64,000 nt of DNA from an uncultured Pirellulaceae bacterium (lineage in GTDB: Bacteria > Planctomycetota > Planctomycetia > Pirellulales > Pirellulaceae). Made by a program: the position numbers and the translations under genes. The DNA lies in NCBI GenBank assembly GCA_938083195.1, contig CALKCK010000007.1, positions 124,001 through 188,000 of the forward strand. The letters are read 5' to 3'. Positions 1-64,000 of this stretch are shown one piece after another (position 1 is the stretch's first letter; each line of letters begins with the position of its first letter). The notes beneath the pieces were generated by a model. That model had not been told where the DNA came from. It saw only the letters and a list, made by a program, of their open reading frames with translations, and did no database searches.

Positions 1-1
1 C

Positions 2-640
2 CTGCTCTTGATTCACGGAACTAATGTAGACGCAGACATTCTGATTGATGGCGATTTTGAATTAAACGGTGCTCAAGCAGGTTGGCTGTATGGAACCGCT
101 CCCAACAACGCGAATCAGGACGCTGCCGCCCCGGGAATTGATGTACCGATCGAAGGCAATGAAACCCTTAGAATAACCGGAAACTTCTTAGGCGGCTCGA
201 CGACGAGCTTCTCAGAAGCCTATCAAGAAATTGCAGTAGACGGCACCGACTTTTCCATCGGTGATGAAATTTCACTTCAAGGATTACTTGCCCACCAATC
301 CTCGAATGCACTCTCCGGCGGAAATGAAGCCTATTTCGAAATTGCCTTTGTTCTTGGACCGTTCCTAAGTGGCACCGTCCAATCCGCGTTCCTTACCACC
401 GAATCCAAAAGAGACGAATATCTGTTTTTTGAAACCGTAACGAGCACCATCCCAGATAATGTCACAGCCATTCGCGCGTCCGTAAAATACAAACAAACAG
501 GAAACAGCAGCGGAGTTGCTTGGGCAGAAAACGTAAAGCTTGTTAATTTTACGACTGCGGTACCCGAACCGGGTTCACTCTCAATCCTCTTGGTAGGAAT
601 GGTCGGGTTAGCCGTTAAAAGACGAAAGAGGAACCGCTAG
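2..640 (+). CDS. PEP-CTERM sorted exported protein (5' truncated by window edge)
   Basis: The reading frame is already open at the window edge, and the first visible residues (LLLIHG) look like the end of a signal peptide, so the true start lies upstream. The body is a beta-rich, Asn/Gly/Ser/Thr-rich secreted domain of about 170 residues. The C-terminus is a textbook PEP-CTERM tail: VPEPGS, then a hydrophobic segment (about LSILLVGMVGLAV), then a basic RRKRNR end. PEP-CTERM tails are known to target proteins to exosortase for processing and release to the surface or exopolysaccharide. The beta domain resembles the carbohydrate-binding-like modules common in such proteins, but I cannot assign a ligand. 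A strong terminator follows. Confidence 0.8.
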   Translation: MLLIHGTNVDADILIDGDFELNGAQAGWLYGTAPNNANQDAAAPGIDVPIEGNETLRITGNFLGGSTTSFSEAYQEIAVDGTDFSIGDEISLQGLLAHQSSNALSGGNEAYFEIAFVLGPFLSGTVQSAFLTTESKRDEYLFFETVTSTIPDNVTAIRASVKYKQTGNSSGVAWAENVKLVNFTTAVPEPGSLSILLVGMVGLAVKRRKRNR

Positions 641-691
641 CATTCGCCGCCGGCTGATAAACCAGATTTTCAAGAAATTTTAGATACACTA

Positions 692-717
692 AGCCTGACC
701 TTGGTCAGGCTTTTTTT
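692..717 (+). terminator. Rho-independent terminator after the PEP-CTERM gene
   Basis: A perfect inverted repeat (AGCCTGACC, 2-nt spacer, GGTCAGGCT) runs directly into a run of seven T. It ends transcription of the upstream PEP-CTERM gene and separates it from ilvB. Confidence 0.9.
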
Positions 718-1041
718 ATTGCCGTTAGCGATCGCAAAAATTCAAACAAGGGATGTTTCTCATTCAATTTTAAATGAAATCAGCAAACTTTTTTCATTTT
801 TATTTTTTTCAAACAATGTCGCGTGGGTACGTCTCGCCATTCCACAACCGCATCTTTGCCAGACTGGATGCCCCAAGGTTATCTTAACGGGAATACGCAT
901 CCCCTAACATGTTTTGAGGCAACTCAAGTTCTACAAATTAACGGTTACTGTTCTCATGGATATTGTTATGCAAAGATCAAGGAAGAATTCATATAATGGA
1001 TTTTTTGCTGAGCCCATTTCACTCTCGATCAATTGCAAGCT
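718..1041 (+). other. Intergenic leader region upstream of ilvB
   Basis: About 320 bases with no credible gene. It must contain the ilvB promoter. I see no Leu/Ile/Val-rich leader peptide followed by a terminator, so classical attenuation is not supported. Short ORFs here have non-coding composition. Confidence 0.4.
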
Positions 1042-2775
1042 ATGTCAACCACAACGAAGCCAGATTCCACCGGAACGTCTACGCCCTCAAATCGAATCTC
1101 CGGCTCCGAGGCAGTCGTACGTTGCCTCCTAGAAGAGGGCGTAGATTTAGTTTTTGGCTACCCTGGGGGGGCGATCATGCCCGTCTACGACGAGTTATAC
1201 AAATATAGCGATCAAATTCACCACGTCCTTGTACGCCACGAACAAGGAGCAACACACGCGGCACAGGGCTACGCTCGATCGTCTGGGCGTGTTGGCGCCT
1301 GTATTGCAACATCGGGACCAGGGGCGACGAATCTCATTACTGGGATCGCGGACGCCATGATCGATTCCACGCCAATGGTCTGTATTACCGGCCAGGTTCC
1401 CAAACACCTTCTGGGATCGGATGCTTTTCAGGAAACGGACGTGATGGGAATCACCATTCCCATTACAAAATGGAGCTTTCAAATTACGGAAGCGTCGGAA
1501 ATCCCTGAAGTATTCGCCAAAGCATTTTACGTTGCCAAATCGGGTCGCCCCGGACCGGTCGTAATCGACATCACCAAAAACGCACAATTTGGAGAGCTCG
1601 ACTATCAATACGAACGATGTGAAGTCGTAAAAACCTACGTTGCCCGCCCTGACGTCGGCCGAAACGAACTCCAGGAAGCCGCAGATTTAATCAATTCAGC
1701 AAAACGACCTTACATTCTATTTGGGCAAGGCGTGATTCTATCGGAAGCCGAAGACGAACTAAAAGCCTTCGTCGAGAAAGCTGGAATCCCAGCAGCCTGG
1801 ACCATCATGGGGTTATCAGCCATGAACACTGACCACCCACTCAATGTTGGAATGCTGGGTATGCATGGCAACTACGGCCCCAACGTCATGATTAATGAAT
1901 GTGATGTGATGATCGCCATTGGCATGCGTTTTGATGATCGAGTTACAGGAAATCTTGAAAAATTTGCTAAGCAAGCAAAGGTTATCCATCTCGAAATTGA
2001 CCGCGCAGAAATTGACAAAAATGTCAAAACGGACGTCGCCCTTGTGGGGGACGCCAAAGAAGTTCTCGGGCTTCTGACACCCCTAGTAAATTCTAATTCT
2101 CATGAAGCATGGCATCAGAAATTCAAAGAATGCGATGCCATGGAATTCGACAAGGTTATTCAAAATGAGTGCAGTCCAACCGAGGGAATGATGACCATGG
2201 GAGAGGTCATCAAAAATCTAAACAAACATACCCACGGCGAAGCAATCATTGTCACAGACGTAGGCCAGCATCAAATGGTCGCTTGTCGGTACGCAGAATT
2301 TAAACAAACCAAAAGCAACATCACGTCCGGCGGACTGGGAACCATGGGCTTTGGACTCCCCGCTGCGATCGGAGCCAAACTCGGAGCCCCCGATCGCCAA
2401 GTGATCGCGGTTGTCGGTGACGGTGGCATCCAAATGACCATCGAAGAACTCGGCGTTATTCTGCAGACCGATGTCCACGTCAAAATTGTCTTACTCAATA
2501 ACGAATTCCTTGGAATGGTGCGTCAATGGCAACAATTGTTCTTTGACAAACGGTACTCGGCGACTGAAATGGTAAACCCCGATTTCCAAAAGATTGCCGA
2601 AGCTTACAAGATCGAATCCAAACGAATTGACGAACGAGCAGATTTAGATCAGGCCATTGAGACTATGCTCGACCACGATGGAGCTTATTTCCTCGAGGTC
2701 ATGGTCGGAAAAGAGAACAATGTGTTTCCAATGGTTCCCTCGGGCGCAGGTGTTTCAGAGATCCGACTTGAATAA
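1042..2775 (+). CDS. ilvB: Acetolactate synthase large (catalytic) subunit
   Basis: A ThDP-dependent enzyme that condenses pyruvate with pyruvate or 2-ketobutyrate, the first common step of valine, leucine and isoleucine synthesis. The 577-residue length is normal. Domain order is N-terminal ThDP-binding (PYR) domain with catalytic Glu67 in RHEQGATHAAQGYAR, a central FAD-type domain, and a C-terminal ThDP (PP) domain with the GDGGIQM metal/ThDP motif and the LNNEFLGMVRQWQ signature. ATG at 1042 is chosen over an in-frame TTG nine bases upstream because it gives the usual short Ser/Thr-rich lead-in. No clear Shine-Dalgarno is visible. The small subunit gene follows after about 60 bases, so the two are probably co-transcribed. 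ilvC is not in the window. Confidence 0.97.
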   Translation: MSTTTKPDSTGTSTPSNRISGSEAVVRCLLEEGVDLVFGYPGGAIMPVYDELYKYSDQIHHVLVRHEQGATHAAQGYARSSGRVGACIATSGPGATNLITGIADAMIDSTPMVCITGQVPKHLLGSDAFQETDVMGITIPITKWSFQITEASEIPEVFAKAFYVAKSGRPGPVVIDITKNAQFGELDYQYERCEVVKTYVARPDVGRNELQEAADLINSAKRPYILFGQGVILSEAEDELKAFVEKAGIPAAWTIMGLSAMNTDHPLNVGMLGMHGNYGPNVMINECDVMIAIGMRFDDRVTGNLEKFAKQAKVIHLEIDRAEIDKNVKTDVALVGDAKEVLGLLTPLVNSNSHEAWHQKFKECDAMEFDKVIQNECSPTEGMMTMGEVIKNLNKHTHGEAIIVTDVGQHQMVACRYAEFKQTKSNITSGGLGTMGFGLPAAIGAKLGAPDRQVIAVVGDGGIQMTIEELGVILQTDVHVKIVLLNNEFLGMVRQWQQLFFDKRYSATEMVNPDFQKIAEAYKIESKRIDERADLDQAIETMLDHDGAYFLEVMVGKENNVFPMVPSGAGVSEIRLE

Positions 2776-2838
2776 CCTCCCATCGCAAACGCCTCGTTCT
2801 TGACCCCAAACATCTACACCCATTCTTTTGACTCAAAT

Positions 2839-3372
2839 ATGCCCCAACAAATAACGATAGCCGTTTTCAGCGAAAACAAAGCTGGTTTGCTCCATCGCGT
2901 AACCACTAGCTTTACACGACGAAAAATTAACATCGAAAGCTTGACTGCATCCGAAAGTGAAGTCCCTGGAATTCACCGCTACACAATCGTCGTAGAAATC
3001 ACCCCGGCGGATGCGGACAAATTAGTACACGCACTTGAAAAACAAGTCGACATTCAAAAGGCGTTTTGGTATTCGAATGAAGAAATAATTTTCCGTGAAA
3101 TCGCACTTTATAAGATTCGAGCTGAAGCGATGACTGATGGCAGTCCCGCGCTCGACGTAGTGGATCGACACCATGCAAGGATACTCTCCGTTGAGGAACA
3201 CTTTACCGTCATCCAGAAAACAGGACGCAGAGAAGCCACCACTCAACTATTCAAGGAACTCGAGCCCTACGGCATTCTTGAGTTTGTAAGATCCGGACGT
3301 GTGGCGATTTCTCGCCCAATGAAAGAACTGAAAGACTATTTGGTAGAACTAAAGATTGCCTCTGCTCGTTAA
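2839..3372 (+). CDS. ilvN: Acetolactate synthase small (regulatory) subunit
   Basis: The regulatory partner of IlvB; it confers valine feedback inhibition and stimulates catalysis. The 177-residue length fits IlvH/IlvN. An N-terminal ACT domain (about residues 1-80) begins ITIAVFSENKAGLLHRV and includes the NIESLT motif typical of the family. The C-terminal domain contains TGRREATTQLFKELEPYGILEFVRSGRVAISR, also typical. ATG 2839 is preferred over an in-frame TTG at 2800 because the ACT domain begins immediately after it. It lies about 60 bases downstream of ilvB, consistent with an ilvBN operon. Confidence 0.95.
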   Translation: MPQQITIAVFSENKAGLLHRVTTSFTRRKINIESLTASESEVPGIHRYTIVVEITPADADKLVHALEKQVDIQKAFWYSNEEIIFREIALYKIRAEAMTDGSPALDVVDRHHARILSVEEHFTVIQKTGRREATTQLFKELEPYGILEFVRSGRVAISRPMKELKDYLVELKIASAR

Positions 3373-3763
3373 ACGGAGAAATTTAAAGGAATTCCTAAAA
3401 CCGATTCGCCTCGTCCATTTCTTCAAACGTTTCAGTTAGATTTCGCAACCCATGTGAGATTAACAGCTTACTTTAGCCGCTTTCATACCTTCCCTCAGTT
3501 GTTTTGTATGAATCGATTCCGCAACACAGCATAAATTGTGTTCGGGTTTCATAAGACGACAACCTAGTCTTGTCGTCTTATTAAATGCCACTCTTTCTAC
3601 ACAGCTCTAACTACCGTTCCCAATAAGTCTCAATTGGTCTCGGGGCTTGAAAAAATGATTTCTTTAACTTTGCCTAGATCTCGCTGGGTCAACAGTGCAT
3701 TTCGCCCCTGATTTGGCTAAAATCAAACGTTCGAAGACCACTCGATTCTCTGAGGTAATACTG
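3373..3763 (+). other. Intergenic region between ilvN and the giant fusion gene
   Basis: About 390 bases without a gene. It contains the perfect hairpin at 3551-3581 and, just before the next start codon, a GAGG ribosome-binding site at about 3752-3755. Confidence 0.5.
3551..3581 (+). terminator. Perfect 12-bp hairpin, probable terminator of the ilvBN operon
   Basis: ATAAGACGACAA pairs perfectly with TTGTCGTCTTAT across a 7-nt loop. There is no downstream T tract beyond TT, so it may be a weak or bidirectional terminator, or an operator palindrome. It lies about 180 bases after ilvN. Confidence 0.5.
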
Positions 3764-6700
3764 ATGAAGTTCGCTGCCCGCCCATATTCGACCCGATTTC
3801 GCTTAACCCTTATGACTTTTTTTGCGGTGCTGGTCGCGGGTTTGGCGTCCACAACTCAGGCCCAGTCCGAATTCGAATTCCTGCCGTCCGACAATATTTG
3901 CTTTATCGGAAATACGCTTGCTGATCGGATGCAGCACTACCCTTGGCTCGAAACCTATTTGACTCAAGCAAACTCTGACAAAAACATCAAGTTCCGCAAC
4001 CTTGGTTTTTCAGCGGATGAGATCAAAACCCGACCTCGCTCGGCTAATTTCGGTTCACCCGATCAGTGGCTTACGAAGTGTAACGCAACCGTTATCTTTT
4101 GCTTTTTTGGCTATAACGAATCGATGCGAGGCGAATCTGGACTCCCTCAATTCGAATCCGACCTAGCCCAATCAATCGACCAAATGTTGGCCCAAAAATT
4201 TAATGGCAAGACCGCACCGCGGCTCGCGTTCTTTTCACCCATCGCACATGAGGATTTAAACAGCCCTCACCTTCCCGATGGCAAGGCTAACAATGTCAAT
4301 TTAGAACTCTATTCCAAGGCAATGAAACGAATTTGTGTTGAAAAGAATGTTCCCTTTTACGATTTGTTCACCGTTAGTAAACAGCTTTACCAGGATTCCG
4401 ATGTTCCGCTGACCATGAACGGAATTCACCTCACAGATCACGGTAACAAAGAACTAGCCAAAGCAATAGCGCCACTACTGTCTCCAGCAAAATCAATACC
4501 CTCTGACAAAGCCATTGCTGAGTTGCATGCCGCAATATCTGACAAGAACTACCACTGGTTCAGTCGTTATCGCGTCGTGGATGGATACAACGTCTTCGGT
4601 GGCAGATCCAAACTCGCTTGGTTCGATCAGTCTAATGCTGACGTGATGATGCGTGAGATGGAAATGTTCGATGTAATGACGAACAACCGCGACAAAATTA
4701 TTCTGTCCATCGCACAAGGCACTCAACGACCCTCGCCCGAAAAACTCCCGACTGATTTATCAGTCCGTCCAAATAAAATTGGCCCTCTCGACAAAGGAGC
4801 ATGGCCCTATCTTGGCGGGAAGGAAGCGATCGAAAAAATGACGATTCATCCAAAGATGAAAGTCAATTTATTCGCATCGGAAGAAATGTTTCCTCGCTTA
4901 ATTAACCCCGTTCAAATGTCCTTCGACGCCGACAGTCGTTTGTTTGTCGCATGTTGGGAGTCCTACCCACATTGGAATCCTAGCCAACCAAGGAAAGACT
5001 GCATCCTGATTCTTCCAGACAACGATCAAGACGGCGTGGCCGATGAAAGCATTGTCTTCGCAGACGGTCTAAATTCGGTCACCGGTTTTGAGTTTTGGGG
5101 TGGCGGCATGTTAGTCGCTGCACCTCCCGAAATCTGGTTCTTAAAAGACACCAATGGTGATGACCAGGCAGATGTAAAGATTCGCATGCTTCAAGGAATC
5201 TCAAGTGCCGACACACACCACTCAGCCAACGCATTGATCGTAGGCGCTGATGGCTGGCTTTATTTCTCTCGCGGTATTTTCAATGTCGCGAATTTTGAAA
5301 CACCTACCAAGACTTTTCGCTCCGGTGCGTCGGGCGTTCATCGGTTTAATCCCCGCACATTTGAATTTGAATTTCATTTCCCAATTGGCCCCAACCCTCA
5401 TGGCGATGTATTCGATCAATGGGGTTATCAATTTGCCAATGATGGAACCGGCGGCACCGGAAGCTACGTTAACATTGGTAAAGGTATCGGCAATAAAAAG
5501 TGGTTTAAAAAAAGGGTTCGGCCAGTTCCAGCAACTGGGATTTTATCGAGCAGTCACTTTCCACCAGAACATGAGGGAAATTTTTTAATCAGTAATGCGA
5601 TTGGGTTTCTGGGTGTGGCACAACATAAAGTTAATTACAACGGCGCTGACATTACGGCCGTAGAAGTGACACCAATCGTTTCTTCGGCGGATCCAAATTT
5701 TCGACCTAGTGATATGGAAGTGGGCGGCGACGGTGCTTTGTACATCACCGACTGGCACAATGCCCTGATCGGGCATATGCAGCATAACATGCGCGACCCT
5801 AATCGCGATCACTCCCATGGGCGAGTTTACCGAGTCACCTATGAAGGACGCCCTTTAGTGAAGGCTCCGAAAATGAGTGGTAAATCGATTACAGAAGTCT
5901 GTGAAAACTTTTTCTCACAAGAAACTTCAACTCGCTACAGAGCCAGACTGGAGCTCAGCGGACGAGACAGGGATCAAGTTAAATCGAAAATTGCCGCATT
6001 CTCTAAACAGCTCGACCCTCGTAAGAATTCGCCGCAGCGCGACGAGGCTCAAGCCCTTTTGGAATGCCTATGGGTACTGGAAGAACAAAGATTACCTAAC
6101 TTAGATTTGCTAAAACGGGTCTTTCAAGCAGAAGACGGTCGAGTTCGAGCCGCTTCCATCCGGACACTTGGACATTGGAGTGGAATGGCCGAAGGCTGGG
6201 AACCAATTTTGATGACTGCGGCTCGCGATCCATCGGCGCTCGTCCGAGCAGAAGCCGTCAAAGCGGCCGTCGATCTTGGGGGACTTGTCGGTGCCGAGGC
6301 TGTTTTCGAAGCAAACACCAAAGAGATCGATCCAGAACTGGATACCGTGCTGAAATACGCAAAGTCTCAACTGAACATCGAACAAATGATTCGTCAGATG
6401 CTTGCCACGGGTAAATCGCTCTCACCGAGCGCCCGCGCTTATGTTTTGGCAACGGGTAAACCGAACGATCTGGTTCGTCTGAAACCTAGCGAAGAGGTCT
6501 ATCGAGCCATTCTTTCCCATGTCGATTCAAAACCTGGCATGATGGAGAATTCAGTTAATTCATTATCTAAAATTACTCGACAGCCGAAAACTAAACTAAT
6601 CGTCGATTTGATCAATCAGGAACAAGGGAACCCTAAAGGCAATGTAGTTGGACTTGGCAAATTGTTAGCTGCCCAACCAGTCGAAGACCTTAAATTGATC

Positions 6701-8713
6701 CAAACCGAAGTTGAGGACTTGGCGGTCAACGGATCAACTTCTCAAATCAAACGCCTTGGCTACGCATCCTGGGTTGCTGCCTCCGGGCCGGGCGATGCTT
6801 TCTTGGCAGCCACGAAATCGAAAAAACGATTAAAGGATTTCTTGGACGCCGTTCCGTCGGTTAACGCCAGTGCCCGCGGCAGTCTCTTTGACAAAGTTAG
6901 TCCACTGGTCTTTGAATTGCCGCAACAATTGGGCGTCGAATCGGCGACGGGAGGACTGAAGAACGGCGTAAGCGCGGGATACATGACCCCGCATGCCGCG
7001 GATGCAACCTCCGCAACTGTCGACCAGCGAAAGCCACAATTATCAGGGGAGGTTGCCAACTTTGGAGTGTTCATTCCCCAGGGGCAACCCCGAGACGCGT
7101 TCACTAATATTTTCAATTCACTTATTGACGTTCCAAAAACTGGGAATTACACCTTCTTTCTTACTTCCGATGACGGTTCCAGACTCTACGTCAACGGGGA
7201 AGAACTTATCAATAACGACGGCCCACACGGGATGGACACTAAGTCCGGTACAATTTCGTTGCCCACTGGCCTGCATCCAATTCGAATTAATTATTTTGAT
7301 TCTGGCGGCGCCGATGGTTTGAAAGTGGAATGGAGTGGACCTGGAATTCAACGAAAACCAATCTCCGCGGATCGTTTGTATATTGGCGGAGGTGAAACGC
7401 TTCGAGAGGTCGCGATTCGGGCTCTCGTTTCCATTCCAGGGCGGGATGCAGAAAAGTTTGCAGTCCTCAATCGTTTAATCGCTTCCGGCGAATTTCAACC
7501 AGCCGCAATCAATGCACTTAGGCAACTGTCCGCCGATAGCTGGAATGTCGCCGATATAAAACCGTTGGTTAATAATATTATCGGCTACCTGAGTACACTA
7601 CCGATTAACCAAAGGACGTCCGCATCTGCAAACAACGCAATGGAGATGGCCCGAAAACTCGGTCTTAAACTCTCTGCATTAGACCAAGCTAATATTGAAA
7701 AACGACTCATAAACCTTGACGTTCGTGTGATTGCAATTGGAACCATTCCGCACCGAATGATTTACGACAAAGAGATTATAGTCGTAGAGGCGGGAAAACC
7801 TGTTGAGTTTCGGTTTAGTAATACTGACTCAATGCCGCATAATTTCGCTGTCACCCAACCAGGTGCGCTTGCCGAAGTAGGGGAACTTGCAGAATCAACC
7901 GGCCGGGATGCCGATGCCATGGCCCGACATTACATCCCTGATTCAAGTAAAGTTCTCATAGGTAGCCGACTCCTACAACCTGGAGAAGAACAGGCGATCA
8001 GCTTCATTGTGCCCACAGAACCGGGAGTTTACCCGTATGTTTGCACCTACCCAGGACACTGGCGCCGAATGTATGGCGCACTCTATGTGGTTCCCAAATT
8101 TAGTGACTATGTCACCGCTCAATCGGAATACCTCGACCAACTCGACCTCGAAGTCAAAGACGCACTCCTGCAAACCAGCTCAAGAGGCCAGGAGTGGAAA
8201 TATGAAGACATTATTGGCGATCTCGACATGCTCATGGGACGCTCCCATGAGGTTGGTCAAGCTTCGTTCCGAGCAGCGAATTGCATTGCTTGCCATCAAT
8301 TTGATGGGCAAGGCCAAAACTTCGGGCCTGACCTTTCCAAATTGTCAGACGAGAAACGAACTGCCAGCCATATCCTTCGGTCGATTTTAGAACCCTCTAA
8401 AGACATCGACGAAAAATTTGCTTCAAATATCTTCTTGATGGACACGGGTAAGACAATCACCGGGATGATTATGGAAGAGACCGATGACGTCGTGAAAATT
8501 GTCGTTGATCCGCTTGCAAAAGATCAAATTACGGTCATCAATCAGGATGAAATCGATGCCCGAAAAAGAGCCAAACAAAGTCAAATGCCAGCAGGAATGA
8601 TGGACAAGCTCTCTCGCGAGGAAATCATCGATTTGATCGCCTATGTTTTATCTAATGCGGATCCAAAACATAAGATGTTTGAGGGCGGTCACAAACATGA
8701 AGCCCAGCATTAA
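3764..8713 (+). CDS. Giant secreted fusion: SGNH-like, TIGR02604 propeller, HEAT, PA14, cupredoxin, cytochrome c
   Basis: A 1649-residue exported protein. ATG 3764 is chosen because a GAGG site lies 8 bases upstream and a signal peptide (cleavage near AQA, residue about 34) follows. Visible domains: SGNH-hydrolase-like (about 40-245; block III GYNES and block V GIHL present, but the block I GDS is replaced by GNT); planctomycete TIGR02604 beta-propeller (about 360-705) with DxDxDG-type calcium loops; HEAT-like repeats (about 705-1010); PA14 carbohydrate-binding domain (about 1100-1205); cupredoxin (about 1320-1445) with candidate type-1 copper ligands His1359, Cys1427, His1432 and Met1436; TIGR02603 cytochrome c domain with C1507-x2-C1510-H1511. 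The copper and haem centres at the C-terminus suggest periplasmic electron transfer linked to sugar binding or oxidation. Substrate unknown. It is related to the minus-strand gene at 29024-33631. Confidence 0.9.
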   Translation: MKFAARPYSTRFRLTLMTFFAVLVAGLASTTQAQSEFEFLPSDNICFIGNTLADRMQHYPWLETYLTQANSDKNIKFRNLGFSADEIKTRPRSANFGSPDQWLTKCNATVIFCFFGYNESMRGESGLPQFESDLAQSIDQMLAQKFNGKTAPRLAFFSPIAHEDLNSPHLPDGKANNVNLELYSKAMKRICVEKNVPFYDLFTVSKQLYQDSDVPLTMNGIHLTDHGNKELAKAIAPLLSPAKSIPSDKAIAELHAAISDKNYHWFSRYRVVDGYNVFGGRSKLAWFDQSNADVMMREMEMFDVMTNNRDKIILSIAQGTQRPSPEKLPTDLSVRPNKIGPLDKGAWPYLGGKEAIEKMTIHPKMKVNLFASEEMFPRLINPVQMSFDADSRLFVACWESYPHWNPSQPRKDCILILPDNDQDGVADESIVFADGLNSVTGFEFWGGGMLVAAPPEIWFLKDTNGDDQADVKIRMLQGISSADTHHSANALIVGADGWLYFSRGIFNVANFETPTKTFRSGASGVHRFNPRTFEFEFHFPIGPNPHGDVFDQWGYQFANDGTGGTGSYVNIGKGIGNKKWFKKRVRPVPATGILSSSHFPPEHEGNFLISNAIGFLGVAQHKVNYNGADITAVEVTPIVSSADPNFRPSDMEVGGDGALYITDWHNALIGHMQHNMRDPNRDHSHGRVYRVTYEGRPLVKAPKMSGKSITEVCENFFSQETSTRYRARLELSGRDRDQVKSKIAAFSKQLDPRKNSPQRDEAQALLECLWVLEEQRLPNLDLLKRVFQAEDGRVRAASIRTLGHWSGMAEGWEPILMTAARDPSALVRAEAVKAAVDLGGLVGAEAVFEANTKEIDPELDTVLKYAKSQLNIEQMIRQMLATGKSLSPSARAYVLATGKPNDLVRLKPSEEVYRAILSHVDSKPGMMENSVNSLSKITRQPKTKLIVDLINQEQGNPKGNVVGLGKLLAAQPVEDLKLIQTEVEDLAVNGSTSQIKRLGYASWVAASGPGDAFLAATKSKKRLKDFLDAVPSVNASARGSLFDKVSPLVFELPQQLGVESATGGLKNGVSAGYMTPHAADATSATVDQRKPQLSGEVANFGVFIPQGQPRDAFTNIFNSLIDVPKTGNYTFFLTSDDGSRLYVNGEELINNDGPHGMDTKSGTISLPTGLHPIRINYFDSGGADGLKVEWSGPGIQRKPISADRLYIGGGETLREVAIRALVSIPGRDAEKFAVLNRLIASGEFQPAAINALRQLSADSWNVADIKPLVNNIIGYLSTLPINQRTSASANNAMEMARKLGLKLSALDQANIEKRLINLDVRVIAIGTIPHRMIYDKEIIVVEAGKPVEFRFSNTDSMPHNFAVTQPGALAEVGELAESTGRDADAMARHYIPDSSKVLIGSRLLQPGEEQAISFIVPTEPGVYPYVCTYPGHWRRMYGALYVVPKFSDYVTAQSEYLDQLDLEVKDALLQTSSRGQEWKYEDIIGDLDMLMGRSHEVGQASFRAANCIACHQFDGQGQNFGPDLSKLSDEKRTASHILRSILEPSKDIDEKFASNIFLMDTGKTITGMIMEETDDVVKIVVDPLAKDQITVINQDEIDARKRAKQSQMPAGMMDKLSREEIIDLIAYVLSNADPKHKMFEGGHKHEAQH

Positions 8714-8821
8714 ACCAAATCGGATGCAGAAATCAGCTTTCCATATCGGTTCGCCGCTCACTTTTTATCCGAAACCCGTTATCAGATTCCTAAACACATC
8801 GTGTATAGAACGAGGCAACTC

Positions 8822-10702
8822 ATGATTAAACTTCAGTTAAACATTTATATAGCATTAGCTTTTCTCGCCATATTTCCGCTTAAGTCACAGGCAAACGAAT
8901 CTGTAAAGCAACCGAACATCTTGTGGCTGTTTCAAGAGGATCTCTCTCCTTGGCTGGGGTGCTATGGTTATGACATCCAAAAAGGACAAACGCCGACGAT
9001 CGACCAAATGGCGTCTACCGGCGTCAGGTTTTCACGCGCGTATGTCCCTGCACCGGTTTGTTCAATTTGCCGATCCGCCATGATCACCGGGGCAAACCAA
9101 ATCAGGTTCGGCGCGCACGAACACAGATCAGGTCGCGGTGATGCCTCGCGGTCGCTTCCCGACGGCATGTGCACAATCGTTGATCTGATGAAAGCAGAGG
9201 GCTATTTTTGTTTCAACGTTGGCAAAACTGACTACAACTTTGAGCATGCAGGTCTATTTTCAGAAATCCCAAAGGTACAGCGATTAACTCCCTGGAGAGT
9301 CGCACCGAAAGGAAAACCCTTCTTTGGTCAAATCCAGCTCAAAGGGGGTAAAATCAACACCACAAAGTTCCAAAACAAAACCGATCGCGATTCCGTTACC
9401 ATTCCTGGTGATTACCCGCAAAATGATATCTACCGTGAGGTTGTCGCCGAACATTTTGATTCAGCCAGGATGGACGATGGAGTAATCGGCAAAATTCTCT
9501 CCCGTCTAGCAGATGATGATTTAATCGACTCGACCATTGTTGTCTATTTCTCCGACCACGGTGCTAATAATTTAGTTCGTCATAAGCAGCAGCCAACCGA
9601 AGGTGGGTCACATGTTCCCTTTATTATTACTGGCCCAGACCCGTGGGTGCCTGCGCCGTCTGTTCGAGACGATCTTGTTTCCATGCTCGATCTTTCAGCA
9701 ACTACACTCGCATGGGCTGGAATCAAGCAACCAAGCTGGATGGAGGGTCAGAATTTATTTTCTGAAAAATTCATACCTCGAGAATTCGTAGCCACCGCCC
9801 GCGACCGATGCGATCAAACCATCGATCGTATTCGGAGCATTCGTACCGATCGATTCCGGTACACAAGAAATTTCATGCTTGATCGCGTCCTCCTGCAACC
9901 ACAATACCGAGATTCCAGAATCTTTGTACAAGATTTGCGAAATGGATACGCCAAGGGAACATTGGACCCCAAGTTGGCCAAGATTTACTTCGGGGAAAGA
10001 CCGGCAGAAGAGCTTTATGATGTCGTGAACGATCCGGCTCAATTAGTAAATCTAGTCGACGACGCTCAATACGAAAAAGAATTGAAACGACACCGAAAAT
10101 TATTGAACCGTTGGTTAGACAATGGCGATACTGGAGCTGGAAATGAACCCGCTGTTGAACTGAGAATGGCCGACAATGAAAAATGGGGCAGGGGAGTCAA
10201 CTCCGAATATGAATCTATACGCAAAGACCAGGATGGCGATGGCATTTCTGACGACTGGGAGCAATTAAACCAACGTAATCCAGCTGATGGGAAACTCCAA
10301 TTCGAATTTAATTGCGGCGGCTGGCAAAACGAAGGTTGGAAACCATATGGCAGACTCACCAACATTTGCGGTAGCCAGGGATTTTTGGAATTCGATCTTA
10401 TTACAGGGACGGGTTCCATTACACGGCAGGATTTAAAGGCAACGCCAGACAACAACCGTTCATTGATTGTCACCATTCGAACGAGCAATGATCTCTCATT
10501 AACGGCTTTTGCTAACCAGACAAAATTAACAGGGACTATTCAACTGAAAAAGGCAAAGGAATATCAATCCGTTAAGATTCCACTGGATGCTCTATGGAAA
10601 AACCACTCCGAGCTGAAGTCAATTAAATTGAATTTCTCTGGAGACAAAAACACTACGATTGAGATCGACTCGATTCGCGAAGGTAGTTTTACTCAAGAAT
10701 AA
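8822..10702 (+). CDS. Secreted sulfatase with C-terminal accessory domain
   Basis: Type I (S1 family) sulfatase of 626 residues that would hydrolyse sulfate esters of polysaccharides after export. ATG 8822 is supported by GAGG about 7 bases upstream and a following signal peptide (cleavage near SQA). The formylglycine motif is C80-S-I-C-R84: the Cys and Arg are present but Ile replaces the usual Pro/Ala. The metal-site pair is Glu-Asp in LFQEDLSP rather than Asp-Asp. SDHG and a downstream EGGSHVP are conserved. After the catalytic part there is a thrombospondin-3-like calcium loop (DQDGDGISDDWE) and a beta-sandwich tail of about 140 residues that resembles a carbohydrate-binding module. It ends only 7 bases from the convergent sulfatase. 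Confidence 0.92.
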   Translation: MIKLQLNIYIALAFLAIFPLKSQANESVKQPNILWLFQEDLSPWLGCYGYDIQKGQTPTIDQMASTGVRFSRAYVPAPVCSICRSAMITGANQIRFGAHEHRSGRGDASRSLPDGMCTIVDLMKAEGYFCFNVGKTDYNFEHAGLFSEIPKVQRLTPWRVAPKGKPFFGQIQLKGGKINTTKFQNKTDRDSVTIPGDYPQNDIYREVVAEHFDSARMDDGVIGKILSRLADDDLIDSTIVVYFSDHGANNLVRHKQQPTEGGSHVPFIITGPDPWVPAPSVRDDLVSMLDLSATTLAWAGIKQPSWMEGQNLFSEKFIPREFVATARDRCDQTIDRIRSIRTDRFRYTRNFMLDRVLLQPQYRDSRIFVQDLRNGYAKGTLDPKLAKIYFGERPAEELYDVVNDPAQLVNLVDDAQYEKELKRHRKLLNRWLDNGDTGAGNEPAVELRMADNEKWGRGVNSEYESIRKDQDGDGISDDWEQLNQRNPADGKLQFEFNCGGWQNEGWKPYGRLTNICGSQGFLEFDLITGTGSITRQDLKATPDNNRSLIVTIRTSNDLSLTAFANQTKLTGTIQLKKAKEYQSVKIPLDALWKNHSELKSIKLNFSGDKNTTIEIDSIREGSFTQE

Positions 10703-10709
10703 AATTCAG

Positions 10710-12161
10710 TTATTTTTTTGATCCAGGTCCTGCCTCGAGCGGGACCACGGGTCCCCCCAATTCATTGACACGTTGTTGGCAACGAGTTCGCAATCGAATT
10801 AATTCGTCCTTGTATTTCGGGTCGCCTGCCAAATTAACCAACTCGTCTGGGTCATTTTTCAGGTCGTGCAGAAATTCATAGGCGGGAGTTTCGTCAAAGT
10901 ATCTTACGTATTTGTACCGGCCTTCACGAATGCCTTCGAATGCAGGCTGCCGTGTTCGAACCGCGAGGTGTTCGTGGAAACTGTCCGAACGCCAATCCTG
11001 ATTTGTTTCCCCGTTTACTAGTGGCACCAGACTTTTGCCTTGATAACGCTCCGGCACTTCGGCACCCGCCCATTCCAAAAACGTAGGTGGAAAATCGAGA
11101 TTGAGTGCAGTCTGTGTGACGATCCGCCCACGATTTTCATCTGGTTGCCGGGGATCATAAATAATCAATGGAACCCGAAGTGATTGCTCGTAATGCGACC
11201 ATTTCCCTGCAAAACCGCGATCACCCAGGTAGTAACCGTTATCGGCTGAATAAATGATAATTGTATTTTTGTCCAACCCCTCCGCCTTCAACACCTCTAA
11301 GAACCGCCCCATCGCGTGATCGATCCCTGAAATCATTCGATAATAAGCACGGATGTTGGTTTGATATTTTTCTGGAGTATCCCAACGCCAAAAAAATCGC
11401 TCGCGATTAATTGATTGCTTCAAAAAATTTGGCTGAGAGTCAAAAACATCTGGATCATTGAGTCGCGGCGGAGGAACCTGAATATTGTCGTACATTCCGT
11501 CGACCGCACGTGGCCATGGGAAATGCCCGATCCCGGGTCGTTTGTCGCCGTCCTCTGCATGGGACGCATTGAACCACATGTTCAGAGCAAACGGTTTGTC
11601 ATCCGGCCGATTCTTAATGAAATCAATACCACGGTCGACAATCACTTGCGTTTCATGCCTTGTCGAACCATCCGGCATTTTTTTAAAAAATGGATTACGT
11701 CCAATCTTCTCGAACTCGTCAAAATGCTCATTGGGCCGATAACCTCGAGGCATCTTCGCATGCCACTTGCCGTAATACCCTGTCCGGTATCCTGCTTTCC
11801 TAAGAATATCCGAATACAAAGTCTCGACTGCGCTTTGCTTTGCCATATCAGCCACCGAATCGCTGCCAAAACTGCGAGCGGTCAAACCGGACAGGATGGT
11901 CGTTCGGCTAACCCAGCAAATTGAATGGCTAACAAGGCAATTCTTAAACAAAACCCCCTGTTTAGCCAAGCCATCAATGTTGGGCGTTTTTACAATCGGA
12001 TGACCAGCGCAACCAAGCGTATCATTTCGTTGATCATCCGCGAAAAAGAAAACGATGTTAGGACGAGGATCGGTTTGGGCCGAGACAGACGCCCGTCCAA
12101 CAAGAAAGGCAAAAACTAAAATAGCAAACGAAATATTTAATCGTGACTGAACATGAAGCAT
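10710..12161 (-). CDS. Secreted sulfatase
   Basis: Type I sulfatase of 483 residues with an N-terminal signal peptide (cleavage near VSA-Q). It has PNIVFFFADDQR at the metal site and C82-W-V-S-R86 as the formylglycine motif, with Val replacing the usual Pro/Ala. The C-terminal part shows YSADNGYYLGDRG, the SDHG-equivalent motif in which Asn replaces His, and GKWSHYEQSLRVPLI with the conserved Lys and His. The ending with FLHDLKNDPDELVNLAGDPKY is typical of the family. It is convergent with the preceding sulfatase and divergent from the next, giving three adjacent sulfatases likely directed at one sulfated glycan. Confidence 0.93.
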   Translation of the reverse strand: MLHVQSRLNISFAILVFAFLVGRASVSAQTDPRPNIVFFFADDQRNDTLGCAGHPIVKTPNIDGLAKQGVLFKNCLVSHSICWVSRTTILSGLTARSFGSDSVADMAKQSAVETLYSDILRKAGYRTGYYGKWHAKMPRGYRPNEHFDEFEKIGRNPFFKKMPDGSTRHETQVIVDRGIDFIKNRPDDKPFALNMWFNASHAEDGDKRPGIGHFPWPRAVDGMYDNIQVPPPRLNDPDVFDSQPNFLKQSINRERFFWRWDTPEKYQTNIRAYYRMISGIDHAMGRFLEVLKAEGLDKNTIIIYSADNGYYLGDRGFAGKWSHYEQSLRVPLIIYDPRQPDENRGRIVTQTALNLDFPPTFLEWAGAEVPERYQGKSLVPLVNGETNQDWRSDSFHEHLAVRTRQPAFEGIREGRYKYVRYFDETPAYEFLHDLKNDPDELVNLAGDPKYKDELIRLRTRCQQRVNELGGPVVPLEAGPGSKK

Positions 12162-12349
12162 ATAATTTAGATTCCTGAGAGACCATCCGGTTGATGTTTT
12201 TCCGCCTAGTTTTTACGCGTTAATTCTAAGTGTAACCCCAAACTTCAAAGCTCGCCATAATTAATCCAAAATGCTTGCCTCGTTTAATTCTGAGTGATAG
12301 TTTGAAGTCAAGTCGATAATATTCCGTCTGAATTATTTGGGTGCAAACG

Positions 12350-13936
12350 ATGAAGAACGTATTACTAGCAACTACGATCCTGTTGTTAAGTGGAGCTTGC
12401 AGCAACGCTTTTGCAGACCAACGTCCCAATATCGTGTTTGCGTTTGCAGACGATTGGGGGCGACACGCTGGTATTTACTCTGAAGTCGATGGTCCCGGTA
12501 CTGAAAATGACATTGCCCAAACACCCAACTTTGATCGGCTTTCAAGGGAGGGGGTTCTATTTACTAACGCCTTTGTCAACGCACCATCCTGCACGCCTTG
12601 CCGCAGCTCAATCTTGTCGGGCCAGCATTTTTGGCGGACCGGTCGAGGCGCAATTCTGCAAGGTGCAGTCTGGGATGATAATATCCCATCCTGGCCGTTA
12701 CTTTTAAAAGCAGATGGCTACCACATCGGTTATACATTTAAGGTCTGGTCACCCGGAAAGCCGATCAACGCCCCATTTGGTTCCAACGAAAACAAATACT
12801 CAGACGGGGGTAGACAATTTAATGGATTTTCACAATACGTGACCAAAGCAGTGGAATCTGGAAAAACCGCCAAAGAGGCGAAGCAATTCCTAATTAATCA
12901 AGTTCGTACAAATTTTCAAAGCATGCTCAAGGACAAAGAGGGCAAACCATTCGCCTATTGGTTTGGCCCCACTAATGTGCACAGAAAATGGATCAAGGGA
13001 TCCGGCAAGCGCATTTGGAATATTGATCCCGATGGTTTAAAAGGCAAATTACCTAAATTCTTGCCCGATGTCGCCGAGGTTCGAGAGGATTTCGCAGATT
13101 ACCTCGGTGAAGCGGCGGCTTTTGACACTGCACTCGGTGCCCTCATCGACGAACTAAAAACTGCGGGTGTCTACGACAACACAATTATTGTAGTCTCGGG
13201 CGACCATGGACCTGCTGGTTTTCCACACGGCAAATGCAATCTGTACGATTTTGGAACTCGAGTCCCCCTTTGTATCGCTGGGCCCGGGATTAATGGTGGG
13301 CGGATCGTTCAGGATTTCACAACACTTCCCGATCTCGCTCCTACCTTTTTAGCGGCCGCGAACGTCAGCATCCCAAGTGTGATGACCGCGCAATCTCTTT
13401 GGCCGACTCTAAAGTCGCAAGCCTCCGGTCTGGTCGACCCAGCACGAACGGAAGTCTTTACCGGACGGGAACGACACGTCGCAACTGCTCGTGCTGGAAA
13501 CCTTCCTTATCCACAAAGGGCAATTCGCAACAAAGATTATTTATACATTATCAATTTTAAGCCCGATCGGTTTCCATTGGGTGATCCAAGAAACCTAAAT
13601 GATGGCAATACTCCCCCGACGCTCGACCGCCTCACGAACAATACATTTTGCACACTGGCTGACGAAGATGCAGGGCCCACAAAGGCATGGATCGTTACCA
13701 ACAGGAAAAACCCTGACGTAAAACCCTTTTTTGACAACGCTTACGGCAAACGACCAATGGAGGAGCTGTACGACCTCAAGGTTGACCCGCATCAATTGAA
13801 TAACGTCGCGTCGCATCGTGAATACCACTCGCTTAAGAACAGTCTTAAAAACAAATTACTGGGTACATTGAGAGAAACTAAGGATCCGAGAATGGTTAAC
13901 GATGGCGAATACTTTGATAAGGTTCTGACCAAATAG
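12350..13936 (+). CDS. Secreted sulfatase
   Basis: Type I sulfatase of about 528 residues. Translation starts at ATG 12350 or at an in-frame GTG nine bases earlier. The signal peptide ends near AFA-D; LSGAC resembles a poor lipobox, so lipidation is unlikely but possible. The metal site is FAFADDWG and the formylglycine motif is C81-T-P-C-R85, a C-x-P-C-R variant that still satisfies C-x-P-x-R. VSGDHGPAG and the terminal MEELYDLKVDPHQLNNVA are typical. It is divergently transcribed from the sulfatase at 10710-12161, and their promoters share the 188-base gap. Confidence 0.93.
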   Translation: MKNVLLATTILLLSGACSNAFADQRPNIVFAFADDWGRHAGIYSEVDGPGTENDIAQTPNFDRLSREGVLFTNAFVNAPSCTPCRSSILSGQHFWRTGRGAILQGAVWDDNIPSWPLLLKADGYHIGYTFKVWSPGKPINAPFGSNENKYSDGGRQFNGFSQYVTKAVESGKTAKEAKQFLINQVRTNFQSMLKDKEGKPFAYWFGPTNVHRKWIKGSGKRIWNIDPDGLKGKLPKFLPDVAEVREDFADYLGEAAAFDTALGALIDELKTAGVYDNTIIVVSGDHGPAGFPHGKCNLYDFGTRVPLCIAGPGINGGRIVQDFTTLPDLAPTFLAAANVSIPSVMTAQSLWPTLKSQASGLVDPARTEVFTGRERHVATARAGNLPYPQRAIRNKDYLYIINFKPDRFPLGDPRNLNDGNTPPTLDRLTNNTFCTLADEDAGPTKAWIVTNRKNPDVKPFFDNAYGKRPMEELYDLKVDPHQLNNVASHREYHSLKNSLKNKLLGTLRETKDPRMVNDGEYFDKVLTK

Positions 13937-14103
13937 TTCTAATTAAGTTGTGTAATCAGGACGCCAGACTCGCTGATTGCGTCCCATTCTTAATATGCAA
14001 GACAGCCCATTACCTCTGCAGAACCAGAGAAAAAACTTAAATCCCTTTCAAAACTCAATCGCTTGAAGCGTTTAAGTAAAGAAAATGGCAACGAGCCTTA
14101 CGC

Positions 14104-14445
14104 TTAAATTGTAGGCCGTTTTCTAACTAGAGCGTTCGTGGTCATTTCGTTTCCGTACGTGCCGGTAAAGACATTCTTCAGATTATCCTTGATTCCAAAA
14201 GTGCACCCAGTAACCGGGCAACCACAATTTGCTGCAACTTTTTCTCTTAGCACATCCATCTCTTAATCGTTGTTGTTAAATACAAACCCCGGGCTGTTGT
14301 TAAAAAACATGACGGTTCCATGGCCCCGACTAGTTTGTGTATCTGCGTCTTCCTCGGTGTCAATCTTATCCTTAGCGGTGGCAGTGTGGGGAGTGAGCGA
14401 ACAGATCAAAAAGCAGCCTAAACAAAAAATGATGATGCGATTCAT
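14104..14445 (-). pseudogene. Decayed paralogue of the secreted cold-shock-like small protein
   Basis: The intact part encodes 60 residues (ATG at 14445, AGAGGAT ribosome site 6-8 bases upstream). It has a signal peptide (MNRIIIFCLGCFLICSLTP), then TQTSRGHGTV and FFNNS, matching the gene at 46301-46759. A TAA at 14263-14265 interrupts the frame. Beyond it the same frame continues for 52 more codons with recognisable homology (EMDVLREKVAANC then PVTGCTFGIKDN, against DMIGLLQQFAEIC then PTTGCTFEIIDI). The stop aligns with a serine codon, so TCA to TAA could explain it. The RNP1-like motif is also degraded (PGFVF versus KGFGF). It may still make the truncated peptide, but the promoter looks broken as well. 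Confidence 0.75.
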
Positions 14446-14573
14446 TTCAATATCCTCTTGAGTTGGAGATGGTTCTTTCGTGAGCCTCAATCAATATGCA
14501 AAACGTGTTGATCCCAACGAGGTTAACTGCGATTCGCGTTCATTCTGCGATGGGCCTCTCAATTTGATACGAG
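14446..14573 (-). repeat. Duplicated upstream region of the decayed small-protein gene, with deleted promoter element
   Basis: Read on the minus strand, this segment aligns with 46153-46300 upstream of the intact paralogue. An 18-base block (14556-14573 against 46153-46170) is identical, and TTTGCATA, TGATTGAGG and CTCCAACT are also shared. The 17 bases that carry the sigma-54 -24 element in the intact copy are missing here, at imperfect direct repeats ACGTTTT and ACGCTTT. Confidence 0.75.
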
Positions 14574-15026
14574 TCCTCGCTGGTCACAAAAAGGCAGAGA
14601 CGCAATCTTCATCTCCAGACAACGGTTGCTGAACATGAACTCGCTTGTTCCGATGCGCCGCCATCTCACTTCGCAGCTGTTATCCCGATGGTCTGCTGGC
14701 GCTGTTGACGTGTTGTACTTAAGGAAAGAATCTGAAGGCAGTACGCTGCGAGGCTTTGTCGGGTGGTAATGCCCTACTCCATTCTCGATTTCATTTCACG
14801 ACTCTGTCTCTGCCCAAAAAAGCCAAATCGGAGCACAGGCTATGGGCCAATGGCTTGGTGCGAGAATGTTGACTACGCAAACAATGCACCCAATCGGTCT
14901 ATTTGCTGACAAACCAAACAACGTAAAAGGGAGAAAAATAATTCCCCACCGAACATCCAACCAATAATGAGCCCGAAAGGTTAATAATTCTACTGGGTTC
15001 AACCTCTAGCTATTTGCCTGCAATGG
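14574..15026. other. Intergenic region, no supported gene
   Basis: About 450 bases. A hydrophobic 68-codon minus-strand frame (14796-15002, TTG start) is present but has no recognisable family or ribosome site. I see nothing else. Confidence 0.4.
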
Positions 15027-15965
15027 TTAAACACTCGATTCGCCATAAACTTCAAAAGCCAAAGGTTTCATCACCACTTGAGCAGGTGTAATACCAAATA
15101 GCTCCCCGTCAATATTTAGCGGACCGGCGATTTCAGGATTTAATTCGAATCCTTTGACTTGGTAATATTCGACCGCGGGATCGTTAATGTAATTTCCGTC
15201 ATACAATTTAGAAAACAGAGACAACATCTTGAAGATACCTGGGCCGTGTTTAACGACCACCAAATCAATCAAACCGTCATCAAGAGTTGCACGCGGAGCC
15301 ATTTTCATTCGCTTTCCCGTATGCATGGTGTTGCACGCCAAAACGAAACAGAACGGATCGTTTAATTCGCGATCATCAAATCTAAGGCTGCCAGCTCTTC
15401 TTTTCGCGCGTACCAATTCAACGAGACTTGCAACTGTATAACGAATTGGCCCCATCCAACGAAACCGTTCGGCTCGCACATTTACATCAGCCACTAATCC
15501 CCAACCGATAATATTGAAGGCAAACACGACTTGGTCGCTTAAAGTCACTTTTGCAACATCAATTGAACGACGTTGGCCTTTAACGATTGCTTCAGCAGCC
15601 TTCAACGGGTCCAGTAGTTCCAAGTCTGTTAAAAAAGAGTTCCCGGAACCGCCGGGAATCAGACCAAGTGGAAACGTTGCTTGATCTGGCCGATCCATCA
15701 TTCCATTGACGACCTCATGAATGGTTCCATCGCCCCCGATCACTACCAGGCCTTCAATTTCGGAAAACGAAAGAGTATTCGCAAGCTCATAGGCATGTCG
15801 TGGGTGTGTGGTGTATATTATTTCAAGCTCAATGAAGGCCGCTTCAAACACCGGCTTGATACTTTCCAGAATGGCAAGCCCCTGCTTTTTCCCACCAAAT
15901 GGATTCACGATCAAATAAAATTTACGACGTGGATCGTTCGTCAAATTATCACTCCAATTGCCCAT
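15027..15965 (-). CDS. Diacylglycerol/sphingosine kinase-like lipid kinase (YegS/BmrU type)
   Basis: A 312-residue member of the DAGK_cat superfamily, which phosphorylates lipid hydroxyls using ATP at the inner membrane face. Sequence signs are YLIVNPFGGKKQG near residue 18, the nucleotide-binding GGDGTIHEVVNG at about 80, and PGGSGNSF at about 105, a variant of the usual PxGTGND. The C-terminal beta-sandwich domain contains DDGLIDLVVVK and ends with an NIDGELF motif, typical of the family. Substrate cannot be deduced. It stands alone on the minus strand with the esterase gene about 110 bases upstream. Confidence 0.93.
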   Translation of the reverse strand: MGNWSDNLTNDPRRKFYLIVNPFGGKKQGLAILESIKPVFEAAFIELEIIYTTHPRHAYELANTLSFSEIEGLVVIGGDGTIHEVVNGMMDRPDQATFPLGLIPGGSGNSFLTDLELLDPLKAAEAIVKGQRRSIDVAKVTLSDQVVFAFNIIGWGLVADVNVRAERFRWMGPIRYTVASLVELVRAKRRAGSLRFDDRELNDPFCFVLACNTMHTGKRMKMAPRATLDDGLIDLVVVKHGPGIFKMLSLFSKLYDGNYINDPAVEYYQVKGFELNPEIAGPLNIDGELFGITPAQVVMKPLAFEVYGESSV

Positions 15966-16073
15966 TGTATTTGGCGGTCGTACTTAAGGATTTCCTTCGA
16001 TGCCGCGCGTCGACTAGAACGCTTAAATTATAAGTTCCGCGCTCCGAACAGCAATCCTTAGAAATCGGTTGAT

Positions 16074-17051
16074 CTATTTAACCATTTGAACCATGGCGGT
16101 CGCCATCGATTCTCCAATGAGGCAATAGGTTTCAGCATTGCCATTCCAGTGATAACGTTGGCGTGATGGAGAGACATCTTCGGCACGGTAAAAATCGCGA
16201 GTCTCAATACATTTTACGTTGCCGCTAAATTCGGGACGCTTCGCAGCATTGGCTTGAGCCTTCATAATACCTAGTCTCCGGTCGACTTTTTGATCCCAAC
16301 CGGCAAAGCCGCTATTCGCAATCACAAATGGCAGTTTTGGAGCATTCAAATCATGGCGCACGTCTTTGATAAAATTGACGAGATTCGCCTCATACTCAGC
16401 AGTCTGATCTTTGCTACAACCGTCGTTCCACCCTTGGTGCCATCCAAAACCACTTAAGACACACTTGCGGTTTGCGAGTTCTGGAAAATCACTTGAAAGG
16501 TTATTTAAAACTGATTCGATATGCTTCAACATTTCGAGATAATAGCTGCCAACCTCTCCGCCGCTGCTGGGTGGGCGAAAATCTTTAGCAAGACTTTTTC
16601 CGCCCCACGCAACTTTGATTAGCAAAACTGGCTCATCGAAGGCAGTCCCAACGGAGTGTCCAAATTGAAACTCAGGACCGATACGATCCTTCTTCGCCCC
16701 ATATCCAACGGTAAGCCCACCTTTACGGCCGAGGTACCAAATCCAAACATCACTCCGAACTCGCCAATTACCGGCTGAATCCATAGTGTGCTGATAGTTT
16801 TGCCGTGTGGCACTCTTCTTTACGAGAAAGTCGAGAGTACCCTTCCCATCATTCCGTTGATTAGCTCCGCCGCCAATAATGCCAGCGCCTTCCATGTTGG
16901 ACTGACCAGCGAGAATGAAAACACGCACCGGTTCTAATGTGTTAACTCCAGCCGCTTCCTGGGCGACCGTTTCCATTTGTAAAAAAACCATCAAAAAACC
17001 TGGCAACAAAAATACGAATACGATATCGGGCAGGTGGATCTTTTTACTCAT
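16074..17051 (-). CDS. Secreted sialate O-acetylesterase-like (SASA / CE6) carbohydrate esterase
   Basis: A 325-residue exported esterase with a signal peptide ending near TVAQ. The catalytic serine motif is FILAGQSNMEG (about residues 45-56), as in the SASA domain/carbohydrate esterase family 6. SGFGWHQGWNDG (about 205) supplies the conserved W-H-Q-G oxyanion block, and YHWNGNAETYCLIG near the end carries the catalytic His. These enzymes remove acetyl groups from xylan or sialic acids. Here they would help deacetylate environmental glycans alongside the sulfatases. The substrate is inferred only from the family. Confidence 0.88.
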   Translation of the reverse strand: MSKKIHLPDIVFVFLLPGFLMVFLQMETVAQEAAGVNTLEPVRVFILAGQSNMEGAGIIGGGANQRNDGKGTLDFLVKKSATRQNYQHTMDSAGNWRVRSDVWIWYLGRKGGLTVGYGAKKDRIGPEFQFGHSVGTAFDEPVLLIKVAWGGKSLAKDFRPPSSGGEVGSYYLEMLKHIESVLNNLSSDFPELANRKCVLSGFGWHQGWNDGCSKDQTAEYEANLVNFIKDVRHDLNAPKLPFVIANSGFAGWDQKVDRRLGIMKAQANAAKRPEFSGNVKCIETRDFYRAEDVSPSRQRYHWNGNAETYCLIGESMATAMVQMVK

Positions 17052-17299
17052 TACAGACTTTCATCGAACAGTTGGCAGCGGACTAACCCCTATTGTAACC
17101 TAGTTGCCAATTAATTCGCAGTTCGAAAGGAATCAAAAAAGACTCCGTGTCCGAAACTATGCGAACATCAGAGTCTTTACGATTGCGGTTATTATCTGTA
17201 GCCGTTATTAAATCAGACGTCAAAAAGAGTTGGCAGATTGGCTGAATTCAGTCGGTTACCCTACGCTTCCAGCTTTTGACGAGGAACTAATAGGTCGGG

Positions 17300-18736
17300 C
17301 TATTCCCCAAAATGATCAATCGGTAATCCGCTCGGGACGCTCGATGGAATCGTTGACTCCAGTCGGATTTCAATATTGGGTGCAGTGAGAGCTTGCATGA
17401 ACTCCAAAAGATCTGACATTTCCGCAGGCTTAATTTTCTTCCGCTTGACATCTGCCGTCTTAATTAAATCTCGCAAGACGGAGCGTTCTTTGATGATGGT
17501 ATCAGCAAGCTCCGCGCCCTGAATTAACTGCTCGTCTGCGTCGTAATTCATTAGGCTTCGAGCTGGGTCAAGGTGATGAGCGATCGCGTCCGCTAAATTA
17601 TAGTAGGCGCCATTGTGCATATAGGGTGCGGTGTGCGTAACATTTCGTAAGCCGGGCACACGAAATTTAAAACGATCTTCTTCATTTCCAGTTACTAAGT
17701 ATCTTCCAAGATCCAACCCAGATTCATCTTTGCCTTCGCCAAATTGGGGGATCGCCAAGTTGTAATGTTTTTGATCCGTCAACAAAGTACCTGAATGGCA
17801 GCTTGAGCATTGTAATTTCCCATAGAATAACAGTGCTCCACGCTTTTGAGCTTCTGTCATCGCATCACGGTTCCCTTTCAAGTATTCGTCAAACGGACTA
17901 TCGTCGTAGCTGTAGGCGGTTGATTCAAATGCTGCAAGCGCCGTCGCTGCACTTTCAAAACCAAGATTAGCAGGCACCTCTCCATAAGCTTTTACAAATA
18001 AGCCATCAACGGGGTCTGCATAACCTTCAATTTGTTCCAGTCGATTCATCAGGGCATTCCAGATTCCCGGTAGGTCGCCATCGAGCGCGGGGTCAGCGAT
18101 TTCATTATCTTTGTGTGGATCGAGAAAGTCAGCCGTGGATCCCCGCATCTCATCGCCACTGGTAACAGGGAACATGGCTTGAACAGCCAGAGGAGTAGCT
18201 AATCCGAGAGGCAGATCTTCACCAGCAGGCGAGGAAATGGAGCCATAGGCCGTAGCGACTCGACTGTCCCAAAACTGAGATTCCCAAAGCACCGAACCTT
18301 TGTTGAACAATTCTGGAGCATTCCGTGGAATAAAACTCCGCCCTTCTCCCTTCTCTCGAAAGAAACTCACCTTGCTTGGAGTGGTAGTCCCCGTACCAAC
18401 GCCCAGGGATAATTGGTCACCTGTGCCAGCAGATGGGAAATGACAGGTACTGCACGCCGTGTCTCGATTGCCACTCAAAATTGGATCAAAGAATAGTGCT
18501 TGCCCTAACTCGACCATTTCAGTCGAAGCTGTCGGGCCAAGGTCGATGGCGTGAACATCATTGCGTCGCAATTTCTGAATCAAACGCCGATCAAGTGACT
18601 TCTTTTTTGAGTGATGGTCGTCGCCAAGAGAATTCGTTGGAGATCCTAAAAACAGGAAACAGCACGCAAGACCAAAACATATGGCGGTTCGGCATGTCAG
18701 TAACGGGTCTCTTTGAGAAATTTTCTTCATCGTCAT
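17300..18736 (-). CDS. Di-haem cytochrome c peroxidase (CCP/MauG family)
   Basis: A 478-residue periplasmic protein. ATG at 18736 is chosen over an upstream TTG because a GGAAAG-type site precedes it and the signal peptide (about residues 14-38) follows. Two haem c motifs are visible: C95-S-T-C98-H99 within the family signature ELGQALFFDPILSGN, and C310-S-S-C313-H314. PGLRNVTHTAPYMHNGAY provides the conserved second-domain block. Family members reduce hydrogen peroxide with electrons from small cytochromes or cupredoxins, or oxidise other substrates. No cognate electron donor lies next to it. Confidence 0.93.
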   Translation of the reverse strand: MTMKKISQRDPLLTCRTAICFGLACCFLFLGSPTNSLGDDHHSKKKSLDRRLIQKLRRNDVHAIDLGPTASTEMVELGQALFFDPILSGNRDTACSTCHFPSAGTGDQLSLGVGTGTTTPSKVSFFREKGEGRSFIPRNAPELFNKGSVLWESQFWDSRVATAYGSISSPAGEDLPLGLATPLAVQAMFPVTSGDEMRGSTADFLDPHKDNEIADPALDGDLPGIWNALMNRLEQIEGYADPVDGLFVKAYGEVPANLGFESAATALAAFESTAYSYDDSPFDEYLKGNRDAMTEAQKRGALLFYGKLQCSSCHSGTLLTDQKHYNLAIPQFGEGKDESGLDLGRYLVTGNEEDRFKFRVPGLRNVTHTAPYMHNGAYYNLADAIAHHLDPARSLMNYDADEQLIQGAELADTIIKERSVLRDLIKTADVKRKKIKPAEMSDLLEFMQALTAPNIEIRLESTIPSSVPSGLPIDHFGE

Positions 18737-19326
18737 AATCACTTTCCATAGCAATAGGGCTTAGATCTGTACTAACCTTCAAGCGATCGTTTTGAACCAT
18801 TTGAAAGTTCGCTTGCACCGTCAGTTCTTCCCTAAGGCAATTAACGACAATGCAATGCGTGCTTTACCAATCTCTATTTGCATATGGCGAGCCAAAAGTA
18901 GTCTGCAAAATCAAAAGGCTAAAAATAAATGATGAGAATTTGATTTCTATCGGGTTTCGTTACTTTTTTAAAAAAATAAAAACCTACACCGATGAAAAAA
19001 ATTACCCTAACTTGATTTCGTACCCCAGCTCGGAACCCTGATTCGTCTCATTATGATTCAAATTTGTCATTCTGAGCCTTTCCGTCTCATGGCTCGCACT
19101 CTCCATGGCGATTCAGATTGCAATTCGGTTTTGCAACTAAATTTTCGAAACCAGAATCAGAGGGTATCCCAGATTGATTTCCAATAGATCGCCTCAGCTT
19201 GGTTACCACTCGCTTCAATACAAAATCACAACGTCTACCGCGATATCCCAAATTGATTGACCTTAGCTTCTTAACGGCGATTTGATTGACCTTGTAAGAG
19301 GTACCTGGTTTTGGTAGTTACCGAAC
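18737..19326. other. Intergenic region between divergent genes
   Basis: About 590 AT-rich bases with no convincing gene. The 3' part holds a set of TTGATT-containing direct repeats (19165-19293) just before the coiled-coil gene. Confidence 0.4.
19165..19293 (+). repeat. Short direct repeats upstream of the coiled-coil envelope gene
   Basis: TATCCCAGATTGATT (19165-19179) recurs as TATCCCAAATTGATT (19244-19258). TTGATTGACCTT occurs exactly twice, at 19253-19264 and 19282-19293, 29 bases apart. The copies sit 35-160 bases before the ATG, a natural place for operators or tandem promoter elements. This is a pattern observation only. Confidence 0.4.
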
Positions 19327-20604
19327 ATGATTTCCTCGAACTTGAAAACACTGCTAGCAACCTTTTTCATTGGGATCGCTTTATCTCAAAGTGGTTGTCA
19401 TTTAGCAGTACAGGAACGTGGATTCCTCGAGGACTCTGGCGGAGAGGATCTGCTTTCGTCAAACAAGTTGCGGGTTCTTATCGACGATTTTACATTGCGT
19501 TATGCGAGCCACATTGAGCAAACTAGCGATCAGATATTAGCCCAGGCTCCATCAACTCATGTCCGTCGAAATGCACTTCTTTGGAAGATCAACGGTATTA
19601 ATGCAACATTTCGGGCATCAGCTCGCAAGGATCCGATGGGTGCATTCCTTGATCTATGGATCCTTGTAAAACAGACTGATGATCTTTTTGATAGAGAAAG
19701 TAACGCACTTTTTGGTTCGTTCTCCCTCGCCCAGCTTAATGGACACGGCAAATTCAATGACCGTCTATTGAAGATTCAAAAAACTATCGGCAAGGATCTT
19801 CCCAAGTTAAATGACAACATAGAACTTGGCGAGTCGTTTGCCGCAGATTTCGCAGCCAATTTCCCAATCGACAATCTTCAATTCGACCGTGAATCCGCCA
19901 CGTCTCATTATATCGCAGCGGTCAAGGAAAAATCCCATGAGACGATGGAGGTGCTTGGCCGATTGGAAAGTAATGTAGATGAATTGCAAGGACTCGTCCG
20001 TCTATACGCGGAATTTCTTCCCAAGCAGGCTCGATGGCAAGCCGAACTTCTTTCGCTTGATGTAATTGAGATGAGTCCGTTAACTGATTCGCTCGCCAAT
20101 CTTAAACAAACCACACTAGCAGCTCAGGCGATCTCCCAAACCGTAGAACAATTACCTGCTTTAGTTGATCACGAACGCCAATCTATCGAAATCGCAATTA
20201 ATGAACAGCGTGAAAAAACGGTTGCTCAAATCGAAGCAATGCGATTAAATACCATTGATCAGCTCCAGCAGGAACGAAGAATCGTATTGGAATCGGTTAA
20301 TCAAGAAAGAGTAATCGCTACCGAAGATCTCAAACAGCAGCTTGACAAAACACTCGCGTCTGTTGATCAGCTATCGAAAAAACGAACCGAAGAAGCAGCT
20401 CTCTATGGTGAGGGACTGTTAATTCTGGCAATCAACGAAGCAAAACAAACACTCGCAGTAGCCTCTGTCTTTGCCGGGTTTTTCATCCTGTTTACCGGTT
20501 GGCTCTTCACGCGAAAGCCCAAACACGATCACCCTAATTCAGTGAATTTCTATTCACACGAGTCATCGCAAGCCAATGATGGATACTTTAAACGTGCGGG
20601 CTAA
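19327..20604 (+). CDS. Coiled-coil envelope protein with C-terminal membrane anchor, function unknown
   Basis: A 425-residue protein. The N-terminal export signal ends in SQSGC, a near-lipobox, so it may be a lipoprotein. Residues about 40-250 are mostly helical. Residues about 270-370 form a long charged coiled coil rich in Gln, Glu and Arg (IEIAINEQREK, QQERRIVLESVNQER). A transmembrane segment (about 378-396, TLAVASVFAGFFILFTGWLF) and a short His/Ser-rich tail follow. I do not recognise a family. Lipid anchor plus coiled coil plus membrane span suggests a structural or bridging role in the cell envelope. Short repeats lie in its upstream region. Confidence 0.8.
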   Translation: MISSNLKTLLATFFIGIALSQSGCHLAVQERGFLEDSGGEDLLSSNKLRVLIDDFTLRYASHIEQTSDQILAQAPSTHVRRNALLWKINGINATFRASARKDPMGAFLDLWILVKQTDDLFDRESNALFGSFSLAQLNGHGKFNDRLLKIQKTIGKDLPKLNDNIELGESFAADFAANFPIDNLQFDRESATSHYIAAVKEKSHETMEVLGRLESNVDELQGLVRLYAEFLPKQARWQAELLSLDVIEMSPLTDSLANLKQTTLAAQAISQTVEQLPALVDHERQSIEIAINEQREKTVAQIEAMRLNTIDQLQQERRIVLESVNQERVIATEDLKQQLDKTLASVDQLSKKRTEEAALYGEGLLILAINEAKQTLAVASVFAGFFILFTGWLFTRKPKHDHPNSVNFYSHESSQANDGYFKRAG

Positions 20605-20650
20605 TGAGTGGTAACCTCCTGCCGAGCCGTCGAGCCCTGCGTTAGTTAAT

Positions 20651-22117
20651 TCAGCTTAAGATATCCCGTACCACCTTGCCATGGACATCGGTTAAACGAT
20701 AGTCCCGCCCCTGGAATGGATACGTCAGTCGAGTATGGTCGATTCCCATTTGATGCAAAATAGTGGCATTCAAATCATGCGGCTCGAGCTTATTCTCCAC
20801 CACATTCACGCTGTAATCATCGGTAGCACCATAGCTCATTCCTCCTCGGATCCCGGCCCCCGCCAACCAAACCGAAAAACAATTCCCATGATGGTCTCGA
20901 CCATAATTCTTTTGCGTGAGTGCTCCCTGAGAGTAAACGGTTCGACCGAACTCGCCAGCCCAGACAATCAGGGTGTCGTCGAACATTCCCCGCAATTTTA
21001 AATCCTGTATTAACGCTGCCGTCGGTTGATCGGTGTCGTTACACTGCCGTCGGATTTGAGTTGGTAAATTAGCATGTTGATCCCACCCTTGATGGAACAA
21101 CTGGATAAACCGAACGCCTCGTTCCGCCAATCGTCGAGCAACTAGGCAATTGAACGCGTAAGAACCCTGCCTTCGTACGTCCTTGCCGTACATTTCCATC
21201 GAAGTCTTTGTCTCTTGTGAGAAATCAAGCAATTCTGGCACAGACGCCTGCATTTTACCTGCGAGTTCATATTGAGCGATTCGAGTTTGAATCTCTGCAT
21301 CGCCGGAACTTTGAAATTTAAGCTCGTTCAATTTTCCGAGGTAATTGAGCATCGTTCGCCGAACGTTGGAATCGACTCCCGCAGGATCATAAATATCCAA
21401 AACAGGTGAACCCTGGTTCCGAAATTTTACACCCTGATGAACCGAGGGTAGAAACCCGCTGCCCCAAAGACGATCATAAATAGGCTGTCCACCCTTGCCT
21501 GAACCTCGGGAACTCATCGCAACAAAAGTTGGTAGGTTTTCCGTTTCAGATCCAAGTCCGTAACTTAACCAGGCGCCCATACTCGGCCTACCTGGAATTT
21601 GAGAGCCTGATTGCATCATCGTGATTGCTGGATCGTGATTGATAGCCTGTGTGTGCATAGAACGAATCACACACATGTCGTCAGCCAATTGACTAACATT
21701 TGGCAATAGCTCACTCAGCTCCAATCCAGAATTCCCGCAACGATTAAATTTAAATGCACTCGGCGAGGTGGCAAATTTACTTTGTGCATTGCTCATCGTC
21801 GTCTTCCGTTCATCCGGATAAATCGACTTTGGCACTTCCTCTCCAAACCGCTCCATCAACTCTGGTTTCGGATCAAATAAATCAATCTGGGAGGGGCCCC
21901 CAGATTGAAATAAATAGATCACACGCTTAGCTTTTGGAAAAAAATGGGGCGTTTCCAGTTCAGGTGTATTGGTAAATGATTCAGAAGCTAATGATTTACT
22001 TTTCAATCCCATCAGCCCATTGAGGGCCGCCAATCCGACGCCAGCCTTTCCTAGGAAAAATCGGCGATTGATCAATGACTGGTATCGTTCCGTCAGTTCA
22101 ACTTTATTGGAATTCAT
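20651..22117 (-). CDS. DUF1501 secreted protein (Tat-exported, sulfatase-superfamily related)
   Basis: A 488-residue DUF1501 protein. The N-terminus carries a twin-arginine-type signal (NRRFFLGKAGVGLAALNG). Family blocks seen include VIYLFQSGGPSQIDLFDPKPEL, SMHTQAINHDPAI, RGVRFIQLFHQGWDQH, WAGEFGRT and GRDHHG. DUF1501 proteins belong to the alkaline phosphatase/sulfatase fold superfamily but their reaction is not established. Its start overlaps the stop of the DUF1549/1553 gene by 4 bases (ATGA), so the two are translationally coupled, the standard planctomycete pair. Confidence 0.95.
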   Translation of the reverse strand: MNSNKVELTERYQSLINRRFFLGKAGVGLAALNGLMGLKSKSLASESFTNTPELETPHFFPKAKRVIYLFQSGGPSQIDLFDPKPELMERFGEEVPKSIYPDERKTTMSNAQSKFATSPSAFKFNRCGNSGLELSELLPNVSQLADDMCVIRSMHTQAINHDPAITMMQSGSQIPGRPSMGAWLSYGLGSETENLPTFVAMSSRGSGKGGQPIYDRLWGSGFLPSVHQGVKFRNQGSPVLDIYDPAGVDSNVRRTMLNYLGKLNELKFQSSGDAEIQTRIAQYELAGKMQASVPELLDFSQETKTSMEMYGKDVRRQGSYAFNCLVARRLAERGVRFIQLFHQGWDQHANLPTQIRRQCNDTDQPTAALIQDLKLRGMFDDTLIVWAGEFGRTVYSQGALTQKNYGRDHHGNCFSVWLAGAGIRGGMSYGATDDYSVNVVENKLEPHDLNATILHQMGIDHTRLTYPFQGRDYRLTDVHGKVVRDILS

Positions 22118-24423
22118 TCTCGGGTTACCGCCTCGTCTAAATTCATTAGTAAAGATGCGACCATCGTCATTGCAGCGTGGTTTGTAAGATCCAACGCCAA
22201 GTCTCTTTTCCTCTGTCCTACAGACAGCAGCTCCTTAGCAGCCTTTGGTTTCGACCGGTAATTAATCTCAAATTCTTGATACGCCGCTAATAACAAATCA
22301 ATCTCCGATTTCGCAGGAGGACGAGTGACCAATTCCTTAAAACCAAATTCAATCGCTGTTTGCGGATCGTCTGAGTGAGCCAACATTCTTTCTGCTAAGA
22401 AACGAGCCGCTTCGACGAAGGCGACGTTATTCATTTGCGTTAACGCCTGCAGAGGTGTGTTGGTGCGATCTTTGCGGACATTGCAAACTTCTCGGTCAGC
22501 GGAGTTAAAGTTCACCATCATTGGCGGCGGAATGGTTCGACGCCAAAAGGTATAAACACTTCGGCGATATAGGTCGTCACCCGTCCCCTGCTTGTAAGAG
22601 TTATTTGATATGGATCGCCAAATCTTCGGGGGCATGTACGGTTTCACCGGTACGCCACCAATTTTTTCAACCAAGAGCCCACTACTGGCCAATAACGAGT
22701 CGCGTAATGCGAACGCGTGCAAACGATATCGCGGAGCCCTTGCAAGGAACTTATTTTGCGGATCTAGCCGCATTAATTCAGCGGTGATCTCGGATGACTG
22801 TCTGTAAGTCGAACTTTGAAAAATCAACTTTTGAATATGTTGTATATTCCATCCACTTTCAATTAGCTCAACCGCCAGCCAGTCAAGTAAATCGGGGTGG
22901 CTCGGCAACTCACCTTGCGTCCCAAAATTTTCGCTTGTCTTGACCAAACCTAACCCAAAGATCTGTTGCCAAACGCGATTCACTGCAACGCGTGCCGTCA
23001 GTGGATTGTTTGGGCCAACCAGCCATTGGGCAAATTCCAACCGGGTGCGAGGATCGCGACTGTTCTTTGAAAGCAGTGCTTGCGGCACACCGGGAACAAG
23101 AACTTCTGACTTTTCGGGAGAATCAAACTCGCCTCGCTTCAGAAGATAGGTCGGTCGAGGTTCTTTCATCTCATGCATAACCATTACAGTTTGCTTGTTC
23201 CCAGCCTGCGGCCTTTTGAGACCATTACCCATTTGGCCTTTTCTAGCGTTATGCAGCATCACTGGTTCCGGCAAAATCGCAATATTCTCTTGCGGGGATA
23301 GATTTGGCCAGGATTTCGGCACTTCGACAAACGGTGGACTGTTGCCGTTATTAGGGCCGACACCCCACTCGGGAACATTGTTGAAAAAAGCAAATAGTTG
23401 GTAGTATTCTTTCGCAGAAATTGGATCGAATTTATGATCGTGACACCGTGCGCATCCGACGGTTAATCCAAGAATCGCTGTTCCAATCGTATCGATTCGA
23501 TCTACTACATTCTCGACGTGCCATTCCTCAGGAATCGAGCCATCTTCGGAGTTAATCCGATGGTTTCGACAGAAACCTGTGGCAATTTGTTGTTTTAGCG
23601 TGGCATCGGGAATCATATCTCCCGCAACCTGCTCCAACACAAACTGATCATACGGCATGTTCTCATTCAATGAATGAATTACCCAATCACGCCAAACATG
23701 CATGTAACGATATCGATCGTTTTGATAACCATCAGTATCGGCGTACCTCGCAGCATCCAACCACGGGACGGCCATGTGCTCACCGTATCTGTCCGATGCC
23801 ATCAATCGGTCAACGAGGTCCGAATATGATTCGTCGTTCGCTTGCCTGCAGAAGCCATCCACTAAATCAGCTGTCGGTGGCAGTCCATGGAGATCCTGGG
23901 AGAGTCGCCGAACCAACGTCGTCGCATCGGCCTCTTTTGATTTGGTCATCCTTTGGGTAATCAGGCGTGACTGAATGAAATTGTCAATTGGATTCCGGAT
24001 ACCTGCAGAATCCACGACCGGTACTTTTGGCCTCACCGGAGGTTGAAACGCCCAGTGTTGTTCGTAAGGAGCGCCCTGAGATATCCATTGACTAATGACC
24101 TTGATCTCTTCCTTCGACAGCGACAACTTACTTTCAGGAGGAGGCATGCGCATGTCAGGATCTCCGGATCTCAAACGCTCCAATAACAGCACTGTTCCAT
24201 CAGAATTAGAAAGGACATGCTCAGCCGAGTTTCGGACGTCCAATCGCAGGTCTCCCTGACGACTGCCTGAATCAAAACCGTGACAATTGAAACATTTAGC
24301 AGCCAGAATTGGCCGCACATCGCGGGAATAAGAAATTTCATCCGCCGCCGTCGAGCCCGATTTAAAAATCAAAAACGCTAGAACTGCAAATCCGACACTC
24401 AAGATCATTATGATTTTTTTCAT
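22114..24423 (-). CDS. DUF1549/DUF1553 protein with N-terminal cytochrome c-like domain (PSCyt1-PSCyt2-PSD1)
   Basis: A 769-residue exported planctomycete protein. It has a signal/anchor segment (about 4-22) and then SYSRDVRPILAAKCFNCHG, the PSCyt1 haem-binding motif C-x2-C-H. DUF1549 (PSCyt2) contains LHGLPPT, MASDRYGEHMAVPWLDAARYADTDGYQ and a second ARCHDHKFDP block. DUF1553 (PSD1) contains LTARVAVNRVWQQIFGLGLV and FNSADREVCNVRKDRTNTPLQALTQMN. No biochemical function is established for the family; haem-dependent redox on polysaccharide-derived substrates is often proposed. It is cotranscribed with the DUF1501 gene. Confidence 0.95.
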   Translation of the reverse strand: MKKIIMILSVGFAVLAFLIFKSGSTAADEISYSRDVRPILAAKCFNCHGFDSGSRQGDLRLDVRNSAEHVLSNSDGTVLLLERLRSGDPDMRMPPPESKLSLSKEEIKVISQWISQGAPYEQHWAFQPPVRPKVPVVDSAGIRNPIDNFIQSRLITQRMTKSKEADATTLVRRLSQDLHGLPPTADLVDGFCRQANDESYSDLVDRLMASDRYGEHMAVPWLDAARYADTDGYQNDRYRYMHVWRDWVIHSLNENMPYDQFVLEQVAGDMIPDATLKQQIATGFCRNHRINSEDGSIPEEWHVENVVDRIDTIGTAILGLTVGCARCHDHKFDPISAKEYYQLFAFFNNVPEWGVGPNNGNSPPFVEVPKSWPNLSPQENIAILPEPVMLHNARKGQMGNGLKRPQAGNKQTVMVMHEMKEPRPTYLLKRGEFDSPEKSEVLVPGVPQALLSKNSRDPRTRLEFAQWLVGPNNPLTARVAVNRVWQQIFGLGLVKTSENFGTQGELPSHPDLLDWLAVELIESGWNIQHIQKLIFQSSTYRQSSEITAELMRLDPQNKFLARAPRYRLHAFALRDSLLASSGLLVEKIGGVPVKPYMPPKIWRSISNNSYKQGTGDDLYRRSVYTFWRRTIPPPMMVNFNSADREVCNVRKDRTNTPLQALTQMNNVAFVEAARFLAERMLAHSDDPQTAIEFGFKELVTRPPAKSEIDLLLAAYQEFEINYRSKPKAAKELLSVGQRKRDLALDLTNHAAMTMVASLLMNLDEAVTRE

Positions 24424-24705
24424 GGCTTAATCATATCTCAGATTGCTTTGCATAGTTTGCAAAACCACCACTTGTTTGTGTAAAAAATCAACAGGATGAG
24501 AGTTTGACGCTACCGAAACTCATTTTTTTCCAATCACAATTTATAACCGGCCCAGCATCCGGTTTAAGGATACAGCGAAACACAAGTTTATTGCGTTAGA
24601 GTTTGCAGTTTTCTTATTTTGAATTCAAAATACAAATCGGCTGGATTTTCGTTTGAAAAACCAGCACAATGAGAGGGATTATCAAACTTCCCAACGGACA
24701 TACGC

Positions 24706-26355
24706 ATGCTTAAGTTTATCACCATTTTCGCTGCCGCGTTCTTGCTACCGCAGGTTTTATTTTCCCAAGTAAAATCCACCGGTGAAAACGCCAGCACAGA
24801 AAAACCTTTAAGAGCACTATTAATTTGCGGCGGGTGCTGCCACGACTATACCGAACAACACAAAATTCTTTCAAACGGGATACAAGCACGGGCCAATATT
24901 CGTGTAGACGTTTGGTGGACTGACGATAAATCCACCAACCCGCCTTTAACGGTGTATGACAATGTCAATTGGGCAAACGGATATGATGTTATCATCCACG
25001 ACGAGTGCGCCGCTAGAAATACGAATGTTGAAGTTCTCGAACGAATATTAAAGGTACATGAGAAAACGCCCGCGGTTCACCTGCATTGCGCGATGCATAG
25101 CTTCCGCAATGGGACTGACCTTTGGTTCAAACATCTCGGACTTCAATCGACTGGACATGGACCTCACGAACCAATTGACGTTAAATTCGTCGACAAGGAC
25201 CATCCAGTTGTTCAGGGGATGAAGGATTGGACTATTGAGAAAGATGAACTCTACAACAATGCAAAACTGTATGGTGCAAAACCCATTGCAATGGGCACTC
25301 AAAGATTTGAGCGTAAAGGCAAAACCAACGAACAAAACGCGATTGTTATCTGGAGCAATGAGATCAAAGGGACTCGTAGTTTCAGTATGTCAATTGGCCA
25401 TTACAACGCTGGAGTTGCGGATGACCGCTATCTCGATTTAGTCACCCGCGGAATATTGTGGTCCTGCAAAAAAGACATTCCAGAGTCGGCGAACCCGTTC
25501 ACAGGGAAAAACGAAATTACGTTCGTTGAAAAGAAGAATGCTGAAGAACCAAAAACAAAAAAAAAGCCGGCTAAGCCACCAAAGAACCCAACGCTTGTCT
25601 CGGTAACTTCATCATCCGTCCAGCCTGGCCACGATCCTGCCCACTGCATTGACCAACAAAACGACTCTCGGTGGTGCGCATCCAACGGCAGTTATCCACA
25701 ATGGATTGAATTGGAATTCCAAAAGCCACAAACTGTTAAGCAAATCAAAATTGATTGGGAACGGAACTCCGCCTACCAGTACCGCGTGCTTACCGAAATC
25801 AACGGAAAAATGGTAATCGCTTTGGATCATTCCAAAAACGAGAAAGCTATCACCAAACCCCAACCACTTCCTAGCGAATTTCAACCAACAAAGAAAATTA
25901 GAATTGAAGGCCTGGGTTGCCAGACCGGTGGCTGGTGCAGTATCCGAGAGATTAAATTAACTGGTCCGCAGTTAAAAAACATCTGGCCCGCGGATAAAGA
26001 TTTCAAACCTGCCTTAGAACCTACCCCCGCACCCAAACTCGACCCATACCAGAAACAAGGGAACGCTCCTGCCAAAATGGTTCCTTTGACGCCGCAAGAG
26101 GAAGCTGCCATTCTAAAAGAGGTAACAATTCCGGAGGGATTCGAAGCAACTATTTTCGCCGCCCCCCCGCTGTCAATTACCCTGTATTCGTTGCTGCCGC
26201 ACCCGATGGGACACTATACGTCAGCTCCGATGGCAATGGATCACTTGGAAGGGATCCGCAGCGTGGACGAGTTATTCGCCTCAAGGATACGGACGGGGAT
26301 GGCCGCGCCGATGAAACAAAAATTTTTTGTGAAGTCGACGCACCCCGCGGGTTGA
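24706..26355 (+). CDS. ThuA-like / discoidin-like N-terminal half of a frameshifted cytochrome fusion protein
   Basis: The N-terminal part of a gene that continues to 28904 in another frame. It has a signal peptide (MLKFITIFAAAFLLPQVLFSQ); a ThuA-like glutamine-amidotransferase-fold domain (about 28-255; ALLICGGCCHDY, HLHCAMHSFRN, FSMSIGHYNAG); a Pro/Lys linker; an F5/8 type C (discoidin-like) carbohydrate-binding domain (about 298-425; DSRWCASNGSYPQWIELEF); and the first strand of a TIGR02604 propeller (VTIPEGFEATIFAAPP). After the C7 run at 26162-26168 the frame encodes unrelated residues up to the stop, while the next frame carries the expected propeller continuation. The real product is therefore probably one protein of about 1400 residues. 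Confidence 0.85.
   Translation: MLKFITIFAAAFLLPQVLFSQVKSTGENASTEKPLRALLICGGCCHDYTEQHKILSNGIQARANIRVDVWWTDDKSTNPPLTVYDNVNWANGYDVIIHDECAARNTNVEVLERILKVHEKTPAVHLHCAMHSFRNGTDLWFKHLGLQSTGHGPHEPIDVKFVDKDHPVVQGMKDWTIEKDELYNNAKLYGAKPIAMGTQRFERKGKTNEQNAIVIWSNEIKGTRSFSMSIGHYNAGVADDRYLDLVTRGILWSCKKDIPESANPFTGKNEITFVEKKNAEEPKTKKKPAKPPKNPTLVSVTSSSVQPGHDPAHCIDQQNDSRWCASNGSYPQWIELEFQKPQTVKQIKIDWERNSAYQYRVLTEINGKMVIALDHSKNEKAITKPQPLPSEFQPTKKIRIEGLGCQTGGWCSIREIKLTGPQLKNIWPADKDFKPALEPTPAPKLDPYQKQGNAPAKMVPLTPQEEAAILKEVTIPEGFEATIFAAPPLSITLYSLLPHPMGHYTSAPMAMDHLEGIRSVDELFASRIRTGMAAPMKQKFFVKSTHPAG
26162..26168 (+). other. C7 homopolymer at the frameshift junction
   Basis: Zero-frame codons are GCC CCC CCG. Reading one base back gives CCC CCC GCT and restores the propeller sequence (AVNYPVFVAAAPDGTLYVSSD). 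One missing C (C8 to C7), by mutation or sequencing error, explains the break. The site also fits X-XXY-YYZ (C CCC CCG), so -1 slippage cannot be excluded from sequence alone. Confidence 0.8.
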
Positions 26356-28904
26356 TTTGGGATCACGATCGCCTTTACCTCGTTCATCCTCCGCATTTAT
26401 CCGAATTTATTGACGAAGATAACGACGGCGTTGCCGATCGACAGAACATTCTTGTAAGCAATATTGCCTTTGGTTACGACAAACGACCCGCAGACCATAC
26501 CACCAACGGGTTGAGTCTTGGCGTCGATGGGTATCTTTACATTGCAGGTGGTGACTTTGGATTTATGAACGCCAAGGGAACCGATGGAACTACATTGACC
26601 CACCGCGGTGGCGGTGTGATACGGGTTCGACCCGATGGAACTGAATTGGAACTTTATTCTACTGGGACGCGAAATATTCTCGAAGTCGCGGTGAGCCCGG
26701 AGATGGATTTATTTGCCAGAGACAATACAAATGATGGAGGGGGGTGGGATGTTCGCTTCCACCATTTCACCGGAGGTGACGATCATGGATACCCTCGACT
26801 CTATAAAAATTTTCCCGAGGAGTGTATTCCGCCCCTCGCCGATTACGGCGGTGGGTCCGGTTGTGGTGCCGCATACGTAGATGAACCAGGATTTGGCCAA
26901 TGGAATCACGCACCGTTTACTGCCGACTGGGGAACGGGCGGCATCTATCACCACAGCGTTTCACCGACGGGTGCGACGTTCAAAGAGACCGAGAAGCCCA
27001 AGGCATTCGTAAAACTTCCCCGCCCTACCGATTGTGACGTAGACGGAATGAGTCGGCTGTATTGCTCCAGCTGGAAAGGTGCGACATTTAAGTGGGTCGG
27101 ACCGCAAGTTGGCTACATCGTACAAGTTAAGCCAAAAAATTATGTACCGAAACCGCTTCCCGACTTTGAAACGCTATCACCCAAACAACTGGTCCAACTT
27201 TTCGACTCACCAAGCCATCGCCGCCGATTGGCCGCTCAACGTGAGCTCATGCGAAGAAAGAATCCCGCAAGCCAAAAACTGATGGATCGGGGTATCGCGA
27301 CTTGGAATTCCCCTCGTCGAACTGTTCATCAAATCCAAAACAACAGCGATTCGCAGAGAGTTATTTCTGCAATGAGTCACAGGGATCCAACGATCCAACA
27401 CGTAGCTATCCGTGAAACCGCCAAGCGTAATCTATTAGACCTTACCCTCTCGCAACTTGATTCGGAAAAAGATCTCAGCAACTTTTACCGCGCACTGGGG
27501 ATGATGCATCAATCCACAACCGTGAGGCAACTAGAACAACGACTAACGCAGCCTAATGAACAACACAAAAAATTAATTCTAAAAACCTTGTGCCGATTAT
27601 ATTTCAAGGAAGCAGAGTGGGAAGGGCAATCGTGGGGCACACGCCCAGACACTCGCGGACCTTATTACCAACCGGTCAAATGGGAAGAAACCGAAAACAT
27701 TCACCGACTCTTAATGGGAGAATTGCAGACGCGCAATGCAAACGTGGCCGCTTATTTGATGAACGAACTGGCGAAAAACCGAGTTAATCTAACGGATTCC
27801 ATCGATCAAATCGTAACACTCGCTACGTCTAATCGGGAACTGACTGAGCCAGCCGTCTCAATTTTAGTTAATGCAAAAAAACTTACGCCAGCGTCAATCC
27901 AATTTCTGATCTCCTCGGTTGGCCCCAACGTTCCTCTCACCACACTAAAAGATGTTGTTTCCCTACTGACGAAAACAAACGATCCCAAAACCATTCCGAT
28001 CATTTTTTGCGCTCTCGACATTCTCAATGAACCCAAGCATCCACGCCAATATATCAATCAGACTCGCGATCAGTTTTTCAGATCCAACCTGTTTAAATCG
28101 AATTTGCAATATTTTGCAGACAGTTCGTTGCAAACTGGAAAACCTGGCTTTTGGGCGGATTGCGCCTTGCTGACACTAGCGACCCAGAAGAACCTAAACA
28201 CGGAAAATAAAACCATTTGCAGTGACGTCATTCGGCGTCAATGTTTGAACCCACTATCGCAATGCAGAATGGTTTCCGCAGCAACCTATTTAAAAAACCA
28301 TTCAATCGATGATTTCATCCTGACTTCACTCAAATCAGACAGTCAAGAACTCGCTCAATCTGCAAAAACGGCGGCCAAGACATTAAACCTTACCATGCTC
28401 GTCGATCGATCTGCAAAGCTTGGCTCACTAGACGCGAAATCCGCGGTCGATCAAGCCATGCAGATCTCAGGCGATCGCGGCCATGGCGAGACAATTTTCA
28501 TAAAATCAAATTGCATTGCCTGTCACACCACAAAAACAACGGAGAAACAAAAGGGCCCTTATCTCGGAAATATTACCAAGACATATCGACCCCACGAATT
28601 AGCAATGGCGATTTTAATGCCAAACCAATCAATTGCCCAAGGATTCAAAACCAACATTATACTCGACCTCGATGGCCGACTGGTGAGCGGATACGTAACC
28701 GAGGAGTCTGCCGATCAAGTCGTACTTCGAGATCAGGAAGGCAAAGAGTTTGCTTTCAACAAAGAAGAAATTGATTCGCGAAAAGAATCAAAACTCTCTT
28801 CGATGCCAGACAATATACTAGAGAAAAATACGCTTTACGATTTGGCCAGCCTTGTTAGCTATCTCGAAGGCCTTTCTCAGGAATCGAATGCCACAGCAAA
28901 ATGA
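26352..28904 (+). CDS. C-terminal half of the frameshifted protein: TIGR02604 propeller, HEAT repeats, TIGR02603 cytochrome c
   Basis: This frame is open from at least 26169; the nominal TTG start at 26352 is only the first possible initiation codon. Read as a continuation of 24706, it gives the TIGR02604 propeller (about 350 residues, with calcium-loop-like DTDGDGRADE and DEDNDGVADR), then HEAT-like repeats, then a TIGR02603 cytochrome domain with SNCIACH in the last 160 residues and the ending KEEIDSRKESKLSSMPDNIL. The haem domain and signal peptide are therefore on separate frames, and this half alone would not be exported. Architecture parallels the genes at 3764 and 29024 but lacks the cupredoxin and SGNH parts. 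Confidence 0.85.
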   Translation: MIWDHDRLYLVHPPHLSEFIDEDNDGVADRQNILVSNIAFGYDKRPADHTTNGLSLGVDGYLYIAGGDFGFMNAKGTDGTTLTHRGGGVIRVRPDGTELELYSTGTRNILEVAVSPEMDLFARDNTNDGGGWDVRFHHFTGGDDHGYPRLYKNFPEECIPPLADYGGGSGCGAAYVDEPGFGQWNHAPFTADWGTGGIYHHSVSPTGATFKETEKPKAFVKLPRPTDCDVDGMSRLYCSSWKGATFKWVGPQVGYIVQVKPKNYVPKPLPDFETLSPKQLVQLFDSPSHRRRLAAQRELMRRKNPASQKLMDRGIATWNSPRRTVHQIQNNSDSQRVISAMSHRDPTIQHVAIRETAKRNLLDLTLSQLDSEKDLSNFYRALGMMHQSTTVRQLEQRLTQPNEQHKKLILKTLCRLYFKEAEWEGQSWGTRPDTRGPYYQPVKWEETENIHRLLMGELQTRNANVAAYLMNELAKNRVNLTDSIDQIVTLATSNRELTEPAVSILVNAKKLTPASIQFLISSVGPNVPLTTLKDVVSLLTKTNDPKTIPIIFCALDILNEPKHPRQYINQTRDQFFRSNLFKSNLQYFADSSLQTGKPGFWADCALLTLATQKNLNTENKTICSDVIRRQCLNPLSQCRMVSAATYLKNHSIDDFILTSLKSDSQELAQSAKTAAKTLNLTMLVDRSAKLGSLDAKSAVDQAMQISGDRGHGETIFIKSNCIACHTTKTTEKQKGPYLGNITKTYRPHELAMAILMPNQSIAQGFKTNIILDLDGRLVSGYVTEESADQVVLRDQEGKEFAFNKEEIDSRKESKLSSMPDNILEKNTLYDLASLVSYLEGLSQESNATAK

Positions 28905-28976
28905 TTTCATGTCAATCAATTTCTGCGACTAGATTCCTTTAGAGGAATTTTAACCACTTCCCGAGCATCAACTACC

Positions 28977-29006
28977 TTTTGGCAAGCCTGAATCCACTTG
29001 CCAAAA
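28977..29006. terminator. Bidirectional terminator-like hairpin between convergent giant genes
   Basis: TTTTGGCAAG and CTTGCCAAAA form a perfect 10-bp stem with a 10-nt loop, in the 119-base gap between convergent stops. A and T runs form the stem base on both strands, as in bidirectional terminators. Confidence 0.65.
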
Positions 29007-29023
29007 AGCCAGTTTTAGATTGT

Positions 29024-32000
29024 TTAATGGCCGTCAGCACTATGGGCATTTGCCTTGTGGCCACCCGATTCGAGAAAGCTTAACAAGTCTAGGATTTCGT
29101 CTCGCGTAAGCACATCTAACATTCCGCTTGGCATTGCTGAAATCCTGGACGGTATTTGTTCATCAATTTGATCCTTATCGATTCGCTTTACGTCTTTGGG
29201 GTTGAGAAGATTACTCGCAATTTTATATTGCTTAGCAGTCTCGTCGATAATCACCCCCGAAACGACGGTTCCATCCAATAAAATAAATTGGTGATTTTGA
29301 AATTGTTTATTCAATTCCAGAGACGGTTCGATAATCTGTTGTAGTAACTTTTTGCCCGACATTCGTTCTGAGATTTTAGTAAGGTCTGGGCCAAGATTTA
29401 CCCCGTGTCCGGAAACAACATGGCACTGATTACATCTCGCCTTGACGAAACTCTGCATGCCTCGCATCACCACCGCATCATCGACATCCCTTTTGGGGAT
29501 TTCTGAAAATTCTTCCATCGACCATTTCTTAACAATCTTTGGCTTCGCTGCTGCAATCATTGCATCGGCGTCCGCAAGTTCATTCACAACAACAAGATCT
29601 CCTTTCATGATCACCCAATGGCCTGGGAATGTACAAACAAACGGATAAATGCCGGGTTCCACCGGTGCATCGAATCGCATGACATGCACCAGTGCCTTTC
29701 TCGTCGGTCCAATCATGGGTGAGGCTGTTACAATTAGATTAGTTTTTCCCTGAGGAATAAAATTCGAATTTGCATATTTTGCATCACGAGCCATTTCATT
29801 GGCAGCCATTCCAACTTCTTCCAAAGCACCCGGTTTTACAAACACGATATTGTGATCGGTCGCGTCTGGATTGGTGAAAATAACTTTCATTGGCTGACCA
29901 GTCTTAGCAATAATTTGCGTAACACTAAAAAGCATCCGCTCTGGAATACATGAAATATTAACCGTGTTTAGATTTTTCTGCGTATCAAATTGAGCCTGCT
30001 GTGCACTGGGAGTCGGTTCTTTTAATTCTCGGGTTCGTTCGAGACGCTTCATGATTTGATCAATTGAATAGTTGGGGTTTCCCTTCCAATGCTGCTGCAT
30101 TGTGTGAGAATTTAGAGCTGATTGGATTGCATAGGCAACATGCTTTTCCGCCGGCAAGTTTAGCGTTTGAAGTAAGATTTCTAGTGCCTCGCTGGTACCG
30201 ACATAGCTACAGCAGATTGCAGCCTGCATTCGAACGATCGAGCTCGGGTCATTGGCGGCATTAGAAAGCAATTCATAAGCGTCATCCAACTCCTCATGCC
30301 AATACCTCAATTGCTCAACGGCGGCCGCTCTGGCTAAATGCAGTTCACAAGTCAATAGGTCCCGCAATATCACACGCGAAATCTCAGTTCGATCAGATGA
30401 CGGAGGTAATCCCCGTCCATTGGCGTGGACACTTCGATAACACCAGAGCGCCTCTAGTTGATGGTGCCGAAAACGAGGGTCTTCAGAATCTAGATTGGAG
30501 ACCCATTTATCAAGCGCGTTGACAACTTCATTAGGGAGCCTACTTCTCAACTCTTGTTTGGCTAGGTAACGAACGCGAAACTCTGGCCGCTTCAACAAAT
30601 CAAGAAGCGAGTCAAGAGGAGCATCATAGATGGTTGGCATCGGGAGGACCGGCTTACCCTTTGCGGTGATTCGCCAAATCCGACCCGAATGACGATCGCG
30701 CCTTTCATCACGCAGGGAATACTGAGCATGCCCTTTGACGGGGTTGTACCAATCGCAAATGTACATTGCCCCTCGAGGGCCGAATCGTAAATCGACCGGT
30801 ATGAAACTTAAATTGGATGAAAAAATTAGATCACTGACGTACTCTTCTTTAAATCCAAAAGGGGTTTCTTTCCATTTTAGAATTTCAATTCGATTCGTCG
30901 GCTTGTACCTGGCCTTGATAAAATGACCGCTTAGCTCATCAGGAAACGTACTGAAATCTACAAATTCTTGCCCACAGGTTCCAGAGTAGGCCTGCAGGCC
31001 AGCCGGTTTTGCATGCTGAGTGGGGTAGGGGGGATCAAGCGAATGAAATGCCGCAGCATAGACAGGATGACTCGCCATATGTTGCCCCCAGTCGTCAAAC
31101 GTCACTCCCCACGGATTAGTGCTAGAATAGCTTCCGAAACTTGTCAGGCGATGCGAGCTGGGATCAAACCGAAACCATCCACTGTTTTGCTGCCGCACCG
31201 GTCCATACGGTGTCTCGACCTGCGAATGATGAAAGACCGACTCTCGAAAAATGATGTCTCCGTCTGGAGTCCAAATGAAATCATGTAACGCGTGATGGGA
31301 GTCCTCCGTGCCAAACCCAGATAATAAGATCTTTCGTTGATCCGCTTTTCCGTCGCCGTCAGTATCCTTCAGAAAAGTTAATTGTGGACTCTCCGAGACA
31401 TAAACACCTCCATCACCAAATTCAAAGGAAAGCGGAATGTCTAGATTGTCAGCAAACACGGATGATTTATCCGCTTTTCCATCTCCGTCAACGTCTTCGA
31501 GAATAACTAGTTTATCGTTCGGTTCATTGCCGGGGTAAACGTGCGGGTAAGTCGTTGAGCAACTCACCCATAACCGCCCTCGACTATCCCACCGCATTTG
31601 AATCGGGGCGGCGATATCGGGAAAATCTTCTTCGCTAGCGAACAAATTGAGCTCGAACCGCGGATCGACCTTAAAGGCTTTCCGTTCGTCAGCCGCAGAC
31701 ATCCATCGGTTAGCACCCCGGCTTGTCTTGGTCACCGGTAGCGGCGGAATATTGGAATCATCAATTGTGGCAGGCACTTTTTTACCAGCCGCCAACGCCC
31801 AAGCCCGACGTTCCCGGTTCTCAACGAGCAAATCGAAATTCTTCATTGCGGGCAAGAAATCAAGATAACCATATGACTTATTTCGGCCGCCGGTATAATA
31901 AAAGGTGTTGAGAGGTCGATAGCGTCGAAAATACTGTCGATTTTTATCGATTATGGTTTTTCTTAAATCTTCATTGACGATCGTCGGGGCTTTCTGAAAC

Positions 32001-33631
32001 GCTCCGCGAAGTAACGCTCGGCCAAAAATTTCATACCCACGTTCGTTTAGATGCACACCGTTGGAAGTGATTTCATTTTCGCTTGAGCTGGCCGCAATAA
32101 GTGTATCGCCGAACACGTCGACAAAACCAATCTCAAGCTCGGCCGCCGTTTCTTTCATTGCAGCAACGTACTCGGTAAGGTTTTCATTATTCAAATCTGC
32201 TGCGGCGACGCCTGGAACATTTTCACAAGCGATGGGAGAAACGAGAACAAGTTTCGGAGCCGACGTCCCGTTGAACGCCTTCGAACGAAGACGCTTAAGG
32301 TAGTTCCTTAATTCCTCTCGAAATTTCGATAGTCCCGCCCGCCCCTCAAACGATTCGTTAAACCCGTAAGCAACAAAAATCACATCCGCTTTTTCATGAG
32401 TGAGATGCTGATCTTGATCGGCAAAATTACTCGGCCGAGGCTGAATGGTTGCCGTATCGGCAGACCAGCTTAAGTTTCTGACGATCAGTTGGTGTTCTGG
32501 ATAAGCCTGATTTAGCAAGGTCTCGAAATAACCATAGTTCTGAGACCTCTCAAACAAGGTGTTTCCGACAAGTGCAATTCGAGTGGAAGGCGCGAGCTCA
32601 ATCGGAAGACTCGTAGTGGTCGGAGAAACTGTTTTCGCACGAGGCGCTGTATTGGCATAAATGCCGTATTTTTTATACTCCGGATCTTCGGGTGGGCGCG
32701 GATTATTAGTTTTCCTGGATTTAGCATCTTTTGATTGAGCACTCTTTCCGCTTTTTGCCTTTTGCGATTGTTGTTCATAGGAAGCCAAAGTAACTACTTT
32801 GAATTCATCCCGTAACGGAATCTTTACGCCAACCGACCAACAGATACTATTTAAAAATAGCCGAACGAATCCAGCATCATTAAAGGTCTCCCAATGACCA
32901 AGAGAAGTCCCAAATACTCGCCCACCAAATTCGTTTTCGAAAACCCAAGCTACGGGCTCTTTCATGGTTTGGGCAAGCTCGTGAGTTCCAAACGCATTCC
33001 TTACAGTACCAATCTTTTCGGAGTTCCCCACTCCGTTCAACAAAACAGTAGCGCCCGGAGGGGGAGTTGTAAGGTAAAGCGTTCCGGCAGCGAGGCGGGG
33101 TTTTTTAAAATTAATTCCGGACAAAAGCGGATGCTTTTTGCCTGCGTCGTTTAATGAGACTGTCGTTTTGCCTGTAAGGTGTGTTTCATATTTTACCCCC
33201 AGCGCTTTGAGTCCAAAGCCATCATTCCAGTGAAAGTGTTCGCTCCCGTTAGGGTAGGCAAACGCGTGCGAGGAGGTCCGAAAACCCACAATCGGTTTCC
33301 CTGATTTTAAATATCGATCAATGAATTTTAATTGCCCCTCCGGGAGGGTCAAAAACCGAACAAAAAATATCGCCACATCAGCAGTCTCTAAAGCCTCCAA
33401 ACCATCAATCCCGTTTGGATTTCTCTCAGGGTTCCCCTCGCCTTTTAAAATTGTCGTTTTAAAGCCAAGTTCTTCTAATTGGGACGCCAAAACTGGCATC
33501 GACCGTTCTGGACTGTAGTGCCGTGTGCCTATTACGAAAACGGCATGAGGTTTCGCTTCATCACAAAACCCGACACCCAATCCAATCCAAGGAAAAACAA
33601 GCAAGGCGAGCGCGATTCGATAATAATTCAT
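29024..33631 (-). CDS. Giant secreted fusion: ThuA-like, SGNH-like, TIGR02604, HEAT, cupredoxin, cytochrome c
   Basis: A 1535-residue exported protein; ATG 33631 is preferred over TTG 33637. Signal peptide (about 1-22), then a ThuA-like domain (about 25-270; HAVFVIGTRHY, GKPIVGFRTSSHAF, GTSLGHWETF), a Lys/Ser-rich linker, and an SGNH-like domain (about 330-545) with GFNES and NGVHL but GNT in place of GDS. The TIGR02604 propeller (about 650-1010) has DVDGDGKADK loops; HEAT repeats run about 1020-1230. The cupredoxin (about 1250-1375) has DHNIVF, FVCTFPGHWVIM with Cys, His and Met ligands. The TIGR02603 cytochrome has KARCNQCHVVSGHG. From the SGNH part onward it resembles the protein at 3764-8713 but lacks PA14. 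Copper and haem in one chain imply electron transfer; substrate unknown. Confidence 0.9.
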   Translation of the reverse strand: MNYYRIALALLVFPWIGLGVGFCDEAKPHAVFVIGTRHYSPERSMPVLASQLEELGFKTTILKGEGNPERNPNGIDGLEALETADVAIFFVRFLTLPEGQLKFIDRYLKSGKPIVGFRTSSHAFAYPNGSEHFHWNDGFGLKALGVKYETHLTGKTTVSLNDAGKKHPLLSGINFKKPRLAAGTLYLTTPPPGATVLLNGVGNSEKIGTVRNAFGTHELAQTMKEPVAWVFENEFGGRVFGTSLGHWETFNDAGFVRLFLNSICWSVGVKIPLRDEFKVVTLASYEQQSQKAKSGKSAQSKDAKSRKTNNPRPPEDPEYKKYGIYANTAPRAKTVSPTTTSLPIELAPSTRIALVGNTLFERSQNYGYFETLLNQAYPEHQLIVRNLSWSADTATIQPRPSNFADQDQHLTHEKADVIFVAYGFNESFEGRAGLSKFREELRNYLKRLRSKAFNGTSAPKLVLVSPIACENVPGVAAADLNNENLTEYVAAMKETAAELEIGFVDVFGDTLIAASSSENEITSNGVHLNERGYEIFGRALLRGAFQKAPTIVNEDLRKTIIDKNRQYFRRYRPLNTFYYTGGRNKSYGYLDFLPAMKNFDLLVENRERRAWALAAGKKVPATIDDSNIPPLPVTKTSRGANRWMSAADERKAFKVDPRFELNLFASEEDFPDIAAPIQMRWDSRGRLWVSCSTTYPHVYPGNEPNDKLVILEDVDGDGKADKSSVFADNLDIPLSFEFGDGGVYVSESPQLTFLKDTDGDGKADQRKILLSGFGTEDSHHALHDFIWTPDGDIIFRESVFHHSQVETPYGPVRQQNSGWFRFDPSSHRLTSFGSYSSTNPWGVTFDDWGQHMASHPVYAAAFHSLDPPYPTQHAKPAGLQAYSGTCGQEFVDFSTFPDELSGHFIKARYKPTNRIEILKWKETPFGFKEEYVSDLIFSSNLSFIPVDLRFGPRGAMYICDWYNPVKGHAQYSLRDERRDRHSGRIWRITAKGKPVLPMPTIYDAPLDSLLDLLKRPEFRVRYLAKQELRSRLPNEVVNALDKWVSNLDSEDPRFRHHQLEALWCYRSVHANGRGLPPSSDRTEISRVILRDLLTCELHLARAAAVEQLRYWHEELDDAYELLSNAANDPSSIVRMQAAICCSYVGTSEALEILLQTLNLPAEKHVAYAIQSALNSHTMQQHWKGNPNYSIDQIMKRLERTRELKEPTPSAQQAQFDTQKNLNTVNISCIPERMLFSVTQIIAKTGQPMKVIFTNPDATDHNIVFVKPGALEEVGMAANEMARDAKYANSNFIPQGKTNLIVTASPMIGPTRKALVHVMRFDAPVEPGIYPFVCTFPGHWVIMKGDLVVVNELADADAMIAAAKPKIVKKWSMEEFSEIPKRDVDDAVVMRGMQSFVKARCNQCHVVSGHGVNLGPDLTKISERMSGKKLLQQIIEPSLELNKQFQNHQFILLDGTVVSGVIIDETAKQYKIASNLLNPKDVKRIDKDQIDEQIPSRISAMPSGMLDVLTRDEILDLLSFLESGGHKANAHSADGH

Positions 33632-34178
33632 TGGCAACCAATTTTTCTATTGAGTTAGCGTTTTTCAACCCAGGTGGGTGGCACCACTATCGCAACTAAA
33701 CATTTTCAGTAGGCGGTAAAAATTCGCGATCACAGTCCAAATTGTTTTTGCTATGTCGCAAACATCTTACGGATCAAAGCATTCTATAAAATTCAACAAG
33801 CTGAATGTAAATGAAATTGCTATTTTTCAAGGCAGTCAAAATAGGTCTACCTAGATTTTCCACAAAGAAACCAGGAAAATACAATATACGGGAACGCAAA
33901 CAGGATTACCGATTGTTTTCACAAACGCATCAGTTCAAAAGATTCTCAACTACTGAAACTAAGTCGCTCACAATTTGCAACCTGTCCAGAATTTATGTTT
34001 TGGTAAATTGAGAATCATTTCCTCATCAGACGTTGATCCCCGCCTAAGACCTTTAATGACGCATGGCATTTTGGAACATAAACGGTTTCTGTTATACGAA
34101 GACATAACTAGGATAGGCAGGCGTATTTTTCGAGAGAATGAATTTAGATCCGAATGTTCTAACAGGGCAACCTGGAAA
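33632..34178. other. Gene-free stretch upstream of the giant minus-strand gene
   Basis: About 550 AT-rich bases. The minus-strand promoter of the giant gene must be here. Short plus-strand frames lack family features. A TGGCAC-N5-TCGCA match at 33679-33694 faces no plus-strand gene. Confidence 0.4.
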
Positions 34179-35645
34179 TTAGATATTGCTTAATTCTGGA
34201 ACTTGAAAACCAGCACGATTTTGATCTTTAAGAAGTGCATTCGCTTCCTCTGCGTGGTCTCCAATGTGCCGTTCGGTTCTTGAATCGAAGGTAAGCCAAG
34301 GGCCAACTGTATACTCGGCCTTATCTTTCGGAATCCCAACCCCTCCCTGCATGATCTCGTGTAACTTCAAAAAGTGGTCCGCAGCGTCTTTGTTGTCTCC
34401 AAAGGAGACTGCCTTTTCATTGAAAGGAACTTGTTTTCCAAGTCGGTAAGAATTGTTAATGAGGTGCCCCATTACACAACCGTAATGGGCATCGAGAGCA
34501 TTTCCGTTTGCCATGTTGGGATCACCTGCACGGACCGCTGAAATGAAGCTACCCCAATTACCACCCGGTGTTACCTTTCCGGGTTTGACTGCAAGATCTT
34601 CAGCCTTTTTCCCGGGTCGCCGAATTTTATATTTATTTTCACCTGTAATGACGCTTCCGTCCTCAAGGTAATACTCATTGAAGACTTGGTTTTTGTAACC
34701 CTTATAATTGACGTTTCGAACATTGAATAAAACGTACTGTCCATTTGGATATTCAGCGATTCCAAACATTGTATTGGGCGTTTCACCTTGATCGTTCCAT
34801 TGAAACCGTCCACCAATAGCCATCACTCGAATCGGATGAGATTGATCGCTGTCGATCGCCCATCTAGCGACATCTAATTGATGGGTCCCTTGATTGTTGA
34901 GATCGCCGTTACCAGTCTTCCAAAACCAATGCCAATTGTAATGGACATAATTTTGATGGTACTCATCAATAACGGCAGGCCCCTTCCACAGATCCCAATT
35001 AAGATTTTGAGGCGCTGAGGCTGCCTGTTTCACACCAATCCCACCACGTGGCTTACAACAATAACCATAAGCGATTTTTAACCGTGGCAAATCGCCAGAC
35101 TCTAAAGCTTCATGCAAACCTGCAATTCCCGATGAGCTTCTTCGTTGGGTACCGTGTTGAATGACCACGTTATATTTTTTCTGCGCTTCCACGACGACTC
35201 TGCCTTCGGCAATGTCATGACTCATTGGTTTTTCAACGTATACGTGCTTGCCCGCTTGCGCCGCCCAGATCGTCATCAGCGAGTGCCAATGGTTAGGGGT
35301 GGCGATCGAGATGCCGTCCAGGTTTTTATCCTCGAGTGCGACACGAACATCAGCAAAACCTTTCGCGCCGCTTAGCTTTTCAAGCTTTTTCCCCAAAACT
35401 TTTTGGTCTGGGTCAATCAGCGAAACAACCTCAACATTTTTCTGTCCACCCCAGCCGCCAATGTGTGCTCCACCTCGACCGTTAAGCCCGGCGACTGCCA
35501 TTCTCACTCGCTCATTCGCGCCAATGATATTTCCCGATGCCTTGGTACCAGAGATCAGAAAACTACTGCCAGCGGCAAGAACACCACTCGTTTTTATAAA
35601 GTCACGGCGTGATTTACGATTCCCGCTTTGTTGATTTGCAATCAT
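34179..35645 (-). CDS. Tat-exported Gfo/Idh/MocA family oxidoreductase
   Basis: A 488-residue NAD(P)-dependent sugar oxidoreductase-like protein. ATG 35645 is chosen over an upstream TTG, placing the Tat signal (KSRRDFIKTSGVLAAGSSFL) at the N-terminus. The Rossmann domain begins VRMAVAGLNGRGGAHI. The catalytic Lys lies in GKHVYVEKPMSHD (about 130). The C-terminal dehydrogenase domain contains HYNWHWFWKTGNGDLNNQGTHQLDVARWA. Family members oxidise or epimerise sugars, and the exported planctomycete subgroup is expanded with sulfatases. The exact sugar is unknown. Confidence 0.93.
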   Translation of the reverse strand: MIANQQSGNRKSRRDFIKTSGVLAAGSSFLISGTKASGNIIGANERVRMAVAGLNGRGGAHIGGWGGQKNVEVVSLIDPDQKVLGKKLEKLSGAKGFADVRVALEDKNLDGISIATPNHWHSLMTIWAAQAGKHVYVEKPMSHDIAEGRVVVEAQKKYNVVIQHGTQRRSSSGIAGLHEALESGDLPRLKIAYGYCCKPRGGIGVKQAASAPQNLNWDLWKGPAVIDEYHQNYVHYNWHWFWKTGNGDLNNQGTHQLDVARWAIDSDQSHPIRVMAIGGRFQWNDQGETPNTMFGIAEYPNGQYVLFNVRNVNYKGYKNQVFNEYYLEDGSVITGENKYKIRRPGKKAEDLAVKPGKVTPGGNWGSFISAVRAGDPNMANGNALDAHYGCVMGHLINNSYRLGKQVPFNEKAVSFGDNKDAADHFLKLHEIMQGGVGIPKDKAEYTVGPWLTFDSRTERHIGDHAEEANALLKDQNRAGFQVPELSNI

Positions 35646-35873
35646 ATCAGTTGGTTCCAAAAACTTCTTAACGTAAAAACAATAGCCAATTCGAGCTGAC
35701 GACTCTTTACAGTGTAATACAACCCAAACCGCGTTCGCAACTTTTCTAAATCAAGTTCATATTACAGCGATCCAACTTACACCCAACCACCGAAATTCAT
35801 GCGATTAAGTGGACAAACCAACAAAACCTCATAGCGCCAAGCATTCTTAGCTTGCAAACGAACGTCGAGACTA

Positions 35874-37517
35874 TCAAGACCTGGCTTCAAAATCCTCGAT
35901 TTCAGGCGCAATCAAATTGAAGAACTCTCCCAATTGCGACTCGTAACGTTTCCATTTATTCCGAGATGTTTTGTAGATCGGTCTTCGAACCTGCACCGAA
36001 CTGGCCGTACTCACCACAGGATCGCTATTGTGGAACTCAAGGACACTGCTCTCCCATTCCAAACCAAGATGCTCGACGACGGGTTTAATCACATCCTCCG
36101 GCGATTCAGTAAGATTTTCATAAGACACATCAAACACAGCCGCAGGGGCAACCGACCGCCAATGATTCATCAACCGCGAATAATTTCGATAGACCGTCGC
36201 AAGATATTCAAATTGCGATGTATTAAATTGAAGCTTTTCGTCACTAAATGATTGAAAATAACATGAGAGGCAAACATCTCGCGGATCCCGTCTGCAATTT
36301 ATTATGCGGGCATTGGGAAACATCATGGCAATGAAACCAATATGGAAATAGTTCGCCGGCATTTTATCAATAAATCGCTTTGAAAAATCAGCACCACCAC
36401 CCTCACCTAAATCATCAAAACTGGTATATCGAGTTAGCTGATCAATATAGCCTTGAGCACTGGCCCGAATCCAAAAATCATCCAACGTCTTAAACATTTC
36501 TTGCAAGCGAACCTGGCTTGCATCACCAAACCGAGATGAAACTAAATCCCCTAGGGATTCAAGTTCACCCACGGCCTCAACTTCAGAATGGCGGGAAAGC
36601 ATTTGTTGAACCAACGTCGTGCCACTCCGCGGCATGCCAACGATAAACACAGGTGCCGCGCTCGGGTTACCATTTTCAGCAAACTTTTGGATCGTCTCTG
36701 ATGTGAAAAACTCGATCAAATCATCAATCACCGTTTGGCTTTGATCACTATCGAACTGAAGTCCCTGTGCCTTACCCAACGCATGCGTTGCATCGGCAGC
36801 ACGGGAATAGTGTTCAAAGGCGTTGGCAAATTCCTTTTCCTTCTCCAAATGGACAGCCATAGCAACATTGAGCCGATTCGATGCCACTAAACTCAATTCG
36901 GGCATTTCCAAGAACGCACGCAAAGAGCTTAATTGAAGATCAGTAAACTGATATTCTCCAAGATTGACAAACTGTGACAATTGAAAATAGGCTTGCGGAT
37001 TGTCTGCATCAATTGCCAATGCACGCCGGATATCCTCAATTGCTCCTAAAAAATCTCCCTGAAATTGCTTAAGCCTCGAAGTCTCATTGAGAACTTGAAC
37101 TTCTGAAAATCCAAACTTGGAAGCTTCATAAAAGCTGACCAATGCTTCGCTGATTTTATTCTGCTTCCCAAGCGAGATTCCCTTTTGGAAAAAGGCTGGG
37201 GCGAATTCTGGGGAAAGTTCGATCGCCTTTTCGGCAGAGACCAACGCAGATTCTTGTTCCTTCATCGAATTAAAAATAGAAGCCAGATTCGAATAATACT
37301 CGGGATTGGCCGGATCAATTTCGATGGCGTATTTAATCTGCTGCAACGCGTCATTGGAATTGCCCATTTGATGAGCAATCAGACCCGCAAAATGCCAAGC
37401 ATCCGAATGACGGGAGTCTTCTTTCAATACCGCAGCATACCCGACCGCAGCTCCGGTCAGATCACCAGCATGATGTTTCTGAACCGATTCCTCAAATAGT
37501 GTCTTAATATTCGACAT
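35874..37517 (-). CDS. TPR-repeat sulfotransferase
   Basis: A 547-residue protein. Residues about 1-260 are tetratricopeptide repeats (WHFAGLIAHQMGNSNDALQQIKYAIEIDPANPEYYSNLASIF is a repeat pair). Residues about 285-540 are a sulfotransferase domain with the 5'-phosphosulfate loop VGMPRSGTTLVQQML and the 3'-phosphate motif INCRRDPRDVCLSCYFQSF. It should transfer sulfate from PAPS to a hydroxyl or tyrosine acceptor, with the TPR part recruiting the acceptor. There is no signal peptide, so it is probably cytosolic. It adds sulfate in a neighbourhood of enzymes that remove it. Acceptor unknown. Confidence 0.92.
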   Translation of the reverse strand: MSNIKTLFEESVQKHHAGDLTGAAVGYAAVLKEDSRHSDAWHFAGLIAHQMGNSNDALQQIKYAIEIDPANPEYYSNLASIFNSMKEQESALVSAEKAIELSPEFAPAFFQKGISLGKQNKISEALVSFYEASKFGFSEVQVLNETSRLKQFQGDFLGAIEDIRRALAIDADNPQAYFQLSQFVNLGEYQFTDLQLSSLRAFLEMPELSLVASNRLNVAMAVHLEKEKEFANAFEHYSRAADATHALGKAQGLQFDSDQSQTVIDDLIEFFTSETIQKFAENGNPSAAPVFIVGMPRSGTTLVQQMLSRHSEVEAVGELESLGDLVSSRFGDASQVRLQEMFKTLDDFWIRASAQGYIDQLTRYTSFDDLGEGGGADFSKRFIDKMPANYFHIGFIAMMFPNARIINCRRDPRDVCLSCYFQSFSDEKLQFNTSQFEYLATVYRNYSRLMNHWRSVAPAAVFDVSYENLTESPEDVIKPVVEHLGLEWESSVLEFHNSDPVVSTASSVQVRRPIYKTSRNKWKRYESQLGEFFNLIAPEIEDFEARS

Positions 37518-37862
37518 GTCTAACCATCATTTAAACGCAAAGTACATCTATGAAATCGGCAAAAAAACAGTTCGACGGGTGGCGATTTTTGACAAAATCC
37601 AGCTTTCCAATAAATATTGGCTTCCTAATGGAAATCGACTTCCGCAACGACTAATTTTAGCTCAATTCAATCAGTTTGGCCGGGCTGAATCAACAAGGTA
37701 GCGATTGAGCGAATCGCCCAAGAGGGCAGATTTAAATTGGGCGGGTTTTACCTGCAAAGTTTTAATGCACACAAGTGAAAACACTATTTCAAATTTGGCT
37801 CGACAGATGCTGCACCTGCGCCTAAAAACAACAAGACCTTCATTCGCTATTCCATCTTGCCA
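37518..37862 (+). other. Intergenic region upstream of the lipid-modification-like gene group
   Basis: About 345 bases between divergent genes. No gene or clear promoter is recognised, but it must carry the promoters for both directions. Confidence 0.35.
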
Positions 37863-38075
37863 ATGCCTTGTTTTTTTCAGTTTGAGTCCAACGACGAAGA
37901 ACGCATTGGGGTACAATCTTTGCGTCACCACGCGACTAACAAGCATTTAAATGCTCTGCATCAATTTAAACTAACAACGAATTTATTGTTAGCAAGATTG
38001 AGGTTGATGAGCCTGCTGTGCTTGTTAATACCGATTGCATTTTTAATGGCGATATTTTTAAATTCAAACGCTTAA
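37863..38075 (+). CDS. Possible small single-span membrane protein
   Basis: About 70 residues with a hydrophilic N-terminus, a basic stretch and a C-terminal membrane span (LMSLLCLLIPIAFLMAIFL). It ends 12 bases before the next gene and points the same way. No family is recognised and no ribosome site is visible, so it may be spurious. The in-frame TTG at 37857 is an alternative start. Confidence 0.4.
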   Translation: MPCFFQFESNDEERIGVQSLRHHATNKHLNALHQFKLTTNLLLARLRLMSLLCLLIPIAFLMAIFLNSNA

Positions 38076-38087
38076 CCGATAGACGCG

Positions 38088-38408
38088 ATGCCTGATCCCA
38101 ACAAATTAGACAAAGACCCGCCTCTCAACCCGTACGCTGCTGGAAACGAAGTCGACAACGGCCCCACCAATGAATCTCCAAGGCAGAAGCCCTTTAATCC
38201 GCTTTTCCAAGCCCTGGGCTGGTTTTGTTTAATCGTAATTTCACCAATTCTGGGTTGCACGGCATTTTTCTTTACTTGCTTCGGAACCATAGGATTAGTA
38301 GATAATCCGTTGGCAATATCCGCAGGAGTCGGCCTGCTAACGATGACTGCCGTTTTGTATTTCGGCGGCAGGAGCTTGATTGCCAATTCCAATAAACCCA
38401 AAAAATAA
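38088..38408 (+). CDS. Small membrane protein, unknown function
   Basis: A 106-residue protein with a Pro/Asn-rich cytosolic head containing the planctomycete-style NPYAAG motif, then two membrane spans (about 45-66, LGWFCLIVISPILGCTAFFFTCF, and about 72-93) and a short basic tail. No enzymatic motif is visible. It lies about 50 bases upstream of the radical SAM gene in the same orientation, so it is probably cotranscribed and may be an accessory to that membrane-lipid-type enzyme. Confidence 0.7.
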   Translation: MPDPNKLDKDPPLNPYAAGNEVDNGPTNESPRQKPFNPLFQALGWFCLIVISPILGCTAFFFTCFGTIGLVDNPLAISAGVGLLTMTAVLYFGGRSLIANSNKPKK

Positions 38409-38455
38409 ACCCTAGACTCGCTTTGCCTAAACCTTGCGGACGTGGATCTCAATCA

Positions 38456-39973
38456 ATGCAATTACACCAATACCGTGGCCACAACTTCCTGGGAACGACC
38501 AAAAGTCTTTGTCCTCAATGTTTAGCGCTGGTGGATGCCAAGATTATCACGAAAGACAATCGTGTATATTTTAGAAAATTATGCCCAGAACATGGATTCC
38601 GAGAAGATTTTGTCTGTAGCGACGCAAGTCATTTTGATCGGAACGAATTTACCTTGCCCGGCAAACAGCCGACTAGGTTTGGAATTGAACCGAAACTGGG
38701 ATGCCCCTATGACTGCGGAATCTGTAGCGAACACGAGCAACACACCTGCATCGGTCTGCTAGAAATCACCTCCCATTGCAACCTTGAATGCCCTATCTGT
38801 TTCGCTGGCAGTGGCCCGGGCGGCACCCACTTAACCGTTGAACAATGCAAACATGCAATAGACCGCCTCGTTGAGGTTGAAACTCAGCCAGAAATATTGC
38901 AACTTTCGGGAGGTGAGCCAACCATCCATCCTGATTTTGAAACCATTTTTCAATACGCATGCGATCAGCCTATCGATATCGTAATGATTAACACGAATGG
39001 TTTGCGAATTGCGAAAGATCCTAAATTTGGAGAGTTTCTTGCTTCTTTTCGTACGCGATGCGAAGTCTATTTCCAATTCGATTCATTCGAAGACATTCAA
39101 ACAGAGGCCCTGCGTGGCGTTTCGCTGGTAGATACCAAACTTAAGGCGATCGAACGGCTTGGAGAACTGGGAATCCGAACGACACTTGTTTGCACGTTGC
39201 AGGCTGGGATCAACGATCAGGAAATTGGCGCCATCACTGAATTCGCTATCCAACGACCCTGGATAACGGGCGTGAGTTTTCAGCCAACGACTTACACTGG
39301 CCGTTATTTTCTACCTGATGAATTGGAAAAGCGAATCACGTTTCCGGATATTCTTCATGGACTTGAGACACAAACCAACGGTAAGTGGAAAGCATCCGAT
39401 TTCTCTCCGCTGCCGTGCGCTCACCCCAACGGGCATACCCTCGCCTATACCTATCGTCGCTTTAATCCGGACTTAGAATTTACTCCGCTTGCTCGATTCA
39501 TCGACATTGAGAAACATATTGATTTATTGTCTGGACGGATTACTTTTGATCGACCGAGAGCGAAAGAACTAATTTCGACGGTGCTTGACTCATTTGGCTG
39601 CGGACTAGCAAATGCAAGCGGTACCCAAATAGATAGCGCATTAGGACTGTTTGCCCAGCACCTACAAACCCGCAACTCGGGCTCAGCATTGTCTCAATCA
39701 GATTCCAACACTGTCTCCCTGGCCAAGGAATTTTTGAACAGTGCCCTAACCATGGAATTAGAACCCGAACACATGCTGCGAATAACGACCACTTCCTTTA
39801 TGGACGCCTACAACTTTGACATTCGACAATTGATGAAATCGTGCGTTCATCATATTCTTCCTTCGGGTCACATCATTCCGTTCTCGGCGTACAATGTTCT
39901 CTATCGCGGTGGCCAAATTCCACTTCCAAAACTCAATGAACAGCCTAAGCCTCCGCTAGTACACATTAACTGA
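38456..39973 (+). CDS. Radical SAM enzyme of the tetraether-lipid-synthase (Tes)-like family
   Basis: A 505-residue iron-sulfur enzyme; ATG 38456 is preferred over TTG 38423. The N-terminus has a rubredoxin-like Cys set (LCPQC, C19/C22, and LCPEHGF, C43), then an auxiliary-cluster motif GCPYDCGICSEHEQHTC (C83, C87, C90, C98), then the radical SAM CxxxCxxC cluster C108-NLE-C112-PI-C115. LQLSGGEPTIHPDF is the SAM-binding GGEP motif. The tail SCVHHILPSGHIIPFSAYNVLYR matches the family end. This Cys arrangement matches archaeal Tes, which joins lipid tails by radical C-C coupling. Bacterial members are largely uncharacterised, so the substrate is inferred. An Lgt-like gene follows after about 100 bases. 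Confidence 0.88.
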   Translation: MQLHQYRGHNFLGTTKSLCPQCLALVDAKIITKDNRVYFRKLCPEHGFREDFVCSDASHFDRNEFTLPGKQPTRFGIEPKLGCPYDCGICSEHEQHTCIGLLEITSHCNLECPICFAGSGPGGTHLTVEQCKHAIDRLVEVETQPEILQLSGGEPTIHPDFETIFQYACDQPIDIVMINTNGLRIAKDPKFGEFLASFRTRCEVYFQFDSFEDIQTEALRGVSLVDTKLKAIERLGELGIRTTLVCTLQAGINDQEIGAITEFAIQRPWITGVSFQPTTYTGRYFLPDELEKRITFPDILHGLETQTNGKWKASDFSPLPCAHPNGHTLAYTYRRFNPDLEFTPLARFIDIEKHIDLLSGRITFDRPRAKELISTVLDSFGCGLANASGTQIDSALGLFAQHLQTRNSGSALSQSDSNTVSLAKEFLNSALTMELEPEHMLRITTTSFMDAYNFDIRQLMKSCVHHILPSGHIIPFSAYNVLYRGGQIPLPKLNEQPKPPLVHIN

Positions 39974-40080
39974 CACTGCCTTTGATCCCTTCAGGCGTGG
40001 CATTTCGCCATTCCATGCCTCACTGAAATTTGCCTGCGACAGACACAGCCAACACGTCTAAACAAACGTTCTACCTGCCA

Positions 40081-40788
40081 ATGTATTACCCACTGTTTAC
40101 TTTGCTCGGCTGCATCGCTGGAATTATTGCGTCGACCTCTACCTCAAAATACACCGCTGATCGAATTCAACTATCAGTCCCTGATAAAATTTTCATTGTG
40201 CTCTCGGGCTTCTGTTCAGCAATCATCTTTGCCAAATTACCCTTCATTGTTTTATCAGAGGACGTTCTCCACAATGCAGGTACCATTTTGTTTAGCGGAA
40301 AAACGGTCTTACTAGGGCTTGTGGGAGGCTATTTCGGTGTGGAGCTAGGCAAATGGATGCGTGGAATTAAAACCAAAACAGGAGATTCTTTCGCAGTTCC
40401 GGTCGCAGTGGCGATTGGCGTCGGGCGACTTGGCTGCTTCTTTGGAGGTTGCTGCTATGGCGTTGAGACCAAACTCCCGTGGGGCGTGGTATTTCCAAGA
40501 GTCGACCAACTCAATCGCCACCCTAATCAAATTTATGAAGCAATTTTCCATCTGTTGATGGCATTTATTTTGTACGGGATGCTGAAAAACGGAATTCTCA
40601 AAGGTCAGTTAATTAAAGTTTATTTCCTCTCGTATTTTGCCTTCCGTTTTCTCACAGAATTCTTGCGGCCCGAAATCGAATTAGCTGGCGGACTCTCGGC
40701 CTACCAATGGGCAATCGTCGTCTTAATTCCAATTTTCATTAGTTTGTGGTACCGCGATACACCACCACTTCGAACAAAAAGAGTTTAA
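40081..40788 (+). CDS. Lgt-like (prolipoprotein diacylglyceryl transferase family) membrane protein
   Basis: A 235-residue polytopic membrane protein with about seven hydrophobic segments. ATG 40081 places the first membrane span directly after the start; an in-frame TTG at 40030 would add 17 residues. Lgt-type motifs are VAIGVGRLGCFFGGCCYG, LNRHPNQIYEAIFH and FAFRFLTEFLRPE. True Lgt transfers diacylglyceryl from phosphatidylglycerol to lipobox Cys. This protein has GCFFGGCCYG in place of the usual NFxNxE signature, so it is a divergent paralogue, possibly a phospholipid-headgroup transferase acting with the neighbouring Tes-like enzyme. It ends convergently 15 bases from the kinase gene. Confidence 0.88.
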   Translation: MYYPLFTLLGCIAGIIASTSTSKYTADRIQLSVPDKIFIVLSGFCSAIIFAKLPFIVLSEDVLHNAGTILFSGKTVLLGLVGGYFGVELGKWMRGIKTKTGDSFAVPVAVAIGVGRLGCFFGGCCYGVETKLPWGVVFPRVDQLNRHPNQIYEAIFHLLMAFILYGMLKNGILKGQLIKVYFLSYFAFRFLTEFLRPEIELAGGLSAYQWAIVVLIPIFISLWYRDTPPLRTKRV

Positions 40789-40803
40789 TAATAACCAGAT
40801 TTT

Positions 40804-43386
40804 TCAATTCGTTTCTGATTCCTTGCACTTGGCCATTACTCTAAATGAAAGTAACGGATGGCGGTAAGATGCAGGCACCGTGGAGAACTGCCGCATTGAT
40901 TCGAGGCGACCTTCTGACGTTACCCCAAACTCCATCCTTCGTTTGGTCAAACTCCGGGTATCAACAGTCCTAGCGAGCTGCTCATAGAAAGTAGGCTCCT
41001 GCGGTGATTGAACCCAATATTTAATTTCCACCTCAATTGCACCGGCGAGCAGTTCACTAACGTCAACTCGGAACGGTTTAATTTGATCACGAGAAAATGG
41101 CTCAGTCTTTGAGGCCGCACCATCGTACACCGAAATCCAATTACAGTCATCCAACTTGGATGCGGACTCTGTATTCCGAAATCGAACTTTTATTCCGCCT
41201 TGGCTATCCTCTCGCAAAAGGTCTATACAATTTCCAATGTGCGCCTGCCTAATTCCTTTCGGAAACCGATATCGGTAAGAGACCCAACCGGGACGACCGG
41301 AGACGATCGGGTGCAGGTAAGCCGTTTGGCCATCTTCTTCCAAAGCTTGTTGAAGATTGTCACTGTCGTAATAAAAGTCATTCATCCCCGACGCCATATT
41401 AAAACGGTGGACGAAGATATCCGACTGACCTCCTCCCATAATTTGATAAGAACGCTCATTCGGTGTTTCAATTCGTTCCCTATAGCTGACCACCCCGTTT
41501 GGATTAGCCGCTTTTATCGTGGCACCGTCCGTCCATTCCCAATACTGGCCGAAACAACCGCTGATATACGAACGAGTAGGCATGTTTTGGCTGTCGGGTA
41601 ACTGCCCATTGCTCATCCGTTGGAAGTTTGACGTCAGCTCCTCTATCGATAGTCCATCAATGAAATAATGCTTGCCGAACATTGCATAACACAACTGATT
41701 CTTTGAAACCGGCGCATACGAAAGGCCATCCGGACAGTTTTCAGACAACCTTCTGCAAAAATCCTTTACATCTGAGTAATCAATATTAGATATCGGGTCG
41801 CCGCCGAACGCTTCACCCTCCTCCATCCCCATAACACGCCGATAGAGTTCGACTGAAACTAGATCCTCCATAACAAGCCAACGGTCATCAGGATCATAAT
41901 TTGACCAGCCAAGATTTTTGGAAAGTTCAGGATACTCTTTGGCGAATTGGTCTTTTTGATCACGAGAAGATTCACCGACGGCAATTTCTCGAAAACTTAC
42001 ACCCTCATAATTTTCAAAAAGCCCCTCATCCTTCCATTTACCTTTTTGTCTTTGAACAACTTCAGCGATCGCCGGTGTTTTAATATCCAAGTCCGACCCG
42101 GCATTATTCCAAAGTAAATATGCAGAACCAAGCAGAAACAAAGAACCAATTGCAAAGCTCACAGGAATCGAAAGCCCCGAGATTAGTTCGCGAAGCTTAC
42201 CCTTTTTAGTAATGGTTTTCATTTCAATAGAATTAACCACTGAACTAACCGGTTTTCCGCCAACTCGATTGGAGAATTCAGGCAACGCCTGCGCTACGGC
42301 AATTCTAAAACTTAGTGCGTCCTCAAAACGCCCACTTGGATCCTGCGAAAGCCCCTTAAGCAATACCTTCTTTAATTCTGGCGCAATTAATGAGTCGGCT
42401 CTCAAGGCCTCTGGCCCTGTTTCTAGCTTATTCGTTAAGTCTTTTAGATCGCTCGCATCAAAGGGGTGATATCCAGCCAATAGAACGCAGGCAATTTCTG
42501 CGAGTGCAAACAAATCAGTCCTTTGCGTCAAGGGTTTCCCTGCCATCTGCTCTGGAGCCATGTACAAAGGTGTTCCTGCAAGTGGAATCGTTGGACTATC
42601 TGAAAGTGAACTAATCGCTATGCCAAAATCAAGAATTTTAAGAGTGAATCCACTCTGCCTGATCATTACGTTTCCAGGTTTTAGATCACGATGAATGATT
42701 CCAGCTTCATGAATAGCACTTAGGCCGATTGCAAGTTCCTGAAAAATTGAAAACCGAAAAGAAAGTGATTCTTTGTCAAGACCGTTGGTGCCGAGCCAAT
42801 GTTGAAGCGACTCGCCGTCGTACCACTCCATCACAAAAAAAACAATCGTCGAATCTTGATCAGCGGAGACATGATACACATCAATAACGTTTTGATGGTT
42901 TATCGACGTCGCCAGCCTAGCCTCGCTTAAAAATCTCTCTCTAGCCCCAGGATCACTTGCGATCGACGGAGCGAGAACTTTAATCGCAACCCTTCGACGC
43001 AAATTTTCGTCGAATCCCTCAAAAACAAAACCAGTCGGCCCCGTGGCTATCAGTTTTTGAAACGAAAATCCCCTCAGACTGGCAATGGTATTTTCTGAAG
43101 AAGACCCATGCGTTTCCGAAAGGAAATCAAGAAGGCTCGCAGTCGAATCCTTACGGCTCCCTTCGCCCAAGGTGGTCAGCAGCAAATCGAAAAGATTTTT
43201 TTCCGATTCCTGACTGCGGTTATTAACTCTCTCGTTTTTAAGAGTAACCAGTGTCGAGAGTTCGTCTACGAGATCTGGGTCGCTGCAATTGAATGCAACG
43301 AGGATTTGCTGGCGCTCCGCATCGCTACTCGCATCTTCTACGCAATTGAATGCGGCCTCAAGCCGCCTAAAGTACGTAGAATCCAT
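40804..43386 (-). CDS. Membrane Ser/Thr protein kinase with sulfatase-modifying-factor-like ectodomain
   Basis: An 860-residue receptor-type kinase. Residues 1-100 form an N-terminal region; the kinase domain (about 104-370) has Lys136 (VAIKVLAP), HRDLKPGN (Asp234), DFG (Asp253) and YMAPEQM, so it appears active. The glycine loop is GPTGFV with the first Gly replaced. A membrane span lies at about 408-428. The outer part (about 465-690) has a degenerate FGE-sulfatase/SUMF1-like fold (PISNIDYSDVKDFCRRLSE, YWEWTDG) and a beta-rich tail. Such domains in planctomycete kinases are thought to bind ligands rather than make formylglycine. The ECF sigma gene lies 212 bases upstream in the same direction. 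Confidence 0.92.
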   Translation of the reverse strand: MDSTYFRRLEAAFNCVEDASSDAERQQILVAFNCSDPDLVDELSTLVTLKNERVNNRSQESEKNLFDLLLTTLGEGSRKDSTASLLDFLSETHGSSSENTIASLRGFSFQKLIATGPTGFVFEGFDENLRRRVAIKVLAPSIASDPGARERFLSEARLATSINHQNVIDVYHVSADQDSTIVFFVMEWYDGESLQHWLGTNGLDKESLSFRFSIFQELAIGLSAIHEAGIIHRDLKPGNVMIRQSGFTLKILDFGIAISSLSDSPTIPLAGTPLYMAPEQMAGKPLTQRTDLFALAEIACVLLAGYHPFDASDLKDLTNKLETGPEALRADSLIAPELKKVLLKGLSQDPSGRFEDALSFRIAVAQALPEFSNRVGGKPVSSVVNSIEMKTITKKGKLRELISGLSIPVSFAIGSLFLLGSAYLLWNNAGSDLDIKTPAIAEVVQRQKGKWKDEGLFENYEGVSFREIAVGESSRDQKDQFAKEYPELSKNLGWSNYDPDDRWLVMEDLVSVELYRRVMGMEEGEAFGGDPISNIDYSDVKDFCRRLSENCPDGLSYAPVSKNQLCYAMFGKHYFIDGLSIEELTSNFQRMSNGQLPDSQNMPTRSYISGCFGQYWEWTDGATIKAANPNGVVSYRERIETPNERSYQIMGGGQSDIFVHRFNMASGMNDFYYDSDNLQQALEEDGQTAYLHPIVSGRPGWVSYRYRFPKGIRQAHIGNCIDLLREDSQGGIKVRFRNTESASKLDDCNWISVYDGAASKTEPFSRDQIKPFRVDVSELLAGAIEVEIKYWVQSPQEPTFYEQLARTVDTRSLTKRRMEFGVTSEGRLESMRQFSTVPASYRHPLLSFRVMAKCKESETN

Positions 43387-43598
43387 GTTTCCAATCTCGT
43401 CAAACCGAATAAATAACTGTTAAACAGATTTTCCGACGGAAATCAGTCGATTGATCGTCTGTTATTCGAGAAACGCAACACTTAAATTCGCGCTATCCTT
43501 TTCTCAGAATTAATGCGTAGATCCGCTGTTGATAATCTCAAAAAAATACAAATAATTTGAGATCAAGCGGCTTTCAGACATTTATTCTTTAGCTGATG

Positions 43599-44168
43599 TC
43601 AAACTGGGTAGTCCAGCCGACTAGCTAACCAGACTTTGCAAAACGACCATTTCCGAAAGGCCGTGGCTCTCGCCATTGACAACATCTCCGCAGCATCTTC
43701 GATGGACTTCCCCTCAAACACCCGCAAACGCACGAGTTCCGCATTTTCCGGCATCGAGTCCTCCAACAACAAAACAGCCTCCTCCAATGCGACAATAAAT
43801 TTTTCAGCCTCGTGAATTCTTTGCAAGGTCGAATCGTCTACCAAACTATGGAACGCATTTTTTTCAGATTTTTTTCGAGAAATTCGGGATCGGGCGCGGT
43901 CAATTAGAATCTGCTTCATATTTCGAGAGGCAAAGCGGAACTGGGGCGATTCGGAAACCTCTTCCGATACCTCAGCACTGTCGAATCGAGATTTCATCGA
44001 TTTTAAAAACCATTCGTGAACCAACCCGGTAGCGGTTAACGTGCTGGTCATTTCACGGCGAATCAGTCCATTAGCAATTTGTTTAAGCTGAGAATAATGG
44101 TCGTCGCTAAATTCCGAAGAATGGTTCGACGATGCGGCTTTAATATCGGTATCGTAGAGTGAGCTCAT
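43599..44168 (-). CDS. ECF-subfamily RNA polymerase sigma factor (planctomycete kinase-linked type)
   Basis: A 189-residue sigma factor of the Sigma70_ECF/TIGR02999 kind. The region 2 equivalent contains LKQIANGLIRREMTSTLTATGLVHEWFLK and FRFASRNMKQILIDRARSRISRKK. Region 4 (about 140-185) has the helix-turn-helix ELVRLRVFEGKSIEDAAEMLSMARATAFRKWSFCKVWL. In planctomycetes these are often encoded beside Ser/Thr kinases and are thought to be controlled by phosphorylation rather than by anti-sigma factors. The downstream kinase fits that arrangement. No anti-sigma gene is visible. Confidence 0.93.
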   Translation of the reverse strand: MSSLYDTDIKAASSNHSSEFSDDHYSQLKQIANGLIRREMTSTLTATGLVHEWFLKSMKSRFDSAEVSEEVSESPQFRFASRNMKQILIDRARSRISRKKSEKNAFHSLVDDSTLQRIHEAEKFIVALEEAVLLLEDSMPENAELVRLRVFEGKSIEDAAEMLSMARATAFRKWSFCKVWLASRLDYPV

Positions 44169-45257
44169 CGTGGAATAATCCGAAATTGCTTTAAGTGGGA
44201 TTTAGCTAGTTAACATACTGACTGATGAGAGGACGCTGAACACCCTTGGCCCAGTATCCCTATTTCAAGAGTTTAAATTCTAATCAAAATATGAACACGT
44301 TAAAGTCTTTTAAATCGATTTCGAATAGTTGATTTTGTTAATATTCCTACAAGTTCGATGGAAAAAGAATTTTTTAACGATTGAAAATGCAACCAATTAG
44401 AGACAGGTCACGGATTGCTGATTAAATTTCACGGAACCAACTTATTTAGAATCCGCAAAAACTACCACATTCAATTGAAGGGCTCATCCGAACCGAGAAC
44501 ACAATAAAATCCAGTGGAGGTAACGACCTTCCTAACGCCAGGCTTTTGATTCTATTGGCACGAGAGTTAACCGTCCAGTAAATTTCGCCACCTCATTTAC
44601 CTCCACCTTTATTCATTGATACAAATTAAACATTTTTGTTAATTGCGTTTTCACAAACGGCTAATTCTACGCACTGCCTTGCCTGACCGTTACATATTAA
44701 ATCCGAAAACGTTTGTATTGATAAGTATTTTCAAATTGCACCCTTCTTTACAATCCCAGCCCTGCCTCGAGCATGATTCCCTTAAAAAGCAGATAAGAAC
44801 ACTTCAATTAAAAGAACACTCTAATTAATCCGTTACCCGAATGGATCGCACCTTCGCTAAAATCTTAATCAATTCATCAATACACGCATGAATGTCTTGG
44901 AAAATCAGATGGCACCGCGAGTCAAGGAATTTCGATTAGCGAGTTTCTTGCATCATTCAGAAGCGATCAGTTCAAACTGATTAAATCGCTGTGTCTTTTA
45001 GCCGTTTTGTTGTGGGTCAGCAAACCAATTACTAGCGTGTCGACAGACATCCGCATAAGTTGCAAAGCGGAAGGCTCAAACGTCAAAGAAGTAGATTATT
45101 GACTGCAATTGAGTCGGAACCTTTGTCCATGCAAACATGGTGTTAAAAGAATATGAAAGAAAGGCTGTAGAATCAAATACTTCAACGACCCGATGCGGAG
45201 AATAAACGGATACTTGTCAGCCTATTCAGTCGTTCCGGTTTTACTTCAGAATTCGTA
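44169..45257. other. Long AT-rich gene-free stretch upstream of the ECF sigma factor
   Basis: Over 1 kb with no convincing gene on either strand. It should contain the ECF promoter. A 10-bp inverted repeat (GTGGAGGTAA at 44514 with TTACCTCCAC at 44597) and a TGGCACG-N4-TTAAC near-match to sigma-54 were seen but are within chance. Confidence 0.4.
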
Positions 45258-45938
45258 TCATAATTCGGAAGTCTTCCATTCCAAAATTCCCGTATGTCCA
45301 ATCGCGCCAACTGGAACTAACCAGTCACACATATCTAGAACGACGCCAAACTGTTCGGTTCTCGAAAATAGAACTCTTACTCGACGGGGATTTGACCTCA
45401 CGCTCTCTTCGATATTTGCCAACACTCGCCGAAGTGTTTTCCAACCAAATGGCTCATACATAAAAACTACGGTCACGTCGCTAAAATCGTAATCACAGGC
45501 ATCCCCTCGGACCACCTCGACCTCGGTCTTACGTCCTTTTAGAAGTGTTGCGTTATCATTCGCGATGTCAACCAGATCTTCTCGCAATTCAACACCAACT
45601 GATTTCTTAATGGGTTCCATACCGACACGACATATCACACGTCCTTTCCCACAACCGAGGTCAAGGAAAACGTCTTCAGCACCTAGGCCTAAATGATCAA
45701 TCATAGATTCAAGACTAGCGTAGTCCTGGCCTAGATATTTAATTCCATCACCTTCTGAGCCCAGTGAATTTTTGGATTCAGAACCGCCTACCGTTCGGAT
45801 TCCCAGGTTGCGATCACAGCGAAGATCGTTTGCCTTCGCTCGCCAAGAATGGCACTCACCCAAAAACGAACGCCAAATAACCTTTCCGGAATACTTTAGG
45901 TTTCGTGCAACGTAGCAACTCAATTTAATTGGATTCAC
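45258..45938 (-). CDS. Class I SAM-dependent methyltransferase
   Basis: A 226-residue protein. Motif I is VFLDLGCGKGRVICRVG (about 118), followed by SVGVELREDLVDIANDNA (acidic motif II) and VVRGDACDYDFSDVTVVFMYEPFG, where YEPF takes the place of the NPPY-type motif. The layout resembles small lysine or DOT1-like methyltransferases, but the target cannot be determined. GTG is the only upstream start seen; the conserved domain begins about residue 80, so a shorter product is possible. It stands alone on the minus strand. Confidence 0.8.
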   Translation of the reverse strand: MNPIKLSCYVARNLKYSGKVIWRSFLGECHSWRAKANDLRCDRNLGIRTVGGSESKNSLGSEGDGIKYLGQDYASLESMIDHLGLGAEDVFLDLGCGKGRVICRVGMEPIKKSVGVELREDLVDIANDNATLLKGRKTEVEVVRGDACDYDFSDVTVVFMYEPFGWKTLRRVLANIEESVRSNPRRVRVLFSRTEQFGVVLDMCDWLVPVGAIGHTGILEWKTSEL

Positions 45939-46152
45939 AAAATCTATATCCCGCTAAATTTTTAACTGAATGACAATCCGTACTAGCGAACCAGAATTTT
46001 CGCTACGGTTTAGAATAATTGGAATTCATAAAATTCAATGAGAGACTTCTAATAAAATTGAATCAAAACGAAACCCGGCTTTAAAACCCCCTCTCTTGGT
46101 GGACATCTATGCCGTCGTGGAAGCGAACCTCCAAAACGCCGTCGCTTAATTG

Positions 46153-46300
46153 ACTCGTATCAAATTGAGACGATCATCGCAAAATGAGAGCGAATCGAAC
46201 TTAATCTCGATCGGATGACTACGTTTTCCAATGGCACACGCTTTGCATACTGATTGAGGGTCAAGATAGAACTACCTCCAACTACAGAGAATTTTTAATT
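46153..46300 (+). repeat. Upstream region shared with the inverted decayed copy at 14446-14573
   Basis: This includes an 18-base identical block (46153-46170) and conserved patches up to the start codon. The homology of non-coding sequence shows the whole transcription unit was duplicated, not only the coding part. Confidence 0.75.
46232..46247 (+). promoter_or_regulatory. Sigma-54 (RpoN) -24/-12 promoter
   Basis: TGGCAC at 46232-46237, a 5-base spacer, and TTGCA at 46243-46247 match the TGGCACG-N4-TTGCW consensus except for the G directly after TGGCAC. The spacing of the GG and GC dinucleotides is exact. The predicted start is near 46258, giving a 5' leader of about 43 bases before the ATG. 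No enhancer-binding-protein gene or sites are identified in the window. Confidence 0.8.
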
Positions 46301-46759
46301 ATGAACCGCATCGTCGTTTTTAGTCTAGCCTGCTTATTGATCTGTTCGCTCACTCCACTTAATGCCAATCAGCAGAATAAGACCGATGCGAAGGCCAACG
46401 CAGAAACCCAAACTAGTCGCGGCAATGGAACCGTCAAATTTTTTAATAACAGCAAAGGGTTTGGATTTATTAGCAACGATTCCGATATGATTGGGCTACT
46501 CCAACAGTTTGCAGAAATCTGCACTGGCCCGACTACTGGATGTACGTTCGAAATCATTGATATTTTAAACGGGTTACTGCCGGTCTGGAGTGGAAAAACC
46601 GAGAGTTCGACTGATGACGGAAATAGGACGTTGACAGTTTCGAGACTAGCTGAGGAATTCAGAGAGGGAGATCAAAGCAAATCAAATGAAAAAGAGGCAA
46701 CGCATAAGGCACAATCAAAATTCAAATCGGGAGCCGATTTGTCCAGCTCAGTCAATTGA
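46301..46759 (+). CDS. Small secreted protein with partial cold-shock-domain motif
   Basis: A 152-residue protein. A signal peptide (MNRIVVFSLACLLICSLTP, cleavage near LNA) is followed by GNGTVKFFNNSKGFGFISND (about 41-60). This matches the first two strands and RNP1 motif (KGFGFI) of cold shock proteins. The rest of the cold-shock fold, including RNP2, is absent. Instead there is a segment with CTGPTTGCTFEIIDI (two Cys, possible disulfide) and a charged Lys/Glu/Ser tail. Cold shock proteins are normally cytosolic RNA binders, so export is unusual. It is expressed from a sigma-54-type promoter, and a decayed inverted copy lies at 14104-14445. Function unknown. Confidence 0.85.
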   Translation: MNRIVVFSLACLLICSLTPLNANQQNKTDAKANAETQTSRGNGTVKFFNNSKGFGFISNDSDMIGLLQQFAEICTGPTTGCTFEIIDILNGLLPVWSGKTESSTDDGNRTLTVSRLAEEFREGDQSKSNEKEATHKAQSKFKSGADLSSSVN

Positions 46760-47181
46760 CGATGCTAACGCAGATTTGTTTACGCAAAATCTCTTCGCCC
46801 TTTTTAATCGCCCCAAGAAAAATCCTCGAGACAACCCTATAAATTCTTAATCTCGCATCACAGACAACAGAAGCTGTGTTGCTAACCATCGCTGGAAAAT
46901 CTTTCAGGTGATGGTTTCCGCGATTCTGCGGACTAATCAAACCAGGAGGTGGTTTAATAGTCCATTGAATTTTCGTCCAGATCGAATTTTACGCGGAGTT
47001 TTCGCGGCATAACCAATAGATAAACTTGACTTACCACCCTTGGGAGTTTCAAATTTAATCTATCAGGCAATTTGCGTCTCATAAACAGATCCGGCAGCAG
47101 ATCTTTCCTCGACGTGACCAGCCACAATTAACTACGGCGTTAAGCAGTAAATCAACCTCAAATATTAACAAGATCTTTCCT
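46760..47181. other. Intergenic region, no supported gene
   Basis: About 420 bases between two plus-strand genes. A 62-codon minus-strand frame has no family features. Nothing else is seen. Confidence 0.35.
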
Positions 47182-47811
47182 ATGAAAAGCACGCTCTGCC
47201 TCTTAATTTCACTCTTGTTTACTAGTGCCTATCAACCGACCGAAGACGGAATTAATCTACTTGCCAATGGATTAAAAGGCTGGAACGTTGCTAAATCAGG
47301 AGCATGGAAAATCGACGATGGCGTTCTTCATCCATCGGAAAAACCGGGCGGCTATATCTGGACCGAGAAGCCATATGAAAATTTTGAACTTTCGCTCGAT
47401 TATAAGACTTCCGAGAAATGCAACAGCGGGATCTTTTTTCGAACAGATCCTAAAAACCCAGTTCAAGGTGGATTTGAAATTCAAGTCGCATCGCACGGGC
47501 TTTACAGCGGCAAGCACATTGTCGGTTCTTTGTACGATGCACAATCACCCACCGAGTCGGCAGGGAAACCCGATGGCGAATGGAATAAAATGACAATCAG
47601 TTGCAACGGACCAAAAATCAAGGTCGTTCTTAATGGCAAAAATGTCTTAAATGCTAATCTCGATAAGTGGACCACTCCTAAACTAAATCCGGACGGAACT
47701 AAAAACAAGTTTAAAACAGCACTTAAAAAGTTACCACGTTCGGGAAATATTGGATTTCAGTACCACGGTCACCCCGTCTGGTTCCGAAACGTAGTGATTA
47801 AGAAAAAGTAA
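47182..47811 (+). CDS. Secreted DUF1080 (3-keto-disaccharide hydrolase-like) protein
   Basis: A 209-residue exported protein with a short signal peptide (MKSTLCLLISLLFTSAY). The DUF1080 jelly-roll follows: LLANGLKGWNVAKSGAWKIDDGVLHP, then YENFELSLDYKTSEKCNSGIFFRTDPKNPVQGGFEIQV, then GEWNKMTISCNGPKIKVVLNG and a terminal GNIGFQYHGHPVWFRNVVIK. DUF1080 proteins are lectin-like and some act as 3-keto-glycoside hydrolases; planctomycetes carry many. The gene stands alone. Whether this one is catalytic cannot be said. Confidence 0.93.
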   Translation: MKSTLCLLISLLFTSAYQPTEDGINLLANGLKGWNVAKSGAWKIDDGVLHPSEKPGGYIWTEKPYENFELSLDYKTSEKCNSGIFFRTDPKNPVQGGFEIQVASHGLYSGKHIVGSLYDAQSPTESAGKPDGEWNKMTISCNGPKIKVVLNGKNVLNANLDKWTTPKLNPDGTKNKFKTALKKLPRSGNIGFQYHGHPVWFRNVVIKKK

Positions 47812-48056
47812 TTCAATCAATTTCAATATCACTTTATCGTTTAACTGCTAGAAACAAACACTAGTCCTCGGTAGGTTTTCAACCCATACGGCCATGCGTT
47901 AGAGAACCGTGTCGTTAACTCTACAGGGACGATTCGTTTCCGTTTGTCTGAAATCTATTGACAATAGACCTTCGAAACATATTGGCGTGCGCGGCGTGCG
48001 ACATCAGAGACTTTTAAACGAGTTACTCGGTGAAGGGGAGAGAGCGTTACGTGATG

Positions 48057-49169
48057 CTATTCTTCTTTACAGGAGTATCCAAACTCAGCGCCGGTCTCAA
48101 TATGATTTCGACCTAGACGTTTGGCTCGGTACAGGGCTTGATCAGCACGGTTCAGCAAGAGCGTTACCGGTTCATTATACTGAAGTCTGGCGATGCCAAA
48201 ACTTGCGGTAATTCCTATTCCGCTAGGAAATCTCACGTCTTCGAGGGCGCCACGTAATTTTTCAGCAAAAGCCTCAGCACCCGCTAATTTTGTTTGAGGT
48301 GCGATGATCAAAAACTCTTCCCCACCCCAACGACCAACAACATCCGACTTTCTAGTCAACTCTTTTGCGATCCTCGCAACACCTGCAATCACCTCGTCCC
48401 CAACTTGGTGTCCCCATGTGTCGTTTACCGTTTTAAAGTGATCAATATCAAATAATATAATTGAAAGCGATTCACCATATCGACTAGATCTTTCAACCTC
48501 AATTTCTAATGTTTCATCCAGTCGCCTTCGGTTGAAAATTCCCGTCAACGAATCGACAGATACTAGCCATTCCAGCTTTTCATTTGCGATCTTAAGCTCT
48601 CGAGTGCGCACCGCCACTTTCTGCTCTAACTCCGTGGCGTACTCATTGTTGAGCTCCGTTTGTTCTATCAAGGCAAGCTTGGAAGCAATCAATCTGGAAA
48701 CCGTTTCGAAGATTTCCCTATCTTCTTGATCAAATCCACCGACTAATTTGGACTCGCTATCGAGAACTCCATAAAGTCGATCACCGAACATTATCGGAAC
48801 GCATAGCTCCGAAAGTACTTGTTCAATATCCCGGACGTAATTCCGATGGAGCCTTAGATCCAGAACCAGCATCGTTTTTTTCGTTAGTGCAACTTGTCCC
48901 GTTACCCCAACCCCTATCTGAATCGTCAAAGGATTGCGTATTTCATCATTCCCTGAATTCTTAACTCCAATAGCCGCAACTTGATTTAGACATTTCCCTT
49001 GGTCACGAAAAAAGTAAATGACACAGTCGTCATACCCGAGACTACCGACGATTTGCCGCGTGACAAACCACGCCAAATCACGTGCATTGATCACGGACAC
49101 CATTTTAATTGCGAACTCATTAAGCAAGACAGAACGCGAATGGTTTTTGATTTTTGAGTCTGTGGACAC
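48057..49169 (-). CDS. GAF-GGDEF diguanylate cyclase
   Basis: A 370-residue cytosolic signalling enzyme that makes c-di-GMP from two GTP. Residues about 20-175 form a GAF domain (IGVGVTGQVALTKKTMLVLDL), then a coiled-coil linker (about 180-212), then the GGDEF domain (about 215-365). The active-site signature is GGEEF. An inhibitory I-site RKSD lies five residues before it, so product feedback is expected. FDIDHFKTVNDTWGHQVGDEV is canonical. The start is GTG at 49169, with no obvious ribosome site; an internal ATG at residue 23 is possible. The signal sensed by the GAF domain is unknown. Confidence 0.94.
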   Translation of the reverse strand: MSTDSKIKNHSRSVLLNEFAIKMVSVINARDLAWFVTRQIVGSLGYDDCVIYFFRDQGKCLNQVAAIGVKNSGNDEIRNPLTIQIGVGVTGQVALTKKTMLVLDLRLHRNYVRDIEQVLSELCVPIMFGDRLYGVLDSESKLVGGFDQEDREIFETVSRLIASKLALIEQTELNNEYATELEQKVAVRTRELKIANEKLEWLVSVDSLTGIFNRRRLDETLEIEVERSSRYGESLSIILFDIDHFKTVNDTWGHQVGDEVIAGVARIAKELTRKSDVVGRWGGEEFLIIAPQTKLAGAEAFAEKLRGALEDVRFPSGIGITASFGIARLQYNEPVTLLLNRADQALYRAKRLGRNHIETGAEFGYSCKEE

Positions 49170-49536
49170 GACGTACGTTTGCAGAGTGAGTACTGATTAG
49201 GAATGCAATTCCCGAAAAGCGAAGGCGGAGATATTACATCAGAACAATACTTCAATAAATTAATCCCGACCAAAATTTCATCTAACAAATCAGGTTTTTT
49301 ATGGGAAAACATTTCTCTCAATTCAGAAGATCAGTTTGACAAAAACCGCAATGAAGAAAACTTCACATTCGATTTTAGAAACTTGCAATTTCAGTGCCGG
49401 CGACGATTAGTCGAAAACTAATTTCAATTAGATCCTTGGAGGTCTGACCGAACCAATCTCAGGGAGTGATCCGTCCGCGAAATGGCAAACTTAATCAAAA
49501 TCTGCCAACAAAAGATTCGTAACAAACACCAGACCG
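49170..49536. other. Intergenic region, no supported gene
   Basis: About 370 bases. A 72-codon plus-strand frame (49203-49421) starts at ATG but has no recognisable domain or ribosome site, so I do not call it. It should contain the cyclase promoter. Confidence 0.35.
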
Positions 49537-51066
49537 TTAACGTTTATCAATCATTTTTAGCGAAAGGTTTCCAGCTGCAGTTCCGGACGTAACACAGGGA
49601 GCAATTCCTCCACCCATAGAATCCGCCCCACAGAGCAACAAACCATCGATGGGCGACTGGATTCCCCATCTCCCAGATCCAATTTGGCCAGGAATATGAT
49701 CCATTCCGTAGATGCTTCCATCTGGAGTGTTAGCAAACGATTTATTAGTCAATGGCGAGGAAATCTCAATCACTTCCGCATTTGCCGCCAAACCTGGAAT
49801 ATACTTTTCAGCCGCATTTAGAAGCCGCATTCCTACTTCATTTTTCAACTTCATATAGTCGGAATCTCGTTTTAAAACGGGCTGTTCATCCCACGGTTCG
49901 AAGGCTTTCCAAGGTGCAAACGTGATTAACTCGACCGTATGTTTCCCCTGCAACGCGTGGTTAGAGTAAGGATCTTTTAATGTGGGAACGCTCAGGAAAA
50001 AAGCCAATTCCTCCATTTGTCGCCCTTCCAAAACTGGCTGGTAAAGCGCATCGATGTCATATGACGGATAATTCCAAATATTCGCATCATCCAAACCAAA
50101 CTCGGTGGGCTGCTGGCTCGTGCCCACGAACACACAAACCGAACCAATCGAATACCGGGCTTTCTTTATCTTTTGAACCGATTTCTTTTTCAAGTTCGAA
50201 TAACCAACCATATCTCGCAATGTATGCAGCGCACTGGCATTGGAAATTACAACAGACGCATTGAAGGTTTCACCATTAGCCGTACGTACGCCGCTCGCTT
50301 TCCCACCCTTTAAGATAATCGAATCAACGGGAGTCCTCCTTCTCAAGGTCGCCCCATGTTTCTTCAGATGATCGACATACGTATCGCGAACTTTTTTTGA
50401 GCCGCCAATCGGATAATACGCGCCCCTCGAGAAGTGGGCGATAATTCCAATCATAACCAGTGCCGCAGCACTACCAGGCGGCAGACCAATATCACCTCCA
50501 GGACCTGAAAGCGCGGCCTTCAATCTAGGGTCAGTAAAGAACTGATCAAGCAACTGCTTATAAGTGAGCCCCTTGTATCGAAGTAATTGCGGGATTTTCG
50601 GAAGCAGCGCAATAGTTGCCCAAAGACTTTTTCGGTTCTGTAAGTCTCTTAAACTTCCATCGATTTCTTTAAATCGTTTAAAAAACCTATTTAACGCCAC
50701 TCGCTCAGATGGAAAATCCTTGGACAACTGATTGTGAAAATCATCTAGAGAGTTCCCAAGTCGAATTTCATAATCTGGAAAGACGTAACGATCAAATCCC
50801 TCAGGGTTCAATTCTCGAAATTTCAAATCGTCAAGCAAACCTAGGTTTTCAAATTGCCGATGAAGCGACCTTCCCTTTCCCATCTCTCCAACGTAATGAA
50901 TGCCAGTATCAAACCAGAACTTTTTCCGAGCAAACGGATTGATAAAACCGCCGTATTGCCGCTCCGCTTCGAGCACAAGCACGCTTTTACCCGCCCGAGC
51001 AGCAGTCAGTGCGGCACTAAGTCCACCAATGCCCGACCCGATGACGATCACGTCATATTGAGACAT
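49537..51066 (-). CDS. NAD(P)/FAD-dependent oxidoreductase, phytoene desaturase / retinol saturase-like
   Basis: A 509-residue flavoprotein. ATG 51066 is chosen because the FAD-binding motif starts right after it (YDVIVIGSGIGGLSAALTAARAGKSVLVLEAE); the upstream extension is not conserved in type. The sequence continues with YGGFINPFARKKFWFDTGIHYVGEMG and ends with GIQSPIDGLLLCGADSMGGGIAPCVTSG, typical of CrtI-type or all-trans-retinol 13,14-reductase-like enzymes. It would desaturate, saturate or isomerise polyenes such as carotenoids. There are no other carotenoid genes beside it, so the substrate is open. Confidence 0.9.
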   Translation of the reverse strand: MSQYDVIVIGSGIGGLSAALTAARAGKSVLVLEAERQYGGFINPFARKKFWFDTGIHYVGEMGKGRSLHRQFENLGLLDDLKFRELNPEGFDRYVFPDYEIRLGNSLDDFHNQLSKDFPSERVALNRFFKRFKEIDGSLRDLQNRKSLWATIALLPKIPQLLRYKGLTYKQLLDQFFTDPRLKAALSGPGGDIGLPPGSAAALVMIGIIAHFSRGAYYPIGGSKKVRDTYVDHLKKHGATLRRRTPVDSIILKGGKASGVRTANGETFNASVVISNASALHTLRDMVGYSNLKKKSVQKIKKARYSIGSVCVFVGTSQQPTEFGLDDANIWNYPSYDIDALYQPVLEGRQMEELAFFLSVPTLKDPYSNHALQGKHTVELITFAPWKAFEPWDEQPVLKRDSDYMKLKNEVGMRLLNAAEKYIPGLAANAEVIEISSPLTNKSFANTPDGSIYGMDHIPGQIGSGRWGIQSPIDGLLLCGADSMGGGIAPCVTSGTAAGNLSLKMIDKR

Positions 51067-51296
51067 AAATTCTTTCCAAAGGTGTTTATTTTCAGATCCG
51101 CTCGGCCAAAATTCTATTTGGTATTTAAAGAAACAACTCTCAAACCAAGCGTCACTGCATTGAAGTTGCCAAACCATTGCAACTCTTACAGGATGGCCAC
51201 TGCAATCGTACTACCCCAAACCATCGACTTCATATCCGTCAACAAGATAAGGACGAGCGGAACGTTTTCTAGTTACGTCTTTTCCAAAACGATAAA

Positions 51297-52754
51297 CTAC
51301 TTAGGTCGCTTCTCTAGTTTTAATCGAACGAAGGGCTGCAACTGTTTGCTCAACGCAGCAATAAGGACCGCGTGCTGGTCTTGATCAGCCAGATTGTTAA
51401 TTTCCTCTGGATCATTAGCGTGGTCATAAAGTTCACGACCAGCCTTTCCTTGCAGCCATTCAGTGTAACGATAACGCTCCGTACGCAGAGAGTATCCCCA
51501 GCTTTTGCGGTTGTGCCACACTTGCGTGACCGCAGGTTTAATCCAAGTTTTAGTTTTGGGATCGGCAAGCAAAGGCCTTAACGAAGCTCCTTCTAAATTC
51601 CTTGGCGCATCTAATCCACATAACTCTGCTAGAGTCGGGTAGAGATCAAGTAACTCTACCGGCTTTTGAGTGGCTACATCTTTAGACAAACCTGGTGCGG
51701 CAATAATCAATGGCATTCTGGCCGATCTTTCAAATGCTTTTCTCTTATACCACAGGCCTTTTTCACCAAGAAAATAACCATGATCGGACCAAAACACGAT
51801 CACTGTCTTTTCCATTAAATCAGCTTCTTCCAACGCGTCGAGCAATCGCCCTACCTGCGCGTCCACAAATGAGATTGTGGCGTAATAGGCTTGTTTGCAT
51901 TTACGAGCCTCCTCAACCGAAACATCTTTAAAATAATACGGCCAATTCTTTTTATCACGAACTACCGCCATGGTTGGAACGTCCTCTAAATCCTTTTTGG
52001 CCGCCTCCAGGTCAGGCATCTCAATTGATTCCAAGGGATATAAGTCGAAGTATTTCTTAGGTGCAACGTAAGGACAGTGAGGATTAAAAAAGCCCGCCGC
52101 CAGAAAAAATGGCTCCCCTTTTTTTTGCTTTATCAATTCGACAATCTTTGACGCAACCATCCCGTCCGTATGGTCTTCGTCGCGACTGATGGGATCCCAC
52201 CAAGCCATACTGATACCCAGATTTTTATCGTTTTGTCGACCTGCACCATAGCGAGTAATCTTCTCCTGCTGGGATCGATCGATGCCCACCGGGTTAAACC
52301 GTTGATCCCAAGTCTGAGGATCATCGTTTCCATCAGTTCCGATCATGCTCGGATTTCCGTAATGATAAATTTTTCCCGCTCGGGCTGAAAAATATCCTTG
52401 ATCGCGAAACATTTGCCCGAGCGTGACAACCTTAGGATTTTTCTCCCTGAGCTCATGCTTTAGCGTGTGCATATCAAGAGTGTCAGGCCGTAAGCCGGTC
52501 ATTAAGCTGGCTCGACTTGGCCCGCAAAGAGGTTGCTGGCAGTAGGCATTATCAAATCTCACGCCCATTTCAGCCAAGCGCTGAAGATTTGGCGTCTTTA
52601 CTTGTGGATTTCCGTAAACGCTAAGATCGCAATTCATGTCGTCTGCAGAAATGAAAAGCACATTCAGCTTTTGGTTATCGTCAGCAGCCGCTCCTCCCAA
52701 ACAAATTGAAAAAATAAAACCAACCGTCAAGAAGCTTAGGACAACATATTTCAC
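51297..52754 (-). CDS. Secreted iduronate-2-sulfatase-like sulfatase
   Basis: A 485-residue type I sulfatase with a signal peptide (about 1-24) and a GTG start. The metal site is LFISADDMNCD and the formylglycine motif is canonical C77-G-P-S-R81. VFWSDHGYFLGEKGLWYKRKAFERSARMPLI has the conserved His, Lys and Arg residues. Length and the NPHCPYVAPKKYFDLYP block match the iduronate-2-sulfatase-like group, which removes 2-O-sulfate from uronic-acid glycans. The flavoprotein gene lies 230 bases downstream on the same strand and the two may share a transcript. Confidence 0.94.
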   Translation of the reverse strand: MKYVVLSFLTVGFIFSICLGGAAADDNQKLNVLFISADDMNCDLSVYGNPQVKTPNLQRLAEMGVRFDNAYCQQPLCGPSRASLMTGLRPDTLDMHTLKHELREKNPKVVTLGQMFRDQGYFSARAGKIYHYGNPSMIGTDGNDDPQTWDQRFNPVGIDRSQQEKITRYGAGRQNDKNLGISMAWWDPISRDEDHTDGMVASKIVELIKQKKGEPFFLAAGFFNPHCPYVAPKKYFDLYPLESIEMPDLEAAKKDLEDVPTMAVVRDKKNWPYYFKDVSVEEARKCKQAYYATISFVDAQVGRLLDALEEADLMEKTVIVFWSDHGYFLGEKGLWYKRKAFERSARMPLIIAAPGLSKDVATQKPVELLDLYPTLAELCGLDAPRNLEGASLRPLLADPKTKTWIKPAVTQVWHNRKSWGYSLRTERYRYTEWLQGKAGRELYDHANDPEEINNLADQDQHAVLIAALSKQLQPFVRLKLEKRPK

Positions 52755-52963
52755 AAGTTCGCGCCATTAAAAATTAGTGTGTATTCGATCTGGGTCGGTC
52801 AGATAGTAGACGACACCCATACCATGCAAGTTCAAACTATAACTAATTGAACTCTGCCTTTCAATTTTCCATACGTTAAAGCAAAAATTTGTCAGCCGAC
52901 CCTGCGAACAACGGGCCTCTGAATCAGGCAGATTACGCGGCTTTGAATCGGAAAGCCCGAACA

Positions 52964-53335
52964 TCACCGATTTCTCAGAAATTCGGCAACATGCTCAAAA
53001 AAGCCCATCAAGACTTCTCGCCTCGAGTCCGGCAATTCTAGTTCTTGCACCGCCTGATTCATTAATAATAGCCAGCGGTCTCGTTCGCTAAGTCCAATCG
53101 AAAACGGGGCATGCCGCATCCCTAACCGTGGATGCCCACGTCGCTGAATGTACCTGTCCGAACCGCCGAACCTGTAAATTAAAAAATCACGGAGACGTTC
53201 CTCTGCGCCCTCCCAATCGTCATGGGGATACATCGGACTAAGTAACTCATCTTCCTTGACCCGGGAGTAAAAACCGGAGACAAGCAATTCAATTTCTGAG
53301 GCTGAAAAATTTAGTTCAACTAACGGTTCATTCAT
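52964..53335 (-). CDS. Truncated haemoglobin (group II, YjbI/GlbO-like)
   Basis: A 123-residue globin. ATG 53335 is chosen; a TTG at 53359 would add eight residues. Conserved group II features are YRFGGSDRYIQRRGHPRLGMRHAPFSIG, with the proximal His in MRHAPF, and the Trp in SERDRWLLLMNQA. Such globins bind oxygen or nitric oxide and support respiration or stress defence. It lies about 40 bases downstream of the ABC permease stop in the same direction and may be the last gene of that operon. Confidence 0.92.
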   Translation of the reverse strand: MNEPLVELNFSASEIELLVSGFYSRVKEDELLSPMYPHDDWEGAEERLRDFLIYRFGGSDRYIQRRGHPRLGMRHAPFSIGLSERDRWLLLMNQAVQELELPDSRREVLMGFFEHVAEFLRNR

Positions 53336-53373
53336 CCAAGTAGCCGGTGCGCAAAACAAGTTCGTTTATCCAA

Positions 53374-55092
53374 TTAGGCATTCTCGTTACCCGATGGTTT
53401 ACGAGGCAATTCACCAAATATTTCGTCGATTGACTCGCCGACGGGTAGCCTACGTTTGTTGGTTGGCTGCCGTTCAACAAGCACGCGTTGAGGTGTCTCT
53501 ACCGCAACCAGTAAAAAGTCTTGGGAGGCTAAATAGACAGCATAAATAGTTATAAGCAAAGCTTGGATTCCAAAAACCAAGCAAAACAAGAGGGTTAAAC
53601 CGAATTGTGGAGTGAGACTCATGGAGTACCAATTAAATGATGACGCCACCGCGGATCCTAGCGTTGATTCAATGAAAACACCTTCCATCAAAAAAGCCAG
53701 GATTGATACGAATGCGACAACCGCCCCGCCAAACACAAGGCTTATCACCGGTCCATAACCTAGCTCCACTTGTCCACCAATTCGCTTCCACAAATAACGG
53801 TTAAACAGAAATGCCAATGATAAATACCAAGAAACGAACGCAGTACAATTTAGCATACCCTCGACTGAATCTTGCCATGCGAATGTTGAAGCTCTGAAGC
53901 TAAACCGTTGCCGATCGACTAGCCATGTCCCGTCAAACAAAGTCCTTTCAAAAATGGCCAAAACCAACAAGATAAAAAAAGCTGCCCATACGTTTGCCAG
54001 TGCAAACAAAAACCCACGCCCTGAACCTGGCATAAACAAAGATAAAAATAGACGGCCCGTGAGCGTTCTAGGTAAAGCACGACGCACCCTTCTGGAAAGA
54101 TCCGATGATTCGCCGCACATTAAGAACCCCATCACGAGCCAGTAATGGCCAACAACTAAAAGCAACGTCGTCGGTATTTCAAAGCTGAATTCTGTTGAAC
54201 ATAGAATTTGGCAAACCCAGCTAAAGAAGAGAGTCTGCTGAACCAGAATCACAATCCGTATCAAAGTCGAACGATTATCAGAAGGAAAAGAAATCTGGGC
54301 GACTACCGAAGCAAGCAATAAAAGAGCTGTCGAACCAAACAAGAAAATTAATCCGGATGTGACCAGATACTCGTCAGATCCAAACCCGCCTAAATAACCC
54401 ACTCTGCCAATTTCAAAACAAAAAGCTATCCAAAGCAGATAACCAAGGCCAAGGGCAATTGAAAATACGACAGAAACGCCGACGCCAAGGCTCCGAGAGC
54501 GAAAAGAACCAGCTAAAAACAAGCCGAAAATGGTCAGAAAAATAGAACCGCCGACGCTAACCGATAGCCCCAGCAGAATAGTCCAAATACTAATTCCCTG
54601 AAGCAAATAGGTAAAACAAATGCATGGCGCAATTATCGCGAGATACATTACCAATTGAATTAACGCACTACCTAACTTACCAAGGATTATTTGTCTCGGT
54701 TTCATCGTGGTAATCGATATCAATCGAATAGTACCATCATCGAATTCTCTCGCTAACGAGCGGTACCCACTGAACGGGATAATTACGGCAAGAGGAAATC
54801 CTAAGATTATGAAATACCCAACCAGCAGTCCCATCCCAAGTTCGTCCTGAAGCGTAGCAAACCCGATCGCGGTCCAGGCGGCAATCAGAACAAGCTGCAG
54901 TATATAAGTCCAAACAAATTGTCTGCTCCTTACCGCTTGCCTCGCCTCTTTTATTAAAATGGAACTAAACCAGTCACTCAATGGATCAAGAATCCTGTCG
55001 AGGTTCGATACTTGCTGATCCAACAGCAAATCCGAATCAACTTCACCTCCTGATAACCGTATCTTTTCTATTGCAGATTGTTCTTGAGTCAC
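53374..55092 (-). CDS. ABC-2-type transporter permease
   Basis: A 572-residue polytopic membrane protein with about 12 hydrophobic segments. The first half looks like an ABC-2 permease (GYRSLAREFDDGTIRLISITTMKPRQIILGKLGSALIQLV, a gliding/Nat-type signature). The start is GTG at 55092, overlapping the ATPase stop by 4 bases. The C-terminal ~50 residues are cytosolic with basic and proline residues. With the ATPase and the large membrane protein upstream it forms an exporter complex of unknown substrate. Confidence 0.9.
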   Translation of the reverse strand: MTQEQSAIEKIRLSGGEVDSDLLLDQQVSNLDRILDPLSDWFSSILIKEARQAVRSRQFVWTYILQLVLIAAWTAIGFATLQDELGMGLLVGYFIILGFPLAVIIPFSGYRSLAREFDDGTIRLISITTMKPRQIILGKLGSALIQLVMYLAIIAPCICFTYLLQGISIWTILLGLSVSVGGSIFLTIFGLFLAGSFRSRSLGVGVSVVFSIALGLGYLLWIAFCFEIGRVGYLGGFGSDEYLVTSGLIFLFGSTALLLLASVVAQISFPSDNRSTLIRIVILVQQTLFFSWVCQILCSTEFSFEIPTTLLLVVGHYWLVMGFLMCGESSDLSRRVRRALPRTLTGRLFLSLFMPGSGRGFLFALANVWAAFFILLVLAIFERTLFDGTWLVDRQRFSFRASTFAWQDSVEGMLNCTAFVSWYLSLAFLFNRYLWKRIGGQVELGYGPVISLVFGGAVVAFVSILAFLMEGVFIESTLGSAVASSFNWYSMSLTPQFGLTLLFCLVFGIQALLITIYAVYLASQDFLLVAVETPQRVLVERQPTNKRRLPVGESIDEIFGELPRKPSGNENA

Positions 55093-56054
55093 TGCACCTC
55101 TCCTCGCGTTACTGAGAGGAAAACATCCTCCAACGATGTTTGTTTTTCACTAAACTCAAAAACCTCAATCTTGGCGTCAATTATTGCCGCCAGCAATTCA
55201 CTTTGTTTCTTATGACATGTTTCGAAATTGAATAGGATCGAATTGGTTGTTGAGGAAACAAGTTCTACGTCAACCCGAGAGTTAAACCATTGGAGTACAT
55301 CTGACTGCTCAGAAACAAACTTTACCTCCAACTGGGAAACTCCCTTACCGATCGTTTGCCCAGTTTCCCTTTTTAATAAACTGTCGACAGAACCAATAGC
55401 CAATAATTTTCCCTTTTCAATAATGGCCACTCGATCACAAACCTCTGCCAACTCGCTTAAAATATGGCTGCTAATGAGAAGAGATTTTCCCTCATCCGCA
55501 AGCTCAAGAATCATCTCTCTCAATTCAATTCGAGCTCGCGGATCCAACCCAGCAGCCGGTTCATCCAGAATCAAAACCTTAGGGTTATGAATCAACGCCC
55601 GCCCTAGGCAAAGACGCTGCTTCATTCCCTTCGACAGACCCGAAATCGGCTTCTTAGCCAGTTGGTTCAGCTGAGTGAAGCCCATCACATTTTTGATAGC
55701 GCGAAGTCGATTCTTCCCACGCAATCCGTAAGATCTGGCGAAAAAATCAAGATACTCTTCACAATTGATATTCGGGTAGGTACCAAACCCATCAGGCATC
55801 CAACCCATCCGCTCGCGAACCCGATCTGGATCATCAACGACCGAAAATCCATCCACCCAGGCTTCCCCCGCCGTTGGCGAATCCAGCGTCGACAGAATTC
55901 GCATACTTGTCGTCTTTCCCGCTCCATTGGGACCGATAAATCCCAAAACCTCTCCGGCATCCACATGAAAGGAAACATCGTCAACGGCGAGTGTGTTTCC
56001 GAATGCCCGTGTAACACCGTCTAATTGGATCTTGGCTTGCGCTGCTTGCGACAT
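55089..56054 (-). CDS. ABC transporter ATP-binding protein
   Basis: A 321-residue ATPase; ATG 56054 is preferred over a start 24 bases upstream. Walker A is GPNGAGKTTS (about residue 35), the Q-loop is DGFGTYPNI, the signature is ISGLSKGMKQRL, and Walker B is VLILDEPAAGLD, followed by the switch His in ISSHILSEL. The C-terminal extension (about 230-321) is typical of Nat/Gld-type exporters. It overlaps the permease gene by 4 bases and almost abuts the upstream gene, so the operon is tightly coupled. Confidence 0.96.
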   Translation of the reverse strand: MSQAAQAKIQLDGVTRAFGNTLAVDDVSFHVDAGEVLGFIGPNGAGKTTSMRILSTLDSPTAGEAWVDGFSVVDDPDRVRERMGWMPDGFGTYPNINCEEYLDFFARSYGLRGKNRLRAIKNVMGFTQLNQLAKKPISGLSKGMKQRLCLGRALIHNPKVLILDEPAAGLDPRARIELREMILELADEGKSLLISSHILSELAEVCDRVAIIEKGKLLAIGSVDSLLKRETGQTIGKGVSQLEVKFVSEQSDVLQWFNSRVDVELVSSTTNSILFNFETCHKKQSELLAAIIDAKIEVFEFSEKQTSLEDVFLSVTRGEVQ

Positions 56055-56055
56055 G

Positions 56056-58209
56056 TTACCATCTCCCCAATACGACATGGTTTTGACTTTTATAATTTAC
56101 TGTGTCCAATTCATCGGTCACAAAAGGGAGCTCCTCTAGGAATGCCACGTATGAATTAGGCCGCGATAACAATGCCGATAACTTGGCTGTTTCGAACACC
56201 GCTTCGTTATCCCCGAAGCCAACCGCATCTTGTGAAATTGGTAAATAACGGTTTCGAAGTTCCCCGGACGAAAAATCTTTGCCATTGTCTTTTATAATTA
56301 ATTCTCCTGCGTAATTTAATAATCGATCTCCAACGCCAAGCTCTATTTTTTCCAGCTTTTTGGTGAGGCCAGACTCCAAATTTTCAAGAAGATAATAGTC
56401 GTCGTGTTTATCTCGAAAGATAGCAAAAACTACCTTCGCACCCAAATCGTTTCGCGCCGTTGGCAAGGAAGAATCGTCTGCCCGCTTTAGCTTAAAAACC
56501 AATCCCTCAGAAACACTACGGGCTTGAAACGTCGATAACTCATGCAGCGTCCTAGCCAGCAGTGCCTTGCCATAGATCCGTGATTGCCCCTCCGTTTGAT
56601 CAATATTTCTCACCAATCCGCCCTGCCTACAGGTAAGCCCAATCAATGTATCCGGCGAGAAGCTGTACCCTTGCGATGTAAAATTCGAGAAATATGCCAC
56701 CTTACTGTCGATCACAGCAAGGTCTGTTCTCTGATCAAGGGTTGTAACCGATCGCACACTGGCCGTTTTACTAAATCCATCTGATAACAACACGAACGCA
56801 ATAAGCGAAAGAGAAACACCGACGGATAATAATGGAATTACGATGAGTAATAATTGAGGCTTGCCAATTTTTGAAAAAACTGTCAAAGCGACGGGACCGG
56901 CAATCAACAGAAACATCGACAGCAATATCTTGAAAAGCATTTTCGGCGGTTCGCCAACACCAGGAATAGTAAGCACCGGGAAGATACCCGTCCCGACTCC
57001 AATCCGAGCCGCAAGGGAAGACCCATTTAAAACGATCGAGTTTTCAAGTCTCCGCCAATCAACACCCGTCCAATTTGTCATGTCATCGTCTACCGAGATG
57101 ATGCAACCATTCAAATAGGGCAGAAAGCCAAACTCGCCTGAGTCGATCAAGCTGGGATTGTCTACCTGTTTAACAGCCAACGAGGTATTAAACGGAAGAA
57201 CCTTTTCCCCCGAGACATTCTGCACTCCGAGCCGCACAGCACAGTGTACTTTAGTCTTCGTTGGCACATTCAACGGCACACCCCAACGAAACTCGCCCGA
57301 GGCTAATTTAGAAGCACGAGATTCACCGAGAAATAAACTAAAGAGGTTGTTTGTTTCCCGATAATCAGGACCACAAGAATAAATGACTAACGCACCTCCG
57401 GCAGCAACCCATTTTTCTAAATTGCTACGCTGGATTTCATTGTTTTCGACCAAACCTCTAAATTCATCGCTGGAAATTAAAATCTGATCAAAACCAGATA
57501 ACCCAATCCAGCGCTCAGGTAAGTTTCCAACCTTAATCGACGCCAACCTCTCACCAAATGCACCGCGAGCGTTTTTCAACGAAACAGCGGGCCCCTTTAC
57601 TATCAACTGCGGCTGTGTCACCGAAACATTTGACACCGAAAAGTCCCCATTAGAAAACATCCCGTTCGTTACCCAAACTTTCCGATTGTCCACCAACTGG
57701 TAATTTCCAAATTCTGGGGTATTCGTTTTTCCAATCAGTAACTTTCTTGGCCCCGGATCATTTAATCGCGAATTATAAGTGTCGATCTGAAGGTCTCCAG
57801 AACGGATGTGAATGCTGTTCCTCTTGCCTCTAGCATCGACTTTTTGAATCTCCAGTGTGCCGCTCTGAATGAAACCGGAAGCGGGTAACATCAGATCGAC
57901 TGAGCCAGAAGTATTTCCAGTCGGTATTTTTAAGATACCCGTCGTTACTGACGAAAATCCAAACGACGTATAGGTTTTTACCTTCGCCAAAAACTTTTGA
58001 TCACTGGCGGCTGCTTTTGGCGGCAACAAGGCGACGGTGACTTTCAAGGGCTGAATTCCTTGAAAATGACCCACGCCGAAATGCGACGCAGTTACTTTGT
58101 ATTGGCTTAATTGATTACCAGTTGCAGTCCCATTCTGAGACCAAATCTTCGCCGGCACCATGAAAACCGCAAGAACGAAAAAACTTGAAACAATAATCGA
58201 TCGCATCAT
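56056..58209 (-). CDS. Large membrane protein of the ABC exporter operon (GldG/DUF4350-like)
   Basis: A 717-residue protein with a signal peptide (about 1-24), a long periplasmic beta-rich part (about 25-400) including a glutamine-amidotransferase-like stretch (SGFDQILISSDEFRGLV and KWVAAGGALVIYSCG), two or three membrane spans at about 425-485 (MLFKILLSMFLLIAGPVALTVFS then LLLIVIPLLSVGVSLSLIAFVLL), and a C-terminal domain with short beta strands. The pattern resembles GldG-type auxiliary components of ABC-2 exporters. The stop almost touches the ATPase start. Function as a periplasmic partner of the exporter is inferred. Confidence 0.82.
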   Translation of the reverse strand: MMRSIIVSSFFVLAVFMVPAKIWSQNGTATGNQLSQYKVTASHFGVGHFQGIQPLKVTVALLPPKAAASDQKFLAKVKTYTSFGFSSVTTGILKIPTGNTSGSVDLMLPASGFIQSGTLEIQKVDARGKRNSIHIRSGDLQIDTYNSRLNDPGPRKLLIGKTNTPEFGNYQLVDNRKVWVTNGMFSNGDFSVSNVSVTQPQLIVKGPAVSLKNARGAFGERLASIKVGNLPERWIGLSGFDQILISSDEFRGLVENNEIQRSNLEKWVAAGGALVIYSCGPDYRETNNLFSLFLGESRASKLASGEFRWGVPLNVPTKTKVHCAVRLGVQNVSGEKVLPFNTSLAVKQVDNPSLIDSGEFGFLPYLNGCIISVDDDMTNWTGVDWRRLENSIVLNGSSLAARIGVGTGIFPVLTIPGVGEPPKMLFKILLSMFLLIAGPVALTVFSKIGKPQLLLIVIPLLSVGVSLSLIAFVLLSDGFSKTASVRSVTTLDQRTDLAVIDSKVAYFSNFTSQGYSFSPDTLIGLTCRQGGLVRNIDQTEGQSRIYGKALLARTLHELSTFQARSVSEGLVFKLKRADDSSLPTARNDLGAKVVFAIFRDKHDDYYLLENLESGLTKKLEKIELGVGDRLLNYAGELIIKDNGKDFSSGELRNRYLPISQDAVGFGDNEAVFETAKLSALLSRPNSYVAFLEELPFVTDELDTVNYKSQNHVVLGRW

Positions 58210-58553
58210 TCGGTGCCCTCCGAGCTTTCGGTCGTCTGCGCTTGATCCGTATCTGAAAGGGCTTGAGCAACAGCATCATTATTGCCACCAGTCAGTTCAA
58301 CAGTTTGAATCTCCGAGTCAGCAAGCGTCCTCGACCAACCCGATTTACATTGAGACACAAAAATAGCCAGTCCACTCAAGACAACAATACAGCAGACGGG
58401 AATGACAAGGCCGAACGTAGCAAGCACCACACCATACGCCAACGGATCACCGGCATACGCTGCAGCAGCCAAAAAGGAAAATAACGCGAGAAAAAACACC
58501 AGTAGCATCATCTGCCGAATCGAAAATTTCGTCCGCGAATTGCCTTCCAACAT
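58206..58553 (-). CDS. Small two-span membrane protein, first gene of the ABC operon
   Basis: A 115-residue protein. A short basic N-terminus is followed by two hydrophobic spans (about 15-33 and 39-65, GVVLATFGLVIPVCCIVVLSGLAIFV) and an acidic Ser/Thr/Glu-rich tail. It overlaps the next gene by 4 bases (ATGA), which supports it as real and coupled. No family is recognised. Confidence 0.75.
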   Translation of the reverse strand: MLEGNSRTKFSIRQMMLLVFFLALFSFLAAAAYAGDPLAYGVVLATFGLVIPVCCIVVLSGLAIFVSQCKSGWSRTLADSEIQTVELTGGNNDAVAQALSDTDQAQTTESSEGTE

Positions 58554-59484
58554 TTGATACCTCGATGAAAATTGCCTGAATAAAAATCAATAGATTCCGT
58601 AGGCGACACCTCAGTCTATAAGAATGTGGTGCTCACACAACAACGAATCCGAACGTTGGGTTTAGTTCAGACTCAAACATTTCACGAATCCGAAATTTAT
58701 ATAATAATTTAATCAGATCGCGAGTCTAAACATTTCGATTTCATAGCTCAACTGTATTTTAGCTCTTCTGGGCCCTTGCTTAAACTCAAGTCACTCTGAA
58801 TTTTTCGCTCAACCAATTCGAGATCAATTTTCTTATTCGCAATTCCAAAACAATTATTCGATTTAAATTGAATGTAATTAAATTTTCCCTAATTTTTCGC
58901 TAACTTTTTTTATTTCAACTCTTTCTTTACACCGCTTGCAAACACCGATTTTTATCATTTCCCAACAAGCCAAATGGACACGTTTCTTTGCGTGGTCTGA
59001 AAACAGGCTGATGTTCGAAAAATAAATTGGAGATTAAAAGGGGGAACGCGGTGGATCAATAGAAGCCAAACCTGTGAAGCGAACCCGTTTTCCCAAACAC
59101 TCGACTGTTCCGACCAGACGCCGCAGGTCATTAGGCGTTGTGAATTACCAAAAACCTATCGAGTATCTAAATCAACGTCGATAAAGAATTAACAAACGAT
59201 AAAAAGAAAGGTTCTTTATTAAACAAGATTTCCACCAGCGACTAATACGAAGGACAGTACTCGCCCGAAAGATTCTTTAGTAGTTTTTAAGCTAAACATT
59301 TTCACTCAATTAAAAACCAAGCTATATAACGATGGCCAATCCTGTCGCCAACTTCAGCCGAACAAAAAACTAGTACCAGATTGAATTTACCGGCAAGACA
59401 TAAATCCAGTTTCAACAACATAGTCGCATGCTATAATAAAGGCTAAGTCCTTAAGGTAAATTAACCATTTGCGGCAGTGTTTGC
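58554..59484. other. AT-rich gene-free region between divergent operons
   Basis: About 930 bases, very AT-rich, with no supported gene. It carries the promoters of the ABC operon (minus) and of the membrane protein/phosphoesterase pair (plus, see 59429-59437). Confidence 0.45.
59429..59437 (+). promoter_or_regulatory. Extended -10 sigma-70-type promoter
   Basis: TG-C-TATAAT is a perfect extended -10 element. It has a TTTCAA-like weak -35 about 16 bases upstream. It lies about 45 bases before the start of the membrane protein gene. Confidence 0.6.
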
Positions 59485-60393
59485 TTGAACAACAATCCGT
59501 CTATCATTCCCGCCTATTACCGAACTGCCATATGGTGTTTACGTATTACCACTGCGTTGCAATGTCTGGGAATTGCTGGGCGTTATCTTTTGGCGACCTT
59601 CGAAACGGAAAGCCCCGTATATGGCCTTTTATTCTTTAATTTCGGAATCCCCGAATATGCTGCGCAATTCATCGATGACTTAGGAGTTTATGGCTGTTTA
59701 CTAGCCAGCGGTTCGATAATACTAATTGGAATTCTTTACGATCTTTCGAAACAACGATTGAGTGACCAATCGATAAATCGACTTCGCTCGCTTGATAATG
59801 TCACCCTAGCTTTTATCGTCCTCTGGACACTCAGCATGGCAATTGCGCAAACGATACGCGGCGATTTATTTTCCCGATTTACGCTTCTTGAGGAGGCGGT
59901 CCGCATTGCCTCACCTTTCGCATTACTCTTCTTTTTAATGACGAACAGACTGGCGATCGGTAGTCGCTCTCACAAGTGGGCTTCCATCATTTTATTGTTC
60001 GCAACCTCAACCACGTTCGCAATCCATGGCTATAAAGCCATTGAGCTATATGGCCCCTTTGTAGATTTCCTTTTGCTTTCCAAACCATTTGGTATCACAA
60101 TAGTATCAAATCAACAAACTGCCGAAGCGTTTCTTTTTGTCATTGGCTGGGTCGATATCATCTTGGCGATCTCAATGGTTGTATTAAGATGGCAGGGGAT
60201 CGCACTTTACATGGCGGCCTGGGGTTTACTGACAGCTTTTAGCCGCATAACAGCTGGCGGATTAGACGCATGGCCCGAACTATTGATTCGAGCGGCCAAT
60301 GCCGGAGCGCCCCTAACCCTATTTTTTCTATTGAGAGGTAAATCCCTCTGTGGATTTACCAAGAATAATATCACGACTAAAAAACTAATTTAA
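59485..60393 (+). CDS. Polytopic membrane protein, unknown function
   Basis: A 302-residue protein with about eight hydrophobic segments and short loops. The TTG start at 59485 is accepted because no ATG lies near the first span and the frame is coding from there. No enzymatic motif or family is recognised; the layout is loosely like DoxX-type or other integral proteins. It is 18 bases upstream of the phosphoesterase gene in the same direction, so they form an operon, and it may be the membrane partner of that secreted enzyme. Confidence 0.8.
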   Translation: MNNNPSIIPAYYRTAIWCLRITTALQCLGIAGRYLLATFETESPVYGLLFFNFGIPEYAAQFIDDLGVYGCLLASGSIILIGILYDLSKQRLSDQSINRLRSLDNVTLAFIVLWTLSMAIAQTIRGDLFSRFTLLEEAVRIASPFALLFFLMTNRLAIGSRSHKWASIILLFATSTTFAIHGYKAIELYGPFVDFLLLSKPFGITIVSNQQTAEAFLFVIGWVDIILAISMVVLRWQGIALYMAAWGLLTAFSRITAGGLDAWPELLIRAANAGAPLTLFFLLRGKSLCGFTKNNITTKKLI

Positions 60394-60411
60394 CTGAACG
60401 TTGATAGGTGC

Positions 60412-62643
60412 ATGATTCACTTACTATTTAGATTCTCGTTAGTTCTCATAACTATCTCGACATTCCCAATCGCAACCTCAACTACCGGATCTGCAGAATT
60501 AACTCCGCCGTCCATACCCAAACACCTTCGCGTCAGCTGGACTTCCGACCCCGCGACCGAGGCCATTATCTCTTGGTCAACGTTCAAACCCTCCGATGCC
60601 TCCGCCGTCCGATTTCGCATCCGAAATTCCAATGCGAATTATTCAATCTCCAGTGCATCGCACGGTCGTTTTCTATCAAATAAAACCGAACTGCATTACC
60701 ACCACGCGAAGCTCGTTGGCTTGGCTCCCGACACCGCCTATGAGTTCCAGATCACAACAGAAGGTCAAATAAATCAAACCTATTATTTCATTACTGCATC
60801 CGGCATCGACCGCTCGTTCAGCCTTTTGCATGGCGGAGACTCTCGCTCGGATCAAACTGCCCGTCGCAAGATGAACTTGATGATAGCTGACCTGGTAACG
60901 AAATCGTTCGCAGATAAGGAGTTGTCCAATGACATTATCGCCCTGGCTCACGGCGGAGATTATGTCGCTGACGGATCAAACTTGGAGCAGTGGATTAGAT
61001 GGATGGACGATCATGAATTAACGATTGGACAAGATGGTCGAATGCTCCCGGTAATTCCTGCTCGCGGCAATCATGACAAAAGTGAACTCTTCAATCAGGT
61101 ATTTGGATTTAAGGAGAAAGACAACAATTACTATGCAATCAATCTCAATCCAACCGTCCGTTTCGTCACGTTAAACACTGAGATCAGCACAGCGGGTGAC
61201 CAAGCCCAATGGCTAAAGCGGGAGCTAAAAGAATCGCGTCCAAAAAATCGATGGCTCCTCGCGCAGTATCACCGACCTGCATACCCTGCAGTGAAAGCGC
61301 CTGGGGCAGCACTCCAAAGCTGGGTTCCGACGTTCGAAAAAAACAACGTTGATTTGGTTTGTGAAGCGGATGGACACAACATTAAGCGTACGTTACCAAT
61401 TCGTGGAAATGTCATGGATTCAACCGGTGTCGTTTACATTGGCGAAGGGGGATTAGGGGTCGCACAAAGAACACCAAAAGTAGATCGATGGTATCTTCAG
61501 CCCCCCGGCATGTCCGACTCGGCAAGTCATGTGTTTGTATTGACGTTTGAACCAAAACGTCTTAAAGGAAAATGCATACGGATAGATGAAACGCTAGCTG
61601 ACGAATTTACACTGAAGCCGAGAAAGATTGAAAAAAGCCAAGCCTTTGTCGTCACAGGTGATCCACAATACCTTGCCGAAAATTCGCCCAACCCCACACA
61701 ACTTGACGCCTACTCAGAAGAGGCAAACAAACGGTTTATCGAATTAATTAAAAAGCTACCGGGGCAAGCAATTCCAAAAGAGAGCGGCGGTGGAACTGTC
61801 AATAAAAATTTACGTGGCTTGCTGGTTACTGGAGACTTAATCGACAGCGCAGACAAGTCCGGCGGAAATTACAACGCCATGCAAAAATTTGAATGGAATC
61901 GCTATAAAACTGATTATGGTTTAACGGGAAAGGATGGAAAACTTCCTTTCCCAGTTTATGAAGTCCATGGAAATCATGACGGACCACAAGGCGACACTTT
62001 TATTGTTAAAGACATTATTGAACGCAATCGATCGCGGCCGGGGATTTCAAACCTCTCAAAAAATGGATTGCATTACAGTTGGGACTGGGGGCCGTTGCAT
62101 CTGGTTAATTTAGGTATGTTCGTTGGCGAGGGAACCGACCGCCGAGATCAATTCCATTACGCGCCGATGGGCAGTCTTGAATTTCTTATCTCTGATTTAA
62201 AAGAAAAAGTTGGAACCTCAGGCCGACCAGTTGTCTTGAGTTTTCACCTTCACCCCAACGGACCTGCGTTCGACTGGCCCCCTCAGGACCTCAAACTATT
62301 TTGGGAGTCCATTAAAGAATTCAATGTAATTGGACTATTTCACGGGCATACACACGGCTCGCCGCCAAGTCGAATACAATGGAATCAAGAAACGTTTGGT
62401 TCGGCCGTAGAAGGCGGTATTGACGTCTTTAATCCAGACGATTCGGGCGCTGCAAAAACCAATCCAAGTGATGCTGGGAACCCGATTGGCGTACGCCATG
62501 GATTTCTTTACGTCGAATTAATCGACCGCCCCGGCACAAGGCGCGACGAGTTGATCGTTCGCTCCAAATACACAAAAGACAATTGGGCAACGCACGAATG
62601 GGGAGAGCGCTGGACAAAATCCATTTCCATTCCAGAACGCTAG
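60412..62643 (+). CDS. Secreted tandem metallophosphoesterase with N-terminal fibronectin-like domain
   Basis: A 743-residue exported protein. After the signal peptide (about 1-28) comes a purple-acid-phosphatase-type fibronectin domain (about 35-130). The first calcineurin-like phosphoesterase (about 135-350) has GGDSRSD, GGDYVADG, RGNHDKS, YHRPAY and DGHNIKR. The second (about 410-690) has TGDPQY, TGDLIDS, GNHDGP, FHLHPNG and FHGHTHGS. Both carry the metal-ligand motifs, so both could be active. They would hydrolyse phosphate mono- or diesters outside the cytoplasm. The double fusion is uncommon. Confidence 0.9.
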   Translation: MIHLLFRFSLVLITISTFPIATSTTGSAELTPPSIPKHLRVSWTSDPATEAIISWSTFKPSDASAVRFRIRNSNANYSISSASHGRFLSNKTELHYHHAKLVGLAPDTAYEFQITTEGQINQTYYFITASGIDRSFSLLHGGDSRSDQTARRKMNLMIADLVTKSFADKELSNDIIALAHGGDYVADGSNLEQWIRWMDDHELTIGQDGRMLPVIPARGNHDKSELFNQVFGFKEKDNNYYAINLNPTVRFVTLNTEISTAGDQAQWLKRELKESRPKNRWLLAQYHRPAYPAVKAPGAALQSWVPTFEKNNVDLVCEADGHNIKRTLPIRGNVMDSTGVVYIGEGGLGVAQRTPKVDRWYLQPPGMSDSASHVFVLTFEPKRLKGKCIRIDETLADEFTLKPRKIEKSQAFVVTGDPQYLAENSPNPTQLDAYSEEANKRFIELIKKLPGQAIPKESGGGTVNKNLRGLLVTGDLIDSADKSGGNYNAMQKFEWNRYKTDYGLTGKDGKLPFPVYEVHGNHDGPQGDTFIVKDIIERNRSRPGISNLSKNGLHYSWDWGPLHLVNLGMFVGEGTDRRDQFHYAPMGSLEFLISDLKEKVGTSGRPVVLSFHLHPNGPAFDWPPQDLKLFWESIKEFNVIGLFHGHTHGSPPSRIQWNQETFGSAVEGGIDVFNPDDSGAAKTNPSDAGNPIGVRHGFLYVELIDRPGTRRDELIVRSKYTKDNWATHEWGERWTKSISIPER

Positions 62644-62794
62644 GCTGTGTATTTCGATCGAAGAGATGAAATAAACTCCACTGAAAAATCAAAGATTATC
62701 GGATGCGTTGAGCAGGTGTTAATTCAAATCTAATATAGGATCGTCAGCTGTGGTCAACTCTCAAGTTCGAAATCCAATTAATTCAATGCGGCAT

Positions 62795-63343
62795 TTAAAT
62801 TGACAACAAAAAGGTATTCCACGGGAAGAATGACGCCCAGATCACTCCAATAATTATTCCCAATAATACAGTCCCAACCGAAATTGAATTAAGGATTAAC
62901 CCAATCGTACGATATTCGGAGGGTGTGTTCAGGGAGATCAATAATCCAACGACTCCCAACACAAAACCAACCATGGGAAAAATACAGCAAAAGAAAATTC
63001 CAAAATAGACCATCACCAAACTTATAATTCCAAGAACCAATCCGGACTGAGACTGCGCTCCCGGTAGCCTTGTCGCGTTCGCGTGAGGATGGTCGGTAAT
63101 GGCTTGATATGGATTTGCCGGTTGACGTTTATCAACAAACGGTTCAATTTCACTTGACTTCGAATCCAGTAAATTCTGAGCATCCCCGTGAGCACTTGAT
63201 TCGCGATTCAAATGGAATCCACTCTCCTTGCTCGGGATTGAATTTACGCATTGGCAATTCGGACACCTTGCCTGCTTTCCAGCGTAAATTGAATCGACGT
63301 TCAAAACGCTTTGGCACCCCTCGCAGATTAATTCAATTTTCAT
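62795..63343 (-). CDS. Zinc-ribbon membrane protein with DUF4190-like domain
   Basis: A 182-residue protein. The N-terminal zinc ribbon has CEGC and CPNCQC. A linker with the NPYQAI motif follows, then a C-terminal DUF4190-like domain with two long hydrophobic segments (about 102-134, LVLGIISLVMVYFGIFFCC, and about 148-178). This arrangement is common in planctomycetes, but the role is unknown. The gene stands alone. Confidence 0.82.
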   Translation of the reverse strand: MKIELICEGCQSVLNVDSIYAGKQARCPNCQCVNSIPSKESGFHLNRESSAHGDAQNLLDSKSSEIEPFVDKRQPANPYQAITDHPHANATRLPGAQSQSGLVLGIISLVMVYFGIFFCCIFPMVGFVLGVVGLLISLNTPSEYRTIGLILNSISVGTVLLGIIIGVIWASFFPWNTFLLSI

Positions 63344-63720
63344 AGTCTTTCGTCACAAACTCATTGAATGATGTCCAAGGCGGCTGAACCAATGATTTTT
63401 CTTTTAGGACACGAGCGGTAGATAATTCTTTTTAGCGGTTCGTGATTTTCGGTTCCCAACAAACGTTCTCTCGAGTAATCACCTTTCTTTATTCGCTACT
63501 GAACTCAAATCATTAGAAAAAAACATTACGAATCTGGTGATTTGCTGAATGAAATTCAACAGCTTGTTCGCTTTTCTTTCATTGTGAAGGATCAAGCTGA
63601 TGGAATGCTTAAATCCAATCGAGCTAATTTTCAAAAAAGGAAAACGAATGCTGAACACCGGGCGGTGGCATATTTCTTATTATCACAGCGTCTAATGTGA
63701 CGCAATTTGATTCATACCAT
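63344..63720. other. Intergenic region, no supported gene
   Basis: About 375 bases between two minus-strand genes; no gene or signal is recognised. Confidence 0.35.
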
Positions 63721-64000
63721 TTAAGGGTTTGCTTTAGGACGAGGGTAGGGCGGAGCCTCAAATTTAACCCGCAGTCGATTTAATTCGGATTTGAGTTCTT
63801 TAAGCTTAGATTCGTAGTCAGGTTCTGCATGTAAACTACGCATTTCATTTGGATCAATTTCTAAATCAAACAGATTCCATTCAGTACTCATAGGAAAATA
63901 AATTAGCTTATGCCGGTCGGTACGGACTCCAAAATGTTGAGGTACCGCGTGTTCCCCAAGTTCATAGTAGGCGTAATAAAGTGATTTCCTCCATTCACTG
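63721..64000 (-). CDS. Sulfatase C-terminal fragment (gene continues beyond the window)
   Basis: This frame ends with TAA at 63721-63723 and stays open to the window edge, giving 92 visible residues. The sequence (SLYYAYYELGEHAVPQHFGVRTD, then RHKLIYFP, then NLFDLEIDPNEMRSLHAEPDYESKL) is the standard C-terminal end of secreted type I sulfatases. The catalytic part lies outside the window. It would be the fifth sulfatase in this region. Confidence 0.85.
   Translation of the reverse strand, partial: SEWRKSLYYAYYELGEHAVPQHFGVRTDRHKLIYFPMSTEWNLFDLEIDPNEMRSLHAEPDYESKLKELKSELNRLRVKFEAPPYPRPKANP

Follow-up and report, generated by a model that had tools for sequence, protein, structure and literature searches.

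Is a small protein that appears, from its sequence, to be exported with little beyond the first hairpin of a cold-shock domain a genuine product, and what might such a protein do? The question is raised by a gene on a stretch of 64,000 nucleotides from an uncultured marine Pirellulaceae bacterium (the window), for which an earlier note made from the sequence alone had proposed a signal peptide, the start and RNP1 motif of a cold-shock protein, and a sigma-54 promoter. The open reading frame runs from ATG to TGA on the forward strand (46301..46759) and encodes a predicted exported mosaic protein of 152 residues. Its predicted Sec signal peptide spans approximately residues 1 to 23 (46301..46369, + strand; end estimated), of which residues 4 to 18 are the most hydrophobic 15-mer of the protein (mean Kyte-Doolittle hydropathy 2.66), and relatives have the same layout; this signal-like N-terminus argues against a cytosolic location. 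A lipoprotein reading based on an early cysteine was dropped by eye, as the hydrophobic segment continues past that residue. A polar linker leads from the hydrophobic stretch to NGTVKFFNNSKGFGFISND (module M1; 46424..46480, + strand), which corresponds to strands 1 and 2 of the cold-shock domain and carries the RNP1 motif KGFGFI on strand 2. Residues 42 to 61 align to positions 2 to 21 of the 66 positions of the Pfam model PF00313 (E = 7.3e-5), so that the first two elements of the earlier note are borne out, and the score of 23.0 bits lies below the curated cut-off of 27 bits for a whole domain. M1 is followed by module M6, a two-cysteine insert around GPTTGCTFEIIDIL (46481..46582, + strand), and then by a putative degraded C-terminal half of the domain with tail, SKFKSGADLSSSVN (46619..46756, + strand), which gave no significant cold-shock match when searched by itself and thus shows no recognisable RNP2 or strands 3 to 5. 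A divergent methyltransferase gene (45258..45938, - strand; PF08123, E = 1.6e-8) and a 3-keto-disaccharide hydrolase-type gene (47182..47811, + strand; PF06439, E = 6.8e-46) flank the gene and serve as locus markers.

Comparison to known structures points to the same family. The best PDB match of the window protein is a cold-shock protein (E = 0.0046), and the 12 distinct PDB sequences matched at E up to 0.1 bear the names of cold-shock proteins or of RNA chaperones belonging to the family, apart from the chimera 1B11 and one "nucleic acid binding protein". We take 1B11 (PDB 2bh8) to be a selected artificial protein that combines the N-terminal portion of CspA with an unrelated segment; it differs from the window protein in being artificial and not exported, and suggests by analogy that a cold-shock half may be completed by foreign sequence. 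Structure prediction, which the earlier note had recommended for the hairpin, does return strands at residues 43 to 47 and 54 to 58 within M1, next to helices at residues 61 to 73 and 82 to 92 within M6, but in a low-confidence model (the two models made are both poor, with mean pLDDT of 38.3 and 40.6).

The direct relatives of the gene (group A) tell more about what became of the domain. A protein search found matches in 5 of 99 related genomes, the window genome included, and the cold-shock domain of these relatives is, judged by sequence, split by the insert. This is cleanest in the 177-residue protein of genome G039 (L006), where the insert is followed by DLFRGSGALPGLIDEINEGDDVRFNTEVDQNEFGAP with recognisable later strands. 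Leaving the insert out raises the PF00313 score of this protein from 24.7 bits (positions 2 to 24) to 33.5 bits (positions 2 to 57). In a control with a profile made from 73 cold-shock domains at other loci, the insert-free form scores 47.3 bits, compared to 38.8 bits uncut, 29.6 bits for the hairpin part, and a mean of 27.6 and maximum of 38.8 bits when joined to 1000 shuffled tails. The L006 tail by itself has no Pfam match, and in a small set (the open reading frames of the collected loci) it matches a flavobacterial cold-shock protein best (E = 1.7e-4). The window protein and L006 align colinearly up to the last residue, the whole proteins being 41% identical over 178 columns. The earlier statement that the rest of the fold is missing hence needs correcting, since L006 keeps later strands behind the insert and the window tail aligns to the L006 tail in degraded form. 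Similarly, the two-cysteine segment is a recurrent feature in that its motif is present in five of the six group A proteins (the gene of the sixth is cut by a contig end) and in L020, but the cysteine pair is not universal, since a G003 copy reads LGGPTTGC where the window protein reads CTGPTTGC.

L020 (genome G008, of the same genus) combines a signal-like N-terminus and the insert motif with a whole cold-shock domain (51 bits), which shares 74% identity over 62 residues with a flavobacterial domain; by contrast, both full cold-shock genes in the window genome belong to the GTIKxLTDKGFGFI type. We infer that a Bacteroidota-like domain was captured, then split and partly lost. The likeness to the CspA/CspE/CspD type of PF00313 accordingly comes in degrees: the window protein shares strands 1 and 2 with RNP1, L020 and L006 minus its insert are recognisable over most of the domain, and the multi-unit proteins L010, L011 and L012 exceed the Pfam cut-off through summed hairpins. 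What sets the group apart from this family are the signal-like N-terminus, the insert after strand 2, the lost or degraded strands 3 to 5, the tandem hairpins and the sigma-54 site.

Group A members differ in hairpin number, with one in the window gene, in one G003 gene and in G039, two in G022 and G017, and at least three in the second G003 gene, itself cut by a contig end. Judged by what flanks them, the G022 and G017 genes occupy the locus of the window gene (a counterpart of the downstream hydrolase in G022 with 89% identity over 209 amino acids, and of the upstream methyltransferase in G017 with 78% identity over 148 amino acids), so hairpin number would vary at one locus. Throughout the six live members, with 1 to 3 copies each, every hairpin unit retains KGFG and VKFFN. 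The live group A members also keep signal-like N-terminus, hairpin and sigma-54 site together, a point that the earlier note had asked to check.

The putative sigma-54 promoter of the window gene, TGGCACACGCTTTGCA (46232..46247, + strand), lies 53 bases before the ATG and is an exact TGGCAC-N5-TTGCA (near-perfect in the words of the earlier note), the only one in the window. With one mismatch allowed, this pattern occurs 4 times in the window versus 0.99 times expected, a number that only 1 in 100 shuffles attained. Each live gene of group A (six in all) has a sigma-54 site matching at 10 or 11 of 11 positions and ending 49 to 53 bases before the start codon. The window genome encodes one RpoN (PF04552, E = 1.3e-60), without which the promoter claim would have fallen, so that the sequence provides both the -24 GG/-12 GC promoter and the rpoN gene of a predicted sigma-54-dependent gene. 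Further upstream we find a paired palindrome, TATCAAATTGAGA-N6-TCGCAAAATGAGA (46158..46189, + strand), which is presumably the site of an activator (enhancer-binding protein). It matches 18 of 20 positions of the consensus found upstream of related genes (TCTCA-N3-TGAGA-N6-TCTCA-N3-TGAGA), reaches a score seen in 0 of 300 shuffles and lies 43 bases upstream of the promoter's GG. The switch by an enhancer-binding protein that had been proposed earlier would thereby have a candidate site, and candidate activators may be among the 17 matches to the activator domain PF00158 in the window genome. However, this model also rings in 14 of 14 control genomes, so only strong matches count, of which there are 12 (above 160 bits).

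To what extent these upstream elements are common property was evaluated on 27 upstream regions of genes that had been collected by protein similarity. Of these, 25 contain a GG-N10-GC site that matches in no fewer than 8 of 11 positions, the exceptions being a decayed paralogue (see below) and a remnant, and the score of this site is reached in at most 5% of 300 shuffles for 21 regions; the six that are not significant at 0.05 are the paralogue, the remnant, L108, L112, L158 and L180. The paired palindrome reaches at least 14 of 20 positions in 26 of the 27 regions and a score attained by at most 2% of 300 shuffles in 26 of 27, though this score is partly circular because the consensus was drawn from some of the scored genes; L180 (G224) has no convincing palindrome and L178 (G234) a weak one. 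With L180, the paralogue and the remnant set aside, the distances from palindrome to GG cluster at 43 to 45, 54 to 55 and 113 to 116 bases (single cases at 94, 132 and 173), and the first two clusters are one helical turn apart. A palindrome scan over the window genome gave 14 matches, or 11 distinct sites after merging of both-strand duplicates, versus 2 in a reversed control, while an earlier, stricter pattern gave 10 matches versus 5 in the control. With the window gene and its paralogue excluded, the two scans yield 14 distinct sites, and within the stretches examined 4 of these face a plausible sigma-54 site (L128, L131, L119 and L141 on contigs C19, C20, C21 and C67, respectively); these are possible further members of the same regulon, and it seems likely from such sites that the regulon of the window genome extends beyond the collected group genes. 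The genes behind the four sites include one for a 135-residue protein with a signal-like N-terminus.

Among published layouts, that of the PEP-CTERM/Prs system (PrsR/PrsK) comes closest, with mostly single genes for exported proteins that are preceded by a conserved activator motif, then a spacer and the sigma-54 site, and with a motif 1 that ends in TTTACA and was seen in Proteobacteria only (PMC1569441). The genes described here differ from it by their paired TCTCA-N3-TGAGA palindrome; TTTACA does not occur in positions 46158 to 46231, and five group proteins compared to NCBIfam matched no PEP-CTERM model. Sigma-54 regulons that include planctomycetes have been predicted earlier, and that study names cold shock proteins (COG1278) once among sigma-54-linked genes, in a passage with no description of exported forms, and its text lacks the word "secreted" (PMC12316311). 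A literature search covering few of the subscription journals found no paper on a cold-shock domain with a signal peptide in Planctomycetes, nor on three of the module strings.

How far does the group extend? A group A profile matched 12 of 241 family genomes (rows from G118 and G143, which are ordinary cold-shock proteins, and from G038, which is unrelated, were set aside) and newly added L020 as well as long proteins of the genus g94 with two to three hairpins and other repeats. A profile of these long proteins also matched 12 of 241 genomes, including a 528-codon frame in the window genome (L148); the VRKKPG-module profile matched 17 of 241, two of them weak and set aside (the rows dropped as weak are G158, G256 and one of G228, C2). 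Altogether, group genes, not all with both upstream elements, occur in 16 of the 241 family genomes and 3 of 68 genera. A phylum-wide search of 392 genomes with the joined modules minus the hairpin matched 4 genomes and found group genes only in that of the window, the other three matches being a tube protein (G401) and two weak ones (G540 and G092). In each of the 26 group proteins collected, the first 40 residues include a 12-residue stretch with mean hydropathy of at least 2.08, so that no homologue without a signal-like N-terminus came up, and a module matrix sorts these proteins into at least four backbones that have short modules in common. These sequences suggest that the window gene belongs to an undescribed group of exported mosaics assembled from short pieces of unrelated families under one common switch. 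The planctomycete family suspected in the earlier note is thus real as a lineage-restricted entity, but it is wider than cold-shock-derived proteins and comprises mosaics of several fragments with a common upstream site.

To assess the specificity of the modules, patterns written from the group proteins were run against the other six-frame segments of the collected loci (606,580 residues). M6 and M8 were absent from this background; M3 occurred once, in the same G223 gene (L167), and M4 twice (the example shown is L167), while the single M5 match was in an unrelated protein. M2 had five occurrences (in L167, in the tube protein L197 and three others), M7 had 7, with the cases shown being ordinary cold-shock ends, and M1 had 92. 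Group D (L147-L150, L175-L178, L180, L185, L186 and L221) is a conserved protein of approximately 440 to 560 residues with SYGMRAVTLISMG and HNRTLDYLTPD stretches, and its members carry VRKKPG, FPP, NHNSTRSN and IPGID modules in differing numbers. Among viral contigs, a weak scan with only two near-identical peptide patterns found no relative of profile A3, and single plasmid records matching M3 with its following stretch, or FPP repeats with one M5 copy, at E of about 4 are noise.

Several modules resemble parts of known protein families. M1 is an N-terminal and M7 a C-terminal piece of the cold-shock domain. The signature of Flp pilins is M4 (AIEYGLIAALM), with E-values of 8.1e-8, 5.6e-7, 9.2e-7, 3e-4 and 0.0029 in five proteins, one of which lies just above the Pfam cut-off (L110, 32.4 versus 32.2). 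M2, GDDKVVRKKPGRTTFANITLKR, is 67% identical over 24 residues to the G401 protein, which is itself a contractile-injection tube protein (PF06841, E = 9.9e-43). When a profile of eight tube proteins from environmental plasmids was run on the 26 group proteins and 130 decoys, the best 14 hits were group proteins, all at M2, and the first decoy ranked 30th; by itself, however, the match is significant only for L151 (E = 9.9e-4 at Z = 100,000, over 61 residues including M2), with the other 13 hits at E of 0.86 to 240. The NCBIfam tube model matches L151 at E = 0.011 over residues 223 to 282, after M2. In this protein of G026, which has a signal-like N-terminus, the 61-residue tube-like stretch (residues 196 to 256) lies beside two Flp signatures and a cold-shock C-terminal piece. 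M3, NNDPIPGIDIIVERD (in L147-L150), resembles the first strand of tube proteins, DPLxxFxFxVEIDG, and precedes M2 as in the parent; the tube profile gives it a negligible 1.5 bits at most. No known parent was found for M3, M5 and M6 searched alone or for M8 scanned inside the group D proteins L147 and L175; when seven module pieces were searched individually, Pfam gave none and NCBIfam a single match (E = 0.2). The VRKKPG profile had no match in the PDB, and no phage relative of the tube protein was found. Compared to Flp/Fap pilins (PF04964) and tube proteins (PF06841, TIGR02241), the group proteins contain the short signatures AIEYGLIAAL and GDDxVVRKxPGxxxxxNITL as pieces of approximately 12 to 24 residues (61 in L151), mixed with other modules behind signal-like N-termini, while a whole Flp/Fap or tube domain is absent; the window protein has neither fragment. 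Reading the pilin and tube pieces as captured fragments hence rests on matches of some 12 to 24 residues.

Together, these findings lead us to an explanation that we consider fairly probable: a few Pirellulaceae genera have exported mosaic proteins, built from fragments and switched by sigma-54 and the palindrome, in which the hairpin is an extracellular binding or assembly element. Short signature fragments (of a cold-shock domain, an Flp pilin, a contractile-injection tube and modules of unknown origin) would have been captured behind a signal peptide and then duplicated and shuffled. Sigma-54 RNA polymerase and an activator on the paired TCTCA-N3-TGAGA palindrome probably switch the group genes on together. 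In the branch of the window gene, a Bacteroidota-like cold-shock domain would have been captured and split by the two-cysteine insert, its second half being lost while the first hairpin stayed under selection and underwent tandem duplication in relatives. Protein modules normally move as whole domains, and here pieces of approximately 12 to 60 residues that resemble cytosolic, pilus and injection-machine proteins seem to have been assembled, with the cold-shock hairpin showing selection on its own. The group would thus allow sub-domain shuffling in bacteria to be put to the test and hints that planctomycetes have a sigma-54 regulon of unknown purpose. It also offers a natural system for asking what half a cold-shock domain does outside the cell. 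The claim for the wider group rests on short matches, and its strangeness therefore outruns its mechanism.

Selection on the hairpin was gauged from codon changes. In the two cleanest comparisons, which were chosen for this purpose, the window hairpin shows 4 synonymous and 0 nonsynonymous changes relative to the G003 copy L005, and 10 and 1 relative to the first G022 unit. The signal peptide, linker and insert show 31 synonymous and 67 nonsynonymous changes in the same comparisons, hence the hairpin differs significantly from the rest (14:1 versus 31:67, p = 6.5e-6; G022 by itself, p = 4.8e-4), keeping in mind that the two comparisons are not independent because the window branch is common to both. 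The hairpin is the most constrained part in these two segment-by-segment comparisons. Less clean hairpin comparisons to the window gene give synonymous:nonsynonymous ratios of 4:5 for L006, 8:5 and 8:4 for the units of L011, 5:4, 4:4 and 5:3 for those of L012, and 6:3 for the second G022 unit, and the 45 pairs of group A units total 242 synonymous and 171 nonsynonymous changes. Since only about 18% of random single changes in the hairpin segment are expected to be synonymous, all of these comparisons lean to conservation, and the existence of relatives that keep the hairpin with a synonymous excess makes the window hairpin more than a chance resemblance.

What is being conserved could be nucleic-acid binding, with the RNP1 hairpin or hairpins of a predicted exported protein holding extracellular DNA or RNA in a biofilm matrix. 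Selection that is strongest on the hairpin in the two segment-wise comparisons and the KGFG and VKFFN motifs in every unit of live group A members speak for this, and the aromatic and basic residues conserved in group A would lend themselves to binding of nucleic acids or another polyanion, so that the activity is possible for the window branch. However, strands 3 to 5 of a cold-shock domain normally complete the nucleic-acid-binding face, and in the window protein they appear degraded. Moreover, RNP1 is altered in two of the three hairpin-bearing g94 proteins (KGFGVS, KDFGVS, KGFGIS, KGFRIS and KGSRIS), and M1 is absent from group D, group E and three of the six group C proteins (one of these a 5' piece only), even though groups D and E have the same upstream elements. 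Nucleic-acid binding is thus not the common function of the group, and as a full account of these proteins it seems to us rather doubtful. Rather than a cytosolic RNA chaperone, we favour a module for binding or assembly outside the cell, and our guess at the role of the hairpin is a small binding or assembly element that most likely acts outside the cytoplasm, at the surface or in the matrix.

A secreted-peptide precursor, whose modules would be released by cleavage at basic sites such as VRKKPGR to serve as signals, might account for the near-identical tandem units (a period of 90 bp with 98% matches in L012 and of 84 bp with 95% matches in L108), for the VRKKPG motifs repeated in several proteins and for the predicted export; yet the window protein has no VRKKPG motif, and we find this improbable. 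We give similarly little credence to the idea that the proteins are exported mimics that display signature peptides of other bacterial machines (cold-shock hairpin, Flp core and tube loop) under one sigma-54 activator, be it as decoys or assembly poisons against the pili and injection systems of neighbours or as epitopes for host recognition.

That the gene is merely decaying, a functionless chance fusion of a signal peptide to a broken cold-shock gene, would fit the degraded C-terminal half, the mostly nonsynonymous changes in signal, linker and insert, and the presence of a pseudogene paralogue in the same window (14104..14445, - strand), with an in-frame TAA, a damaged M1 and loss of the -24 GG. 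But this paralogue has 1 synonymous and 6 nonsynonymous hairpin changes relative to the window gene and a damaged promoter, compared to the 14 and 1 of the window hairpin against its two relatives, the synonymous excess over 45 unit pairs, and the promoter and palindrome kept in live copies, and we regard decay as very improbable. The paralogue ends in ALVRKRPTI, much as the G003 copy does, and a second sign of gene decay is a 36-codon family remnant with traces of the palindrome in G003 (L026, contig C95).

Finally, that the gene encodes an ordinary cytosolic cold-shock protein whose start codon has been misplaced is scarcely credible despite the typical hairpin motif, given that there is no in-frame ATG between residue 1 and the motif, that no whole domain follows, that relatives keep the N-terminal segment, and that 73 of 78 other loci (L029-L106) pass a simple whole-domain filter, unlike the window protein. 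The remaining five contrast loci are whole by eye or cut short, and a loose hydrophobicity filter upstream of the motif is passed by 3 of the 78, two of them ordinary by eye and the third, the alanine-rich L086, ambiguous.
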